A stretch of DNA of 52,816 nt, taken from Anaerolineae bacterium (GTDB lineage Bacteria; Chloroflexota; Anaerolineae; SpSt-600). The notes under the pieces were generated by a model. The model was not told the DNA's origin. It ran no database searches and saw only the letters and a list, made by a program, of their open reading frames with translations. Position numbers and translations under genes: made by a program. Of this stretch, positions 1 to 52,816 are shown one piece after another (position 1 is the first letter of the stretch; each line of letters starts with the position of its first letter). The stretch covers positions 1 through 52,816 of the forward strand of contig JANXAG010000013.1 in assembly GCA_025062375.1 (NCBI GenBank), written 5' to 3'.

Positions 1-180
1 GAACTGCCCGGCACCTGTGATGATGATGACCTTGACCTCGTCATTCTTAAGGACTTCATCAAAGGCCTGAAAGAGCTCGGTAACAGTCTGGGTGTCAAAA
101 GCGTTGGCCGGAGGGTGGTCAATGGTTAGGATAGCAACACGGTCCTCAATTGAGACGTGGATATTCTGGTATTCTCCCAT
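1..180 (-). CDS. Enoyl-CoA hydratase/isomerase family protein (crotonase), N-terminal part
   Basis: The 60 visible codons are the amino end of a crotonase-fold protein; the rest lies beyond the window start. The pattern VAILTIDHPPANAFD followed by VKVIIITGAGQF is the conserved first beta-hairpin and the lead-in to the oxyanion-hole segment of enoyl-CoA hydratases. Such enzymes hydrate 2-enoyl-CoA to 3-hydroxyacyl-CoA in beta-oxidation. The ATG at 178-180 follows GGGAGG by 8 bases. It is the last visible gene of the operon that begins with the TetR gene, downstream of the 3-hydroxyacyl-CoA dehydrogenase, which fits the next-step pathway logic. Substrate chain length cannot be told from the fragment. 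Confidence 0.9.
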   Translation of the reverse strand, partial: MGEYQNIHVSIEDRVAILTIDHPPANAFDTQTVTELFQAFDEVLKNDEVKVIIITGAGQF

Positions 181-213
181 GGTTCCTTCCTCCCAGGTTT
201 TTATGGAAGGGGC

Positions 214-241
214 GGGGAGCCGGGGCTCAACCCCGGTCCCC
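214..241. other. Strong GC hairpin between two beta-oxidation genes
   Basis: CCGGGG and CCCCGG arms with a 5-base loop (220-236), extended by outer GGGG/CCCC arms (214-217, 238-241). No T-run follows on the minus strand, so it is not a classic terminator. It could be an mRNA processing or stabilising element between the dehydrogenase gene and the crotonase gene. Confidence 0.5.
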
Positions 242-266
242 CCTTTGTCCATACCCCCTGCACCGG

Positions 267-1490
267 CTAAGCGTACTCCATGAAGCCCTTGCCCACTTTC
301 TTACCCAGATGGCCGGCTTTTACCTTCAGTTTGAGGAGGCGGGCCGGGCGGAAGCGCTCACCATACTTGGCGTGGAATTCCTGAAGCTTTTCCAGAACGT
401 AATCAAGCCCCAGGGTATCGGCCAGCTGGAGGGGTCCCATCCTTTCACCCTTATAGGTCATACCTGTGCCGGCCATCATGGCCAGATCAACGTCGTTGAC
501 AGCGGCAATGTTCTCCATGAGACAGAGGGCGGCTTCGTTTATCAGAGGCATTATGAGGCGCTCCCAGGTAAATTCAGTTCCGGTGGGAACTTTCCCTTCC
601 TGCTGGAGCCTCCTTATGGCCTCTTTGACGGGCTCATCGGTCTGGTCCCCATAGCCGTAGAAGCCGGCACCGGTCTTCTCGCCGTATCGGCCCATCTTGT
701 AGATTTCCTCAAAGAGGGGGCAAGGCTGCATCCTGTCGCCGTATTCGCTGTAGAGGTAAGCACCTACATGATAACATACATCAAGGCCGAGCATGTCCAT
801 GAGGGTGAAGGGCCCCATTGGCCATCCGAACTCGGTCATGGCCTTGTCTATTTCGGCAGCGGTGGCAGCCCCTTCGGCCAGGACCCAAGTGGCCTCGTTG
901 AGGTAGGGCATAAGAAGCCTGTTGACCAGGAACCCGGGGCATTCCTTAACCACCACGGGGATTTTGCGCAGGGTCTCAGCGAACATCACCACGCTATCAA
1001 TGGTGTCCTGGTCCGTGTCCAGGCCGGGGATTATCTCCACCAGCTTCATCACGTGGGCAGGGTTGAAGAAGTGCATTCCGATCATTTTGTGAGGTCGCTT
1101 CGTGGCTGCCCCCATCTCTGTGATGGAGAGGGCCGAGGTGTTGGAAGCGAAAATGGTGTTGGAAGGGCAAACTTCATCAAGCTCTCTGAAGACTCGCTTT
1201 TTGAGTTCGATGTTTTCGGGGATGGCCTCTATCACGATGTCCACATCCTCAAATCCATCGTAAGTGAGGGTTGTAGTGATAAGGGCCATCTTGGACTCCA
1301 CATCACTTGGGGTCATCCTTCCCTTATCCACCTGGCGTTTGTAAATGGAGCGGATTTTTTCCAGGGCTTTGTCCAGGATTTTCTGGTCAATGTCCTTGAC
1401 CACCACTGGGAGTCCTGCAAAGGTTATAACCTGGGCTATTTCGGCGCCCATAACTCCGGCGCCAACCACTCCAGCCTTAAAGATATACAT
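267..1490 (-). CDS. 3-hydroxyacyl-CoA dehydrogenase (3-hydroxybutyryl-CoA dehydrogenase type)
   Basis: The 407-residue protein oxidises 3-hydroxyacyl-CoA to 3-ketoacyl-CoA with NAD. The Rossmann motif GAGVMG lies at residues 10-15, the SNTSALSI strand at 116-123, and the catalytic-dyad segment MHFFNP with His140 and Glu152 follows. The C-terminal half holds two copies of the helical 3HCDH domain (about 185-285 and 300-400), the second being why it is longer than the roughly 280-residue single-domain enzymes. The ATG at 1488-1490 has AGGAGG 7 bases upstream. It sits between the 81-residue gene and the crotonase gene on the same strand. It could act in beta-oxidation or, in reverse, in butyryl-CoA formation; the neighbouring genes favour a multi-step CoA-ester pathway. 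Confidence 0.95.
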   Translation of the reverse strand: MYIFKAGVVGAGVMGAEIAQVITFAGLPVVVKDIDQKILDKALEKIRSIYKRQVDKGRMTPSDVESKMALITTTLTYDGFEDVDIVIEAIPENIELKKRVFRELDEVCPSNTIFASNTSALSITEMGAATKRPHKMIGMHFFNPAHVMKLVEIIPGLDTDQDTIDSVVMFAETLRKIPVVVKECPGFLVNRLLMPYLNEATWVLAEGAATAAEIDKAMTEFGWPMGPFTLMDMLGLDVCYHVGAYLYSEYGDRMQPCPLFEEIYKMGRYGEKTGAGFYGYGDQTDEPVKEAIRRLQQEGKVPTGTEFTWERLIMPLINEAALCLMENIAAVNDVDLAMMAGTGMTYKGERMGPLQLADTLGLDYVLEKLQEFHAKYGERFRPARLLKLKVKAGHLGKKVGKGFMEYA

Positions 1491-1512
1491 GGCTCAGCCT
1501 CCTTTCTGGGAA

Positions 1513-1758
1513 TTACCAGACCCTTAAAGCCAAAGCCGCATCCGTTCCGATACGGGCGAAATAAAGCTGCTTGTTCAGGTATTTCTCCCGAGCCTTGTCG
1601 TTAACTTCTATGAGGGTCTTGCCGACGAAATATTCGCCCGAGTCCACGTCAATGGCCACGATTTCTCCCTGATGGTTGGCTTCCAGCTGGTCTTTGAGCT
1701 TGAGGTAGATTTCCTTGCCTTTGGCCAGAACGCTTTCGTCAACCCACTGGGTTATCAT
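1513..1758 (-). CDS. Small conserved-looking protein of unknown function, 81 residues
   Basis: I do not recognise a characterised family. The protein has an N-terminal amphipathic helix (about residues 5-30, rich in Lys/Glu/Leu), then two beta-type stretches, EIVAIDVDSGEYFVG and LYFARIGTDAALALRVW, joined by a KAREKY helix. No signal peptide, membrane span or metal motif is visible. It is a compact alpha/beta domain of the kind seen in small stand-alone proteins annotated only as hypothetical. It is placed 13 bases after the thiolase stop and 22 bases before the dehydrogenase start, with a GAGGGGGTGA ribosome site, so it is clearly co-expressed with beta-oxidation genes. Reality as a gene is well supported by spacing and codon use; function is open. 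Confidence 0.75.
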   Translation of the reverse strand: MITQWVDESVLAKGKEIYLKLKDQLEANHQGEIVAIDVDSGEYFVGKTLIEVNDKAREKYLNKQLYFARIGTDAALALRVW

Positions 1759-1771
1759 AGCTCACCCCCTC

Positions 1772-2974
1772 TTATCTTCTCTCCAGGATGAGAGCGCCAC
1801 CCTGGCCACCACCCACACACATGGTAACCAGGCCAAACTGGGCGTTGCGGCGCTTCATTTCGTGGATTATAGTGACGGTAAGCTTGGCTCCGGTGCACCC
1901 CACTGGATGACCCAGAGCGATGGCTCCACCGTTGACGTTGACTTTATCCCAGTCCCAGCCGTATTTCTCCAGTTCCCTTCCCACCGCCAGGACCTGAGCG
2001 GCGAAGGCCTCGTTAAGCTCAATAAGGTCAATGTCTTTGAGCTCAAGGCCTGCTTTCTTGAGGGCAATAGGGATTGTCTTAGCCGGCCCAATTCCCATTA
2101 TCTCCGGTGGGACAGCAGCATAAGCGTAGCTGCGGATATAGGCCATGGGTTCGTAGCCCAGCGCTTTGGCTTTCTCCTCCGTCATGACCAGAAGAGCTGC
2201 AGCTCCATCGGAAATGGGGCAGGCGTTAGCAGGGGTGACAGTTCCGCCTTTCATAAAGACCGGAGGATACAGGGCGGCTCTTTCCACAGTGAGGCTGGGG
2301 TTAATGGTTTCATCTTCGCTCACGATTTCGGGGGCTACTTCCTGGCCCGCCACCTTCTTGGGGACGGCTACCGGAACTATTTCTTCCTTGAACTTGCCCA
2401 TCCTGGTAGCCATGAAAGCCTTGCGGTGGCTTTGGACAGCATACTTATCTTGTTCTTCCCTGGTGATACCATACATCATGGCCAGGTTCTCAGCGGTGCG
2501 GCCCATTATTTGCCCACAGATGGGATCGGTTAGGCCTTCCCAGAGGGTGTCGATGAATTCAGTGCTCCGGAGCCTGAGGCCCCACCGTGCTCCTCTGACA
2601 CAGTAAGGGGCAGTGCTCATGCTTTCGGTCCCACCTACGATGAAAATCTCCCCATCTCCAGCCTGAATGGCCTGATAGGCGGAGGTTATAGCCTGGATCC
2701 CGGAGGCACAGTTGCGCTGGACGGTGTAAGCGGGAACATGGACAGGGACCCCGGCCATAAGGGCGGCAACTCTGGTAACGTTAGGAGCATCGGAATATTG
2801 GCCTATGCATCCGAAGATCACTTCATCGATGAGGTTGGGGTCTATCTGGGTGCGCTTGAGGAGCTCCTCAATAGCCACGGCAGCCAGATACTGGGCGGGG
2901 AGGTCTCGGAAAGCACCGCCGTGTTTGCCCACGGGGGTTCTCACCCCGGCCACAATTACAACCTCTTTCTTCAT
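1772..2974 (-). CDS. Acetyl-CoA C-acyltransferase (thiolase)
   Basis: The 400-residue protein is a full-length thiolase that cleaves 3-ketoacyl-CoA, or condenses two acyl-CoAs. The nucleophilic Cys89 lies in RNCASG, His356 in GHPVGCTG, and Cys386 in MCVGGGQG, which is the complete catalytic triad. The NEAFAAQ loop typical of the family is also present. Its ATG overlaps the stop of the TetR gene by four bases (ATGA at 2971-2974), so the regulator and enzyme are translationally coupled. Whether it serves degradation or biosynthesis (acetoacetyl-CoA) cannot be decided from sequence; the adjacent dehydrogenase and hydratase suggest beta-oxidation. Confidence 0.95.
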   Translation of the reverse strand: MKKEVVIVAGVRTPVGKHGGAFRDLPAQYLAAVAIEELLKRTQIDPNLIDEVIFGCIGQYSDAPNVTRVAALMAGVPVHVPAYTVQRNCASGIQAITSAYQAIQAGDGEIFIVGGTESMSTAPYCVRGARWGLRLRSTEFIDTLWEGLTDPICGQIMGRTAENLAMMYGITREEQDKYAVQSHRKAFMATRMGKFKEEIVPVAVPKKVAGQEVAPEIVSEDETINPSLTVERAALYPPVFMKGGTVTPANACPISDGAAALLVMTEEKAKALGYEPMAYIRSYAYAAVPPEIMGIGPAKTIPIALKKAGLELKDIDLIELNEAFAAQVLAVGRELEKYGWDWDKVNVNGGAIALGHPVGCTGAKLTVTIIHEMKRRNAQFGLVTMCVGGGQGGALILERR

Positions 2975-3624
2975 GTCTCCTCCTTTTTATCAGGGTTTTC
3001 AAGGCCTTTTAAAAGGAGAGCTAAAGCAGCTTCGGCCATTTTCTCCAGAGAAAAGCCCAAAAGCTCACGCCTGAAGGGTATGGACATGAGGACAATAACT
3101 CCGTGGATTGAAGCCCACAGAACTGCGGCAGTGAGCCATGGGTCGCAGGGGCGAAAAAGTTCTCTCTGGATCCCTTCCTTAATGGCTTTTGCCACCCACT
3201 GAAGGGCTTCCTGGTTTTTGGTTTTTATTTCCTCGCCGAGCTCCGAAGGTATTTTCTCGTGGAGGCGGCCTCGGTCAAAGGCCACCATGAGGCGGAAATA
3301 GAAGGGGTTTTCTTTGAAAAACTGAAGGTAAGCACCTGTTAGACGATAGAGCCTCTCGGTTGGAGAGAGGTTCTGCTGTGGGACGTAAGCTTCAGCGAGC
3401 TTTTCTAAAAGGATATCAAACCCTTCCAGGAGAAGATGGGCGAGGATCTCTTCCTTGCTGGAAAAATAAAGGTAAATAGTGCCTTTACTCAATTCAGCGG
3501 CGGCTGCTACATCTTCAACGGTAGCCTCACCTATACCCTTGGAGGAAAAAACTTTGCGTGCTGCTTCCAAAATATCCTGTTTTCTTTGCTCTTTTTCCCT
3601 TGCCCGCCGCTCGCTTGTGCTCAT
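2971..3624 (-). CDS. TetR/AcrR-family transcriptional regulator of the beta-oxidation operon
   Basis: The 217-residue protein has an N-terminal TetR helix-turn-helix (RKQDILEAARKVF, then VEDVAAAAELSKGTIYLYF at roughly residues 15-60) and a C-terminal helical ligand domain resembling FadR/AcrR regulators of fatty-acid genes. A longer reading frame begins at 3660, but its start lies inside an operator and only about 10 bases from the predicted transcript start. I therefore use the internal ATG at 3622-3624. It is the first gene of the operon, coupled to the thiolase. Two 13-bp palindromes over the promoter imply autoregulation. The ligand is probably an acyl-CoA, by family and context, which is an inference. 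Confidence 0.92.
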   Translation of the reverse strand: MSTSERRAREKEQRKQDILEAARKVFSSKGIGEATVEDVAAAAELSKGTIYLYFSSKEEILAHLLLEGFDILLEKLAEAYVPQQNLSPTERLYRLTGAYLQFFKENPFYFRLMVAFDRGRLHEKIPSELGEEIKTKNQEALQWVAKAIKEGIQRELFRPCDPWLTAAVLWASIHGVIVLMSIPFRRELLGFSLEKMAEAALALLLKGLENPDKKEET

Positions 3625-3646
3625 CCCCTCGCCCCGCCATTGGGAA

Positions 3647-3659
3647 TGACTTATGGTCA
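3647..3659. promoter_or_regulatory. TetR-type operator, proximal copy
   Basis: TGACTTATGGTCA is an imperfect palindrome with TGAC/GTCA ends. It lies just downstream of the predicted start of transcription of the TetR operon, 18 bp centre-to-centre from the second copy. Confidence 0.65.
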
Positions 3660-3664
3660 TTTAC

Positions 3665-3677
3665 TGACCAATAGTCA
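3665..3677. promoter_or_regulatory. TetR-type operator, promoter-overlapping copy
   Basis: TGACCAATAGTCA repeats the TGAC(N5)GTCA pattern of the proximal copy. It touches the -10 box and covers the expected transcription start, so a bound repressor would block RNA polymerase. Confidence 0.68.
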
Positions 3678-3705
3678 GTATACCATAAATGCTTATAGCT
3701 GTCAA
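3677..3705 (-). promoter_or_regulatory. Sigma70-type promoter of the TetR/beta-oxidation operon
   Basis: On the minus strand TTGACA (3700-3705) and TATACT (3677-3682) are separated by exactly 17 bp. The start of transcription is expected near 3670, giving a leader of about 45 bases to the ATG at 3624. Confidence 0.8.
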
Positions 3706-4194
3706 ATCACATATCTCAGAGGGTGTACAGGGCCTGGAAAAGAAGTTTCAGTACGGTCAGGGTAGACTGTGCCACCCCTTTGGCACCCGATAGAGTGCGC
3801 CCTACTCACTTTTTCAACCGCTAAATGGCTTCCAGAGCGTAGCCCTTCCTCTCCTCTTAAGGCCAACAAAGTCCCTGGTGCAATAAGAGAAGGTCCCGGC
3901 AGTCGGAGCTCGGGACTTGGTTTTGACGACAACGGGGGCCGATGCACAGCCCCGAGGCTTTGAAAGAGGAGTTGTGGGGCCAAACGCCGACGTCAAACTC
4001 GTTGCTATTTGAGGACCAAATGGAACCCCCATGAGGTTTTTCAACATTCTTTCCCTCGAACTCCAGAAGAGAAAAACCCAAAAAGGCGGTCGAGTGTGAT
4101 CCAGGTTGTTGGCTTACCATTATACGCCCGGTAGTTTGGGCTGTCCACAAGTGGGCAGTATTAACTGCGAATTCCCGAAAATTCGGTTCGGGGC
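3706..4194. other. Gene-free stretch of about 490 bp after thrB
   Basis: No reading frame here has a credible start, ribosome site and neighbour context. There is a 6-bp hairpin (GTGCCA/TGGCAC around 3769-3786) that could end transcription of one of the flanking operons, although no T-run follows. On the minus strand several frames give stop-free, protein-like runs that shift frame between about 4130 and 3860. That could mean a decayed gene or a conserved non-coding element. I cannot assign a known RNA family. Confidence 0.4.
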
Positions 4195-5112
4195 TTAATC
4201 TCGCCGAATAACCTGCGCGCCTTTCTCTGTAACACGCAGGTGGAAGACTCTGGCCCGGAGGCCCGCCCGCTCGAACTCCTGCCGCATCGCTTCTCCGATT
4301 TCCGGGATCCATCTGGCAGAGAAAGCGATGAGGCTGGGCCCGGCCCCAGAAAGAGCGACAGCAGCAGCACCGGCTCGCCGGGCAGCTTCCATAGCGGCGA
4401 GAGCACCAGGGATGAGAGGAAGCCGATATGGCTGATGAAGTCGGTCGTCCATCGCTTTGCCCAACATCTCCAGGTCCCCCGTCCGCAAAGCCTCTACAAC
4501 CAGAATAGACCGGCTGATGTTGTATATAGCATCCTGACGGGTTACCGTCCGAGGGAGGATGGAGCGGGCGTATTCAGTCGGGAAATCCAGGTCGGGCAAG
4601 ACGACAGTGGCCCGGATAGGCGCGCGCTGGGCACGAGCGGGAAGTTTTATAGAGACAACACGCTCGTTGTGCAAAATAGAGACCACCAGCCCGCCCAGCA
4701 TTGCCGGAGCGACATTGTCGGGATGGCCCTCTGTCTCGATGGCGATTCTCAGAATTTCCTCCCTGGAAAAGGGTTCACCCAGAAGGGCGTTGGCGCCCAG
4801 CAAGCCACTCAGCAGGGCAGCTGAACTGGATCCCAGCCCGGAACCCAGGGGAATTCGGTTGATGCAGTGGACTTTGAACCCTCCACATGGCACGCCAGCA
4901 CGGTCATATAGAGAAAGCGCTGCGGCAACGATGAGATTGGTCGCGTCAGTGGGAAGGGTTTCCTCCCCTTCGCCGCTGATGGTTACATGGATTTGACCAT
5001 CAGAGGTGGGGGTCCAGATGGTCTCATTCCATAAATCCAGGGCCAGGCCCATGACATCAAAGCCAGGGCCCAGGTTCGCTGTCGTCGCTGGAACACGGAC
5101 TCGCACTTTCAT
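4195..5112 (-). CDS. thrB: Homoserine kinase
   Basis: The 305-residue GHMP-family kinase phosphorylates homoserine for threonine synthesis. It begins MKVRVRVPATTANLGPGFD, the family's N-terminal signature, and the ATP-binding motif PLGSGLGSSSAA follows at about residues 87-98. The C-terminal GHMP motif SGAGPSLIAF is also present. A longer frame upstream to 5220 adds arginine/proline-rich residues that no family member has, and the ATG at 5110-5112 overlaps the thrC stop (ATGA), so I use that start. It is the last gene of the pdxS-to-thrB run. The gene looks somewhat richer in GC codons than its neighbours to the left. Confidence 0.95.
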   Translation of the reverse strand: MKVRVRVPATTANLGPGFDVMGLALDLWNETIWTPTSDGQIHVTISGEGEETLPTDATNLIVAAALSLYDRAGVPCGGFKVHCINRIPLGSGLGSSSAALLSGLLGANALLGEPFSREEILRIAIETEGHPDNVAPAMLGGLVVSILHNERVVSIKLPARAQRAPIRATVVLPDLDFPTEYARSILPRTVTRQDAIYNISRSILVVEALRTGDLEMLGKAMDDRLHQPYRLPLIPGALAAMEAARRAGAAAVALSGAGPSLIAFSARWIPEIGEAMRQEFERAGLRARVFHLRVTEKGAQVIRRD

Positions 5113-6167
5113 AGGCCCAGGATTATCTCTTCCAGAGCATCCAGGCGAGGAGGTAGGACAAGGGGTTGAACGACGGATTGGGCTACGATATCGGGGTCTT
5201 TCAGGCCGTGACCCGTGCAAACGGCGACGATGCGCTGGCCTTTGGGCCGAAGCCGCCCGGCGGCGATTTCGGCAGCCAGCCCTGCCAATCCGGCTGCAGA
5301 GGCTGGTTCCACCCAGATACCTTCCATCTGGGCCAGCAGGCGTTGCATCCGCAGGATTTCCTCATCGGTCACGGCAATGATGCGACCTCCAGATTCCGCT
5401 GCGGCCCGTAGGGCTTCCTCTCCTCGGGCTGGACGCCCAATGCGGATAGCCGTCGCCACTGTCTCCGGATGGTCCACCGGGCGGCCCAGGACCAAAGGCG
5501 CTGCGCCCGCAGCCTGCACGCCTAATAGGCGAGGCAGGCCTGTCCCCCGGTATTCGTTATACTGCCGGAATCCAGCCCAATAGGCAGTGATGTTCCCCGC
5601 ATTGCCCACAGGCAGGCAAAGCCAGTCAGGGGCTGAGCCCAGATCGTCGCAGATTTCAAAGGCAGCCGTTTTTTGACCCTCAATACGGTATGGGTTCAGG
5701 GAATTCACCAGCGCGATAGGGTGCTTCCGGGTTATTTCCACCACCAAATGCAGGGCATCGTCGAAGGAGCCCTTTATTTGGACAACAGTGGCGCCGTAAG
5801 CGATGGCCCCTGCCAGCTTCCCAAGCGCCACCTTTCCCTCCGGAATGAGCACGATGCACTTCATCCCTGCCCGTGCAGCGTAGGCAGCAGCCGAAGCAGC
5901 CGTGTTGCCGGTAGAGGCGCAGATAGCAGTTCGGGCCCCCCTCCCCGCTGCTTCGCTAATAGCTGCAGTCATCCCACGATCCTTAAAGGACCCTGTCGGG
6001 TTCAGGCCTTCGTATTTGATCCATAGGTCCATCCCCTCGGCCAGTTCCCGGGCCAGCCTCGGCACCGGGATAAGCGGAGTCCCCCCCTCCATGAGCGTCA
6101 CAGGCCGGGTATGAGGGGGCAAATTGAGGAGATGCCCGTATCGGGAAAGGATTCCACTATGGGCCAT
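5109..6167 (-). CDS. thrC: Threonine synthase
   Basis: The 352-residue PLP enzyme converts O-phosphohomoserine to threonine. The PLP lysine is Lys62 in GSFKDRGM. The phosphate-binding glycine loop PVGNAGN and the substrate-side ASTGNTAAS motif are both present, and the length fits the short bacterial class. It overlaps thrB by four bases and starts 24 bases after the R3H/AAA gene, so the two threonine genes appear to be carried by the vitamin B6 operon. The enzyme itself uses PLP, the product of PdxST, which makes the grouping biochemically sensible. Confidence 0.95.
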   Translation of the reverse strand: MAHSGILSRYGHLLNLPPHTRPVTLMEGGTPLIPVPRLARELAEGMDLWIKYEGLNPTGSFKDRGMTAAISEAAGRGARTAICASTGNTAASAAAYAARAGMKCIVLIPEGKVALGKLAGAIAYGATVVQIKGSFDDALHLVVEITRKHPIALVNSLNPYRIEGQKTAAFEICDDLGSAPDWLCLPVGNAGNITAYWAGFRQYNEYRGTGLPRLLGVQAAGAAPLVLGRPVDHPETVATAIRIGRPARGEEALRAAAESGGRIIAVTDEEILRMQRLLAQMEGIWVEPASAAGLAGLAAEIAAGRLRPKGQRIVAVCTGHGLKDPDIVAQSVVQPLVLPPRLDALEEIILGL

Positions 6168-6191
6168 CGGGCCTCCACTGTGAGGGATGGT

Positions 6192-7748
6192 TTATTGTTC
6201 TCGGTAAATCCTTACCCGGCGGTAAGGTTCTTTGCCTACGCTGTAAGAGGAGAGGTTAGCTTGCGCCGCCAGGAGGTGTTGCTGGCGGCGAATAGGAGCA
6301 CTCTGGGGGCTGAGTTCCACCATTGGAACTCCGCTAAGCACTTTTTTTATCGCTTCCTCCGCCTCCCTTATGGCCAAGGCGAGAGGGTCAGAGCCCCCTT
6401 GCCCCAGCTCGAAAATATCGGCCAGGCATTCTTCTATCTGAGCTACAGTGTTGGAACGGAGCACGTAAACTGGTATCCCTTTCCTTTCGGCTTCCACTAC
6501 AGGCTGTGGGCGTTTCCGGTAAAAGCTTTTTAGAGTGAGAAAGACATCACTTTGGTTCAAGTCTTTTACTACAGTGAAAGGAACCTGGAGTTTGCGAGCA
6601 GCTTGCCTCACCTTATTTTCCCCTATCCCGTAAAGGTAGCCCTTTATCTGAGGCATTTCCCTGACGGATTGCATCCTGGGCAAGAATGGAGCCCTTTCTA
6701 TGGGCGGAGGAGGAATGGTAGCCCTCTCCCGGAACACTCTACCATCTTCCGTTCGGTAGCGGATTTCGGCGGGGATAGGGTTACCCCTCAGTATCGCATC
6801 TACTGCTGAGGCCACATCGTGGTGGATGGCCAGGCGATTCCAATCCTTTATTTCAATCACCACATCGAAAGTTGGGGGAGCCCTGCGCTCCAGCACCGTT
6901 TTCTGAGTGCCCCTCCTCTTGGCTTCCTCATCAGAGAGGGTCACGCTTTCTATACCGCCCACGAGATCAGCCAGAGTTGGGTTCATCATTAGGTTATCCA
7001 GGGTCTCACCGTGGGCAGTGGCCACAAGCTGGACCCCTCTTTCGGCTATGGTGCGGGCTGCCTGGGCCTCCAGCTCTCTGCCGATCTCGTCAATAATGAT
7101 GACTTCCGGCATGTGGTTTTCCACTGCTTCAATCATCACCTCGTGCTGGAGAGAAGGCGTAGGAACCTGCATCCGACGAGCTCTACCAATAGCCGGGTGG
7201 GGTATATCTCCATCTCCCCCTATTTCATTGGAAGTATCCACAATGACCACTCTCTTCTTCTCGGCCAGGATGCGGGCCACTTCCCGGAGCATGGTGGTTT
7301 TGCCCACCCCGGGCCTCCCCAGAAGAAGTATGCTTTTTCCTGATTCCACAATATCCCGGATGATGTCAACAGTGCCGTAGACAGCCCTTCCCACCCGGCA
7401 CGTAAGCCCTACAATTCGCCCCTTCCTATTCCTTATGGCCGAGATGCGGTGGAGAGTCCGCTCTATGCCCGCCCTGTTATCCTCGCCAAACTCGCTTATC
7501 CTGGAAACCACGTAATCAATATCTTCTTGAGTGATCTCTTTCTCGCTCAGGATAACCTCATCGTTTACGAAGCGGGCCTCCGGGGGCCTTCCCAGGTCCA
7601 TCACCACTTCCAGAAGCTCATGCCCCCGGTTTATACGCCTCAGGGCTTCTTCAATATGGGGCGGAAGGACTGCTAGTAAAGCGTCCAGGTCGTCCCTTAT
7701 TTCAATAGGTCTTACTTTGAGTTCGGTAATTTCTTCAGCGCGCTCCAT
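6192..7748 (-). CDS. R3H-domain AAA ATPase (SpoIIIAA/Ycf45-like)
   Basis: The 518-residue protein belongs to the single-strand nucleic-acid-binding R3H ATPase family found in cyanobacteria, plastids (Ycf45), Firmicutes and Chloroflexota. The Walker A motif GRPGVGKTT lies at about 144-152 and Walker B VIIIDEIG at about 216-223. An N-terminal helical region precedes the AAA core. The last 80 residues carry an R3H domain, with Arg-Arg-Gln-Gln-His matching the Arg-x3-His signature. The biological role is not settled in any species that I know of. It is encoded between the GNAT-like gene (19 bases) and thrC (24 bases). Confidence 0.88.
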   Translation of the reverse strand: MERAEEITELKVRPIEIRDDLDALLAVLPPHIEEALRRINRGHELLEVVMDLGRPPEARFVNDEVILSEKEITQEDIDYVVSRISEFGEDNRAGIERTLHRISAIRNRKGRIVGLTCRVGRAVYGTVDIIRDIVESGKSILLLGRPGVGKTTMLREVARILAEKKRVVIVDTSNEIGGDGDIPHPAIGRARRMQVPTPSLQHEVMIEAVENHMPEVIIIDEIGRELEAQAARTIAERGVQLVATAHGETLDNLMMNPTLADLVGGIESVTLSDEEAKRRGTQKTVLERRAPPTFDVVIEIKDWNRLAIHHDVASAVDAILRGNPIPAEIRYRTEDGRVFRERATIPPPPIERAPFLPRMQSVREMPQIKGYLYGIGENKVRQAARKLQVPFTVVKDLNQSDVFLTLKSFYRKRPQPVVEAERKGIPVYVLRSNTVAQIEECLADIFELGQGGSDPLALAIREAEEAIKKVLSGVPMVELSPQSAPIRRQQHLLAAQANLSSYSVGKEPYRRVRIYREQ

Positions 7749-7767
7749 CTTTCTCCATACACCTCCT

Positions 7768-8682
7768 TTAAGGTACTGCTGGGATTCGTTGCAAAAAGAC
7801 CTTCCCCATGGCCAGGGTATTCCTGACCATTATGGAAAGGCTTCTTTGAGGGGGCAACTCCCATTCTTCAAGGCCTCTGGCTATTGCCCCTTCATAGCTT
7901 CTTACTTTGAAAGTGAAGGGAGGAGGAAAGTTATCCTTCGCCCAGGCCAGGGCCATCCCCACGACCTGGGGGCTTTCAGTTTGATAGTTCGGGTGAAGGA
8001 ACAGCTTTATCCACTTGCTTCCCTTCTCCTTCCACGTTATCAAAAAGGCCACGGGCTCAGTCTCTCCTTTGAGGATTCTTTCCTTTTGTTCTACCATAAG
8101 CTTGTGTAAAAATCCAGGCCTTTTCAGAGTTAATCCCCCTTCCGTTTGCCGGACCGGAGTCGGCGTTATGCTCTGGTAGAATTTCACTATAAAATGACGC
8201 TCTTCAGGTTTTACCGGTTGCCAGTTACCTGGCTCCGGCAGGCCTTCTGGCAGAGAATTCACCGCATACAAGAATTCGCGGGCATAGACCGAAAATCCAG
8301 CACGCCGGAATATCACTTCTTCTTCCTCGGGGACGTCAACAAATAACTTGTTTACCCCCAGGCCCCCGAGGCGCCAGGAAGCATAGTTTAAGAGCGCTTC
8401 CCAGATGGCGGTAGAGAACCCATCGTAATTGGGAGCAGGTGCAATATAAACTACTTCTGCCCCTTCCCGTTTGTAGTCCTTGCGAGTCTGGATGAATCCA
8501 CTGGCCTTTCCCTGCATTATATATGTGGCAAAATCTCTTTCTGCCAGGGACAAAAAGGCTAAAGAGAGGCACGCTCGTTGCCACGCTCCGGACCTTTCCG
8601 GAACAAGGCCAAAACCCTTGCCTTTGCTTTCAAGGCTAAATATCAGCCATAAATCCAGAGGAGAGCTCAAAGGCCTTATCAC
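7768..8682 (-). CDS. GNAT-like protein of unknown function
   Basis: The 304-residue protein begins with GTG overlapping the pdxT stop by four bases (GTGA). Its layout resembles two weakly conserved acetyltransferase-like halves: about residues 20-135, with [14 protein letters not shown] and the [11 protein letters not shown] strand, and a C-terminal half ending [18 protein letters not shown]. No clear acetyl-CoA pyrophosphate loop (Q/RxxGxG/A) is visible, so catalytic activity is uncertain. No signal peptide or membrane span is seen. Its tight coupling to pdxT and the R3H ATPase gene is the main clue to its role. Confidence 0.7.
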
Positions 8683-9299
8683 TTAGTTCTGCGCACCATC
8701 TCCAGGAAGTAGCGGTGGAAGCGTGTATCCTCCGTAAGTTCAGGGTGAAAAGCAGTAGCCAGCAAATTGTTCTGCCTTGCCGCCACTATAGAGCCATCAT
8801 CTAAGGTTGCCAGAACTTCAACCCCTGGTCCGACCGAGTGAATTAGAGGGGCCCGGATAAAAATGGCATGGAAAGGTTTGCCTTTTTCCTTCCTGGAGCT
8901 TACCTCATCCAGAGCTGGTATTTCCAGGTCCACCTCAAAGCTATCCTTTTGCCGGCCAAAAGCATTCCTGATCACAGAAATGTCCATAACCCCCAGGGTG
9001 GGCTGATCCATACCCACATCCCTGGCCATTAAGATCATCCCTGCACAAGTTCCCCACATAGCTTTACCCTGGAGGGCCCACTCCCTTAAAGGTTCCAGCA
9101 GCCCATACCTTTCCCCAATCCTGCCTATAGAAGTGCTCTCTCCGCCCGGGATTATTATGCCATCGAGGCCGTTCAAATGATGGGGGAGGCGAACTTCAAC
9201 GGTTTCTACCCCCAAAGTTCTGAGCATTTCAATGTGTTCCCGAAAATCTCCTTGCAGAGCAAGAACCCCTATTTTAAACCTGTAGCTTCTTTTTGGCAT
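8679..9299 (-). CDS. pdxT: Pyridoxal 5'-phosphate synthase, glutaminase subunit PdxT
   Basis: The 206-residue class I glutaminase supplies ammonia to PdxS. The nucleophile is Cys85 in GTCAGMIL, with His185 and Glu187 in AFHPELTED completing the triad. The PGGEST motif at 51-56 forms the oxyanion region. It lies one base after the pdxS stop and overlaps the GNAT-like gene, giving a coupled pdxS-pdxT-GNAT order. The pair makes PLP directly from ribose 5-phosphate, glyceraldehyde 3-phosphate and glutamine. Confidence 0.97.
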
Positions 9300-9300
9300 A

Positions 9301-10188
9301 CTACCACCCCCGCTGGGCCATTCTCTGTTCAGCTGGAATAGCGCTTATGAGAATGCCAGGCATTGGCTCTCCAAGGTTTCTGGAGATTCTGGCCAGAATA
9401 TCAGGGTCATTGTAGTGGGTAACTGCTTCCACTATAGCTCTTGCCCTTTTGGGCGGATTTTCGGACTTGAAAATCCCGCTTCCTACGAACACCCCGTCGG
9501 CTCCAAGCTGCATCATTAAAGCGGCATCGGCTGGGGTGGCTATACCGCCAGCAGCAAAATTAACTACGGGAAGCCGGCCCAAACGAGCCACTTCCTTCAC
9601 TAGCTCATAAGGGGCTCCCATCTCCTTAGCTGCTGCCATAAGTTCCTCTTCGGGCATGTTCTGGAGGCGGCGGATTTCATCCCAGACGGCTCTCATATGG
9701 CGCACTGCTTCTACCACATTTCCGGTTCCGGCTTCCCCTTTAGTTCGGATCATAGCTGCCCCTTCAGCTATGCGGCGCAGCGCTTCGCCCAGGTTCCGGC
9801 AACCGCAAACGAAAGGCACCTTGAATTTGCGCTTATCTATGTGATGCTCCTCATCAGCTGGGGTAAGGACTTCGCTTTCGTCTATAAAATCAACCCCCAG
9901 CGCTTCCAGAATCTGGGCTTCCACAAAGTGTCCGATCCGGCACTTAGCCATCACGGGTATTGTCACAGCATCCATTATCTTCAAAATATGCTCGGGGTCA
10001 GCCATACGGGCCACTCCACCTTGAGCCCGTATATCGGCCGGAACTCTCTCCAGAGCCATCACTGCACAGGCGCCTGCGTCCTCTGCTATCTTCGCCTGCT
10101 CAGGAGTTACCACGTCCATTATCACCCCACCTTTGAGCATCTGAGCAAGACCCCTTTTAACTGCGTCAGTTCCTGTAAGCCTCTCCAT
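9301..10188 (-). CDS. pdxS: Pyridoxal 5'-phosphate synthase, lyase subunit PdxS
   Basis: The 295-residue (beta/alpha)8 subunit builds PLP. Conserved blocks include [36 protein letters not shown] with a catalytic lysine, and [16 protein letters not shown] near the phosphate site. A GTG at 10192-10194 is possible, but AGGAGG is only about 2 bases from it and about 8 from the ATG at 10186-10188, so I use the ATG. It is the first gene of the operon, with its own promoter at 10262-10289. Confidence 0.97.
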
Positions 10189-10261
10189 AGGCACTGCCTC
10201 CTTTCCTTATAATCCTGGCCAAGGTCCAGGAGACTACCATTTGTAATGTTCCTTACCTAAC

Positions 10262-10289
10262 ATTATACAATCAACCGGGGCTTTGTCAA
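10262..10289 (-). promoter_or_regulatory. Promoter of the pdxST operon
   Basis: Minus-strand TTGACA (10284-10289) and TATAAT (10262-10267) are spaced 16 bp apart. The leader to the pdxS ATG is about 65 bases and contains a small CCTGG/CCAGG hairpin. No known B6 riboswitch or regulator site is evident. Confidence 0.75.
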
Positions 10290-10309
10290 CAAGTGGGGAG
10301 GGTGGACTC

Positions 10310-10619
10310 CCAGAGGGGGTCCAGGGGGCTTTAGCCCCATGGCAGGGGGTCTGGGGGATGTGGTCCCAGAAACCTTAAAAAGGGAGCGATCAGCCAACCC
10401 TTGCATCCCGCCCACGAGTGGGACCCAAAACCGTGGCAAACCCTAAGCCCACGAGGGCGGGAAAATCGGGGGTCCAGGGGGCTTGCCCCTTGGCAGGGGG
10501 GTCTGGGGGATGTGCCTCCAGAAACCTAAAAAAGGGAGCGATCAACCACCTCCTGCATCCCGCCCACGAGTGGGACCCAAAACCACGGCAAACCCTATGC
10601 CCACGAGGGTGGGAAAAAA
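10310..10619 (+). repeat. Dispersed hairpin-rich repeat, cluster A (about two units, period 152 bp)
   Basis: Two near-identical blocks start AGGGAGCG at 10381 and 10533, a period of 152 bp, preceded by a partial block. Each unit carries, in order, CCCGCCCACGAGTGGGACCC, GCCCACGAGGG, TCCAGGGGGCT and GTCTGGGGGATGTG. Several elements fold as hairpins (CCCA/TGGG; CCCAC/GTGGG; GGGGC/GCCCC; TCTGG/CCAGA). The same unit, in the same orientation, recurs at 44391-44670 and 52636-52816. The cluster fills the divergent gap between pdxS and the plus-strand island. No reading frame or transposase is attached, so it is best called a REP-like intergenic element. Confidence 0.85.
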
Positions 10620-10766
10620 CTCTTGAAATTAATTTATGGCCTCACCCATCGGAAGTATATGAGACTGCCATTGCCGACAAAGCAATCTCCTATTCCATTG
10701 CAACTTTGCCCATAGCAGGTCCGGAAACTTTGCCAATTTCCAAAATTTTGGCATTGGGAGGTGACA

Positions 10767-11018
10767 ATGAAATTAACCTGGACCTTAGCCATCTTTATGG
10801 GGTTACTGTGCGGGGCTCTCTACCACCTCTATAGAGGAAAAACCTTCCGCGAGCTCTTCACCTACCTCCTGGCAGGAGCCCTGGGTTTTGTGGTCGGCCA
10901 TACGATGGGTTATCTTTTCCTTCCCTCCTTCCCCATCACCCTCGGCGACCTCCACATCTTAGAAGGCCTACTCCTGAGTTTCGGAACGCTGAGGCTTGCT
11001 GAGTGGCTTAAGGTGTGA
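10767..11018 (+). CDS. Small hydrophobic membrane protein, 83 residues
   Basis: This protein is not recognised. Three hydrophobic segments are visible (about residues 3-18, 30-50 and 60-76) separated by a short YRGKTFREL loop. A GTG at 10761 is in frame, but the ATG at 10767 follows GGGAGG by 5 bases and is the better start. It is the first gene of a six-gene plus-strand run, 39 bases before the next. The 140 bases between the repeat cluster and this gene must hold the promoter; I see no convincing pair of boxes there. Confidence 0.65.
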   Translation: MKLTWTLAIFMGLLCGALYHLYRGKTFRELFTYLLAGALGFVVGHTMGYLFLPSFPITLGDLHILEGLLLSFGTLRLAEWLKV

Positions 11019-11057
11019 TATGATTATGCAAAAATTCAGCCTGAAAAGGAGAAGTTC

Positions 11058-11351
11058 ATGGTTTTAGCAACCTTGAGGGACATTGCCATTATTGTTCTGG
11101 CAGCCGAATCCATTGCCCTGGGCATCTTGCTTTTTATCCTTATCTTTCAAGTTTACCGCTTGATACGCTTTCTGGACCGCGAAATAAGGCCAATTGTGGA
11201 ATCAGCGAAGAAAACTTCCCAGCTAATGGAAGGAACCGCTTCAATAATAGGGGAAGCCATCGCAAGGCCAGCTATAGAGATGGCCAGTTTTCTGAAAGCG
11301 GCAAAGCATATAGTAAAAATCCTTACCGGAAGGAGGAGGCAAAATGTTTAG
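11058..11351 (+). CDS. Single-span membrane protein with DUF948-like layout, 97 residues
   Basis: The N-terminal segment (about residues 8-33) is a strong membrane helix. It is followed by RLIRFLDREIRPIVESAKKTS, a charged amphipathic helix, and a short hydrophobic-amphipathic tail ending in RRRQNV. This architecture resembles DUF948 and similar envelope proteins that often accompany YtxH proteins, although no exact family signature is visible. The ATG at 11058 follows AAGGAGAAG. It overlaps the YtxH-like gene by eight bases, which suggests coupled translation. Confidence 0.68.
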   Translation: MVLATLRDIAIIVLAAESIALGILLFILIFQVYRLIRFLDREIRPIVESAKKTSQLMEGTASIIGEAIARPAIEMASFLKAAKHIVKILTGRRRQNV

Positions 11352-11598
11352 AAGAACAGGGAATTTCTTCCTTGGATTCTTTCTGGGCCTGGTGACGGGC
11401 GCTCTGGTGGCCCTACTCTTCGCCCCCAGAAGAGGTGAGGAAACCAGAGCCCTGCTCCGGGAAAAGGGAATTGAACTCAAGGAGCGAGCCCTGGAGAAAG
11501 CTGAAGAACTTCAGGAAAAAGGCAAGAAAATCCTGGAAGAAGGCAAAGAAGTGGCCGCTCAAAGGCGCGAAGAACTCCTGAAGAAGTTAGGGGCTTAA
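11344..11598 (+). CDS. YtxH-domain protein
   Basis: The 84-residue protein shows the YtxH signature: an N-terminal glycine-rich membrane helix (FFLGFFLGLVTGALVALLFAP) followed directly by RRGEETR, then a long charged coiled-coil helix of Lys/Glu repeats. Members are membrane-anchored and often stress-induced, with unclear function. The ribosome site GGAGGAGG precedes the ATG at 11344. It lies 3 bases before the TTG start of the peptidase-like gene. Confidence 0.85.
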   Translation: MFRRTGNFFLGFFLGLVTGALVALLFAPRRGEETRALLREKGIELKERALEKAEELQEKGKKILEEGKEVAAQRREELLKKLGA

Positions 11599-11601
11599 GC
11601 T

Positions 11602-13656
11602 TTGAAACTTCTTACCCGGATAGGGGACAAATTTTCAGGGTTTCTCACCCTCAAACTCCTGGAGAAAATCAGCTCCTTTCACCGCATACAAGCCAGCCCA
11701 GGCTTCCGGGAAGCAGCTTATTTTTGTTGGGAAAAGCTAAAAGAAGCTGGAATAGAAGCTAGAATTTTATCCTTCCCGGCCAGAGAAGGAATCTATTTCT
11801 GGACTCAACCCTCATTCCAGGAGTGGGCAGTAAAAGAAGCATGGTGCTACCTGGAAGAACCCCCCGAAGAAGCCTGCAAACTTGCCGATTTCGCGGAAAA
11901 TCCTATATCTCTGATCCAGCGCAGTGCTCCCTTTGATGGAAAAGCAGAGGTAGTCCTTCTGGAAAATTGGGAAAATCCAGAAGATTACCAAGGGCTTGAT
12001 TTGAAAGATAAAATAGTGCTTACAAGCGGGGAAGTCGGCCGGGTCCGTGAAATGGCTGTGGAAAAATTCGGAGCCATTGGCATCCTCTTTGATGGGATGA
12101 GATCCATACCTCCTGTGCGAGAAAGAGTGGATTTGCCTGATGCCAGACAGTATACCTCTTTCTGGTGGGAGTCTGGAGGTAAAAAATGTTTCGGTTTCGT
12201 CCTCACCCCACGGCAAGGGGAAAAGCTGAGGAGCCTTTTAAAACAGGGAAAAAAGGTTAAAGTCAGGGCAAAAGTTGAATCAATTTTTTACGATGGCTCC
12301 TTTGAAGTAGTGGAAGCTTCCATCCCCGGCCTCACTGATGAATGGGTGCTTGTGGTAGCCCACCTCTGCCACCCTTCACCTTCGGCTAACGATAACGCCT
12401 CAGGAGCAGCCGTGGCCCTGGAATCAGCTATGGTCCTTTCCCGGCTTATCCGGGAAGGCTCCCTTCCCACCCCGAAGCGCGGTATCCTCTTCCTCCTGGT
12501 CCCTGAAATAACCGGCATATATGCTTACCTTTCATCCCACGAAGATTTAATCCCCAGAGTGGTGGCCGGGCTTAACCTTGACATGGTGGGCCAGAACCAG
12601 GAACTTTGCAGAAGCAATCTCCTTATAGAATATCCACCTGCTTCTTCCCCAACCCTCGTTCCCTATGTCCTGGCCTGGCTTATGGAAGAATTTGGCCCTG
12701 AAGCCCGCGCTTTTTCTGATATCGGCAAGTTTTTCCTCTTCCGCTGGAGCACTTCCCCCTTCTCCGGAGGAAGTGATCATTACGTCCTTTCCGACCCCAC
12801 CGTTGGCATCCCCACCCCTATGATAATCCAGTGGCCTGACCGCTTTTACCACACCGATTACGATACGCCCGATAAGGCCGACCCCAAAATGCTATGGAGG
12901 ATCGGGACTCTCGTCTCCACCTGCGTTTACCTGCTGGTAGGCGCTTCCGAGAAGGAAATCCTTTCCATAGGCTATAAAACTCTGGCCCGATTGGAAAGAG
13001 AGCTCTCGGATTACGCAACTGAAGACGCTGTCAAAATGGCGAGAGCTGAAAACCCTCACGATCTCGCTATAACTTTTGCAAAAGCTCTGGAGCGGCTTGA
13101 TTTCCGGAAAGAGGTAGGACAGAAGACCCTCGCCCACATGGTTCGCTTCTGGCCTGAAGAGGAAAATTTCGTGAGAAAACTTCAGGAAAAGCTGGACCTT
13201 TACTCTCAGTCGGTAAAGAGCGCCCTTGAAGAATTAGCTTTGGACAAAGCCAGGCGCCTTGGGCTAAAGGCAATCCCTGAAGCCCCTGCTTCGGAACCAG
13301 ACGAAGCCCTTCTCTTTGTTCCGGTTCGCCTCCACAAAGGTCCCCCAGCGGACGGGGAAATAAAAAGGCGCATTAAAAATCTAACCGAAGAGGAAGCAGA
13401 GCGGTGGTATAAACTCAACAAAGACCTGGGTAACAAACAGCACCTCCTGCCCGTTTTAGCCCTCTATTGGGCCGATGGCCGCCGCTCAGTGAGGGAGATC
13501 GCAAAGCTCATAGAGCTGGAGACAGGCATATCGGTCCGGGAATTCCTGATGGAATTTTTCCGTTTCCTGGAAAAAACAGGGTTTGTGGAGCTCAGGCGAT
13601 GTACATCCGGCCTTACAGGAAGCGTCGTTCCTCAAAGTGGCCCATATTTATCCTGA
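11602..13656 (+). CDS. M28/DUF4910-type metallopeptidase-like protein with PA insert and C-terminal winged helix
   Basis: The 684-residue protein has an N-terminal lid, a protease-associated-type insert (about 113-170, with KIVLTSGEVG), and a zinc aminopeptidase core. Likely ligands, by pattern, are His254 or His257, Asp264 (SANDNASG), Glu302 (PEITG), Asp327 (LNLDMVG) and His393 (GSDHYV). The last 120 residues (WADGRRSVREIAKLIELETG) form a winged-helix domain as found in DUF4910 proteins. The start is TTG at 11602, with AGGGG about 9 bases upstream. The end overlaps the TPR gene by 58 bases in another frame. No signal peptide is visible, so it is probably cytoplasmic; the substrate is unknown. 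Confidence 0.82.
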   Translation: MKLLTRIGDKFSGFLTLKLLEKISSFHRIQASPGFREAAYFCWEKLKEAGIEARILSFPAREGIYFWTQPSFQEWAVKEAWCYLEEPPEEACKLADFAENPISLIQRSAPFDGKAEVVLLENWENPEDYQGLDLKDKIVLTSGEVGRVREMAVEKFGAIGILFDGMRSIPPVRERVDLPDARQYTSFWWESGGKKCFGFVLTPRQGEKLRSLLKQGKKVKVRAKVESIFYDGSFEVVEASIPGLTDEWVLVVAHLCHPSPSANDNASGAAVALESAMVLSRLIREGSLPTPKRGILFLLVPEITGIYAYLSSHEDLIPRVVAGLNLDMVGQNQELCRSNLLIEYPPASSPTLVPYVLAWLMEEFGPEARAFSDIGKFFLFRWSTSPFSGGSDHYVLSDPTVGIPTPMIIQWPDRFYHTDYDTPDKADPKMLWRIGTLVSTCVYLLVGASEKEILSIGYKTLARLERELSDYATEDAVKMARAENPHDLAITFAKALERLDFRKEVGQKTLAHMVRFWPEEENFVRKLQEKLDLYSQSVKSALEELALDKARRLGLKAIPEAPASEPDEALLFVPVRLHKGPPADGEIKRRIKNLTEEEAERWYKLNKDLGNKQHLLPVLALYWADGRRSVREIAKLIELETGISVREFLMEFFRFLEKTGFVELRRCTSGLTGSVVPQSGPYLS

Positions 13657-14720
13657 TTCTGTCGGTTGTCGCTATCCTGTATTTTCTGAACAAAAAGCCA
13701 GCCATTTCCCTCATCCCGGTATTCGGCCCTACTCCGACCCCCACTCCGTCAGCCCAGCAATTCCTGCAGGAAGGGGAAAGGGCTCTGGGAGAAGGACGCC
13801 TCAAAGATGCGTTATCTTCCTACTCAAAGGCTTTGAGCCTGGAGCCTGACAATTTCCAGGCCCTTCTGCGACGTTCTCGCCTCCTCATCTTCCTGGGCCG
13901 CCCCGGAGAAGCTCTGGAAGATGCTCAGAAAGCCGTTGCCCTCAAGCCCAATTCCCCCGAAGCTCTGGCAAATCTGTGCCTGGCTTTGAATTGGGCCGGG
14001 GAATACGATGAGGCCTTTGAAGCGTGTATTAAAGGCTTAAGCCTCGCTCCCGAAGACCCAATCTTGAGGGCTTACCTGGCGGAAACCTACATAGATAAAT
14101 CCAACTGGGATAAGGCCAATGAGGAAATAAAAGAAGCTCTCGCCCTTGCCCCGAAGGATCCCGAGGTTTTAAGGGTTTACGGATACATCCTGGAAAAGCA
14201 GGGTAAATATCGCCAGGCCCTTGAAGCTTACCTTAAAGCTCAGGAATTTAACCCCCGTCTTTATTTTCTCTACATCCGGGCAGGCAATCTTTACATACTC
14301 CTGAAAAACGACAAGGAAGCCCTGGCCCAATTCAATAAAGCCGTAGAAGTGGCTCCCGACCTCCCAATGCCCTATGACGCTCTGGGGTGGGGGTATTACC
14401 AGCTGGGAGATCTGGACAGAGCTGAAGTGGAGCTTAAGAAGGCCATAGAAATAGACCCGAACTATGGGCCAGCTTATGGCCATTTGGGAGTTGTCTACTA
14501 CGTTCGGCGCAAGTATGAGGATGCAATCCCTAACTTTGAAAAGGCTATAGAGCTGGGGGTTAAATCCCTGGAGTATTATTATGAACTGGGCCTTTCTTAC
14601 GTTTTCCTCGGCCTGTGCGATAAGGCAATCCCCTGGCTGGAAAAAGCTCTGGAAATAGATCCGTATTCGGAACCAGCCCTCTGGGGGCTATCTAAGTGCC
14701 AGGCTTCAGGGAAAAAATGA
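13599..14720 (+). CDS. Membrane-anchored TPR-repeat protein
   Basis: The 373-residue protein has a short basic head (YRKRRSSKW), a membrane helix at about 14-30, a Pro/Thr linker (PTPTPTPS), and then about nine tetratricopeptide repeats to the end. Repeats follow the W-LG-Y-A-P spacing, for example YDALGWGYYQLGDLDRAEVE. A longer frame from 13467 lies inside the upstream gene; the ATG at 13599 is chosen because the protein-like sequence begins there. The basic head predicts that the repeats face outside. It is coupled by ATGA to the ATPase gene that follows, so the TPR array may be its partner. Confidence 0.85.
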   Translation: MYIRPYRKRRSSKWPIFILILSVVAILYFLNKKPAISLIPVFGPTPTPTPSAQQFLQEGERALGEGRLKDALSSYSKALSLEPDNFQALLRRSRLLIFLGRPGEALEDAQKAVALKPNSPEALANLCLALNWAGEYDEAFEACIKGLSLAPEDPILRAYLAETYIDKSNWDKANEEIKEALALAPKDPEVLRVYGYILEKQGKYRQALEAYLKAQEFNPRLYFLYIRAGNLYILLKNDKEALAQFNKAVEVAPDLPMPYDALGWGYYQLGDLDRAEVELKKAIEIDPNYGPAYGHLGVVYYVRRKYEDAIPNFEKAIELGVKSLEYYYELGLSYVFLGLCDKAIPWLEKALEIDPYSEPALWGLSKCQASGKK

Positions 14721-15538
14721 AGCTTTTCTTTACCGACAGGCCCGTTCCTCCCGATTCCCCCGCTTACGTGGAGCGCTCCGCTGACATTAAAATCCGTCAC
14801 CTTATCCTTCAAAACACGCCCGTTTATCTATCCGCTCCTCCCCTTACGGGGAAGACTTCCCTTCTCTTTCGCCTTGGGTTTTTCCTCCTCCCTATGGGCT
14901 TTTCCTTCTTCTATCTGAGGTTAAGTCAGGAGACCTCTCCAGAAGAACTGGATTCTTTCCTCAGGGACTGTTCCACGGTCAGCGCAAGATGCGTTTTAAT
15001 AGTGGATAATGTGGAGAAAAGGGAAGGGCTCCTTTTGGTTCTGCGGCGCTGGCTTTACCAGCATCCTGACACACCCTTAGTAGCGGCTGGAACCTTCCTT
15101 CCATACCCGGGGGAGATTTCACCTCTGGTGGAGATAGCTCTGGGGTTCTTTTACAGACCCCACGTTTTACAGCTGGTAAACCTCCTGGGTTTAAAGGGAG
15201 AAGAGGCCAGGAGAACCTTGGAAGCCATTTACTACTGGAGTGGCGGATACCCTTACATCGTCCAGAGCCTGTGCGCAGCCCTGGCCGAAGGCCAGAGCCT
15301 GGAGGAAGCCGTGGAAGGCTTCACCCGGCACGATAGAAACCTTTTACCCACCCTGCGAGAAGCCCTGCTGGGGACACCGGAAGCTCTTGATTTATACAAA
15401 CGCATCCTCAAGGGCGAACGGATAAGCTACCGGCAAACTGTGCCCCTTGTGAGAAGAGTTCCTGCTCTGGGGGCCCTTTTCAGAAGCGACGAGAAAGGAT
15501 TTACGCGCCTTTCTTCTCCTCTTCTAAGCTGCCTCTAA
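14717..15538 (+). CDS. AAA-like ATPase (PF14516-type P-loop protein)
   Basis: The 273-residue protein opens with FFTDRPVPPDSPAYVERSAD, the lead-in typical of the AAA-like domain family that is often fused or linked to TPR proteins and signalling modules. The P-loop APPLTGKTS (40-48) lacks the first glycine, but GKTS is intact. Walker B RCVLIVDNVE (91-100) follows, with a sensor-like WLYQHPDTPLVAAGT after it. The C-terminal part is helical, as in STAND-type NTPases. The ATG overlaps the TPR stop (14717-14720). It ends tail-to-tail with mrp, overlapping by 4 bases. Confidence 0.8.
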   Translation: MKLFFTDRPVPPDSPAYVERSADIKIRHLILQNTPVYLSAPPLTGKTSLLFRLGFFLLPMGFSFFYLRLSQETSPEELDSFLRDCSTVSARCVLIVDNVEKREGLLLVLRRWLYQHPDTPLVAAGTFLPYPGEISPLVEIALGFFYRPHVLQLVNLLGLKGEEARRTLEAIYYWSGGYPYIVQSLCAALAEGQSLEEAVEGFTRHDRNLLPTLREALLGTPEALDLYKRILKGERISYRQTVPLVRRVPALGALFRSDEKGFTRLSSPLLSCL

Positions 15539-16629
15539 TCCCCTTCGGAGAAATCCGCAATGGAGACGAAGAAGCGAGGAATCACCTCCGGCACAAGGTC
15601 CTGGATTCTGGCTGCCAGCGCTTCAAACTCATCCAGATGGTATTCTTCCAATCTCCCTTCATCGCAAAGCCTGGCTATTTGGGGGTCAATGGGGATTTTA
15701 GCCAGGAGAGGAACTTTGAGTTCCCGGGCTATCTCTTCTCCTTTGCTCGGGCCAAAAATTTCCCACCGGGTTCCGGTATCAGGACATATTGCGTAGCTCA
15801 TGTTTTCCACAACCCCAATTATGGGGATGTGGAGGTGCCTGGCCATTTGCGTGGCTTTCTTCACGATGATCCGGACCAGCTCCTGGGGAGAAGTTACCAA
15901 GATAATGCCATTGAGGGGTAAAGATTGCATAACAGTTAGGGAAGCGTCAGCAGTGCCGGGCGGCAGGTCCACGATCATGTAATCTAGTTCTCCCCAGAAG
16001 ACATCGCCCCAGAATTGCTGGATAGCTTTGGCGATAAGAGGGCCGCGCCAGATCACGGCGTCTTCCTCTTTTAGGAGGAACAGGTCTATGGACATGACCT
16101 TTATTCCCGTGGAGCTGGCCGGTGGAATTATTCCTTTGGGGGCAGGGATGGGTTTTTCCTTCACTCCCAGGATCTTAGGGATGCTGGGGCCGGTAATATC
16201 GGCATCCATTATGCCCACGCGGTAATTGCTACGGCGCAGGTGAATAGCCAGGAGGGCAGCCACTAAAGATTTCCCAACCCCTCCCTTTCCACTCATCACC
16301 GCTATCACTTTCCCAATGTTATTGAATCGCCTGGCTATTCCTTCCTCTGGCACTACTGAGCCCACAAGGGCTTCTCTTTCCTCCGGGCTCATTTGGGTTA
16401 GAGTTACTTCTACCTCCCTTACCCCTTCCACCTGGCTCAAAGCTTTTTTCACTTCCTCCACCAGTATCTCCCGCAGGGGGCAAGCGAGGGTTGTGAGGGC
16501 GAGGGTGATTTTCACCTTTCCTTCCCTTTCCTCAAGCCCCTTCACCATCTTTAAATCCACGATGCTTCGGCCCAGTTCAGGATCATGGACTTTCTCCAGA
16601 GCTTCCCAGAGCAACTTTTTTTCCACCAC
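15535..16629 (-). CDS. mrp: Mrp/NBP35-family iron-sulfur carrier ATPase with N-terminal MIP18 domain
   Basis: The 364-residue protein has an N-terminal MIP18/DUF59 domain (HDPELG at 15-20, TLACPL with Cys50), then a deviant Walker ATPase (SGKGGVGKS at 113-121, ADITGPSIP at 143-151). The family delivers Fe-S clusters. The usual C-terminal CPxC pair that bridges the cluster is here Cys282-Pro-Asp-Thr285, so the second cysteine is absent. Two adjacent GTG codons (16627-16629 and 16624-16626) are possible starts; AGGAGG is better spaced for the second. It follows era by six bases. Confidence 0.93.
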   Translation of the reverse strand: MVEKKLLWEALEKVHDPELGRSIVDLKMVKGLEEREGKVKITLALTTLACPLREILVEEVKKALSQVEGVREVEVTLTQMSPEEREALVGSVVPEEGIARRFNNIGKVIAVMSGKGGVGKSLVAALLAIHLRRSNYRVGIMDADITGPSIPKILGVKEKPIPAPKGIIPPASSTGIKVMSIDLFLLKEEDAVIWRGPLIAKAIQQFWGDVFWGELDYMIVDLPPGTADASLTVMQSLPLNGIILVTSPQELVRIIVKKATQMARHLHIPIIGVVENMSYAICPDTGTRWEIFGPSKGEEIARELKVPLLAKIPIDPQIARLCDEGRLEEYHLDEFEALAARIQDLVPEVIPRFFVSIADFSEGD

Positions 16630-16635
16630 CCCTCC

Positions 16636-17541
16636 TTAAACCTTTGGAGCTATGTATCCCAGGCGCCGGAGCTCTTCCTCGTCCTTACGCCAGCGCTTTT
16701 TGACTTTCACCCACAGTTCAAGATAAATCTTTCGCCCGAGGACCAGTTCCAGCTCCTTGCGAGCAGCCTGCCCTATCTTTTTGAGCATAGCCCCATCTTT
16801 ACCTATAACTATGGCTTTCTGGGATTCCTTTTCCACAAAGATGGTGGCACTTATGTAGGAAAGATCCTCAGAGCGGTCCTTGAACTCGTCTATAACCACA
16901 GCCACGGAGTGAGGCACCTCCTGATGCAGGAAGTGAAGGGCTTTTTCCCGGATGAGCTCGGCGGCGATGAAGCGCTCGTCCACATCGGCTATCTGGTCTT
17001 CAGGGTAATAGCGGGGCCCGGGTGGGAGGTATGAAATTATCATCTCCTGAAGTTTGTCAAGGTTATCCCCCGTGGCAGCAGAAATTAAAATCCAGTCATT
17101 ATACTCCCCCAAGGCAAGGTAGGCTTCAGTATGGGGCTTGACTTTATCGGGGGTCAGGAGGTCCATTTTGTTCATGGCCAGGATTATGGGGCCTCTGTAG
17201 CGCTCTTTCAGGGTCCGGGCTATGAGGTGGTCTTCGTCATCGGGTGGTTGGGAAACGTCCACCAGGAAAACCACCACATCGGCATCCAGTATTGCGGAAA
17301 TAGCGGTTTTGACCATGTATTCGCCCAGTTTGTGGAGGGGATTGTGGATCCCAGGTGTATCCACGAAGATGATCTGGGCATTAGGTAAGGTGAGGATGCC
17401 CCGAATTTTGTGGCGGGTGGTCTGGGGTTTCGGGGAGACTATGGCTATTTTTTGCCCCAGATAGGCGTTCATCAGGGTTGATTTGCCGACGTTGGGTTTG
17501 CCAATTATGGAAACGAAGCCCGAACGGTGTTCCTGTTCCAT
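16636..17541 (-). CDS. era: GTPase Era
   Basis: The 301-residue ribosome-assembly GTPase binds the 3' end of 16S rRNA. G1 GKPNVGKS (14-21), G3 DTPG, G4 NKMD and a C-terminal KH domain with VIGKDGAMLKKIG are all present, in the usual order and length. It starts two bases before the transporter gene's stop region (17541/17543) and is followed six bases later by mrp, so the three genes form one unit driven from upstream of the transporter. Confidence 0.97.
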   Translation of the reverse strand: MEQEHRSGFVSIIGKPNVGKSTLMNAYLGQKIAIVSPKPQTTRHKIRGILTLPNAQIIFVDTPGIHNPLHKLGEYMVKTAISAILDADVVVFLVDVSQPPDDEDHLIARTLKERYRGPIILAMNKMDLLTPDKVKPHTEAYLALGEYNDWILISAATGDNLDKLQEMIISYLPPGPRYYPEDQIADVDERFIAAELIREKALHFLHQEVPHSVAVVIDEFKDRSEDLSYISATIFVEKESQKAIVIGKDGAMLKKIGQAARKELELVLGRKIYLELWVKVKKRWRKDEEELRRLGYIAPKV

Positions 17542-17542
17542 T

Positions 17543-18217
17543 TTATGCCTCTAACTTGAAAGGGTTAAAGTCGGTGTCGTAATCGTAGTAATCCTCATTC
17601 TCAGCCTTCTTGAGGAAATTCACGACCTTGTAGGTTACGGGGGTCATGAAGGCCTCAACGCCGCATTTGAACACATAGTTTGAGAGAATCACGCTCCCCA
17701 GAAGACCCCAGGGGAGTGCTCCGGCGAAGGCGATAAGGCAGAAGAGGATGGTATCAACTCCCTGACCCACCAGAGTGGAGCTTATGGTTCTGGTCCAGAG
17801 CCATCGGCCCCGGGTCAGTATTTTCAATTTGGCTAGGGTGTAGGAGTTGGAGAATTCCCCGGCCCAGTAAGCGATGAGGCTTCCCAGGACAATACGGGGG
17901 GTCATCCCTAAGATTTTTTCGTAAGCTTCCTGGTTTTCCCAGCCTGGTGCCGGTGGCAGCGCCCCTACTATGCTGAGGGTCAAGGCCATAAGGGCCGTGC
18001 AGAAAAAGCCCGTCCATATGACCCGCCGGGAACGTCGGTAGCCGTAAACTTCGGTCAGTATATCCCCGAAGATGTAGGAGATGGGGAAAAGTATTGTGCC
18101 TCCATCAAAGGTAAAGGGCCCCAGGATCAGAATCTTGCTGGAAGCTATGTTGCTTATGATGAGGACGGCCACAAAGAGAGCCATTATAAAGTCAAAAAAA
18201 CGGTAGCTTCTTTCCAT
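17543..18217 (-). CDS. Queuosine precursor transporter (VUT/YhhQ family)
   Basis: The 224-residue membrane protein belongs to the YhhQ/VUT family, which imports 7-deazaguanine precursors (preQ0, preQ1) for queuosine tRNA modification. Six hydrophobic segments are visible. Signatures include ISNIASSKIL, ISYIFGDILTEVYGYRRSRRVIW and the C-terminal SNYVFKCGVEAFMTPVTY. No preQ1 synthesis genes are nearby. The ATG at 18215-18217 is preceded by AGGG at 18225-18228, and that ribosome site falls inside a possible sequestering stem in the leader. It is the first gene of a transporter-era-mrp unit. Confidence 0.92.
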   Translation of the reverse strand: MERSYRFFDFIMALFVAVLIISNIASSKILILGPFTFDGGTILFPISYIFGDILTEVYGYRRSRRVIWTGFFCTALMALTLSIVGALPPAPGWENQEAYEKILGMTPRIVLGSLIAYWAGEFSNSYTLAKLKILTRGRWLWTRTISSTLVGQGVDTILFCLIAFAGALPWGLLGSVILSNYVFKCGVEAFMTPVTYKVVNFLKKAENEDYYDYDTDFNPFKLEA

Positions 18218-18407
18218 AACTTTACCCTACACCACCGCCGTTCCTGTAGGCGAAAGCCTTCAAACCCCACCACCAGTCCGATTTCCCCAGGGATTTTTCT
18301 GTCGGAATGTGCACCCCGTGGGGAGCTGAGGCACCCAACACAGGCGCAAATTCACCACTTTCTTAGGCAACCACCACGGTCGCACCGCTTCCCGGGCCAA
18401 AGATTCT
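18218..18407 (-). promoter_or_regulatory. Structured leader upstream of the queuosine-precursor transporter, possible riboswitch
   Basis: On the minus strand this 190-base gap can fold into several stems. TCCGA/TCGGA (18302-18306 with 18277-18281) encloses TCCC/GGGA. AGGC/GCCT with a TTTC loop (18248-18259) competes with CCTACA/TGTAGG (18245-18250 with 18226-18231). The second of these competing stems covers the AGGG ribosome site, so the two folds would give ON and OFF states. I find no match to preQ1-I consensus boxes. The region also contains a stop-free peptide-like frame, so coding origin is an alternative. Confidence 0.45.
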
Positions 18408-20627
18408 TTATGTGAGCAATTTCATAAGTCTGTAAACTTTTTCCTCAGTAGCCGGAAGTTCGTTAACCCATATGCCGACAGCGTCGTGGATGGCATTAAT
18501 TATGGCAGGAGCAGTGGGCAAGGTAGTCATTTCCCCAACCCCCTTGGCACCGTAAGGCCCCGCCGGGTCAGGCACCTCTACTATAATGGGGACAATTTCC
18601 GGAGGCATGTCCATGACGGTAGGGATTGGATATTCGCTGAGCCATCGGGTGCGGGGGTAACCGTTTTCGTGAATGAATTGTTCCATAAGGGCATAGCCCA
18701 GGCCCATCTGGACTCCGCCTCCGATCTGGCCGATTATCATTTCGGGATTGACGGCCTTCCCTACGTCGTGAGCAGCCCAAATTTTGAGGACATTTACCTG
18801 CCCCGTTTCTGTGTCCACTTCCACCAGAGCTATCTGAGTGCCCCATCCGTAACTTATGTGGGGGAAACATTCTCCCGTTTCCGGATGATAGGGAGTGGTA
18901 GGGCGCTCGATCCTGCCACGGTAGGTGTATTCTACCTCTATAGAGGTTTCGCCGCTTTCTGTTCTTAGGATTTCTTCTCGCTTACGCAGAGCCAGCTCAC
19001 AGGCGGCCTTTACAGCATTTCCAGAAATGTAGACATGGCGGGAGGCAGATGAGCTTCCGGCGTTGGGAACTTCGGCTGTATCCACGAGGGCTATCCTTAC
19101 CTTTTGAATGGGGATGCCCAGGGTGTGGGCGGCGATCTGGGCTAAGGCGGTGTGCACTCCTTCTCCCACTTCTGAAGCTCCAACTTTTATAAGAGCCCTC
19201 GCTATTTCCCCCGATTCATCCAGAGAAAGGTTCACCCAGGCGGTGCATTTATCGTCAAAGCCAAAACTGTAGCCCACGTTTTTGAAAGCACAGGCCACCC
19301 CTATGCCCCGCCGTTTGTAGGGCTCCCTGGGCTGTTGAATTTTGGGCTTTATCCAGCGCCCGTTTTCCTCCCGCCACCCGGCGGCTAAGGCAGCCTGACG
19401 CAGGGTTTCTTTGATGCCCACACCGGGCGGGTATCTGGCTCCGGTGATGGTTGGAGAGCCATCCTCCACCAGGTTTTTCATCCTGAGTTCTACAGGGTCC
19501 ATGCCCAGAGCTTCTGCCAGTTTATCCATATGGAGTTCATACGCAAATGCTGCCTGGTCTGAGCCAAAGCCCCGCATGGCCATGGTCACGCTGTTGTTCG
19601 TGTAAACGGTGTAGGCGTCCACTTTAACGTTGGGCCACACATAGGGACCAAGGGCGAAGCTGGCTGCGTTATTGAGGACGGGAATACTGGTAGAGGCATA
19701 GGCTCCGGCATCAGAGATCACTTCCGCTTCGCCGGCCAGAAGTTTACCGTCTTTTCGGGCTCCCCACCTGTGGCGGATGTAGAAGGGATGGCGTTTGCCG
19801 GTGCGCAGCATAGTTTCTTCGCGGGTAAAGACCATTTTTACAGGTCGGCGCACCACGTAAGCGCAGAGGGCCAGGAGGTGCTGAATATACATATCCTCTC
19901 TTCCCCCAAAAGACCCGCCTATGGCCGGCACTATTTCCCTGAGCCTATCTTCTGGTATTTGCAAAAAGTGGGAAATCTGATGGAGGTCATCGTGGGGCCA
20001 TTGGGCTGCGGCAATCACTGTTATGCGTCCTTCCTCATCAATGTAACCGATGCCCGCTTCGGGCTGAAGGTAGAGATGTTCCGCATGAGGAATTATGTAG
20101 TAGCCTTCCACAATGACATCTGCTTCCTCAAAGGCTTTTTTCACGTCTCCTTGCCGAATTTTTATGTGGTAGAGGATGTTGGTGCCTCTTTCCTCGTGCA
20201 CCAGGGGTGAGTCAGGCTTCATGGCTTCGCGAGGATCCGTCACGATCGGGAGCGGTTCGTATTCAACCTTGACTTTCCGGCAGGCTTCCTCGGCAATGGC
20301 TTCCGTCTCAGCCACTACAATAGCTATACGGTCGCCAAGCCACCGGACTTTACCCCCTTCCGGAACGAGGACTGTCTGGTCGCGGGTGTGAATGCCGTAT
20401 TCGTTAAGGGGCACATCTTTATAGGTTATGACTCTGACCACGCCCGGGGTGGCTTCGGCGGCCGAGGTGTCAATCTTTCTAACCCTGGCATGGGGATGCT
20501 GGCTCCATACCACTTTTGCGTAGAGCTGGCCCGGCATGTTGAAGTCCTGGGGGTAGCGCCTCGAGCCCATGACTTTGCTCTTTATATCAAGCCTCGGAAC
20601 ACTCTGGCCCAGAACGCCTTTGTCCAT
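18408..20627 (-). CDS. Molybdopterin-binding subunit, xanthine dehydrogenase/aldehyde oxidase family
   Basis: The 739-residue large subunit hydroxylates aldehydes or purine-type rings at a Mo-pyranopterin site. The N-terminal alpha/beta hammerhead domain (residues 15-120) is followed by the Mo-binding domains with GGSFGGRED, AMRGFGSDQA, and GAKGVGE with the catalytic Glu at about 699. No 2Fe-2S or FAD domain is fused, and no small or medium subunit gene lies next to it. Instead it follows the tandem HdrA-like gene after 17 bases, with GGGAGG before the ATG. That makes HdrA a candidate electron acceptor. The substrate is unknown; aromatic or purine compounds are typical for the family. Confidence 0.93.
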   Translation of the reverse strand: MDKGVLGQSVPRLDIKSKVMGSRRYPQDFNMPGQLYAKVVWSQHPHARVRKIDTSAAEATPGVVRVITYKDVPLNEYGIHTRDQTVLVPEGGKVRWLGDRIAIVVAETEAIAEEACRKVKVEYEPLPIVTDPREAMKPDSPLVHEERGTNILYHIKIRQGDVKKAFEEADVIVEGYYIIPHAEHLYLQPEAGIGYIDEEGRITVIAAAQWPHDDLHQISHFLQIPEDRLREIVPAIGGSFGGREDMYIQHLLALCAYVVRRPVKMVFTREETMLRTGKRHPFYIRHRWGARKDGKLLAGEAEVISDAGAYASTSIPVLNNAASFALGPYVWPNVKVDAYTVYTNNSVTMAMRGFGSDQAAFAYELHMDKLAEALGMDPVELRMKNLVEDGSPTITGARYPPGVGIKETLRQAALAAGWREENGRWIKPKIQQPREPYKRRGIGVACAFKNVGYSFGFDDKCTAWVNLSLDESGEIARALIKVGASEVGEGVHTALAQIAAHTLGIPIQKVRIALVDTAEVPNAGSSSASRHVYISGNAVKAACELALRKREEILRTESGETSIEVEYTYRGRIERPTTPYHPETGECFPHISYGWGTQIALVEVDTETGQVNVLKIWAAHDVGKAVNPEMIIGQIGGGVQMGLGYALMEQFIHENGYPRTRWLSEYPIPTVMDMPPEIVPIIVEVPDPAGPYGAKGVGEMTTLPTAPAIINAIHDAVGIWVNELPATEEKVYRLMKLLT

Positions 20628-20644
20628 CTTTTCCTCCCTTCGCT

Positions 20645-23600
20645 TTATACCAGCCAGGCTCCGAGGGCCCTCTCTTCCGGAGCCATGATCTGGTCATCGG
20701 TGTAATGCATGAGCTGGATGGCCTTGGCCGGACATTCAGCCGTGCAGGTTCCACACCCCTGACATTTAACGGGGTCTATGAAGGCCGCCCCCTTTATACC
20801 ACCATTCCCTATGGCTTGCGGGTCTACAACCGGGACCTGGAAGGGGCAGATGCGGACGCAGGTCAGGCAACCTACGCACTTGGGCTGTTCCACCACAGCA
20901 ATGACCCCGCCTATTTTGATTTCACTTTTGGTGAGGTAGGTTAAAGCTCTGGCCGCTGCCGCTTTAGCCTGGGCTATGGATTCTTCTATGAATTTGGGGT
21001 AGTGGGCCATCCCTGCCAGGAAGATTCCTTCGTGGATAAAATCCACCGGCCTCATCTTGAGGTGGGCTTCCAGGAAAAAGCCTTCGGGCGAGAGGGGAAC
21101 TCCCAGGATGCGGGCCAGTTTTTCGTTATCCTCTGAGGGGAGGATTCCCAAGGTTAGTGATATGAGGTTGGGGTTCAGAAGCAGCAGTTCACCGGTGCTC
21201 TGGTCTTTCACTTCTACCCTCAGTTCGCCGTGGAGAACTTTAACCGTGGGAGTTTCTTCGTCGGTATAGCGGATGAACACGGTGCCCAGTTCCCGGGCCC
21301 TGGTGTAGTATTCCTCCCGGAAGCCGTAGGTTATTATGTCTTTGTAAAGGACGTAAACGTCACAGAGGGGGTTAAGCTCTTTGAGGCGGATGGCATTAGC
21401 CATCGTGTTGGTGCAGCAGATGCGGCTGCAGTAGTCATACTTGCGACCCATAGGTCGCACGCACTGGATTATCACCACCGAGCGGAGGTTTCGGACCCTT
21501 TCGGGATGGTTTATTATGAGTTCTTCAAGTTCCAGCTGGTCCAGGATTCTGGGGTCTTCCCCTTTAAGGTATTCTCGGCCTGAATATATCCTGGCCCCTG
21601 TGGCTACTATGGTAGCCCCGTGTTCCAGTTCTATATCCCTGTATTTTGTGCGGATGAGGGAGCGGAAATTGCCCACGTGGCCATGGTGGCGCAGCAGTTC
21701 TGCTTCTTTGAAGATTGTTATAAGGGGATGGTGCTCAACACGATTGGTCAATTCCCAGAGGAGCCTGCGCAGGTCTTTCCCTTCCGCGGTGAAGTGTATT
21801 TTGTGGAGGTAACCGCCAAGGCGGTCGCTTTTTTCCACCAAGTAAACGGGGAAGCCGGCATCGGCTATGGTCAAGGCCGCCACCATGCCGGACAGCCCTC
21901 CGCCGAGGACCAGCGCTTTCTTTACAGGTTTCACCAGATGTTTCTGGATAGCCTGCAGCCGGGCTGCTCTGGCAACTCCAACCCTCAGGGCTTCTGCTGC
22001 TTTACGGGTTGCTCCGTTTCCGCTGTAAAGGTGGGGCCATGCGCTGTGCTCTCTTATGTTTACCAGCTCCAGGTAATAAGGGTTAAGGCCAGCACGCTTC
22101 AGGACTTTCTGAAAGAGGGGTTCATGGGTGCGCTGGCTGCAGGCCGCTACCACTACCCGGTTCAGGCCCTGCTCCAGGATTGTCCTGCGAATCTGCTCTT
22201 GGCCCTCGGGGAAGCAGGCGAGGTTTACCTGCTGAACGTAAGCAACCCTGGGCCAGCTGCGGGCTTTCTGGGCAATGGTCTCCAGATCAATGGCCTGGGT
22301 TATTTCTCCACCGCAGCGGCAAAGGAACAACCCGACCTTCGGCTCCTCCCCGGAGACATCCCTTTCGGGAGGAAATTCTTCTTCAAGGTTGACGGAGCCG
22401 ATGTTTTCTTTAAGGAGGAGAAGGGCTTCGGCGGCTGCTCCGCTGGCCTCATAGAGGGTTTCGGCTATCTCCTTAGGAGAAGCGAAGGAGCCACAGACGT
22501 AAACACCAGGGCGAGATGTCTGAAGAGGGCCGAATTTATCGGTCCAGCAAAAGCCATACTGGTTGAGGTCAATGCCCAGGATTCTGGCGACCTGCTGGGT
22601 GCCCAGGGGAGGCTCCACTCCCACCGAAAGCACTACCATGTCAAATTCTTCTTCGGTTATTTTGCCATCGTCCGTTGCGTAACGTAAGATCAGGTTACGG
22701 GTTGTAGGGTCCTCTACTATGGATGAAACCCTGGAGCGGATGTAGTCAACTTTGTAAAGTTCTCTTGAGCGGAGGTAGTAGGCGTTGTATTCTTTGTTGA
22801 AGGCTCTTTCGTCCATTATGAAGATTTTAGCTTCAACGCCCGGGATGCGTTGTTTGGCCAGCACTGCTTCTTTGGTGGAATACATGCAGCAGATGGAAGA
22901 ACAGTAAGGGTGTTCCTGATCCCTTGAACCAATGCACTGAAGCCAGGCAATTTTGCGAGGGGTGGTGCCATCGGACGGACGCACTACTATCCCTTCAGTG
23001 GGGCCGGAACGGCTGGCAAGCCTTTCGTATTCCATGCTGGTTATAACGTTGGGATAACGGCCGTATCCATACTCCTCATAGCGCCGGGGGTTGAAGAGGC
23101 GATAGCCCATGGCCAGGATTATGGCCCCGACCTTTATCTTTTCCTCACAAGGTTTTTCGTCCAGGTTTATGGCCCCGGTGGGGCAAACTTTCTCGCAACG
23201 GCGGCAAGTTTCGCAGAACTCCGTTTTCTCAATCATGTAAGCATCGGGAATGGCCCTGGGAGAGCTTTTGTAGGCGAGTTTTCGCATGGCCAACCCCATC
23301 TGGAAGCGGCTCGGCTTCTCCACGGGACAGACTTGAGCACACCGGTCGCAATTTATGCATAAGTCCGAGTTTACGTGCCGGGGGTTAATTTTCAGACTTA
23401 CGGTGAAATTCCCGGCCTCGCCTTCAAGGGCCGTTATTTCGGTGTTGACAAAGATATGGATATTGGGATGACGGCTGTAATCCATAAGGGCTGGGGAGAT
23501 GGTAGGACGAGTGCACCCAGGGCCATGCTCAGCTGTGCCGCGACAGAGGACGCAATCGTGAGTCGGGAACATGAATCCCAGCTGAGCCACTATTCCGCCC

Positions 23601-23722
23601 AGCCAGGGAGTGGATTCCACCAGGAAAACCTCCAGGCCTGCTTCAGCCACATCAAGGGCTGCCCTCATCCCACCTACTCCGCCCCCTACTATCAGAACGG
23701 AACCCTTCTTCGTGGCGCTCAT
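20645..23722 (-). CDS. Tandem HdrA-like iron-sulfur flavoprotein
   Basis: The 1025-residue protein is two HdrA-type modules in one chain. FAD motif GGGVGG sits at 13-18 and a second, GGGLSG, at 608-612. Four 4Fe-4S ferredoxin motifs are visible: Cys122/125/128/132, Cys170/173/176/180, Cys949/952/955/959 and Cys987/990/993/997. The HdrA-type LFLCRCGG lies at 465-472 and CSSICC-like cysteines at 274-279 and 765-770. Each half resembles heterodisulfide reductase subunit A, which can split electron pairs by flavin-based bifurcation. The start at 23720-23722 has GAGGAG 9 bases upstream; a longer frame to 23752 overlaps the expected transcript start. It is probably an electron-transfer partner of the Mo enzyme downstream. 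Confidence 0.9.
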   Translation of the reverse strand: MSATKKGSVLIVGGGVGGMRAALDVAEAGLEVFLVESTPWLGGIVAQLGFMFPTHDCVLCRGTAEHGPGCTRPTISPALMDYSRHPNIHIFVNTEITALEGEAGNFTVSLKINPRHVNSDLCINCDRCAQVCPVEKPSRFQMGLAMRKLAYKSSPRAIPDAYMIEKTEFCETCRRCEKVCPTGAINLDEKPCEEKIKVGAIILAMGYRLFNPRRYEEYGYGRYPNVITSMEYERLASRSGPTEGIVVRPSDGTTPRKIAWLQCIGSRDQEHPYCSSICCMYSTKEAVLAKQRIPGVEAKIFIMDERAFNKEYNAYYLRSRELYKVDYIRSRVSSIVEDPTTRNLILRYATDDGKITEEEFDMVVLSVGVEPPLGTQQVARILGIDLNQYGFCWTDKFGPLQTSRPGVYVCGSFASPKEIAETLYEASGAAAEALLLLKENIGSVNLEEEFPPERDVSGEEPKVGLFLCRCGGEITQAIDLETIAQKARSWPRVAYVQQVNLACFPEGQEQIRRTILEQGLNRVVVAACSQRTHEPLFQKVLKRAGLNPYYLELVNIREHSAWPHLYSGNGATRKAAEALRVGVARAARLQAIQKHLVKPVKKALVLGGGLSGMVAALTIADAGFPVYLVEKSDRLGGYLHKIHFTAEGKDLRRLLWELTNRVEHHPLITIFKEAELLRHHGHVGNFRSLIRTKYRDIELEHGATIVATGARIYSGREYLKGEDPRILDQLELEELIINHPERVRNLRSVVIIQCVRPMGRKYDYCSRICCTNTMANAIRLKELNPLCDVYVLYKDIITYGFREEYYTRARELGTVFIRYTDEETPTVKVLHGELRVEVKDQSTGELLLLNPNLISLTLGILPSEDNEKLARILGVPLSPEGFFLEAHLKMRPVDFIHEGIFLAGMAHYPKFIEESIAQAKAAAARALTYLTKSEIKIGGVIAVVEQPKCVGCLTCVRICPFQVPVVDPQAIGNGGIKGAAFIDPVKCQGCGTCTAECPAKAIQLMHYTDDQIMAPEERALGAWLV

Positions 23723-23765
23723 GTTCCTACTCCTCAAGAGCTTTTTCCCCATAAATTCCGGGGGA

Positions 23766-23793
23766 ATTATATACCAAAACAGCGAAAAATCAA
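23766..23793 (-). promoter_or_regulatory. Promoter of the HdrA/molybdenum-hydroxylase unit
   Basis: Minus-strand TTGATT (23788-23793) and TATAAT (23766-23771) are separated by 16 bp. Transcription would begin near 23759, leaving a short leader with GAGGAG before the ATG at 23722. Confidence 0.7.
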
Positions 23794-23903
23794 GGGCTCA
23801 CGGACTTATAGCTATCGGGCCAGTGAGCGAAAGCTGGCAAATTTTAAGCTTTCTGTGGGGAATGCAATCGGGACGCTTCGGCTCCTGTGCGGAGAAAAGG
23901 GCT

Positions 23904-26381
23904 TTATGCAGACCTGTCGGACGGTAAAGCTATGGAAATTTGCCCCGGGGCTATGTATATAAGGCAAGCTGGCCTGAGGCCCTCGCCCCAGTGGACAACT
24001 GCATCAGTTCGCCGCAGGGGAGGGGTGAAAGCACCTTCCATAGACCACGTGAAGAATATTTCGCTGCCCTTTCTGCTAAGGGAGAACCGATGCAGCAGAT
24101 ATTCTCCCCGTTGATAGGCCAGGGTTTCTCCGTCGTCTTCGTAGAGGAAACTGGTCATTTCCTGTTCTCCTGCTGGGGGATAAAGGTGCAAAACCAGGGG
24201 GTTAGTAGGGCGATGGCCCACGTAATCCATCTCCGGCCCCTGGGGAATTACCGCCCCAGCCCGCACGAAGACCGGAATCCGCTCCAGAGGCGCATCCATT
24301 TCTATCCACGCTGGTCCTTCAAAAATGGCGTCTATCCAGAAGTCATACCAGTGCCCGGCCGGAAGATAGACCCGCCGCTTCGTTGCTCCTTCTTCCAGCA
24401 CCGGTGCGACCAGCAAGGCATCCCCGCAGAGGAACTCATCGTCCAGCGTTTGGGCTACGGGGTCTTTCTGAAAGTCCAGCAAAAGGGGACGAACGATGGG
24501 GATTCCCGTTTGAGTGCACTGCCAGAGGGCGGTGTAAAGGTATGGAAGCAAACGATAGCGCAACCGGATAAACTCCCGGTTAATGCTCAGGTATGGCTCC
24601 CCCCAGGACCAGGGTTCCTGATCAGGGCTGGTGATGGAAGTATGGGCCCGGCAGAAGGGGAAAAAGACGCTCATCTGAAGCCAGCGGGTGAAGAGCTCTC
24701 CTGTAGGCCACCCTTCAAAACCCCCGATGTCGGACCCGGTGAAGGCAATCCCTGAAAGCCCCAGGTTGAGCACCATCGGTAACGTCTGCCGGAGCGATGC
24801 CCAGTCCGAACGGTTGTCAGCGGTCCAGTGGGCAGCGTAGCGCTGGACCCCAGTCCAGCCAGAGCGGGTTATCACGAAGGGGCGGCGGTCGGGGCGCAAT
24901 CGGGCCAAGCCTTCTGCAGTGGCGCGCGCCATATTTAACCCGTAGAGGTTGTGGGCCTGACGGTGGTTCCCCCCTTTGCCCTCCATGCTGTGGCAGACCG
25001 GCTCCGGAATCGTGGCTCCCTCTTCTCCGAAGAGAGCTGGTTCATTCATATCGTCCCAGATGCCATCCACGCCAATTGCCACAAGCTCCCGGTGCAGATC
25101 CCCCCACCATTCCCGGACGCGCGGATCGGTAAAGTCGGGGAAAGCGCAGTTTCCAGGCCACACCGGACCGATGAACAGGCGGCCATTGGGGTAGCGGCAG
25201 AACATATTTTGCTTGAGGCCTTCCCGGAAAACCCGGTACTTGCGGTCAATTTTGACCCCGGGGTCTACAATGGTGACCACTTTAAATCCCTGCCCATGGA
25301 GATCAGCTATCAGACCCGCCGGATCAGGGAAGCGGCGCCTGTTCCAGGTGAAGACCCGGTAGCCGTCCATGTAGTGGATATCAAAATAAATGGCATCGCA
25401 TGGAACTTTATAGGTTTCACGGAAGTCGCGAGCCAGGCGACGGACACGCTCTTCAGGGTAGTAGGACCAGCGGCTCTGGTGGTAGCCCAGAGCCCAGCGG
25501 GGGAAAAGGGGGTGACGGCCTGTTTCCCCAGTAAACCGCTCTACAAGCCTGGAAACAGTGGGCGCATGGAAGAAAAGCCAATCCGCCCCTGATTCGTCCA
25601 GCTCTATTGTTATGGTGCCCGGGTCGGTTCGCCCCAGGTCAAACCGGCTGCGGGTTGAGTTTTCCAGAAGAAGGCCGAAAGCTTGCTCTCCTCCGGAATG
25701 AAGCACCAGCAGAAAAGGGACGCAGAGATATAGGGGGTCATCGCCGGGACCGTATGTGCGGGGGTCTGTATTCCAGTTGATGTAAACTCCACCCCGCAGG
25801 TCCAGTGGAGCGGCTCGCTCACCCAGGCCATAAAAGTGGGCATCGGGAGGCATTTTCCACCGCAGGAGGAGACGCCCATCGGCGGTCCAACCGGCTGGGG
25901 CAGCTTCTTCAGCAACAACAGCACCGTTAGCATCGGCAATGGTGAGGCGACCATCGGCGCCAGAAATGCGGCAGGTGAGCTGGTCGGTACGGAACTCAAG
26001 GATTTCCGGGCCCGGTGCGAGCCTTGGGGTTAGCGCCGGACTTTCCGGCTGCCAGGAAAACCAGATGAGGTCGGGAGCGAGGGCTTTAAGGGTCAGAGTG
26101 GCATGGGCGAAGCGGCACTGGAGAGTTCTTTCCTCTTCGCGATAGGACAAGAGTGGGCCTGGGGTGAAAGCGATGGGACCAGGAGGAGGGAAAGCGCCCG
26201 GAGGGATTGATAGGCGACGCAGGAAAGCCCTCAGAAGCGATAGCCCCCGCAGAGGACGCCGGGGGTCGGCATACTTTGCTTCAACCCAGCGGGTCCGGAT
26301 GGCGTGGACAACACCGGCCCAGGTAGTTTTAAACCCCAAAATCCTGATGCCTCGTATCAGCAGAACCAGCGGGTTATCCAT
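23904..26381 (-). CDS. Glycoside hydrolase family 31 protein (alpha-glucosidase type)
   Basis: The 825-residue enzyme cleaves terminal alpha-glucosidic or alpha-xylosidic bonds. The nucleophile Asp444 is in WDDMNEP and the acid/base Asp522 in HWTADNRSDW, both GH31 hallmarks. The N-terminal beta-sandwich and C-terminal beta-domains give a usual family length. The chosen ATG (26379-26381) has AAGGAGG 7 bases upstream. No signal peptide is visible, although a mildly hydrophobic N-terminus (PLVLLIRGIRILG) exists. It overlaps the end of the beta-CASP gene by 8 bases, so the two are coupled. Codons look GC-richer than the genes on either side. Confidence 0.95.
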   Translation of the reverse strand: MDNPLVLLIRGIRILGFKTTWAGVVHAIRTRWVEAKYADPRRPLRGLSLLRAFLRRLSIPPGAFPPPGPIAFTPGPLLSYREEERTLQCRFAHATLTLKALAPDLIWFSWQPESPALTPRLAPGPEILEFRTDQLTCRISGADGRLTIADANGAVVAEEAAPAGWTADGRLLLRWKMPPDAHFYGLGERAAPLDLRGGVYINWNTDPRTYGPGDDPLYLCVPFLLVLHSGGEQAFGLLLENSTRSRFDLGRTDPGTITIELDESGADWLFFHAPTVSRLVERFTGETGRHPLFPRWALGYHQSRWSYYPEERVRRLARDFRETYKVPCDAIYFDIHYMDGYRVFTWNRRRFPDPAGLIADLHGQGFKVVTIVDPGVKIDRKYRVFREGLKQNMFCRYPNGRLFIGPVWPGNCAFPDFTDPRVREWWGDLHRELVAIGVDGIWDDMNEPALFGEEGATIPEPVCHSMEGKGGNHRQAHNLYGLNMARATAEGLARLRPDRRPFVITRSGWTGVQRYAAHWTADNRSDWASLRQTLPMVLNLGLSGIAFTGSDIGGFEGWPTGELFTRWLQMSVFFPFCRAHTSITSPDQEPWSWGEPYLSINREFIRLRYRLLPYLYTALWQCTQTGIPIVRPLLLDFQKDPVAQTLDDEFLCGDALLVAPVLEEGATKRRVYLPAGHWYDFWIDAIFEGPAWIEMDAPLERIPVFVRAGAVIPQGPEMDYVGHRPTNPLVLHLYPPAGEQEMTSFLYEDDGETLAYQRGEYLLHRFSLSRKGSEIFFTWSMEGAFTPPLRRTDAVVHWGEGLRPACLIYIAPGQISIALPSDRSA

Positions 26382-28119
26382 AGCTGACCTCCTTAAGGGA
26401 TATTGGCCGGGCATAGGAAGGGATTTCTACCTTTATACCGGTCCCTCGCAGCTCTTCCAGCCAGATTTCCGGCCGGTCAGTGTGGATGGGAATAAGAACA
26501 CGGGGACGAACCTCTTTCACGAACCGGATCAGTTCCTCTCTGCTGGCGTGGCCAGAGGCGTGGTATCCTGGCGTTACATCCACTTCCCCTGCTCCTTTAA
26601 GTTCCAGACCCACCGGCTTCATCCCGAAGTGCCGAAGCCAGCTCCAGAGTCGCCCCAAGTCTACCCTTTGCTCCTCATCGTAGGCTTTGCTGTTGGAGTA
26701 GATGTAAACGCCACCCATCGGGCTTTTTCTCATTAGATATTCCAGATCCAGCAAATCAGCCATATCCCAGAGGCTGAAGGCCAGAATGTAATTGCCCGGG
26801 TCTTTCCGAATGTCCTGAGGGCCCACCAGTTTCCCGCCGTAGAACTGCCGGGTAATTTCTTCCCACCTGTCCAGGCGGACTTTGGGATCGTCGTAGATAA
26901 AAAGCAACGGCTCATCTCTGAGGTCTGGCACCAATTCAGGGGCTGCCAGATGCATGGCCGAAAGCAAATATGCATCTTTGGGCAGGATTACCAGGGATCG
27001 GCCGGTATTGCGGGCGATTTCCACAAAAGCCATCAACCGCTCTACATTTCGCGGGGCGAAATCGGCTATGACCAGCTCTCTTCCCGACTTCCGAACTGTG
27101 TCTAAACATCGGGACTGGACCTCTTCTTCTGTTATCTTAAGGTATTCTTCTACCTTCAGGTTGGTCCCCTCGCAGATGAGAACCAGCGGTTTAAGGGCGG
27201 CGAGCTCCTCGGCGAAACGCCAGCTTAAAGACCCGTGAGCGCCGTGGAACCGGATATCGCCGGTGTAAGCGACCCAGCCGACAGAGGTTTCTACCGCAAA
27301 ACCGCAGGCTCCAAAGATGGAGTGGTCCAGAGGCCACCAGAGCACTTCCAGGGGAAGAGAGCCAGTGGAAGTAGCGATAGAAATAGCTTTATCCTGCTTG
27401 GCTGGGCGCCACTGCCAGAAGCTAGCGGCGCTGGCGAAAGGGTCATTTTCCTGGACTGTCCCTTGCGGGCTTTGGTCCAGAAAATTCCAGTTTCGCCAGA
27501 TATAACCTCTGGTTCGGTCTCCTTCCAGCATCCCCTTTTCGCTAATAGCCTGAGGGTTTACGTAAACCACTCCGCTGGAACCGGGCTTTCCGCTGTCCTG
27601 AATCGCCTTGGCAACCAGGGCGGTCATGAGGGAAGAGAACACGGCTATATCAGGCTGCACGAAAAGCAGGTCACCTGAATGGTCCAGGTGGGCGTGGGAG
27701 ATGAGAATAGCATCCACTGGGGGGCCATCTCGCCTCAGATCCCTGTAATCTGGCCAATGGCGGAAATGACTCCAAAAGTCCTCATAAGCTTTTTCATCCT
27801 TTTCCACCCGTTTTCTTTCCTTCTTCCCATCGGTTTCCATCCAGGATTTAAGGAAGGAGGAATCCAAAACCGGGATCAGATCCTCCCGATACAATCCTTC
27901 CAGGGGCGGCAGAAGGCCCAGCACCATCGGGTCCATTAGTCCTCTGGAGGACCTTTCCTTTATGAAGATTTCATCAAAATACCTGCTGTAGCTGTCAAAG
28001 GGGTGGCCGAAATCCAGAAAAATGCGGACGGCCCCATCCTCCAGGAGAATCTTGTTGCCCCCTATTTCGTTTATTCCACCATAGCAAGTGATCGTTGGCG
28101 ATATCGCACGACCTCCCAT
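26374..28119 (-). CDS. Beta-CASP metallo-beta-lactamase-fold hydrolase (RNase J-like)
   Basis: The 581-residue protein has the MBL motif HAHLDH at 142-147, YTGDIRFHG further on, LICEGTNL as a beta-CASP motif A candidate, SGHASREEL (motif B) and PRVLIPIHTDRPE (motif C). That is the RNase J/CPSF order, so RNA cleavage is a fair guess. The MBL domain carries a longer insertion between the first strand and the zinc motif than RNase J, and the C-terminal domain of RNase J is missing. The ATG at 28117-28119 is not preceded by a strong ribosome site. The gene lies between the helical-protein gene (11-base gap) and GH31. Confidence 0.82.
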   Translation of the reverse strand: MGGRAISPTITCYGGINEIGGNKILLEDGAVRIFLDFGHPFDSYSRYFDEIFIKERSSRGLMDPMVLGLLPPLEGLYREDLIPVLDSSFLKSWMETDGKKERKRVEKDEKAYEDFWSHFRHWPDYRDLRRDGPPVDAILISHAHLDHSGDLLFVQPDIAVFSSLMTALVAKAIQDSGKPGSSGVVYVNPQAISEKGMLEGDRTRGYIWRNWNFLDQSPQGTVQENDPFASAASFWQWRPAKQDKAISIATSTGSLPLEVLWWPLDHSIFGACGFAVETSVGWVAYTGDIRFHGAHGSLSWRFAEELAALKPLVLICEGTNLKVEEYLKITEEEVQSRCLDTVRKSGRELVIADFAPRNVERLMAFVEIARNTGRSLVILPKDAYLLSAMHLAAPELVPDLRDEPLLFIYDDPKVRLDRWEEITRQFYGGKLVGPQDIRKDPGNYILAFSLWDMADLLDLEYLMRKSPMGGVYIYSNSKAYDEEQRVDLGRLWSWLRHFGMKPVGLELKGAGEVDVTPGYHASGHASREELIRFVKEVRPRVLIPIHTDRPEIWLEELRGTGIKVEIPSYARPISLKEVSYG

Positions 28120-28129
28120 CAGTTTGCGT

Positions 28130-28727
28130 TTAAAAGGGCCACCAGCGGCCGGTATCCTGAATGGCCTGGAAAGTTTCCACAACCGCCTGTTCTCCACCCA
28201 AGGCGTGGATAACCGGAGCCAGGGCCTGGAAGTCTGATAGCAAGTCTCTGCGGGTGCGGCGAGCCAGAACAGACAGAATTTCAGCTATAGCAGCCAAGAC
28301 TTCCGGGTAGAGGTCCGGGGACAGGCGAAAGGCCAGGAGGTAAAGGGCTGAAGCGCACTGGTGCTCATCTGGCATCTGGCAGATAAAAGCCAGCGCCGCT
28401 ATCAACTTCGGCGGGATGTTTTTCGCCAGGGAATGGATGCTGGCCTCTATGAGGGCACAGCGAATTTCCACCCCCAAGTAAGGGGTTTGCCGACCTTCAT
28501 CTGCTTCCCTGCGGTTTTCTTCTGTCACCCGCTCCCAGGTGGTTCGCACATTCCCCAGATAACCGCCGTAACTTCCCTCCAGACAGTGCCAGGCTTCGGC
28601 ACAGCCCTGGACTTCCACCATAGGTCGGTAGTCTTCCACAGGCTTTTTGGCTCTCATCAAAATGGGCCTGATAGTAATGCACCAAATAAACCGGGATATC
28701 ACGGAAAGAAATCCTCGCTTCCCGCAA
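28130..28727 (-). pseudogene. Helical protein of unknown family, disrupted by a probable one-base frameshift
   Basis: Two overlapping minus-strand frames share coding character. The first (from a TTG at 28725-28727, or further up toward the tRNA) reads ARISFRDIPVYLVHYYQAHFDES. The second, to the stop at 28130, reads KKPVEDYRPMVEVQGCAEAWHCLEG and then a long helical, HEAT-like region rich in Ala and Leu. Removing one A from the A5 run (plus-strand T5 at 28644-28648) joins them as HFDESQKPVEDYRPM. It could be a real mutation, an assembly error or programmed slippage. If only the second frame is used, the ATG at 28655-28657 gives 175 residues. Function is not recognised. Confidence 0.6.
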
Positions 28728-28759
28728 ATCTTCCAGCTTCTGCTTAGCTAAAGTAAAAT

Positions 28760-28841
28760 TGGGCCGGGCGGGATTTGAACCCGCACGGGGATCACCCAGA
28801 GGATTTTAAGTCCCCCGCGTCTGCCATTCCGCCACCGGCCC
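28760..28841 (-). tRNA. tRNA-Leu (anticodon UAA)
   Basis: The 82-base gene folds as a class II tRNA. It has a 7-bp acceptor GGGCCGG/CCGGCCC, a D arm, and an anticodon stem GGGGA/TCCTC with loop CTTAAAA, which gives anticodon TAA. It also has a long variable arm (TGGGTGATCCCCGT) and a T arm GCGGGTTCAAATCCCGC. The 3' CCA is not encoded; the base after the acceptor is A. Confidence 0.96.
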
Positions 28842-28847
28842 ATTAAA

Positions 28848-28876
28848 ATTATAACCCAACATGGCCTGTTGAGCAA
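28848..28876 (-). promoter_or_regulatory. Promoter of tRNA-Leu
   Basis: Minus-strand TTGCTC (28871-28876) and TATAAT (28848-28853) are 17 bp apart. The -10 box ends 6 bases before the tRNA 5' end, so the transcript would begin at or next to it. The same transcript may also serve the frame-disrupted gene, beta-CASP and GH31 genes downstream. Confidence 0.72.
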
Positions 28877-28942
28877 GGTAAAACCCTCGCTGAAAAGCGA
28901 CGAAGGTTCAGAACAACCTGACCACGCATGCATCCGAGCCCG

Positions 28943-29707
28943 TTAGAACTCGTAAACATCACCATCAGAGGCAAGTTTTACCGGCCCATTGAAGGCTCGC
29001 TGAGCCTCTTCCACTAATTCCTCAGGATCCATCATAGGGTTAAAGTGCGCTAGAATTAAGAGCGAAACCTGGCTTTTTCTGGCTATTTCTCCAGCCTGGT
29101 AAGCCGAAGAGTGGCCAGGGAAAAGCCCGGTGCTCTCATGAACTAAAATGAAAGCCTTTTCCGCCAGACGCACCACTTTCTCACTCGGGGCAGTATCCCC
29201 TGAACACACCACTGCTTTACCTGAAAGCTTTGACCTTATGCGAAAGGCCAGAGAAGGAATCAAGTGGTCCACGGGAGAAGCCGTTATCTCAAAAGCTTCG
29301 CTCTCCAGAACCTTCGCCATTTCCCTGGGCTCAATCGGGTGACACTCAACTCCACGAAAACCCCTAAAAGCTGACCAATCCCAAACCTCCATCAATTTCC
29401 TGACAGCATCGCAACCTTCGGGCATGGCCCAGATGGGGAGCGGCTCCCTGCGGCCCATGAGCCATAGCCCCTGAATAAGGTAAGGAAGGCCATACAGATG
29501 ATCAGGATGATGGTGAGAAAGGAGAATTCCTTGCAGAAAAAGAGGGCTAAGGCCAGCTTTCAGAAGCTTATGGATCGGGCTCCCCCCGCAATCCAGCAGA
29601 AAAATCCCTCCTCCTGGTTCTACCAGAGCCATATAGAAACTATCCGCCTCGGCTGAGGCGAGAGAAGCTGCTGACCCCAGAAATACAATCCGGGCCCTGT
29701 CACTCAT
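28943..29707 (-). CDS. MBL-fold metallohydrolase (RNase Z-like family)
   Basis: The 254-residue protein shows the zinc motif SHHHPDHLYG at about 63-72, CSGDT at about 168 and LILAHF near the C-terminus, the order seen in RNase Z/ElaC and related phosphodiesterases. The start ATG (29705-29707) overlaps the ABC permease stop by eight bases, so it is translated with the exporter genes. tRNA 3' processing is possible by fold, but the characteristic flexible arm is not evident. A different small-molecule hydrolase function remains possible. Confidence 0.85.
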   Translation of the reverse strand: MSDRARIVFLGSAASLASAEADSFYMALVEPGGGIFLLDCGGSPIHKLLKAGLSPLFLQGILLSHHHPDHLYGLPYLIQGLWLMGRREPLPIWAMPEGCDAVRKLMEVWDWSAFRGFRGVECHPIEPREMAKVLESEAFEITASPVDHLIPSLAFRIRSKLSGKAVVCSGDTAPSEKVVRLAEKAFILVHESTGLFPGHSSAYQAGEIARKSQVSLLILAHFNPMMDPEELVEEAQRAFNGPVKLASDGDVYEF

Positions 29708-31124
29708 ATAACCACCTCACCACAATAGGCGTTATATTAGCTTCCACGAAAGCCGCTATCAGGAGCAAAGGTATAGCGATAAAGAGCAAAATTTTGACCC
29801 AATCGGCTATTGCCAGCAGAAGCGCTTCCCGAAACCGCCCCTTAACTGCAGGTGATACGGGAACTGCCCCTACCCTCAGGGCGGCGGCTATCGCAAGGAT
29901 GGCCGCAGGAATCTCAAAGATGCCGTGTGGTAAGATAAAAGCCGCAAAAAGCAAAGGTTTTTGCCCCAGAATTGCAATTTCTCCCCCTACAAACCCTAAA
30001 AGCCCCATGTTCAGAATAACCGCTATGGAAGGCATAACTCCCAGGGTTACGATGGAAAGAAGGGAAGAAAGCGTCAAAGTTCGCAAGTTGTGGAAAAAAA
30101 TCGCCCGGGTTTGCAACGGAGGCAAGAATTCCCAGGATACACCCTTCAATTTACTAAGGTCAAAATCCTCTGGCAAAATGAGTTCAGGATACGGATGAAG
30201 AAAGGCAAAGCCGAGGCCTCCAGCCAGACCAGCCAAAGCCATTATGCCCACGAAAATCAACGGAAGCCTTAGCTCGGTCAGGATAAGGCCCAATTCCCTT
30301 CGGTAGAAGCCCATAAGCGATAGAGATTTCCCCTCATTTCCCGGACGCCTCAGGAATAGAGACCCGAAAGCTTCTCCCCAGCTCCTGAAATCAAATCTTT
30401 CCAGATGAGTCGTAAGGAGATGTTCTCGGTTGAAGAGGGCTAACCCCATCCTTACAAGGAGTACCGTAACGACAAACATTCCCGCAACGGCCAGCCATAT
30501 AACGTTGTAATTGGCCCAGAACATAGCGATGCTTATACCTTGAACGGCCAAAGCCATCGGCACGATAATGAAACTGGCCAGAAGGTTAGCGGCTCTAACA
30601 CTTGTGGCATTATGAGAAATGACCACTGCACCAGCAACCATAACGAGGGCTTCACAGAAAGTAAGGATTAAAATCTGGGCCAAAAGCACAAGAGGTGGGA
30701 AGTAACCGGTTGAGTAATAGAGGCCTGCCACGTAAATGGAAATCCCGAGGAAACTGGCCCCAAGAGGCAAAATAAGGGAAGCCAAAAATTTGCCCAGGAA
30801 AAGCTCCAGGTCCGATAGAGGCGAAGCCAAAAGTGGCTCTAAAGTAAGCCTCTCCTTCTCGCCCACAAAGGACTCCAGAGCGATCACGAGGGAAAAGGTT
30901 ATAGGGAAGAACCCTACCACCATCAGGAGGAATGGATACATCCTTTCGGCGATGATAAAAGCGCCATAGCGGAGCACAAAATCCCTGGCCAATTGGGCCG
31001 TTATATCCATAAGCCAGGGGAAGAAAAGAGTCAGGATGGCTATGGGCGCCATGATACGCCAATCCCGCAGCGAATCCTTCAATTCTTTGGAAACCAGAGT
31101 CAGGATGGCCAGCAGGGAACTCAT
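29700..31124 (-). CDS. ABC-2 type permease fused to a SpoIIM/DUF95-like domain
   Basis: The 474-residue membrane protein begins as a NatB/ABC-2 exporter subunit, with a cytoplasmic start then EKERLTLEPLLASPLSDLELFLGKFL, the classic ABC-2 motif at about 90-115. After about residue 280 a second set of helices reads NLRTLTLSSLLSIVTLGVMP and AAFILPHGIFEIPAAILA, which matches the SpoIIM/DUF95 membrane family (its L-PHG-E-P signature). The fusion suggests an exporter with an integrated accessory subunit. The ATG overlaps the ATPase gene stop (ATGA at 31121-31124). Confidence 0.85.
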   Translation of the reverse strand: MSSLLAILTLVSKELKDSLRDWRIMAPIAILTLFFPWLMDITAQLARDFVLRYGAFIIAERMYPFLLMVVGFFPITFSLVIALESFVGEKERLTLEPLLASPLSDLELFLGKFLASLILPLGASFLGISIYVAGLYYSTGYFPPLVLLAQILILTFCEALVMVAGAVVISHNATSVRAANLLASFIIVPMALAVQGISIAMFWANYNVIWLAVAGMFVVTVLLVRMGLALFNREHLLTTHLERFDFRSWGEAFGSLFLRRPGNEGKSLSLMGFYRRELGLILTELRLPLIFVGIMALAGLAGGLGFAFLHPYPELILPEDFDLSKLKGVSWEFLPPLQTRAIFFHNLRTLTLSSLLSIVTLGVMPSIAVILNMGLLGFVGGEIAILGQKPLLFAAFILPHGIFEIPAAILAIAAALRVGAVPVSPAVKGRFREALLLAIADWVKILLFIAIPLLLIAAFVEANITPIVVRWLYE

Positions 31125-32038
31125 GATACAATCCTGAGGTATATTTCCTCCAAAGTGGCAGGAAGTTCCTGGAGGTAAAGCACCTCCGCCCCGATTTCGG
31201 TCAAAGCTTTTATTATGCCAGGATTAACCCTGACGGGTTCATCGGTTCTGTAGCGCACAAAATCTTCCCCTTCTTCCTCCACCTGAGCGAAACGCCTGAC
31301 CAGAGAGGCCGCTTCTTTGCAAGGACGGGCGAGCTTCAATTCCAGAAGAGGGGCCCCAAAGTAGCGCTTGCGGAGTTCTTCCAGAGTGCCAATGGCTACG
31401 ATCTTACCCCTGCTAATTACGGCTATTCGGTCGGCCAGAGCTTGCGCCTCAAACAGGTTGTGGGTGCAAATGATGGCAGTACGCTTCTCTTTTCTGAGTT
31501 CCATTATGGCCTCCCTCACGATTCTGGCGCTTTGAGGGTCCATGGCCGAAGTGGGCTCATCCAGGAAAAGGACCAAGGGACTATGGAGCATAGCCCTCAC
31601 CAGAGCCAGTTTCTGGCGCATCCCCTTGGAATATTCCCCTATCCGCCTGCCCCTCGCTTCTATAAGACCGAACCGCTCCAGAAGCAATTTTTTCCTTAAG
31701 GCAAGCTCCTTTGAGGAAACCCCGTAAAGCTTGCCGAAAAAATCCAGGTATTCGTCAGCTGTCATCCTGAGGTAGAGAGCGGGGAACTCGGTAAGCAGAC
31801 CAACCGAACGCCGCACTTCCCTGGCCTGTCTCACAACATCATACCCGGCTACCCGCGCCGTTCCGGAAGTAGGCACCAGGACTGAAGCCAACAATCGCAC
31901 GGTGGTGGTTTTCCCAGCTCCATTCGGTCCCAGGAGGGCCAGAATTTCCCCTTCTTGAAGTTGAAAGGTAACTCCATCCACCGCCACAAGAGAATTGAAC
32001 TGTTTGGTAAGCCCTTCTGCTTCTACAATTGCGCTCAT
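31121..32038 (-). CDS. ABC transporter ATP-binding protein (exporter type)
   Basis: The 305-residue ATPase partners the ABC-2 permease. Walker A GPNGAGKTT, the Q-loop, the signature YSKGMRQKL and Walker B VLFLDEPTSAMDP are all present, with a C-terminal extension of about 80 residues typical of NatA/CcmA-type exporters. The start is the ATG at 32036-32038. A longer frame to 32065 runs through a -10 box at 32048-32053, so it cannot be the start. The transcript would begin only a few bases before this ATG and may be almost leaderless. Substrate is unknown; Na+ or drug efflux is common for the type. Confidence 0.93.
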   Translation of the reverse strand: MSAIVEAEGLTKQFNSLVAVDGVTFQLQEGEILALLGPNGAGKTTTVRLLASVLVPTSGTARVAGYDVVRQAREVRRSVGLLTEFPALYLRMTADEYLDFFGKLYGVSSKELALRKKLLLERFGLIEARGRRIGEYSKGMRQKLALVRAMLHSPLVLFLDEPTSAMDPQSARIVREAIMELRKEKRTAIICTHNLFEAQALADRIAVISRGKIVAIGTLEELRKRYFGAPLLELKLARPCKEAASLVRRFAQVEEEGEDFVRYRTDEPVRVNPGIIKALTEIGAEVLYLQELPATLEEIYLRIVS

Positions 32039-32047
32039 CTTACTGAA

Positions 32048-32075
32048 AGTATAGCATTTAAGCACTTAATTTCAA
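32048..32075 (-). promoter_or_regulatory. Promoter of the ABC-2 exporter operon
   Basis: TTGAAA (32070-32075) and TATACT (32048-32053) on the minus strand are spaced 16 bp apart. The -10 box ends only 9 bases before the ATG at 32038, giving a leader of about 3 bases. Confidence 0.7.
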
Positions 32076-32202
32076 ATAGGAAAAAAGTCCTGCCAGGTGA
32101 AGCCACCGCACCCCCATTTCTTATCCTTATAGGCCCGGAGCTTCAGGCCTCACTCGTGGACAGGTGGCGGGTATCTGAAGCTTGCCCTTTTAAAATTTTT
32201 GA

Positions 32203-32222
32203 GGGGACATGCCCACGTCCCC
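32203..32222 (-). terminator. Hairpin after the cpgS-like gene, probable transcription terminator
   Basis: GGGGAC/GTCCCC form a 6-bp stem with an 8-base loop, 10 bases after the stop of the GTPase gene on the minus strand. It is followed by an A/T-rich TCAAAAATTTT stretch rather than a pure T-run, so termination is plausible but not certain. Confidence 0.5.
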
Positions 32223-32232
32223 CCGCTACCGA

Positions 32233-33570
32233 TTATCGCTCCACTTGAAGGTTAAGCTCAAAGAAGTGCTTTATTACTTCTTCCAAATCCGGCTTGCTAA
32301 CTTCCTGAAGCTCGTATCTAACTCTTACCAGAGGTTTGTTTACTTTTATAACGTGTCTCAGGTCTATTGGAGTAGCCACCAGGACTAGGTCACAAGGTGT
32401 GGCGTTAATGGTGGCTTCGAGCTCTTCTATTTGTTTGGCTCCATATCCTACAGCTGGCAGAAGAGGTCCTATGTGAGGATACTTCTGGAAAGTTTCAGCG
32501 ATGGAGCCCATAGCATAAGGCCTCGGATCTATAAGCTCGGCCGCACCGAATTTCCGGGCAGCCACTACTCCAGCTCCATAACTCATTTCCCCATGGGTGA
32601 GGGTAGGCCCATCCTCAATGACCAGGACCCTTCGTCCCTTTATGGCCTCGGGGTTTTCCACAAAGATGGGCGAAGCCGCCTCTATAACGATGGCCCGGGG
32701 ATTCACCCGCCGAACACTGGCTTTGACAGCTTCCACATTTTCGGGCTTAGCAGTATCTACTTTGTTTACCACCACCACGTGAGCCATCCTCAAATTCGTC
32801 TCACCAGGATGGTAAGTGACCTCATGGCCAGGGCGGTGGGGATCGGCTACCACTATGTGGAGGTCAGGTTTAAAGAAGGGGAAATCATTGTTGCCGCCGT
32901 CCCAGAGAATAACATCGGCTTCTTTCTCAGCTTCCCGGAGGATGAGCTCGTAGTCCACACCACCGTATACGACGAAACCGTTAGCGATGTGGGGCTCGTA
33001 ATCCTCTCGCTCCTCAATGGTGCAGCCGAAGCGGTCCAAATCTTCAAGGGAAGCAAAACGCTGAAGGACCTGCCGTCTCAAGTCACCGTAGGGCATGGGG
33101 TGGCGGACCACCACCACTTTCCTGCCTATATCTCTGAGAACTCTTGAAACCCTGCGGCTGGTTTGGCTTTTGCCGCTCCCGGTCCTCACAGCGCAAACAG
33201 CTACAACAGGCTTTGAAGACTTGAGCATGGTGCTCTCAGCCCCCATGAGGCGGAAATCAGCCCCACAAGCCAGAGCCAGCGATGCCCTGTGCATCACGTA
33301 TTCGTGAGAGACATCGCTATAGGCGAAAACGACTTCATCCACGCTGTAGTGCTTTATAAGTTCTGGAAGTTCTTCTTCCGGATATATGGGGATTCCCTGA
33401 GGATAGAGAGGCCCGGCTAATTCAGGTGGGTATATTCTCCCCTCAATGTTGGGGATTTGGGCAGCCGTAAAAGCCACAACTTCGTAATTGGGATTTGAAC
33501 GGAAGAAGACGTTAAAGTTATGGAAATCTCTGCCTGCTGCTCCCATAATTATGACACGTCTTCTGCCCAT
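32233..33570 (-). CDS. Cyclic 2,3-diphosphoglycerate synthetase-like GTPase
   Basis: The 445-residue protein resembles the COG2403 family of predicted GTPases, whose archaeal member makes cyclic 2,3-diphosphoglycerate. The N-terminal Rossmann-like part begins RRRVIIMGAAGRDFHNFN. The P-loop is CAVRTGSGKSQTSR (about 131-144), and VVNKVDT resembles a G4 motif. The later part has RVLVIEDGPTLTHGEM. Whether the bacterial homologues make the thermoprotectant or do something else is not established. It is the last gene of the DUF177-to-tat operon and sits 13 bases after tatC. Confidence 0.8.
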   Translation of the reverse strand: MGRRRVIIMGAAGRDFHNFNVFFRSNPNYEVVAFTAAQIPNIEGRIYPPELAGPLYPQGIPIYPEEELPELIKHYSVDEVVFAYSDVSHEYVMHRASLALACGADFRLMGAESTMLKSSKPVVAVCAVRTGSGKSQTSRRVSRVLRDIGRKVVVVRHPMPYGDLRRQVLQRFASLEDLDRFGCTIEEREDYEPHIANGFVVYGGVDYELILREAEKEADVILWDGGNNDFPFFKPDLHIVVADPHRPGHEVTYHPGETNLRMAHVVVVNKVDTAKPENVEAVKASVRRVNPRAIVIEAASPIFVENPEAIKGRRVLVIEDGPTLTHGEMSYGAGVVAARKFGAAELIDPRPYAMGSIAETFQKYPHIGPLLPAVGYGAKQIEELEATINATPCDLVLVATPIDLRHVIKVNKPLVRVRYELQEVSKPDLEEVIKHFFELNLQVER

Positions 33571-33583
33571 AAATTAGCCTCCT

Positions 33584-34267
33584 TCAGCGTGCTATTTTGG
33601 AAAGCAATACACCCACTTCATAAAGCAAAATTAACGGTATCATCACAAGGCTCATGTTAAAGGGGTCAGGTGTTGGAGTTATAACCGCCGCTATTATGGC
33701 GATCACTACTATGGCATACTTGCGGTTCCGGCCAAGCCATTCAGGGGATATAAGGCCGAGTTTGGATAAAAAATAAATAACCAGGGGAAGCTCAAAAGTC
33801 ATCCCCATCCAAAAGAGGAAGTTGGTCACGAAATTTATATACTCCCCGATGGTCCACTGGGCCCTAGCCAGGTCTCCTCCGAAAGTGAGAAGATATCTTA
33901 CAACAAAGGGCAACATTACAAAATAGGCAAAGGCTAACCCAGCCAGGAAGGAGAGAGTAGCTGCGGGGATGAGCCAGTAAAGGTAACGTCTTTCATGAGG
34001 ATAAAGGGCTGGGAGGATGAATTTGATCAGCTGGTAAACGATAAAGGGCATAGCCAAGGCTAAACCTGCAATGAAAGCTACCCTCAAATACGTTATGATC
34101 ATTTCTGTGGGACGAAGGAAAATGGGCTTAAGTTCTCCCATGGGGGAGATGAGGATTTTGAGGAACTTGCCAGTGAAGAAAAGGCTGAAAATGATGGCTA
34201 AAACCAAAGCAATAACTGACTTAATCAGCCTTTCCCTGAGCTCTTCAAAATGCTCTAAGAGACCCAT
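33584..34267 (-). CDS. tatC: Twin-arginine translocase subunit TatC
   Basis: The protein is 227 residues from the ATG at 34265-34267. It is the substrate-binding core of the Tat system, which exports folded proteins. The N-terminal GLLEHFEELRERL and six hydrophobic segments match the family, with FELPLVIYFL in the fifth helix. A GTG at 34316-34318 would extend it by 17 residues and overlap tatA; GAGG five bases upstream favours the internal ATG. Together with the adjacent tatA it makes a minimal TatAC system. Confidence 0.95.
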   Translation of the reverse strand: MGLLEHFEELRERLIKSVIALVLAIIFSLFFTGKFLKILISPMGELKPIFLRPTEMIITYLRVAFIAGLALAMPFIVYQLIKFILPALYPHERRYLYWLIPAATLSFLAGLAFAYFVMLPFVVRYLLTFGGDLARAQWTIGEYINFVTNFLFWMGMTFELPLVIYFLSKLGLISPEWLGRNRKYAIVVIAIIAAVITPTPDPFNMSLVMIPLILLYEVGVLLSKIAR

Positions 34268-34286
34268 CCGGGCCTCAGATAAGTCG

Positions 34287-34520
34287 TTATTGTTTCTTTC
34301 CTCTCTCTTCGCCTTCACGATTTTCCAGTTTTAACTCTTTCTCAGCTTCCCGAAATTCACGAGCAATTTGAGCTGTAACATCCCTGGCAGCTTCCCGGAA
34401 TTCCCGAATGCTTTTACCCAGAGCCTTCGCCAGCTCCGGAAGCCTTCCAGGCCCGAACACAATTAAAGCTATGAGGAGAATTAGAAGCAATTCACCGGGG
34501 CCTATCCCCATGAAATTCAT
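34287..34520 (-). CDS. tatA: Twin-arginine translocase subunit TatA
   Basis: The 77-residue protein has the short N-terminal helix GIGPGELLLILLIALIVFGPG, the FGPGRLPELAKALGKSIREF amphipathic hinge and a charged tail, as in TatA/TatB proteins. The ATG overlaps the nusB stop (ATGA at 34517-34520). A second ATG lies three codons in. It pairs with tatC directly downstream; no separate TatB is visible, so a two-component Tat system is likely. Confidence 0.93.
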   Translation of the reverse strand: MNFMGIGPGELLLILLIALIVFGPGRLPELAKALGKSIREFREAARDVTAQIAREFREAEKELKLENREGEERGKKQ

Positions 34521-34972
34521 TTTTTCTTCCTCCTCTTCCTCTTTTTCCTGTTGCCCATCACGAAACTTTCCTCCTTTTCCACCACAGTCCCCAGCACCCC
34601 GTTTACAAAGCGATAAGAGTTATCGTTTCCGAAAAGTTTGGCAAGCTCCACTGCTTCATTTATGGCCACTTTCACAGGTGTTTCAGGAACATAACCGATC
34701 TCATAAAGAGCAATCCTGAGGATGTTACGGTCAACACAGGGTAACTGATTTATAGGCCAGGCAGGTGCATATTTGCTTATAATGGAATCCAGTTGTTTGA
34801 GGTTGACAATAACTCCCAGAACCAGGCGCCGGAAGTATTGAACTAATTCGTCAGGTAAAGGATTTTCCTCAAGCCTGCTCTGCAGGACTGTTTCAGGATC
34901 GTGCCCCACTATATCAATTTCAAAGAGGGCCTGTAAAGCAAGAACGCGAGCATCCCTTTTCTTGCTGACCAT
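34517..34972 (-). CDS. nusB: Transcription antitermination factor NusB
   Basis: The 151-residue all-helical protein acts with NusE in rRNA antitermination. It shows the typical ALQALFEID start, RNILRIALYEI in the middle and AINEAVELAKLFGNDNSYRFVNGVLG near the end, all NusB hallmarks. A Lys/Arg-rich tail (RKKRKRRKKK) is longer than usual. It overlaps tatA by four bases and follows the Asp23-family gene after three bases. Confidence 0.95.
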   Translation of the reverse strand: MVSKKRDARVLALQALFEIDIVGHDPETVLQSRLEENPLPDELVQYFRRLVLGVIVNLKQLDSIISKYAPAWPINQLPCVDRNILRIALYEIGYVPETPVKVAINEAVELAKLFGNDNSYRFVNGVLGTVVEKEESFVMGNRKKRKRRKKK

Positions 34973-34975
34973 CTT

Positions 34976-35302
34976 CTAAGACTTTTTCTTGACTCCTTCT
35001 ATCCGAATGTTAACTTCTGAAACCTCCATACCGGTAATGTTTTGAATGGCTCTGGCTATTTCGCTCTGAAGTTCAAGCCCTAACTTATACATGTTGACAT
35101 CAGCATTAGCAATAATGTGAAGGCTAACCCAAACTTTATCATCCTGCACCTTGACCTTCACCCCACCCTCTGGAACGTGAAACTTGAAAAGGCCAGGAAG
35201 GGCTACGGCTATTACCTCCGGGTGAGATAATGCTGTTAATCTGACTATGGTTTTCAGGACTTTTGGCGATATTATAACCTTACCAGGGATTGCACGCTCC
35301 AT
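34976..35302 (-). CDS. Asp23/Gls24 family envelope stress response protein
   Basis: The 108-residue protein has the Asp23/DUF322 fold pattern: ISPKVLKTIVRLTALSHPEV, then VKVQDDKVWVSLHIIANADVNM and ELQSEIARAIQNITGMEVSEVNIRIEGV. In many bacteria this gene sits directly before nusB, as here. Its exact role is unknown; in Firmicutes relatives are tied to cell-envelope stress. It lies one base after fabG. Confidence 0.9.
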   Translation of the reverse strand: MERAIPGKVIISPKVLKTIVRLTALSHPEVIAVALPGLFKFHVPEGGVKVKVQDDKVWVSLHIIANADVNMYKLGLELQSEIARAIQNITGMEVSEVNIRIEGVKKKS

Positions 35303-35303
35303 A

Positions 35304-36047
35304 TTAAGTGGCTAAACCTCCGTCTACGGCTAAAACCTGGCCTGTTATAAAACTGGCCTCATCGGAAGCCAGAAAGGCTACTGCATTGGCTACATCTTCA
35401 GGTTTCCCAACCCTACCCAATGGAGTAAGTTCAATGGCCTTCCTCTTGAGCTCCTCCGGCAGAGAAGCAGTCATATCGGTTTCAATAAAGCCCGGAGCCA
35501 CGGCATTAACTGTGATATTGCGGGGGCCAAGCTCTTTGGCTAAGGCCTTTGTAAAACCTATAAGGCCCGCCTTGGAAGCACAATAATTTGCCTGGCCCGG
35601 ATTCCCCCTGATCCCTGCAATTGAAGTAATATTAATTATGCGGCCATAGCGCTGTTTGAGCATGGTGCGAAGGACGGCTCTGGAACAATTGAAAGCGCTC
35701 TTCAGGTTAGTATCTATCACTTCATCCCAATCCGATTCTTTCATCATAGCCAAGAGATTGTCACGGTTTATGCCAGCGTTGTTAACCAGGATATCCACCT
35801 TGCCAAAGGCTTTGATAGATTCATCTACGAGACGCTGGGCCTCTTCAAATTTGCTTACATCGGCTTGAATGGCAATGGCTTCACCACCTCTGGCTTTAAT
35901 TTCCTCCACCACTTCCTGGGCCGCTTGAGCTCCTTTGTTGTAATTTACCACTACTTTTGCCCCAAGGGAGGCCAGTTTTAAGGCTATCGCTCTTCCTATC
36001 CCCCGGGAACTTCCGGTAACTATAGCCACCTTCCCGTCAAGTTTCAT
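35304..36047 (-). CDS. fabG: 3-oxoacyl-[acyl-carrier-protein] reductase
   Basis: The 247-residue short-chain dehydrogenase reduces 3-ketoacyl-ACP with NADPH. The cofactor motif TGSSRGIG lies at 11-18, NNAG at 89-92, and the catalytic Ser142, Tyr155 and Lys159 are all in place (ITSIAG, YCASK). The C-terminal ITGQVLAVDGG is typical of FabG. It is part of the fabK-fabD-fabG group in a single operon; the coiled-coil gene separates it from fabD by 77 bases. Confidence 0.94.
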   Translation of the reverse strand: MKLDGKVAIVTGSSRGIGRAIALKLASLGAKVVVNYNKGAQAAQEVVEEIKARGGEAIAIQADVSKFEEAQRLVDESIKAFGKVDILVNNAGINRDNLLAMMKESDWDEVIDTNLKSAFNCSRAVLRTMLKQRYGRIINITSIAGIRGNPGQANYCASKAGLIGFTKALAKELGPRNITVNAVAPGFIETDMTASLPEELKRKAIELTPLGRVGKPEDVANAVAFLASDEASFITGQVLAVDGGLAT

Positions 36048-36124
36048 TTACACCCTCCAGGCGCTCAATTCTAATTTTAGCCCTTTAGATAAAATTTTCA
36101 AGTTAAAAGCCCCGCCCCTTTTCC

Positions 36125-36643
36125 TCACCTCACAAACTGACCAATGGCCAGAAGGATGCTTATGACCGTGCCCAGAACCGCTATGGAGCCAATCAGCCAG
36201 CGGGACTGAGCCAGCATCCTCTCCTGAATAAGGTCAAGCCTCGCCTCCATACTCCTATGAAATGAGTCAAAACGCTCATCCATATCTTTTCTCAAAGCAT
36301 CAATTCGGCCATTTACTTCCCTCTGGAACGAGTCAAAGCGTTCATCCATGTCCTTCCTCAGGGCATCAATCCGGTCGTGAATGGCGTCGAAACGTTTGTC
36401 CACCAATTCAAAACGTCTGTCCACAGACTCCCTGAAAGCTGCAAGCTCCGTCCTTATACCTTTCAAATCCTCTTCCATCCTCTCAAGGCGAAAAATGACC
36501 TCTTTAAACTCCTCACGAGTCACAGCCACCGATGGTATCGCCTTCACAAACCACGAAAGAAGGTCCAACGTGGCCTTATCCCCAAGAGCTTCTCTAACGC
36601 TTGTTGGAACCTCCACCGCTATCTCAAGTCCCCTCTTTTCCAT
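36125..36643 (-). CDS. Coiled-coil, C-terminally membrane-anchored protein
   Basis: The 172-residue protein is not recognised at family level. After a short globular start (residues 1-45), a heptad-repeat coiled coil runs to about 145, including two nearly identical 22-residue blocks, RIDALRKDMDERFDSF, in tandem. A hydrophobic helix (IGSIAVLGTVISILLAIGQF) closes the protein as a tail anchor. It resembles DUF1640-type or phage-tail-fibre-like coils often found beside unrelated genes. It sits between fabD (overlap 20 bases) and fabG (77 bases). Confidence 0.7.
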   Translation of the reverse strand: MEKRGLEIAVEVPTSVREALGDKATLDLLSWFVKAIPSVAVTREEFKEVIFRLERMEEDLKGIRTELAAFRESVDRRFELVDKRFDAIHDRIDALRKDMDERFDSFQREVNGRIDALRKDMDERFDSFHRSMEARLDLIQERMLAQSRWLIGSIAVLGTVISILLAIGQFVR

Positions 36644-37589
36644 AGTTCATCTCCTTGAGTTCTTTAATAAAACTCTCGAGTTCGGAAGAGTTCCCAATGT
36701 TGAAAACCCTAGCTCCTGGCGCTGTTCTTTTGATAAGACCGGTAAGCACTTTCCCAGGGCCGATCTCTACAAAAACTTCAACCCCACTCTGGGCCATGAA
36801 TTCTACCGATTCTTTCCAGAGGACCGGTCTTGTCAATTGTAGCGCTAATTCCTCCACTATCTCTTCAGGATTCTGGATGGGAAAAGCCTTAGTATTGGCT
36901 ACAACAGGCCAGACCGCAGGTTTTATATTAACTTCGGAAAGGGCCTTTTTTAATCCTTCCTGCACTGAAGCCATCAATTCTGTGTGAAAGGCTCCACTCA
37001 CTTTAAGAGGTATGACCTTAGCTCCGACAGCTCTGAGGGCCAAGAAAGCTTCTTCCAACGCCTCTCTATGCCCTGAGATGACGTATTGCTCTGGAGAGTT
37101 ATGGTTGGCGACTTTAAGACATAAACCTGTGCGGAAAGATATTTCCTGACATATCCCTTCAAGCTTCTGGAGGTTTATTCCGATAACGGCTGCCATTCCT
37201 CCACGATGCTTTTCTCCGCTTTCCTTCATCAGGCAAGCCCTTGTTCTTACCAGTGAAAGCCCCTCCTCAAAGCTCATAGCACACGAAGCCACCAGGGCAG
37301 TGTATTCCCCGAGACTGTGGCCAGCTACAAAGAGAGCTCTATCCACTTCTATCCTACTCTTCAATGCTTCCCATAAAGCCAGGGAAACTACAAAAACAGC
37401 TGGCTGGGTATTTATAGTATCATTAAGGGCCTCTTCTGGGCCTTCAAAACAAAGCCGGGAGAGGGGAAATTTAAGGATTTCATCGGCTAACATGAAGACT
37501 TCCGCTGCTTCCTGGTAAGACTCAAAGGCTTCTCTCCCCATACCTACGTATTGGGAACCCTGTCCGGGGAAAACAAAGGCTAGTTTCAT
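36624..37589 (-). CDS. fabD: Malonyl-CoA:ACP transacylase
   Basis: The 321-residue enzyme loads malonyl groups onto acyl carrier protein. GQGSQ at 9-13 and the nucleophilic Ser92 in GHSLGEY are clear, and the VSGAFHTELM motif holds the catalytic His. Length and order match FabD. It overlaps fabK by four bases upstream and the coiled-coil gene by twenty downstream, so translation is coupled throughout. Confidence 0.95.
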   Translation of the reverse strand: MKLAFVFPGQGSQYVGMGREAFESYQEAAEVFMLADEILKFPLSRLCFEGPEEALNDTINTQPAVFVVSLALWEALKSRIEVDRALFVAGHSLGEYTALVASCAMSFEEGLSLVRTRACLMKESGEKHRGGMAAVIGINLQKLEGICQEISFRTGLCLKVANHNSPEQYVISGHREALEEAFLALRAVGAKVIPLKVSGAFHTELMASVQEGLKKALSEVNIKPAVWPVVANTKAFPIQNPEEIVEELALQLTRPVLWKESVEFMAQSGVEVFVEIGPGKVLTGLIKRTAPGARVFNIGNSSELESFIKELKEMNYGKEGT

Positions 37590-38536
37590 TTTGCAACGTA
37601 AGAAGGAAGTTTTTTGGTCAAAATTTCCTCTGCTTCAGCTATTATTCGCTCAATAAGGACTTTTACCGGGACTATGTCGTGTATAAGGCCACAGGATTGT
37701 CCCGCCATGAAGGAACCGTTTTCCCAATCTCCTTCCAGCACTGCCTTACGAAGGGCGCCGGTGCCAAAGGCAATTATTTCCTCTTCTGAAGCTCCCTTCT
37801 TCTCTAATTCCTGGAACCGGTGAACCATGGGGTTTTTGAGGGCTCTAACAGGGTGACCAAGGCTATGCCCTGTCACCATAGTGGCTCTATCGTGAGCTTT
37901 CACAATTTGCTCTTTGTAAACAGGATGCGCAATGCATTCTTCAGTGCAAATAAAGCGAGTCCCCATCTGCACTCCGACAGCCCCAAGGGCAAGGGCAGCT
38001 GCAAGACCACGTCCGTCGGCGATGCCACCGGCTGCAATAACAGGTATCTTCACGGCATCTACCACCTGAGGGACAAGTGGCATGGTGGCCACGTCCCCGA
38101 TATGGCCACCTGATTCCATCCCTTCGGCCACCAGAGCATCAACCCCTAATCGTTCAAGGCGCTTGGCGAGCGCTACCGAGGCCACTACCGGAATAACTAT
38201 TATCCCTGCTTCTTTGAGGAGGCCTATGAAGGGAGCTGGATTCCCTCCCCCAGTTGTCATTACCGGAACTTTTTCTTCAATGCATATCTTTACCACTTCA
38301 GAAACGTAAGGGGAAAACATGGGAACGTTTACCCCAAAAGGTTTGTCAGTCCGCTCCTTTATCTTACGAATCTGGTCCCTTACATAATCTGGAGGAGCGT
38401 TTCCAGCCCCCAATACTCCAAGGCCTCCAGCTTCTGAGACAGCCGAAACCAATTCGGCAGTAGCCACCCATGCCATTCCTCCCTGGATAATGGGGTGCTT
38501 TATCCCTAACAAATCGCAGAGAGGAGTTTTTAGCAT
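37586..38536 (-). CDS. fabK: Enoyl-ACP reductase II (FabK-type FMN enzyme)
   Basis: The 316-residue TIM-barrel flavoprotein reduces enoyl-ACP in the last step of fatty-acid elongation. It starts with LGIKHPIIQGGMAWVA, and GMESGGHIG, AAGGIADGRGLAAALALGA and GVQMGTRF are conserved in FabK. The nitronate monooxygenases are close relatives, but location with fabD and fabG supports the reductase role. It starts 19 bases after rpmF and overlaps fabD by four bases. Confidence 0.92.
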   Translation of the reverse strand: MLKTPLCDLLGIKHPIIQGGMAWVATAELVSAVSEAGGLGVLGAGNAPPDYVRDQIRKIKERTDKPFGVNVPMFSPYVSEVVKICIEEKVPVMTTGGGNPAPFIGLLKEAGIIVIPVVASVALAKRLERLGVDALVAEGMESGGHIGDVATMPLVPQVVDAVKIPVIAAGGIADGRGLAAALALGAVGVQMGTRFICTEECIAHPVYKEQIVKAHDRATMVTGHSLGHPVRALKNPMVHRFQELEKKGASEEEIIAFGTGALRKAVLEGDWENGSFMAGQSCGLIHDIVPVKVLIERIIAEAEEILTKKLPSYVAK

Positions 38537-38555
38537 TTTGTCCTCCCGAGGGGAT

Positions 38556-38741
38556 TTACTCTTCTTCTACCTTTAACACCTTTATCCCCCGGTAGTTTCC
38601 ACAGTAAGGGCATACCCTGTGAGGGAGGGTTGGCTTGTGGCATGAGGGACAGGGCGCAAGCTGGGGAGGTTTAACGGAATAATGGCTTCGACGCCTGTCT
38701 CTTCGGCCCTTGGAAACCTTTTTCTTGGGCAGAGCTCCCAT
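38556..38741 (-). CDS. rpmF: 50S ribosomal protein L32
   Basis: The 61-residue zinc-ribbon ribosomal protein has the KKKVSKGRRDRRRSH start and the two cysteine pairs CPSC and CPYC. The GTG at 38750 belongs to the frame, but AAGGAGG precedes the ATG at 38739-38741 by about nine bases, so I use the ATG. It lies between DUF177 and fabK, a common arrangement that couples ribosome and membrane-lipid synthesis. Confidence 0.96.
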   Translation of the reverse strand: MGALPKKKVSKGRRDRRRSHYSVKPPQLAPCPSCHKPTLPHRVCPYCGNYRGIKVLKVEEE

Positions 38742-38762
38742 TTCCGGCACCTCCTTTGGGTT

Positions 38763-39305
38763 TTAATTTTCAAGAGCAACTTTAAGGGCTTTAAGAGCTG
38801 CCCAGCGTGGATCTATTTCCTCTTCCTCGCATCCACATGGCCCCAAATTGAGGTTGTGGCCACATTTAGGGCAAAGCCCAGGGCAATCGGGCCTGCACAG
38901 AGATTTCATCGGGATGTTCAGGATAATGTGCTGGCGTATAACTTCTGTGAGATCCAGAATGTGAGAAGAGTCTATCAAGTTGCTCTCCTCCACCTCGGCT
39001 GGGTCCCAGGCGAGATGAGAGCCTGTGTCTACATCTATGGTGGCCTTGAACTCTTCCTTTATTTGAAACTCAATGGTTTCCACAACTGGCTCCAGGCAAC
39101 GGCCGCAGTAGAGGTTTAGGGGTATTCTAAAAGTGCCTGTTACCAGGATGTTATAACGACCAGCGTGAAGGAGAACAACCTTGCCCACAAGGGGTCCAGC
39201 CGGGCTGAAGCTTTCATCCAGGCCTTCTACCGACTCATGTATTTCGTATTCCCGGAAAGCCCCTGTGGGTTCTTTGAGAAGTTGGGCAACGTTAAAACTA
39301 AGCAA
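38763..39305 (-). CDS. DUF177 (YceD-like) protein
   Basis: About 180 residues. It belongs to the YceD/DUF177 family, which is linked to rpmF across bacteria and is implicated in 23S rRNA or L32 metabolism. The central LNLYCGRCLEPV and the later CRPDCPGLCPKCGHNL give paired cysteines, likely a zinc site. TTG (39303-39305) has GGAGG 8 bases upstream and family members usually begin there; the ATG at 39320 is an alternative with a leader of only about 6 bases. It is the first gene of the operon. Confidence 0.9.
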   Translation of the reverse strand: MLSFNVAQLLKEPTGAFREYEIHESVEGLDESFSPAGPLVGKVVLLHAGRYNILVTGTFRIPLNLYCGRCLEPVVETIEFQIKEEFKATIDVDTGSHLAWDPAEVEESNLIDSSHILDLTEVIRQHIILNIPMKSLCRPDCPGLCPKCGHNLNLGPCGCEEEEIDPRWAALKALKVALEN

Positions 39306-39332
39306 TTTTACCCCCTCCATTTGAGTTCCCAA

Positions 39333-39361
39333 ATTATATTACACTTACCAGGCCCTGTCAA
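39333..39361 (-). promoter_or_regulatory. Promoter of the DUF177-rpmF-fab-tat operon
   Basis: A consensus sigma70 promoter: minus-strand TTGACA (39356-39361) and TATAAT (39333-39338), 17 bp apart. It probably drives the whole run down to the hairpin at 32203-32222, eleven genes. Confidence 0.85.
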
Positions 39362-39492
39362 AATAATTTCCGCTGAAGTCCGAGTTAACATACGGATTCC
39401 GAGAGGCCGAGGCTGAACCCTGCTCTCAGGAGTGCAAGATGCCAGGCTGAAAGGAACAAAATGGAACAACACCTTTCGTCCTTTATCCATCC

Positions 39493-39536
39493 CTAAGGGC
39501 CGGTTGGGGCTTGGCGATGAGAAGCGGAGCCCTTAG
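39493..39536 (-). other. 8-bp inverted repeat around the ftsH stop codon
   Basis: CTAAGGGC (39493-39500) and GCCCTTAG (39529-39536) can pair across a 28-base loop; the second arm contains the ftsH stop codon. No T-run follows, so it is not a standard terminator. Confidence 0.4.
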
Positions 39537-41344
39537 TTAAGGTAAACCTTAAGTTCCTCCCCCTCCAGGGTTTCCTTTTCCATGAGAGCTTGAGCTAAAC
39601 GGTCCAGCTTACTTCGATGAGTCCTCAGAATTTCTTTGGCCTTTTCATAGGCTTGCTGGATTATTCTCCTAACTTCTTCGTCTATCTCCTGAGCTACTTT
39701 TTCGCTGTATTCCCTTTGCTCTCCGATCTCTTTGCCCAGGAAGACCAGCTCTTGCTTTTCTCCAAAGGTCATAGGGCCGAGCTTTTCGCTCATGCCGTAG
39801 CGAGTAACCATCGCTCTCGCCAATTTTGTAGCTTGTTCCAGGTCGTTAGCAGCACCCGTGGTAATATCGCCGAAAACAATTTCTTCTGCCGCCCTGCCAG
39901 CCAGGAGTCCGGAAAGGTCATCCAGGAACTTGGATTTGCGCTGAAGATAACGATCCTCTTCTGGAAGGGGCATGGTGTAACCAAGGGCCATTCCCCTTGC
40001 AATGATAGAGATTTTATGGACTGGGTCGCAATTGGGCAGGTGATGCATGACCAGAGCGTGGCCAGCTTCGTGGTAAGCGATAATGCGCCTTTCTTCCTCG
40101 CTTATTATACGGCTTTTGCGTTCGGGGCCAGCGATTACTCTCTCTATAGCCTCCTGGAATTCTCTCATTCCTATGGCTTTCTTGTTGCGGCGAGCAGCAA
40201 GGATAGCAGCTTCGTTGACCATGTTCTCGATATCAGCTCCTACAAAGCCCGGGGTCTCCCGAGCCAGAACGTCCAGATCTACATCTTTGTCCAGAGGTTT
40301 GTTGCGCACGTGTACTTCCAGAATAGCCCTGCGGCCTTTCACATCAGGCCTGTCCAGGACAACACGTCGGTCAAATCGACCCGGCCTCAGGAGGGCGGGA
40401 TCAAGGATGTCAGGTCTGTTGGTGGCTGCCATGACTATAACGTTAGTGTCAGTGTCAAAGCCGTCCATCTCCACCAGTATCTGGTTTAGAGTTTGTTCTC
40501 TTTCATCGTGAGAACCGCCCAGGCCTGCTCCACGATATCGGCCAACTGCGTCTATCTCGTCAATGAACACAATGCAAGGACTGTGGCGTTTAGCCTGGTC
40601 GAAAAGGTCCCTTACTCTTGCAGCGCCAACACCCACGAACATTTCCACGAATTCGGAACCGCTTATGGAGAAAAAGGGGACTCCCGCTTCGCCGGCCACT
40701 GCTTTGGCCAGCAAGGTTTTGCCTGTCCCAGGCGGTCCTACCAGAAGCACCCCTTTAGGTATTCTGGCTCCCAGAGCTGCGAATTTCTGGGGTTCCCGGA
40801 GGAATTCCACCACCTCTTTGAGTTCTTCTTTGGCCTCATCCACCCCAGCTACATCGTCAAAAGTCACGGTAGGCCTTTCGGTAGTGAAAAGTCTGGCCCT
40901 GCTTTTGCCAAAGGAGAAAGCTTGATTGTTGGCTCCTTGTGCCTGACGCATAAGGAAATAGAAGAGGGCAGCCACGAAAATCAGGGGCAAAAGCCCTCCC
41001 AAAACCGTCACCCATTCCCCAAGACGGCTGCGCTTTTCCACTACTATCTTGACCTGGGCCAATTTCTCCTGGGGGACACCGAGGTTGGACAAGGTTTCCG
41101 TTACGCTGACCCCAATCTCCTTATAAGCCATGTAGAGCCGAGTGCTTCCGGCTTTCTTGACCTTGACTTCACCATCGGAAACGATTAACTCTTCCACCTC
41201 CCCATCCTTAAGCCACTGGGCTACGGTGGAGAGAGGCACTTCGGTATAGGCTTTAGGGGAAGAAAACATGCTGAAGAGAAGCACCCCCACTAATACCAGT
41301 ATCAAAAGGTAAAGGATCTCGTTCCTGCTCGCTCCTCTGCGCAC
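39533..41344 (-). CDS. ftsH: ATP-dependent zinc metalloprotease FtsH
   Basis: The 603-residue membrane protease degrades misfolded and regulated membrane proteins. It has two N-terminal membrane helices (about 10-27 and 110-131), Walker A GPPGTGKT (203-210), Walker B IVFIDEID (258-265), the second region of homology, and the zinc motif HEAGH (425-429). The GTG start (41342-41344) is 6 bases after GGAGG. It is a single-gene unit, expressed divergently from the radical SAM gene. Confidence 0.97.
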
Positions 41345-41373
41345 CTCTAACCTCCTGCGATTTCTCCTGTTAA

Positions 41374-41382
41374 ATTATACCA
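41374..41382 (-). promoter_or_regulatory. Extended -10 promoter of ftsH
   Basis: TGG directly followed by TATAAT on the minus strand forms an extended -10 element (41374-41382). No good -35 box is visible. Confidence 0.55.
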
Positions 41383-41510
41383 CAAAAACTCCCCAAATTA
41401 AAAGGCTCAGGTCGTTTCTGCTAAGCCCTCGTTCTGCGGCTTATACCCTTTCCCGGATAAATCTCTGGGATGCATGAAGACTGGGCGAATTTCGTTACCT
41501 CTTTAAGCTG

Positions 41511-41519
41511 TGGTATAAT
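41511..41519 (+). promoter_or_regulatory. Extended -10 promoter of the radical SAM gene
   Basis: TGG followed by TATAAT (41514-41519) mirrors the ftsH promoter on the other strand. The ATG at 41553 has AGGAGGGG about 5 bases upstream. Confidence 0.55.
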
Positions 41520-41552
41520 TCCATCAGGAAGAAAATTATCAGGAGGGGATTA

Positions 41553-42962
41553 ATGAAGGTCACTCTCGTCTATGCGGGGATTTCAGGGTTAGGCTTCAAT
41601 AGCCTGGGCAAAGGGATGGACGCTGGATGGGTAAGCCATGGCCTGGCCCACCTTTCATCGGCAGCTAAGGCCCAGGGATTTGAAGTAGACCTGATTGACC
41701 TCAGAGCCCTTTCAGGTTGGGAAGAGTTCCGGGATGAGGTAAAGAAAAGGGATCCCAGAGTCGTAGGCCTCACCATGATGAGTGTGGATTACAACCCCGT
41801 GATGCGTTGCGTTGATATAATCAAAGAAGAAGTTAACCGCAACATCATTACCGTAGTGGGTGGACCCCACCCCACCTTAGCTCTGGATGAGGTCATCAAA
41901 AATCCCAACATTGATTATGTGGTGATTAGGGAAGGGGAGATAACTTTCCCCAGGCTCCTTAGAGCTATTGAGGAGAACACACCCCCGAAAGAACGAGTGC
42001 TGGTGGGCGAACCACCGGATCTGGATGCCATTCCTTTCCCTGACCGGGACCTTTTCCTTGAAGAATGGCGTAAGTACGGATATGACCTGGATTCTCCTGA
42101 AGTGCCTTTCGTGGAAGAACTTCCGCCACCTTTCCTGACCATTATTGCTGGGCGAGGTTGCATGTATAATTGCAGCTTCTGTCAGCCTGCAGAGAGGAAA
42201 ATTTTCGGGCGTAAAGTGCGCAGGCGCAGCCCCCAGAACATTATCGCTGAGCTTAAGCTTTTGAGGGAAAAATACAAATTTGCCAGCTTTATGTTCCACG
42301 ACGATTGCTTGACCGAGGATCGGGAATGGGTGACCGAGTTCTGCCGCCTCTACAAGGCCGAGGGGTTCACTCAGCCCTTCTTCTGTCAATCCCGGGCCGA
42401 TATTCTCGTACGTCACGAAGATATGGTAAAACTTATGGTAGAAGCAGGATGCCGTGGGATGTTCATAGGCTTTGAATCGGGCAGCGATCGGGTGCTAAGG
42501 TTCCTGCGCAAGGGTACCACCAGAGAGATAAACTTGAAGGCTGCTAAAATCTGCAAGAAATACGGCATAGCTATCTGGGCCAATTACATGCTTGGCATTC
42601 CAACGGAAACCAAAGAAGAGGTAATGGAAACCATTTCCATGCTTAAGGAAATTGACCCCGACTATTACAGCCCCGCCTTCTACACTCCTCACCCCGGCAG
42701 CGATCTCTACGATTACTGTATCGAGCATGGCCTTTCTCTCATTACCAGCCATGATCAATACCGCCGCAATCCAACAGAAATGAAGATTAAAGGTCTGGAT
42801 TACGAATTCCTCATGTGGGCTCTTGAGGAATCCCAGCGCCGCAAGCCCTGGAACGCTTTCAAGCGCAAAGCTCGAAAGCTCTGGAAGAGATATGCCAGCC
42901 CCAGGAAAGCAATTCGCAAGGTTATAAGGTTAGCCAGAAAGATTGCTGGAGCACAGGCGTGA
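41553..42962 (+). CDS. Cobalamin-binding radical SAM protein
   Basis: The 469-residue protein has an N-terminal B12-binding (BchE/HpnJ-like) domain, with a VVGGPHPTL motif at about 100, and then a radical SAM core with the 4Fe-4S motif GCMYNCSFC (three cysteines spaced CxxxCxxC). Such enzymes use S-adenosylmethionine and B12 to methylate or rearrange unactivated carbons. A basic C-terminal tail (RKPWNAFKRKARKLWKRY) follows the barrel. The substrate cannot be inferred. It ends in a one-base overlap with the phosphatase gene. Confidence 0.92.
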   Translation: MKVTLVYAGISGLGFNSLGKGMDAGWVSHGLAHLSSAAKAQGFEVDLIDLRALSGWEEFRDEVKKRDPRVVGLTMMSVDYNPVMRCVDIIKEEVNRNIITVVGGPHPTLALDEVIKNPNIDYVVIREGEITFPRLLRAIEENTPPKERVLVGEPPDLDAIPFPDRDLFLEEWRKYGYDLDSPEVPFVEELPPPFLTIIAGRGCMYNCSFCQPAERKIFGRKVRRRSPQNIIAELKLLREKYKFASFMFHDDCLTEDREWVTEFCRLYKAEGFTQPFFCQSRADILVRHEDMVKLMVEAGCRGMFIGFESGSDRVLRFLRKGTTREINLKAAKICKKYGIAIWANYMLGIPTETKEEVMETISMLKEIDPDYYSPAFYTPHPGSDLYDYCIEHGLSLITSHDQYRRNPTEMKIKGLDYEFLMWALEESQRRKPWNAFKRKARKLWKRYASPRKAIRKVIRLARKIAGAQA

Positions 42963-43585
42963 TGACTAAAGTCTACCTAATAAGGCACGGGAGGACTGCT
43001 TGGAACAAAGAAGTTCGTTTCAGAGGGCGGGTGGATTTGCCCCTGGATGAAGTAGGAGAAGCTCAGGCCAGAGCTATAGCCCTGAAGCTCAAAAGCCGGC
43101 CTATAAAAGCCATCTACTCAAGCCCTTTAGAAAGGGCTATAAAAACGGCTGAGCCTCTGGCTGAAGCTCTCGGGTTGAAAGTTACGCCAGAGGAAGGGTT
43201 CATGGACATAAACTATGGCCAGTGGCAGGGGCTTTCCCCTTCCCAAGTGGCAGAACTTTATCCGGACCTTTACCAGATATGGCTGGAAAGTCCTCACCTG
43301 GTGCGAATTCCCGGAGGTGAAAGCCTGGACGATGTAAGGGCCAGGGCTGAAAAAGCCCTTGCGAAGGTTTTAGAGCAACATCCAGGGGAAGAAATTGCAA
43401 TTGTGGGGCATCAGGTGGTTAACAAAGTGCTTCTGTGCGCCGTTTTGGGGCTGGGCAATGAGTGGTTCCAGCGGATAGAGCAAGATAACGGCTGCATTAA
43501 CCTTTTTGGTTACGACGGAAAAGGGTTTACCATCTTTTTTCTCAACGATACCTGCCACCTGAATCAAGGCGATCTCACCTGGTAG
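42962..43585 (+). CDS. Histidine phosphatase superfamily protein
   Basis: The 207-residue enzyme carries the RHGRTAWN signature at about 8-15, with the catalytic His, and GHQVVN at about 148-153 for the second His. This is the phosphoglycerate mutase-like fold, which includes alpha-ribazole phosphatase of B12 metabolism and many others. The preceding gene binds B12, which makes an alpha-ribazole phosphatase conceivable, but no decisive residue tells it apart. A GTG one codon upstream (42959) is possible. It ends converging on the LysM gene, overlapping it by 22 bases. Confidence 0.88.
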   Translation: MTKVYLIRHGRTAWNKEVRFRGRVDLPLDEVGEAQARAIALKLKSRPIKAIYSSPLERAIKTAEPLAEALGLKVTPEEGFMDINYGQWQGLSPSQVAELYPDLYQIWLESPHLVRIPGGESLDDVRARAEKALAKVLEQHPGEEIAIVGHQVVNKVLLCAVLGLGNEWFQRIEQDNGCINLFGYDGKGFTIFFLNDTCHLNQGDLTW

Positions 43586-44319
43586 GAGCTTACGGGCTGG
43601 CCCTCGCGATTGTATAAAGTAAGCTTTTTGACCTGGTGAAGGATGGGCTTATCGAGGCCCCAATAGAGCTCGGCAGGATTATTTTTGCCGGAGTGTGTAT
43701 AAAGGGTTACTGCTCCCTGAGGCCAGAGGAGGAAATCAGGGAAAACATAGCTTAGATTATCGGCGGTGAGGCGCCAGCCGGCCATGTTTTTCACCTTTTC
43801 AGCGGCGCTCCGGATTATAATGGCTTCTTTGCCTTCGACACCGGCATTTATTATCGCCTCAATATACACTCCTTCTTCGCTTACGGCTGGCGAAGGGATG
43901 GGGGTGGGACTTGGCGGCTGGGTTGCTACAGGAGTGAAAACCGGGGTCGGTGGTTGAAAGGGCAGGGTAAAAGTGGGGGTGGGTTCTGGCAACTTGCCTC
44001 CAGGGATTAAGAGTTCCTGTCCGGGGTAGATGAGGTCGGGATTGGAGATGGCATTGATGCGCATCAGGTCTTCCAGGGAGACCCCGAACTTTTCTGCAAT
44101 GTGAGAAAGTGTATCCCCTTCTTGGACCACGTAGGTTCTTGGGCGAGTTGCCTGGGGCTGCGGGGAAGCCTCTGATGACGGAGATGATACAAAGGCTGGG
44201 GTGGGGGTGGGCAAAATGTATACGGGTCTTCGGCCCAGGGCGAAAACCACTATAAGGCTTATAATAAGTGAAACCACAGCGTTTACACTTAGTATGAAAA
44301 TAGCCTGCCTCCGGGTCAT
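43564..44319 (-). CDS. LysM and lamin-tail domain protein, membrane-anchored
   Basis: The 251-residue protein has an N-terminal signal-anchor helix (about residues 6-29), a Pro/Thr/Ser linker, a LysM domain (YVVQEGDTLSHIAEKFGVSLEDLMRINAI, about 62-106), a second Pro-rich linker, and a C-terminal lamin-tail-like domain (AIIIRSAAEKVKNMAGWRLTADN, about 150-245). LysM binds peptidoglycan or chitin-like glycans; lamin-tail domains are found on secreted bacterial proteins. It would sit outside the membrane on the cell wall. The promoter TTGCCT-N18-TATAAT lies just upstream at 44340-44369. Confidence 0.85.
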   Translation of the reverse strand: MTRRQAIFILSVNAVVSLIISLIVVFALGRRPVYILPTPTPAFVSSPSSEASPQPQATRPRTYVVQEGDTLSHIAEKFGVSLEDLMRINAISNPDLIYPGQELLIPGGKLPEPTPTFTLPFQPPTPVFTPVATQPPSPTPIPSPAVSEEGVYIEAIINAGVEGKEAIIIRSAAEKVKNMAGWRLTADNLSYVFPDFLLWPQGAVTLYTHSGKNNPAELYWGLDKPILHQVKKLTLYNREGQPVSSYQVRSP

Positions 44320-44339
44320 TTCTGTCCTCCTTGGAGGAA

Positions 44340-44369
44340 ATTATACCCTGCAATCAATTGCGAAGGCAA
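44340..44369 (-). promoter_or_regulatory. Promoter of the LysM/lamin-tail gene
   Basis: Minus-strand TTGCCT (44364-44369) and TATAAT (44340-44345) are 18 bp apart. Transcription would begin close to the AAGGAGG ribosome site, so the leader is short. The repeat cluster B begins about 20 bases upstream. Confidence 0.55.
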
Positions 44370-44390
44370 TTTATCCTGAGAGTGCTCCCC

Positions 44391-44670
44391 GAAACCTTAA
44401 AAAGGGAGCAATCAACCAACCCCTGCATCCCGCCCACGAGTGGGACCCTAAACCATGGCAAACCTCAAGCCCACGAGGGTGGGGAAAATTCGGAGGTCCA
44501 GGGGCAAAGCCCCCTGGCAGGGGGCCTGGGGGATGTGCCCCCAGAATCCTCAAAAAGGGAGCAATCAACCAACCCCTGCACCCCGCCCACGAGTGGGACC
44601 CTAAACCATGGCAAACCTCAAGCCCACGAGGGTGGGGAAAATCGGGGGGTGGAGGGGGGCATAAGCCCCC
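44391..44670 (+). repeat. Dispersed hairpin-rich repeat, cluster B (two units, period 153 bp)
   Basis: The unit start AGGGAGCA occurs at 44403 and 44556. The copies keep the elements CCCGCCCACGAGTGGGACCC and GCCCACGAGGGTGGGGAAAA. The spacer carries CCAGGGG/CCCCTGG and CTGGGGG/CCCCCAG hairpins. The orientation matches clusters A and C. Long frames cross it on both strands only because each unit is a multiple of three; they are not genes. It lies between the LysM gene and an MFS gene. Confidence 0.87.
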
Positions 44671-44786
44671 ATCCCGAGAAGTATAAAGCCTGACACTAAA
44701 AGCTAAACGGAAGAGCCCCATCTCAGGCCACAAGGAGAGCTTTGCGCAGTCCTGCCCAGCAGCGTGTTCCAGGATGAAGACATGCA
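44671..44786. other. Gap between repeat cluster B and the MFS gene
   Basis: About 115 bases without a reading frame of its own. Only the tail region of the minus-strand MFS transcript lies here. I see no terminator or promoter in it. Confidence 0.4.
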
Positions 44787-45977
44787 CTATTGACTTGCAG
44801 GCGACATCCTGATAACCGCAACCAACAACGGGATTGAAAGAAGCTGAGTCACTACCGAAAAGGCGACCATCGAAGGAAGCGATACATCGTAAAGGATGCC
44901 CAACAAAGCACTTCCCAAGAACCAGGCAATCCCAAATCCTGTATTGAAAATGCCATAAGCTGTACCGCGCTTGTCCCGGGAAACCATCCCCGCCACAGCA
45001 GCCCGCATGATGGACTCCTGCGCGCCAATGCTTGCCCCCCAGAGGGCTACACCAAATAATGCCCCATGGAAACGACCCAGAAAGACCATAGGAACCGCAA
45101 GGGCCGAGAGCACCACAACTATCAGGAGTACCTTAAGCCCCAACCGGTCATAAACCCGTCCAAGCCCAAGGGCTGCGAGCGCATCCACCCCCATGGCCAC
45201 GGCGTAGAAAATCGGAATCCACACTTCAGGGACAACCCCGGCTTTGCCAAAGTGGAAAGCTATAAGCGGGAAATCGGCTACGCCGGCCGCTACAAAAGCC
45301 ATAGCTATAAGGTAGAGCCAGAACGCTCGGGCAAGACCCCCTGGTTGCATCGCACCAGCGCTGATTTCCAGAGCTTGCGGTCGGGGGTTAAGATTGCGCG
45401 CAACGGTGAGCACAGTCAGGGCAAATAAAGCTGGAACAAGCAACGCAGCAAAGCTGAGACGGTATCCTCCTCCGAGGTAAAGGACTGCTGCTACAACCAT
45501 TGGCCCCAGGATGGCGCCGATCTGGTCAAGAGCTTCGTGCACGCCGAAACCCCATCCACGCCCTATTCTACTTGTAGCATGAGAAAGCATCGCATCGCGA
45601 GCGGGCGTCCGTATAGCTTTGCCGATGCGTTCTGCTACTATCAGCGCCGCAGCCACTTCCCAGCGCCCGGCGAGGGCGAGGAGTGGAACAGCCAGCAAGT
45701 TTACGGCGTAGCCTACGAACGTAAAGCCCCAGTATTGCCGAGTCCTATCGCTCAAATACCCGGATACCAGGCGCAGAGAATAACCGAGCAGTTCCCCCAA
45801 GCCGGCCACAACCCCGACTACTGCGGCACTGGCCCCCAGTAGCCCAAGATATGGCCCGGTAATGCTGCGGGCCCCTTCGTAGGTCATATCAGCAAACAGG
45901 CTTACTACCCCAAGTAGCACAACAAATCTGAGAGCTAAAGCGGTGGAGCTGACAACATTGGCAGGCTTACCATCCAC
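44787..45977 (-). CDS. MFS transporter
   Basis: The 396-residue protein has about 12 hydrophobic segments and the MFS loop signature SGYLSDRTRQYWG (about 72-84). Several conserved loops (IGKAIRTPARDAMLSH) resemble the subgroup of putative resistance or efflux transporters. The substrate is unknown. It starts with GTG at 45975-45977, seven bases after AGGAGG. The promoter TTGACA-N17-TAAATT lies at 46059-46087, downstream of the SIS gene, so it is a separate unit. Confidence 0.88.
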   Translation of the reverse strand: MDGKPANVVSSTALALRFVVLLGVVSLFADMTYEGARSITGPYLGLLGASAAVVGVVAGLGELLGYSLRLVSGYLSDRTRQYWGFTFVGYAVNLLAVPLLALAGRWEVAAALIVAERIGKAIRTPARDAMLSHATSRIGRGWGFGVHEALDQIGAILGPMVVAAVLYLGGGYRLSFAALLVPALFALTVLTVARNLNPRPQALEISAGAMQPGGLARAFWLYLIAMAFVAAGVADFPLIAFHFGKAGVVPEVWIPIFYAVAMGVDALAALGLGRVYDRLGLKVLLIVVVLSALAVPMVFLGRFHGALFGVALWGASIGAQESIMRAAVAGMVSRDKRGTAYGIFNTGFGIAWFLGSALLGILYDVSLPSMVAFSVVTQLLSIPLLVAVIRMSPASQ

Positions 45978-46058
45978 GGAAGCACCTCCTTTTCTAAAAC
46001 AGCCTGATCTGAAAGTTCCTCTCCGCTTGCATGGAAAGAACCCTTGCTTGTTCCCTCA

Positions 46059-46087
46059 AATTTATTCTCAAGGTGAATAGCTGTCAA
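46059..46087 (-). promoter_or_regulatory. Promoter of the MFS gene
   Basis: Minus-strand TTGACA (46082-46087) and TAAATT (46059-46064) are 17 bp apart. The leader is about 75 bases. Confidence 0.6.
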
Positions 46088-46148
46088 ATCTTTCAGACCC
46101 CCGCCGGCAGCGAATAATATTGTGCCCCAGAAAACCAGCGCCCACTGG

Positions 46149-47186
46149 CTATCGGGTAAGAGTGACCTTCTGAAGTCCAGGAGGGCGATCGGGGTCAAGC
46201 CCCTTTATAAGGGCCAGATGCAGGGCAAAAAGCTGCCCTGGAACGACCGCCACGAGAGGAGAAAGCCATTCTGGTATACCTTCAGGGAGAGGAAGAGGTG
46301 TGATAGCTTCATCCAAGAGTTCCGGCCGATCGGAGATAACGATGAGTTCAACCCCGCGCGACTTAAGTTCCAGAGCAAATTCACGCATCATGTCAAACAT
46401 TTTGCCGCTGGGGGCGATGAGTAGAGCCGGGAAACCCTTACTTATCAGAGCGATTGGGCCGTGCATGAAATCGGCTGGGGAATAAGGTTCAGCTATGAGA
46501 AGATCAAGTTCTTTGAGCTTAAGGGCAATTTCGAAAGCAGTGGCATAATTATAGCCCCGCCCCAGGACGACACAGGCCTCCATATAGCGGTACCGCTCCA
46601 CTACATTGGCGATGTGTTCTTCGCCAGCCAGGAGTTTCTCTAGAGCCAGAGGCACACCCCGTAAGGCTTCCAGGCGCTCATGATCGTTTTCCAGAGCGCA
46701 AGAAAGCAGAGCCAGCGCAGCAAGTTGAGCTGTGTAGGTTTTAGTAGCCGCCACCGCTCGTTCCTCACCGGTGTGGAGCAAGATTACATAATTGGCCTGG
46801 GCAGCTAAAGGGGAATCAGGATAATTAGTGATGGCTATGGTTGGCACACCCTGACGCCTCCCCTCCTCCACAACGGACACGACATCTGGCGATTGACCTG
46901 ACTGAGAGATCCCGATGACGAGAGCTCCTTCCAGTCGAGGTGGCTGACCATAAATGCTGAAGAGCGATGGTGTGGCCAATCCCACAGGTAAACGATTCCA
47001 AGCTCCGAAAAGATACTGAGCGTAGCGAGCTGCATTGTCAGAAGAACCGCGGGCAGCGATGATAACGTAGCGCACATGGCGAGCGCGGATGGCTGCTGCT
47101 ATTTGCATTATATTGTTGGTCTCTTTTTCCAACAAACGGAGGATAGTTCCCGGCTGCTCGCGGATTTCGTAGCTCAGGTAACTCAT
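46149..47186 (-). CDS. Double-SIS-domain sugar isomerase/deaminase-like protein
   Basis: The 345-residue protein resembles the isomerase half of glucosamine-6-phosphate synthase and related FrlB/AgaS proteins. Two SIS domains are visible: [11 protein letters not shown] with [10 protein letters not shown] (about 45-105) and the [26 protein letters not shown] region with [12 protein letters not shown] (about 195-240). No glutaminase domain is present. The ATG at 47184-47186 ([12 protein letters not shown]) has GGAG about 8 bases upstream. A longer frame to 47258 runs through its promoter. It could serve amino-sugar catabolism beside the HpnK-like gene. Confidence 0.88.
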
Positions 47187-47230
47187 GGCCTCATCTCCGC
47201 CGGATAGCTCTAACTGAACGCCCTGTATCC

Positions 47231-47258
47231 AGTATATCCAAAAGCTCCCGCAAAACAA
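47231..47258 (-). promoter_or_regulatory. Promoter of the SIS-domain gene
   Basis: Minus-strand TTGTTT (47253-47258) and TATACT (47231-47236), 16 bp apart. It is divergent from the HpnK promoter about 70 bases away. Confidence 0.55.
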
Positions 47259-47326
47259 GGTTAGGACCTGCCCGACGGTAAATCTCCGGAGGCCATTGTT
47301 TCCCGTGGATGCATTTGAAAGTTGTT

Positions 47327-47354
47327 TTGTAGCTTTGCGCGTGTAAGTTATAAT
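47327..47354 (+). promoter_or_regulatory. Promoter of the HpnK-like/carbonic anhydrase pair
   Basis: TTGTAG (47327-47332) and TATAAT (47349-47354), 16 bp apart. The leader to the ATG at 47402 is about 40 bases and ends in GGGGGAGGAGCC. Confidence 0.6.
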
Positions 47355-47401
47355 TCTCCCAAAAGTGGCAATAAAGCGGAGAAAAAACTGGGGGAGGAGC
47401 C

Positions 47402-48262
47402 ATGGCCAAGTACCTTATCGTAAACGCTGATGATTTTGGACGAAGCCGAGGGGTAAACAGAGGGATCCTTAAAGCCCACAGAGAAGGAATCGTCACAAGC
47501 ACTTCCCTCATGGTGAATCAGCCTTTCGCCCAGGAGGGAGCTTCAATTCTGAAGGATACACCATCTCTGGGAGCAGGCGTTCACCTCGTTTTCTCGGCCG
47601 GAAAGCCCATTCTGCCGCCGGAGAGGGTACCCACTCTGGTCGACTCCAACGGATTTTTCTTTCCTCAGGAAGTCCTTTTCATGAAAGCTGGGGAAATTTC
47701 GCCTGACGAACTCAAAGCTGAGTTCAAGGCTCAGATTACCAGGTTCTACGAGCTCGTGGGTCGCGAGCCTGATCACCTTGATTGCCACCATTTCATCCAC
47801 GTTCACCCCTATTTTTTTGCCGTTTATGTAGAGGTAGCGAAAGAAATGGGATTACCCATACGCAATCCCCTCCCCCGCGATCCTCAGGAAATATCCGTCG
47901 TCCTTAGGTCCCTGCCTTCTGCTCTCAAAGATTTGCCTCAGGAAATAGCTTTGGCTGTCCTGGAAACTGATCAAAAGCTTGCCAGTTCAGTTCCTTCTCC
48001 CGACCGCTTCATTGGCTCCTTCTTCGGAGAAGAGGCCGTAACCCTGGAGAACCTTTTATCCATATTGGAAAGCGTAGGAGAAGGAGTTACGGAACTCATG
48101 TGCCATCCAGCTTTCGTAGATGAAGAGCTTCTTTCCTCAAGCCAGTACGCTTTTCCCAGGGAGAAAGAACTTGAAGTATTGTGTAGCCCACTGGTGCGCC
48201 GCAAAGTTGAGGAGCTGGGGATAGAGTTGGTTACCTTCTCAGTCCTCTCGGGAGGTAAGTGA
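47402..48262 (+). CDS. ChbG/HpnK family carbohydrate deacetylase
   Basis: The 286-residue protein has the family's metal and active-site motifs: NADDFG at 8-13 and HHFIHVHP at about 125-132. Family members remove acetyl groups from chitobiose and other N-acetyl sugars, or act in hopanoid biosynthesis. Nearby, the SIS protein could process the resulting amino sugar. It overlaps the carbonic anhydrase frame slightly and shares its transcript. Confidence 0.88.
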
Positions 48263-48264
48263 GC

Positions 48265-48777
48265 ATGGATGTGGAATTTCATCCCGAGAAGATAGACCCT
48301 TCGGCTTTCATCGCCCCTGGGGCTTTTATAATAGGAGACGTAACCATAGGGCCCGAATCCAGCGTGTGGTTTGGGGCCGTGCTTAGGGGGGATATCGCCC
48401 CCATAGTGGTTGGCCGAAAGACCAATATCCAGGATGGAGCTGTGGTGCATGTGGACATCGGACAACCAACTTTCATCGGGAATGGGGTAACAGTAGGGCA
48501 TGGGGCTATTCTGCATGGTTGCACGATCAGGGATAACGTGCTTATAGGTATAAGGGCAGTGGTGCTTACGGGAGCAGTAATTGGGGAAAATTCCATCGTA
48601 GGAGCTGGTGCAGTAGTAACCGAGGGGACCGTTATTCCGCCCAATTCTTTAGTGTTGGGCATACCAGCCAGGGTGGTGGGAGAAATAACTCCGGAGCTTC
48701 TCCAACGCATTAAGGAGTCGGCAGAGCATTACAGAAACTATATCCAAGTTTACAGGGGGAGCTTTCGGGCCAGATAA
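48265..48777 (+). CDS. Gamma-class carbonic anhydrase family protein
   Basis: The 170-residue left-handed beta-helix protein consists of hexapeptide repeats such as FIGNGV and IVGAGA. The metal-site histidines are in AVVHVDIGQ and VGHGAILHGC. Related proteins (YrdA, CaiE) are only sometimes active carbonic anhydrases. The ATG at 48265 has GGAGG nine bases upstream; a GTG at 48259 overlaps the deacetylase stop and has a worse spacing. It ends overlapping the convergent MFS gene by 28 bases. Confidence 0.88.
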   Translation: MDVEFHPEKIDPSAFIAPGAFIIGDVTIGPESSVWFGAVLRGDIAPIVVGRKTNIQDGAVVHVDIGQPTFIGNGVTVGHGAILHGCTIRDNVLIGIRAVVLTGAVIGENSIVGAGAVVTEGTVIPPNSLVLGIPARVVGEITPELLQRIKESAEHYRNYIQVYRGSFRAR

Positions 48778-49979
48778 TAGGTTACGATATAGAGGGAGAA
48801 AGAGAGGGCAAAGAGCGTTCTGAACCCTCCAACATCCACTACGATCCCTCCGAAACCGGAAAGGAGTGTAGCTATTCCCATTATCGTGTTGTAAAGCCCA
48901 ATGTAAAGGGGCCGCTCTTCTTCAGGGGAAAGCTTGATAGGGTAGCTGGCCCCTACTATCGCTCCTGCGGGAAGGAAGGCTCCATTCAGGGAAAAAACCA
49001 GCACCATAAGGTAGGGAACGGCCGGCCCCTCTGGCCATAAACTCATGCCGAGGGCAATCAATAGAGTAACAGCATTTCCAAGGCCATAAGCCATGAGGAT
49101 TAAACGCTCCCCAAACCTGTCAGTCAGTAAACCCCAGGGGAGATTGGAGACAAGCTGAGCAGCTACACGTACGCTCAAATAGAGGCCCAGCATGCCAGGG
49201 GTAGCCTGTAGGATTTTCTCCGCAAAAACGGTGAAGAAGGGAGTGGAAGCTCCAGCCAGAGCCAGAGCAACCTGGGAAAGGATGAAGGTGAAAAACATCC
49301 TGTCTTCCTTGAGGACATGGCCAGCTCTTCGCCACTGTTCCCCAATTGTAACAGGTTGAGGGTTAGCTCTGCCCGGCGGCTCCCTTATCGCTATAAAGGC
49401 CCCCATCGCCGGAGCAGTTATGAGGCAATACAAAGCAAAGAGAATAGCGAAGTTTTTGGGGAAAGGAGGGCTGGAAAAACTCAACACCTCCTTTACAATC
49501 CAGCCAGCGCTTATTCCCAGAATTCCTCCCAAAAGGAGCCTCAGGGCGAAGAGGCTTCCGAGGCGCCGCGGGGAAACGGTTTTAGCCGTTACCTCGAAGA
49601 AAGCTATGCCCGCTATTCCCGATACGAGCCTCGCCAGGAGGTAAAGAGAGAAAAAGGTGGCCAGAAGCACAGAAGAGCTATCGGTGAAAAAGACTGCCAG
49701 GGCCAGAAACAACCAGGCTGCCAGTCGGATGATCGCTGTATAGGTGTAACTCGGCATCTTCCTCTCCATCCGCTGCACGTAAGTGGAAACAAAAATTTGA
49801 GGAAGATACCATCCTGCGTCCCCGAGCGGGGCCACCAGCCCGGCAAGAAAATTGGAAGAACTAAGCTGGCTCACAAACCAGGTGAGGACAAGGTATGGGT
49901 CGATAAGCCTTTCGGCGAAATTGAAGAGGGCACCGTTTATGACATTGAGGTAAAAGCTGCGCCTTTCTTCTCTATCCAT
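48750..49979 (-). CDS. MFS transporter (second)
   Basis: The 409-residue protein has about 12 hydrophobic segments. The N-terminus DREERRSFYLNVINGALF and the QIFVSTYVQRMERKMPSYTYTAI loop match a bacterial MFS group without clear substrates. It starts three bases after the ABC permease stop (49983), so it is co-translated with the metal-transport genes. It converges on the gamma-carbonic-anhydrase gene. A role in metal or drug efflux is possible, but the sequence gives no direct support. Confidence 0.85.
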   Translation of the reverse strand: MDREERRSFYLNVINGALFNFAERLIDPYLVLTWFVSQLSSSNFLAGLVAPLGDAGWYLPQIFVSTYVQRMERKMPSYTYTAIIRLAAWLFLALAVFFTDSSSVLLATFFSLYLLARLVSGIAGIAFFEVTAKTVSPRRLGSLFALRLLLGGILGISAGWIVKEVLSFSSPPFPKNFAILFALYCLITAPAMGAFIAIREPPGRANPQPVTIGEQWRRAGHVLKEDRMFFTFILSQVALALAGASTPFFTVFAEKILQATPGMLGLYLSVRVAAQLVSNLPWGLLTDRFGERLILMAYGLGNAVTLLIALGMSLWPEGPAVPYLMVLVFSLNGAFLPAGAIVGASYPIKLSPEEERPLYIGLYNTIMGIATLLSGFGGIVVDVGGFRTLFALSFSLYIVTYYLARKLPL

Positions 49980-49982
49980 GAT

Positions 49983-50810
49983 TTAGGGCCTGCGTTTGCG
50001 AGAAAAAACAAAAGCCAGGAGGAAAAAAACAGTAGCCACAAGGACTATTGAAGCCCCCGATGCTACACCCAGATAGTAAGAAAGGTAAAGGCCTATTATT
50101 CCCGAAACAACCCCTATGGCTGCTGAGAGCGCCATCATCGCTGGCAGACGATTAGCCAGAAGGTAAGCTGTGGCGGCTGGAGTAATAAGCAAAGCCACCG
50201 CCAGAGCTACCCCTACCGTCTGGAGGGAAACCACCACCGTAACCGAAATCATGGCTAAAAAGATGTAATTGAGAAGGTCTGCCTTTATCCTCAAAGTGGA
50301 AGCCAGGATGGGGTCGAAAGCCATGACCATGAACTCTTTGTAAAATGCCATCACTGTAATGATAACGGCCGCCCCGAGACCAGCGATGAGAGCTAAATCT
50401 CCCCACGAGACAGCCAGCACGTTCCCGAACAGGAAATGGGCGAGATCCACTGCGTAGTTCCTCACCGAAGAGATTATAGCTATCCCCAGTGCCAGCATTC
50501 CAGCAAAAATTATGCCTATGGAAGCATCTTCCCGGAGCTTTGTTTGCTTGCTCAAAGCTCCAATTCCCAGAGAAGCAAGGATAGCAGCAACGATGGCTCC
50601 CCAGAAGATAGGGCCCTTTGCCCCTTTACCCAGAAGGTAACCTATAGCCACTCCTGGCAAGATTGAATGGGCCAGGGCATCCCCGAGGAAAGCCATACCC
50701 CTCAGCACCACGTAACTCCCTACAACCCCGCACACAATGCCTACTATAATGGAAGCAATCAAAGCCCTGACCATGAAGGGGTACACAAGAGGTGCAAGCA
50801 AGAAATCCAT
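49983..50810 (-). CDS. Zinc/manganese ABC transporter permease
   Basis: The 275-residue ZnuB/MntB-like protein has about eight hydrophobic segments and the ABC-3 family motif GMAFLGDALAHSILPGVAIGYLLG (a variant of the loop that contacts the ATPase). The start is set at the ATG 50808-50810, overlapping the ATPase stop as TGATG. ATG codons at 50816 and 50834 also exist. Together with the ATPase and substrate-binding protein it makes a complete importer. Confidence 0.93.
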   Translation of the reverse strand: MDFLLAPLVYPFMVRALIASIIVGIVCGVVGSYVVLRGMAFLGDALAHSILPGVAIGYLLGKGAKGPIFWGAIVAAILASLGIGALSKQTKLREDASIGIIFAGMLALGIAIISSVRNYAVDLAHFLFGNVLAVSWGDLALIAGLGAAVIITVMAFYKEFMVMAFDPILASTLRIKADLLNYIFLAMISVTVVVSLQTVGVALAVALLITPAATAYLLANRLPAMMALSAAIGVVSGIIGLYLSYYLGVASGASIVLVATVFFLLAFVFSRKRRP

Positions 50811-51625
50811 CACCATTCTCCCCGATTGCAGCAAGTATCGCCTACTATCCTGAAGCCTTCAGGGGTTTGGAGGAACTGAAGGTGACCGCCGTAAGCCTGC
50901 TTGAGAAGCTGGGGAGTAAAGACCTCCTCGGGGCAGCCAAAACCCAGAAGGCGGCGGTTAAGGAGCATAACTAAGCTAAAATGCTGGGAAGCCAATTCTA
51001 AATCATGGGTGGCTATGATTATGGTGACATCCCGGTGATTGAGAGCTTTCAGGATCTGAAGTATCTCTTCGTGGGATGGGGCATCCAGGCCGTTAAAGGG
51101 CTCATCCAGGAGCATAAGCTCGGCCTCCTGCGCCAGAGCCCGGGCGATAAAAGCTTTCTGCTGCTGTCCACCTGATAGTTCCCCTATCGGGCGGCGGGCC
51201 AGCTCCGCAAGGCCCACCATTTCCAAAGCCTTGTACACCAGTTCCCAGTCCTTCTTCCGGGGCCACATCAGGGGGCCAAGCTTGGCAATGCGCCCCATCA
51301 TAACCACGTCAGCTACGGTGGCAGGGAAACTCCAGTCCACTTCGCTTCGCTGGGGGATATAAGCTATGCAGACGTGCCCCCCTGGTTCATAGCCATAAAC
51401 CTTTATCTCTCCTTCCTGAGGCTTTATAAGCCCTGCTATAGCTTTAAAGAGAGTGCTTTTGCCCGCACCGTTTGGCCCTACTAAAGCGACAAAATCCCCC
51501 TTTTCCAGCGAAAAAGAAATTTCTTCCAGAGCTGTAACCCCGTTGTAACGGACAGTAACCCCTTTCAGTTCCAAGACGGGGGTGCCAGTTCTGTGCTCAA
51601 GGCCCTTGCATTTAAAGGGCATCAT
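50810..51625 (-). CDS. Zinc/manganese ABC transporter ATP-binding protein
   Basis: The 271-residue ATPase has Walker A GPNGAGKST, the signature LSGGQQQKAF and Walker B LMLLDEPFNGLD. It pairs with the ABC-3 permease. Two adjacent ATGs (51625, 51622) mark the start, with GAGGC about six bases upstream. The Cys-Cys near the C-terminus (GDTCCNRGEW) is unusual. It is coupled by four-base overlaps to the genes on either side. Confidence 0.94.
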   Translation of the reverse strand: MMPFKCKGLEHRTGTPVLELKGVTVRYNGVTALEEISFSLEKGDFVALVGPNGAGKSTLFKAIAGLIKPQEGEIKVYGYEPGGHVCIAYIPQRSEVDWSFPATVADVVMMGRIAKLGPLMWPRKKDWELVYKALEMVGLAELARRPIGELSGGQQQKAFIARALAQEAELMLLDEPFNGLDAPSHEEILQILKALNHRDVTIIIATHDLELASQHFSLVMLLNRRLLGFGCPEEVFTPQLLKQAYGGHLQFLQTPEGFRIVGDTCCNRGEW

Positions 51626-52527
51626 TTTAATGCCTCCACTATAGCTGAAACATTGTATCGCATGAGTTCAAAGTAAGTTGAAGCAGGCCCTCCCGGCTGA
51701 GAAAGAGATTCTATGTAAAGTGGTATCACCTTTATCCCTGTATCCTGAGCAATCTGTTCGGCCATCTTCGGGCTGGCGGAAGCGCTAACGAAAATAGCCG
51801 GCACCTTCTCTTCCTTAATCAATTCAATAAGTTCGGCAATGTCCTGAGCTGATGGTTCGGCAAGGGTCGTAACTCCTGGGATGATGGTTCCCACCTGCTG
51901 GAACCCGTAGCGCCTGGCGAAATACCCGAAAGCCATATGGTCCGTAACCAGCTTGCGGCGTTCCGGCGGCACACCTTCTACCTTTTCTTTTATCCAGGTA
52001 TCAAGTTCCAGGAGTCGCCTCTCGTAATCCGAGGCCTTTTTCTGGTAAAGTTTTGCATTTTGTGAATCCACCTTCCCGAGAGCCAAGGCAATATGCTGGG
52101 TCCAGGTAATAACATTGATGGGGTCAAACCAAACGTGAGGGTCCACTCTAAACTCATGCTCATGTTCTTCGTGGCTCTCGCCTTCAAAGGGCAAAAGCTC
52201 TATCCCTTCTGAGAGGTCCACAATGAGAGCATCAGGCGAAGCGTTTTCCAGCAACCGTTTTAGGAAAACCTCTTCAAGGCCTGCTCCGTTGATGAAAATA
52301 ATGCGGGCTTGAGAAGCTTTAATCAAGTCCTGGGGCGATGGCTCGTATGAATGAGGGTCAACTCCAGGAGGTAAAAGGACGAAAAGCTCAATAGCATCTC
52401 CTCCTATCTCCCTGACCACATCCCCTATAATGGAATTTGTAGCTACGACCTGAACTTTCTCCTTCGTGGAAGGCTTCGGAAAACAACTTCCCAGGAGGAG
52501 GACTATAAAGACCACGAATCTAAGCAT
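51622..52527 (-). CDS. Zinc/manganese ABC transporter substrate-binding lipoprotein
   Basis: The 301-residue protein is a ZnuA/TroA cluster A-I protein. The lipobox LLGSC (Cys15) predicts a lipoprotein. Likely metal ligands are His in DPHSYEPSP, His in HVWFDP and His in TDHMAFGYFARRYGF. A His/Glu-rich loop (ESHEEHEHE) between strands favours zinc over manganese. The ATG at 52525-52527 follows GGGAGG. It is the first gene of the importer operon. Confidence 0.93.
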   Translation of the reverse strand: MLRFVVFIVLLLGSCFPKPSTKEKVQVVATNSIIGDVVREIGGDAIELFVLLPPGVDPHSYEPSPQDLIKASQARIIFINGAGLEEVFLKRLLENASPDALIVDLSEGIELLPFEGESHEEHEHEFRVDPHVWFDPINVITWTQHIALALGKVDSQNAKLYQKKASDYERRLLELDTWIKEKVEGVPPERRKLVTDHMAFGYFARRYGFQQVGTIIPGVTTLAEPSAQDIAELIELIKEEKVPAIFVSASASPKMAEQIAQDTGIKVIPLYIESLSQPGGPASTYFELMRYNVSAIVEALK

Positions 52528-52542
52528 AATTTCCTCCCGAAC

Positions 52543-52554
52543 TTAGAAATCTAA
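52543..52554. promoter_or_regulatory. Candidate metal-regulator operator
   Basis: TTAGAAATCTAA is a 5-bp inverted repeat (TTAGA/TCTAA) centred at about 52548.5. It covers the predicted transcription start of the metal-importer operon. DtxR/MntR and Fur sites have comparable placement, but neither consensus fits exactly. Confidence 0.4.
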
Positions 52555-52559
52555 ACCTC

Positions 52560-52588
52560 AGTATAGCACAACCTCAGGGAAGGAGCAA
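52560..52588 (-). promoter_or_regulatory. Promoter of the metal-importer operon
   Basis: Minus-strand TTGCTC (52583-52588) and TATACT (52560-52565) are spaced 17 bp apart, with a leader of about 25 bases. Confidence 0.65.
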
Positions 52589-52635
52589 AGAACTTAAAAC
52601 CTTGCCTTTAGAGACCGCTACCAGATGTCAGGCGA

Positions 52636-52816
52636 GCGAACCTCAAGCCCACGAGAGTGGGGAAAATCGGAGGATCCAGGGGGAAAAGCCCCCTGGCAGG
52701 GGGTCTGGGGGATGTGCCCCCAGAAACCTTCAAAAAGGGAGCGATCAGCCAACCCTTGCACCCCGCCCACGAGTGGGATCCGGAACCGTGGCGAACCCTG
52801 AGCCCACTAGGGGGAA
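52636..52816 (+). repeat. Dispersed hairpin-rich repeat, cluster C, truncated by the window end
   Basis: One and a part unit in the same orientation as clusters A and B, with GCCCACGAGAGTGGGGAAAA, CCAGGGGG/CCCCCTGG and TCTGGGGG/CCCCCAGA hairpins, AAAAAGGGAGCGATCAGCCA and CCCGCCCACGAGTGGGATCC. It begins about 48 bases upstream of the metal-importer promoter. Confidence 0.85.

Follow-up and report, generated by a model that had tools for sequence, protein, structure and literature searches.

A dispersed family of modular, hairpin-bearing intergenic repeats in two sister species of uncultured Anaerolineae

Results and Discussion

We describe a family of non-coding repeats, with a unit of about 152 bp, that lies in arrays between the genes of an Anaerolineae draft genome (2.15 Mb in 94 contigs, 95% complete; the source genome) and of its sister species in the same genus, the metagenome-assembled genome 'Anaerolineae bacterium isolate RSWS10' (82% complete). 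The repeats are dispersed genome-wide in both orientations, sites that are filled in one lineage are empty in the other, and each species has its own consensus sequence. The most likely explanation, and one in which we have fair confidence, is that these are small, non-autonomous, modular mobile repeats resembling REP, BIME and BOX elements that have spread separately in each species. Repeats of the REP, BIME and BOX sort have been studied chiefly in cultured Proteobacteria and in Streptococcus. The present family belongs to uncultured Chloroflexota, occupies 3% or more of one small genome and breaks its assemblies, and the two sister species together give a dated before-and-after view of a hairpin core that gains a module and multiplies.

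Repeat units in the window

The window, that is, the whole stretch of 52,816 nucleotides that was analysed, is one contig (C13) of the source genome. An earlier note on this DNA had described units of about 152 bp at three sites, and direct reading together with a repeat search confirmed them, giving five good copies distributed as two, two and one over what we call arrays A, B and C. The spacing of the units is 152 bp at 10307-10618 and 153 bp at 44380-44641, and a covariance model scored the three full units at 167, 160 and 144 bits, which is far above chance. The order within a unit is a hairpin, H1, a second hairpin, H2, and then a module, B.

All three arrays read on the plus strand. Array A consists of unit 1 (H1-H2-B, 10307-10458), whose left end is decayed with unique DNA adjoining it at about 10295, and of the complete unit 2 (H1-H2-B, 10459-10618, 166.8 bits), to which unit 1 is 89% identical. 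In unit 2, H1 is at 10474-10493 (CCAGGGGG-loop-CCCCTTGG) and shows covariation, H2 is at 10503-10521 (CTGGGGG-ATGTG-CCTCCAG) with covariation at its closing pair, and B is at 10522-10618, where it carries CCCACGAG as an internal direct repeat, is restricted to the genus and is without pairing covariation. Array B starts with a partial unit that begins at its B module (44380-44482), continues with a complete unit (44483-44641, 159.8 bits) and ends in an H1 hairpin of the GGA/TCC type (tggaggggggcataagcccccatccc, 44650-44675, recognised by eye), so that it reaches about 44677 and extends beyond the limits given before. Array C comprises the tail of a preceding B module (52636-52659) and a complete unit (52660-52816, 143.8 bits) that runs to the end of the contig; the third site coincides with a contig end because such arrays break assembly. 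The note was also right that no transposase accompanies these sites. Its statement that the orientation is the same throughout the window does not hold, since a decayed fourth copy lies on the minus strand at 32116-32252 (37.2 bits, E 2.5e-8).

Pairing is conserved in H1 and H2

The four hairpins proposed for the unit in the earlier note are reduced to two: H1 and H2 are upheld by covariation, and the others lack such support. That pairing partners are kept when the copies vary was borne out by changes from C-G to G-C at two adjacent pairs of H1 and at the closing pair of H2. In an alignment of 42 units, 92% of the cells in H1 and H2 were paired, both sides had changed in 40 cells compared to 15 in shuffles, and the covariation score was 2.4 times that of the shuffled alignment and was halved when the partner was shifted by one column. 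Pairing was also tested with one hairpin per array and with the partners shuffled among arrays. Pairs 2 and 3 of H1 were then paired in 83-90% of cases against about 50% after shuffling in both species, and pair 2 of H2 in 63% against 42% in RSWS10. When all column pairs of 338 distinct units were scanned without assuming any structure, H1 ranked first (C-G 200, G-C 70) and no Watson-Crick covariation was detected in B. Since both forms of H1 are present in both species, few events may underlie many of the covarying cells. Relatives in other families nevertheless carry further paired forms, namely, GCA/UGC, GCAA/UUGC and UCA/UGA. A single whole unit did not fold clearly better than its dinucleotide shuffles (RNA z -1.4, DNA z -0.7) and thus it is covariation on which the case for structure rests. 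These comparisons show that pairing in H1 and H2 is under selection.

Modular organisation of the arrays

Two forms of each hairpin occur, CCAGGGGG-loop-CCCCCTGG or GGAGGGGG-loop-CCCCCTCC for H1 and YTGGGGG-ATGTG-CCCCCAR or GTGGGGGG-TGT-CCCCCCAC for H2, and together they make a double hairpin of about 50 nt. It is followed by the B module of about 95 bp, in which the direct repeat consists of two copies of CCCACGAG; at two loci (L041 and L039), sequence inside the unit has been deleted or duplicated at CCCACGAG. One to about seven units follow one another head to tail and not in the alternating orientation of BIMEs. The ends of the arrays are often partial modules, and the borders of the arrays coincide with borders of modules, falling after one of B, H1 and H2. 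Partial and exchanged modules are found within one and the same array, which is the modular mosaic that characterises BIME and BOX elements. In RSWS10 a further module of about 90 bp (GACCTAACCCCCTGACCCCCTTCCCTGCGAGGGAAGGGGG...GAGAGGTTA) lies inside the arrays or directly beside them and has the orientation of the array in 82 of 87 hits, a count that includes duplicated loci. No coding frame is repeated across arrays, and most of the open reading frames overlapping them run antisense or are unstopped extensions.

A module of about 90 bp with the palindrome CCCCCTTCCCTGCGAGGGAAGGGGG takes the place of the central part of the unit in many RSWS10 arrays (L077 4120-4205, L080 4292-4368, L084 2668-2778 and others). 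Its orientation is nearly always the same and, among the hits listed, it is found in this genome only. Decayed copies of a repeat, CATTGCGAG...GAAGCAATCTCC, adjoin several arrays, usually on their left side (L037 about 3060-3110, L066 about 8120-8220, L108 2900-2990 and L077 6600-6700).

Spread in the source genome and in the sister species

A DNA search of the source genome returned 71 matching stretches and a profile search found about 50 clusters, with 94 unit hits in all. The sites are on both strands in about equal numbers, and the strands are mixed even within single contigs (C5, C6, C11, C12 and C57). Many contigs end inside arrays (C5, C11, C16, C17, C20, C57, C63 and others) and therefore these copy numbers are underestimates. 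In RSWS10, 208 unit hits in 55 clusters were found in the first 258 kb read. The arrays of RSWS10, with up to 7 units, are longer than those of the source genome: from part of each genome, they amount to at least 126 non-redundant arrays with a sum of 55 kb, a median of 421 bp and a maximum of 972 bp, compared to a sum of 10.8 kb and a median of 195 bp in the source genome. An exact core pattern, CCACGAGTGGGACCCNRAAC, was searched for in 84,980 species genomes, where by our estimate about 4 matches are expected by chance, and it gave 88 stretches in one assembly only, that of RSWS10. The same pattern was absent from IMG/VR, and blastn against phages and plasmids gave no relatives of the unit.

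The identity between units is 77% within a species and 68-70% between the two, and the species-specific consensus sequences fit an amplification that took place after the species split. Adjacent units of one array (0.77-0.79) are no more alike than units of different loci (0.75-0.77), which shows that the arrays are not mainly young local duplications; local homogenisation of the arrays was rejected on the same grounds.

Filled and empty sites

At seven sites the sequences on both sides of the array can be aligned between the species. In each case an array is present in one species (RSWS10 in five, the source genome in two) and absent from the other, in which the genes are almost contiguous. 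Two of the junctions can be read. At 15536-15541 of the window, which is empty, the corresponding site in RSWS10 (contig C8) has an insert of about 1 kb that is bounded on each side by TAATCC (6 bp), and both convergent stop codons are intact. At the filled locus L049 of the source genome a copy of GCCTTTGTGA (10 bp) stands on either side of the insert, and its empty counterpart (L228) has a single copy of GCCTTTGTGA in that place. The direct repeats at these junctions thus differ in length, 6 against 10 bp, and in the other five comparisons the junctions are too diverged for the ends to be defined. A scan of the flanks of 94 arrays found 9 direct repeats of at least 10 bp against 4.1 in mismatched flanks, and because this excess of about twofold is weak, target duplication was rejected as a general rule. 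Neither a terminal inverted repeat, as in BOX, nor a fixed end of the element was seen at the junctions inspected. We make no claim of defined termini because at the ends of two of the inserts the sequence is decayed or foreign.

Ten neighbour genes have an array in both species, and the orientation of the array relative to the gene is conserved at five and inverted at five, the pdxS and znuA sites of the window being among those inverted. This count is small and was made post hoc, and it favours recurrent insertion at the same places over inheritance.

Since arrays were inserted on either strand and separately in each species, they must be copied in trans. The earlier note had raised mobilisation in trans, which is the best reading because sites occupied in one species are empty in its sister. 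Its description of the repeats as a family of REP-like or structured elements, dispersed between genes, is supported as well. The mechanism that we propose starts from a unit that is a composite of the H1-H2 double hairpin and the genus-specific B module. Arrays would be inserted between genes, on either strand, by a factor acting in trans, possibly a nuclease or transposase that recognises the hairpins as single-stranded DNA, and insertion may leave short duplications of variable length. The number of units in an array would then shift by recombination or slippage between units, and the same may occur between the two copies of CCCACGAG inside B.

Origin of the modules

The whole-unit covariance model was run on 298 genomes of the class Anaerolineae with the best nine candidates per genome scored, and it matched in 12 of them. 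Beyond the genus, the matches are almost all confined to H1-H2 (model positions 15 to about 63-80), and several of these are multi-copy, among them the one in another genus of the same family (G002, a draft genome 84% complete); the copy numbers outside the genus are lower bounds. Where the model was assigned at full length in other genera, the B part aligned poorly. The only candidate homologue of B, in G280 (L245), was rejected as a chance match, for it falls inside a coding sequence that resembles one for a histidine kinase and then a response regulator. From the distribution of the matches, H1-H2 is older and more widespread, and B, and hence the 152-bp unit, is new in the genus. The lone H1-H2 hairpins of other Anaerolineae are a class-wide REP-like family. 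In G002, G112, G140 and G285 (L237, L238, L239 and L243) H1-H2 alone occurs in several copies with compensated changes in the stems.

Search for a mobilising enzyme

The draft genomes were screened for Y1_Tnp (PF01797), RVT_1 and DDE_Tnp_1. The earlier note had suggested a link to REP-associated tyrosine transposases (RAYT), and this link fails because no Y1_Tnp was found in the source genome at 95% completeness and the single Y1_Tnp gene of RSWS10 is flanked by TTTGGCACTTCGTGCCAAGCGTC palindromes that are unrelated to the 152-bp unit. That gene and its palindromes are a RAYT-and-REP-like pair of their own; it lies on contig C39 (L118 1320-1900, about 8.2-8.5 kb) with TTTGGCACTTCGTGCCAAGCGTC...GACGC palindromes on both sides in direct orientation. 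G002 also has one Y1_Tnp gene, and no H1-H2 is present at its locus. Retro-copying, which the variable left ends had brought to mind, was rejected because RVT_1 is absent from all three genomes. DDE_Tnp_1 is absent from RSWS10 and was rejected as the mobiliser because the source genome has only a remnant of 73 amino acids. As for the autonomous partner that a MITE would have, no intact Y1_Tnp, RVT_1 or DDE_Tnp_1 gene was found in the source genome. Transposases of the families tested are scarce in both genomes and therefore the mobilising enzyme should be easily narrowed down. A further reading, possible but doubtful, is that the class-wide double hairpin became fused with a new module and that the resulting genus-specific repeat is copied by a type of enzyme new to bacterial palindromic repeats, that is, neither Y1/RAYT nor reverse transcriptase nor DDE_Tnp_1, with whole arrays being inserted at recurrent sites upstream of promoters.

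Gene context

The arrays are intergenic and over both genomes have no fixed relation to the neighbouring genes, the arrangements being near random (codirectional 17 and 14, divergent 15, convergent 10). Their effect on the host is probably mostly neutral, copies being tolerated upstream of promoters and at borders of transcription units. Array A begins a few bases upstream of a perfect sigma-70-type promoter (TTGACA-16-TATAAT, 10289 to 10262, minus strand) directed toward pdxS and leaves it undisrupted. In RSWS10 an array remnant likewise lies upstream of the pdxS promoter.

Alternative explanations

The tandem layout, the mosaic of partial units and the deletions and duplications at CCCACGAG would also be expected of a local minisatellite family in which slippage and recombination set the size of the arrays and gene conversion or rearrangement spreads the loci without transposition. 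One RSWS10 array (L223 3751-4240) joins the flanks that lie beside two different arrays of the source genome (L057 7386 and L043 3288), as expected from a crossover between arrays. However, the filled sites match compact gene junctions in the other species without any trace of a unit, neighbouring units resemble each other no more than distant ones do, and the orientation of an array relative to its neighbour gene, which is inverted at 5 of 10 shared neighbours, cannot be reversed by a crossover between arrays. We consider it unlikely that the family arose in this way.

That the units are transcribed and function as gene leaders, as processing or stability elements or as a tandem small RNA is quite improbable. 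The covarying hairpins and the many copies upstream of genes would agree with it, as would the downstream gene being codirectional with the array in 31 of 43 cases in RSWS10, but the figure is only 15 of 36 in the source genome, and between the species either orientation of the array is found beside the same gene, unlike a leader RNA with a fixed orientation to the gene downstream. No Rfam family was above its gathering cut-off (the best was engA with 22.1 bits against 46), and the 152-bp period, not being a multiple of three, keeps no repeated reading frame. The chromosome-organisation site put forward in the earlier note, whether directed toward origin or terminus or bound by a nucleoid protein or topoisomerase like some REPs and BIMEs, could account for the copy number, the intergenic position and the orientation that the window's three strong copies have in common. 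It is nevertheless unsupported and very improbable, because both strands are mixed on contigs and even within the window (a hand count of neighbouring sites that share a contig in the source genome gave equal orientation for 9 and opposite for 8), the orientation of arrays between the species is as often inverted as conserved, and their positions are not conserved. Thus, modular mobile repeats copied in trans remain our preferred explanation.

Comparison with known repeat families

The repeats are a real new family whose behaviour is akin to that of BOX, BIME and YPAL elements, although the full set of defining features of none of these is found in it. The BOX elements of S. pneumoniae have the structure boxA-boxB(n)-boxC and number about 125 per genome of about 2 Mb (PMC3049150). 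Like them, the present repeats are modular, intergenic and non-coding, have a module in tandem in variable number and predicted stem-loops, behave like MITEs and cluster with other repeat families (PMC3049150). They differ from BOX in having no terminal inverted repeat, in the length of the unit (about 152 bp against about 50 bp or less), in being G+C-rich and in belonging to another phylum, the relation in sequence being judged by library searches only.

With REP and BIME they share dispersed intergenic palindromes in mosaics with other modules (PMC3733652, PMC2817692) and a class-wide hairpin core in which the sequence changes fast and pairing is kept. Unlike REP and BIME, the units are head to tail and not alternating, and the source genome has no RAYT. 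The REP tag GTAG/CGTC, looked for by eye in the consensus of 42 units, is not conserved at the foot of H1 or H2; GTAG is present inside B in part of the RSWS10 units only.

The YPAL/RU-2 elements of Yersinia are described, in the part of a review that we draw on (PMC2229807), as about 168 bp long, with target duplications of 3-26 bp and without a known transposase. By the same account they too are not A+T-rich and have internal inverted repeats, but they belong to gamma-proteobacteria, no tandem arrays are described for them there and they are unrelated in sequence as tested.

The PIT/TM triplex motifs of E. coli combine a hairpin of a G-run and a C-run with a further G-run and are dispersed between genes, with a link to local sequence variability (PMC4666352). 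They differ from the present family in the sequence of the motif, and in H1 and H2 pairing is kept beyond the G-run. The layout of H1-H2, a G-run, a stem and a G-run, is like that of PIT/TM (PMC4666352); any triplex formed by these G-runs is putative.
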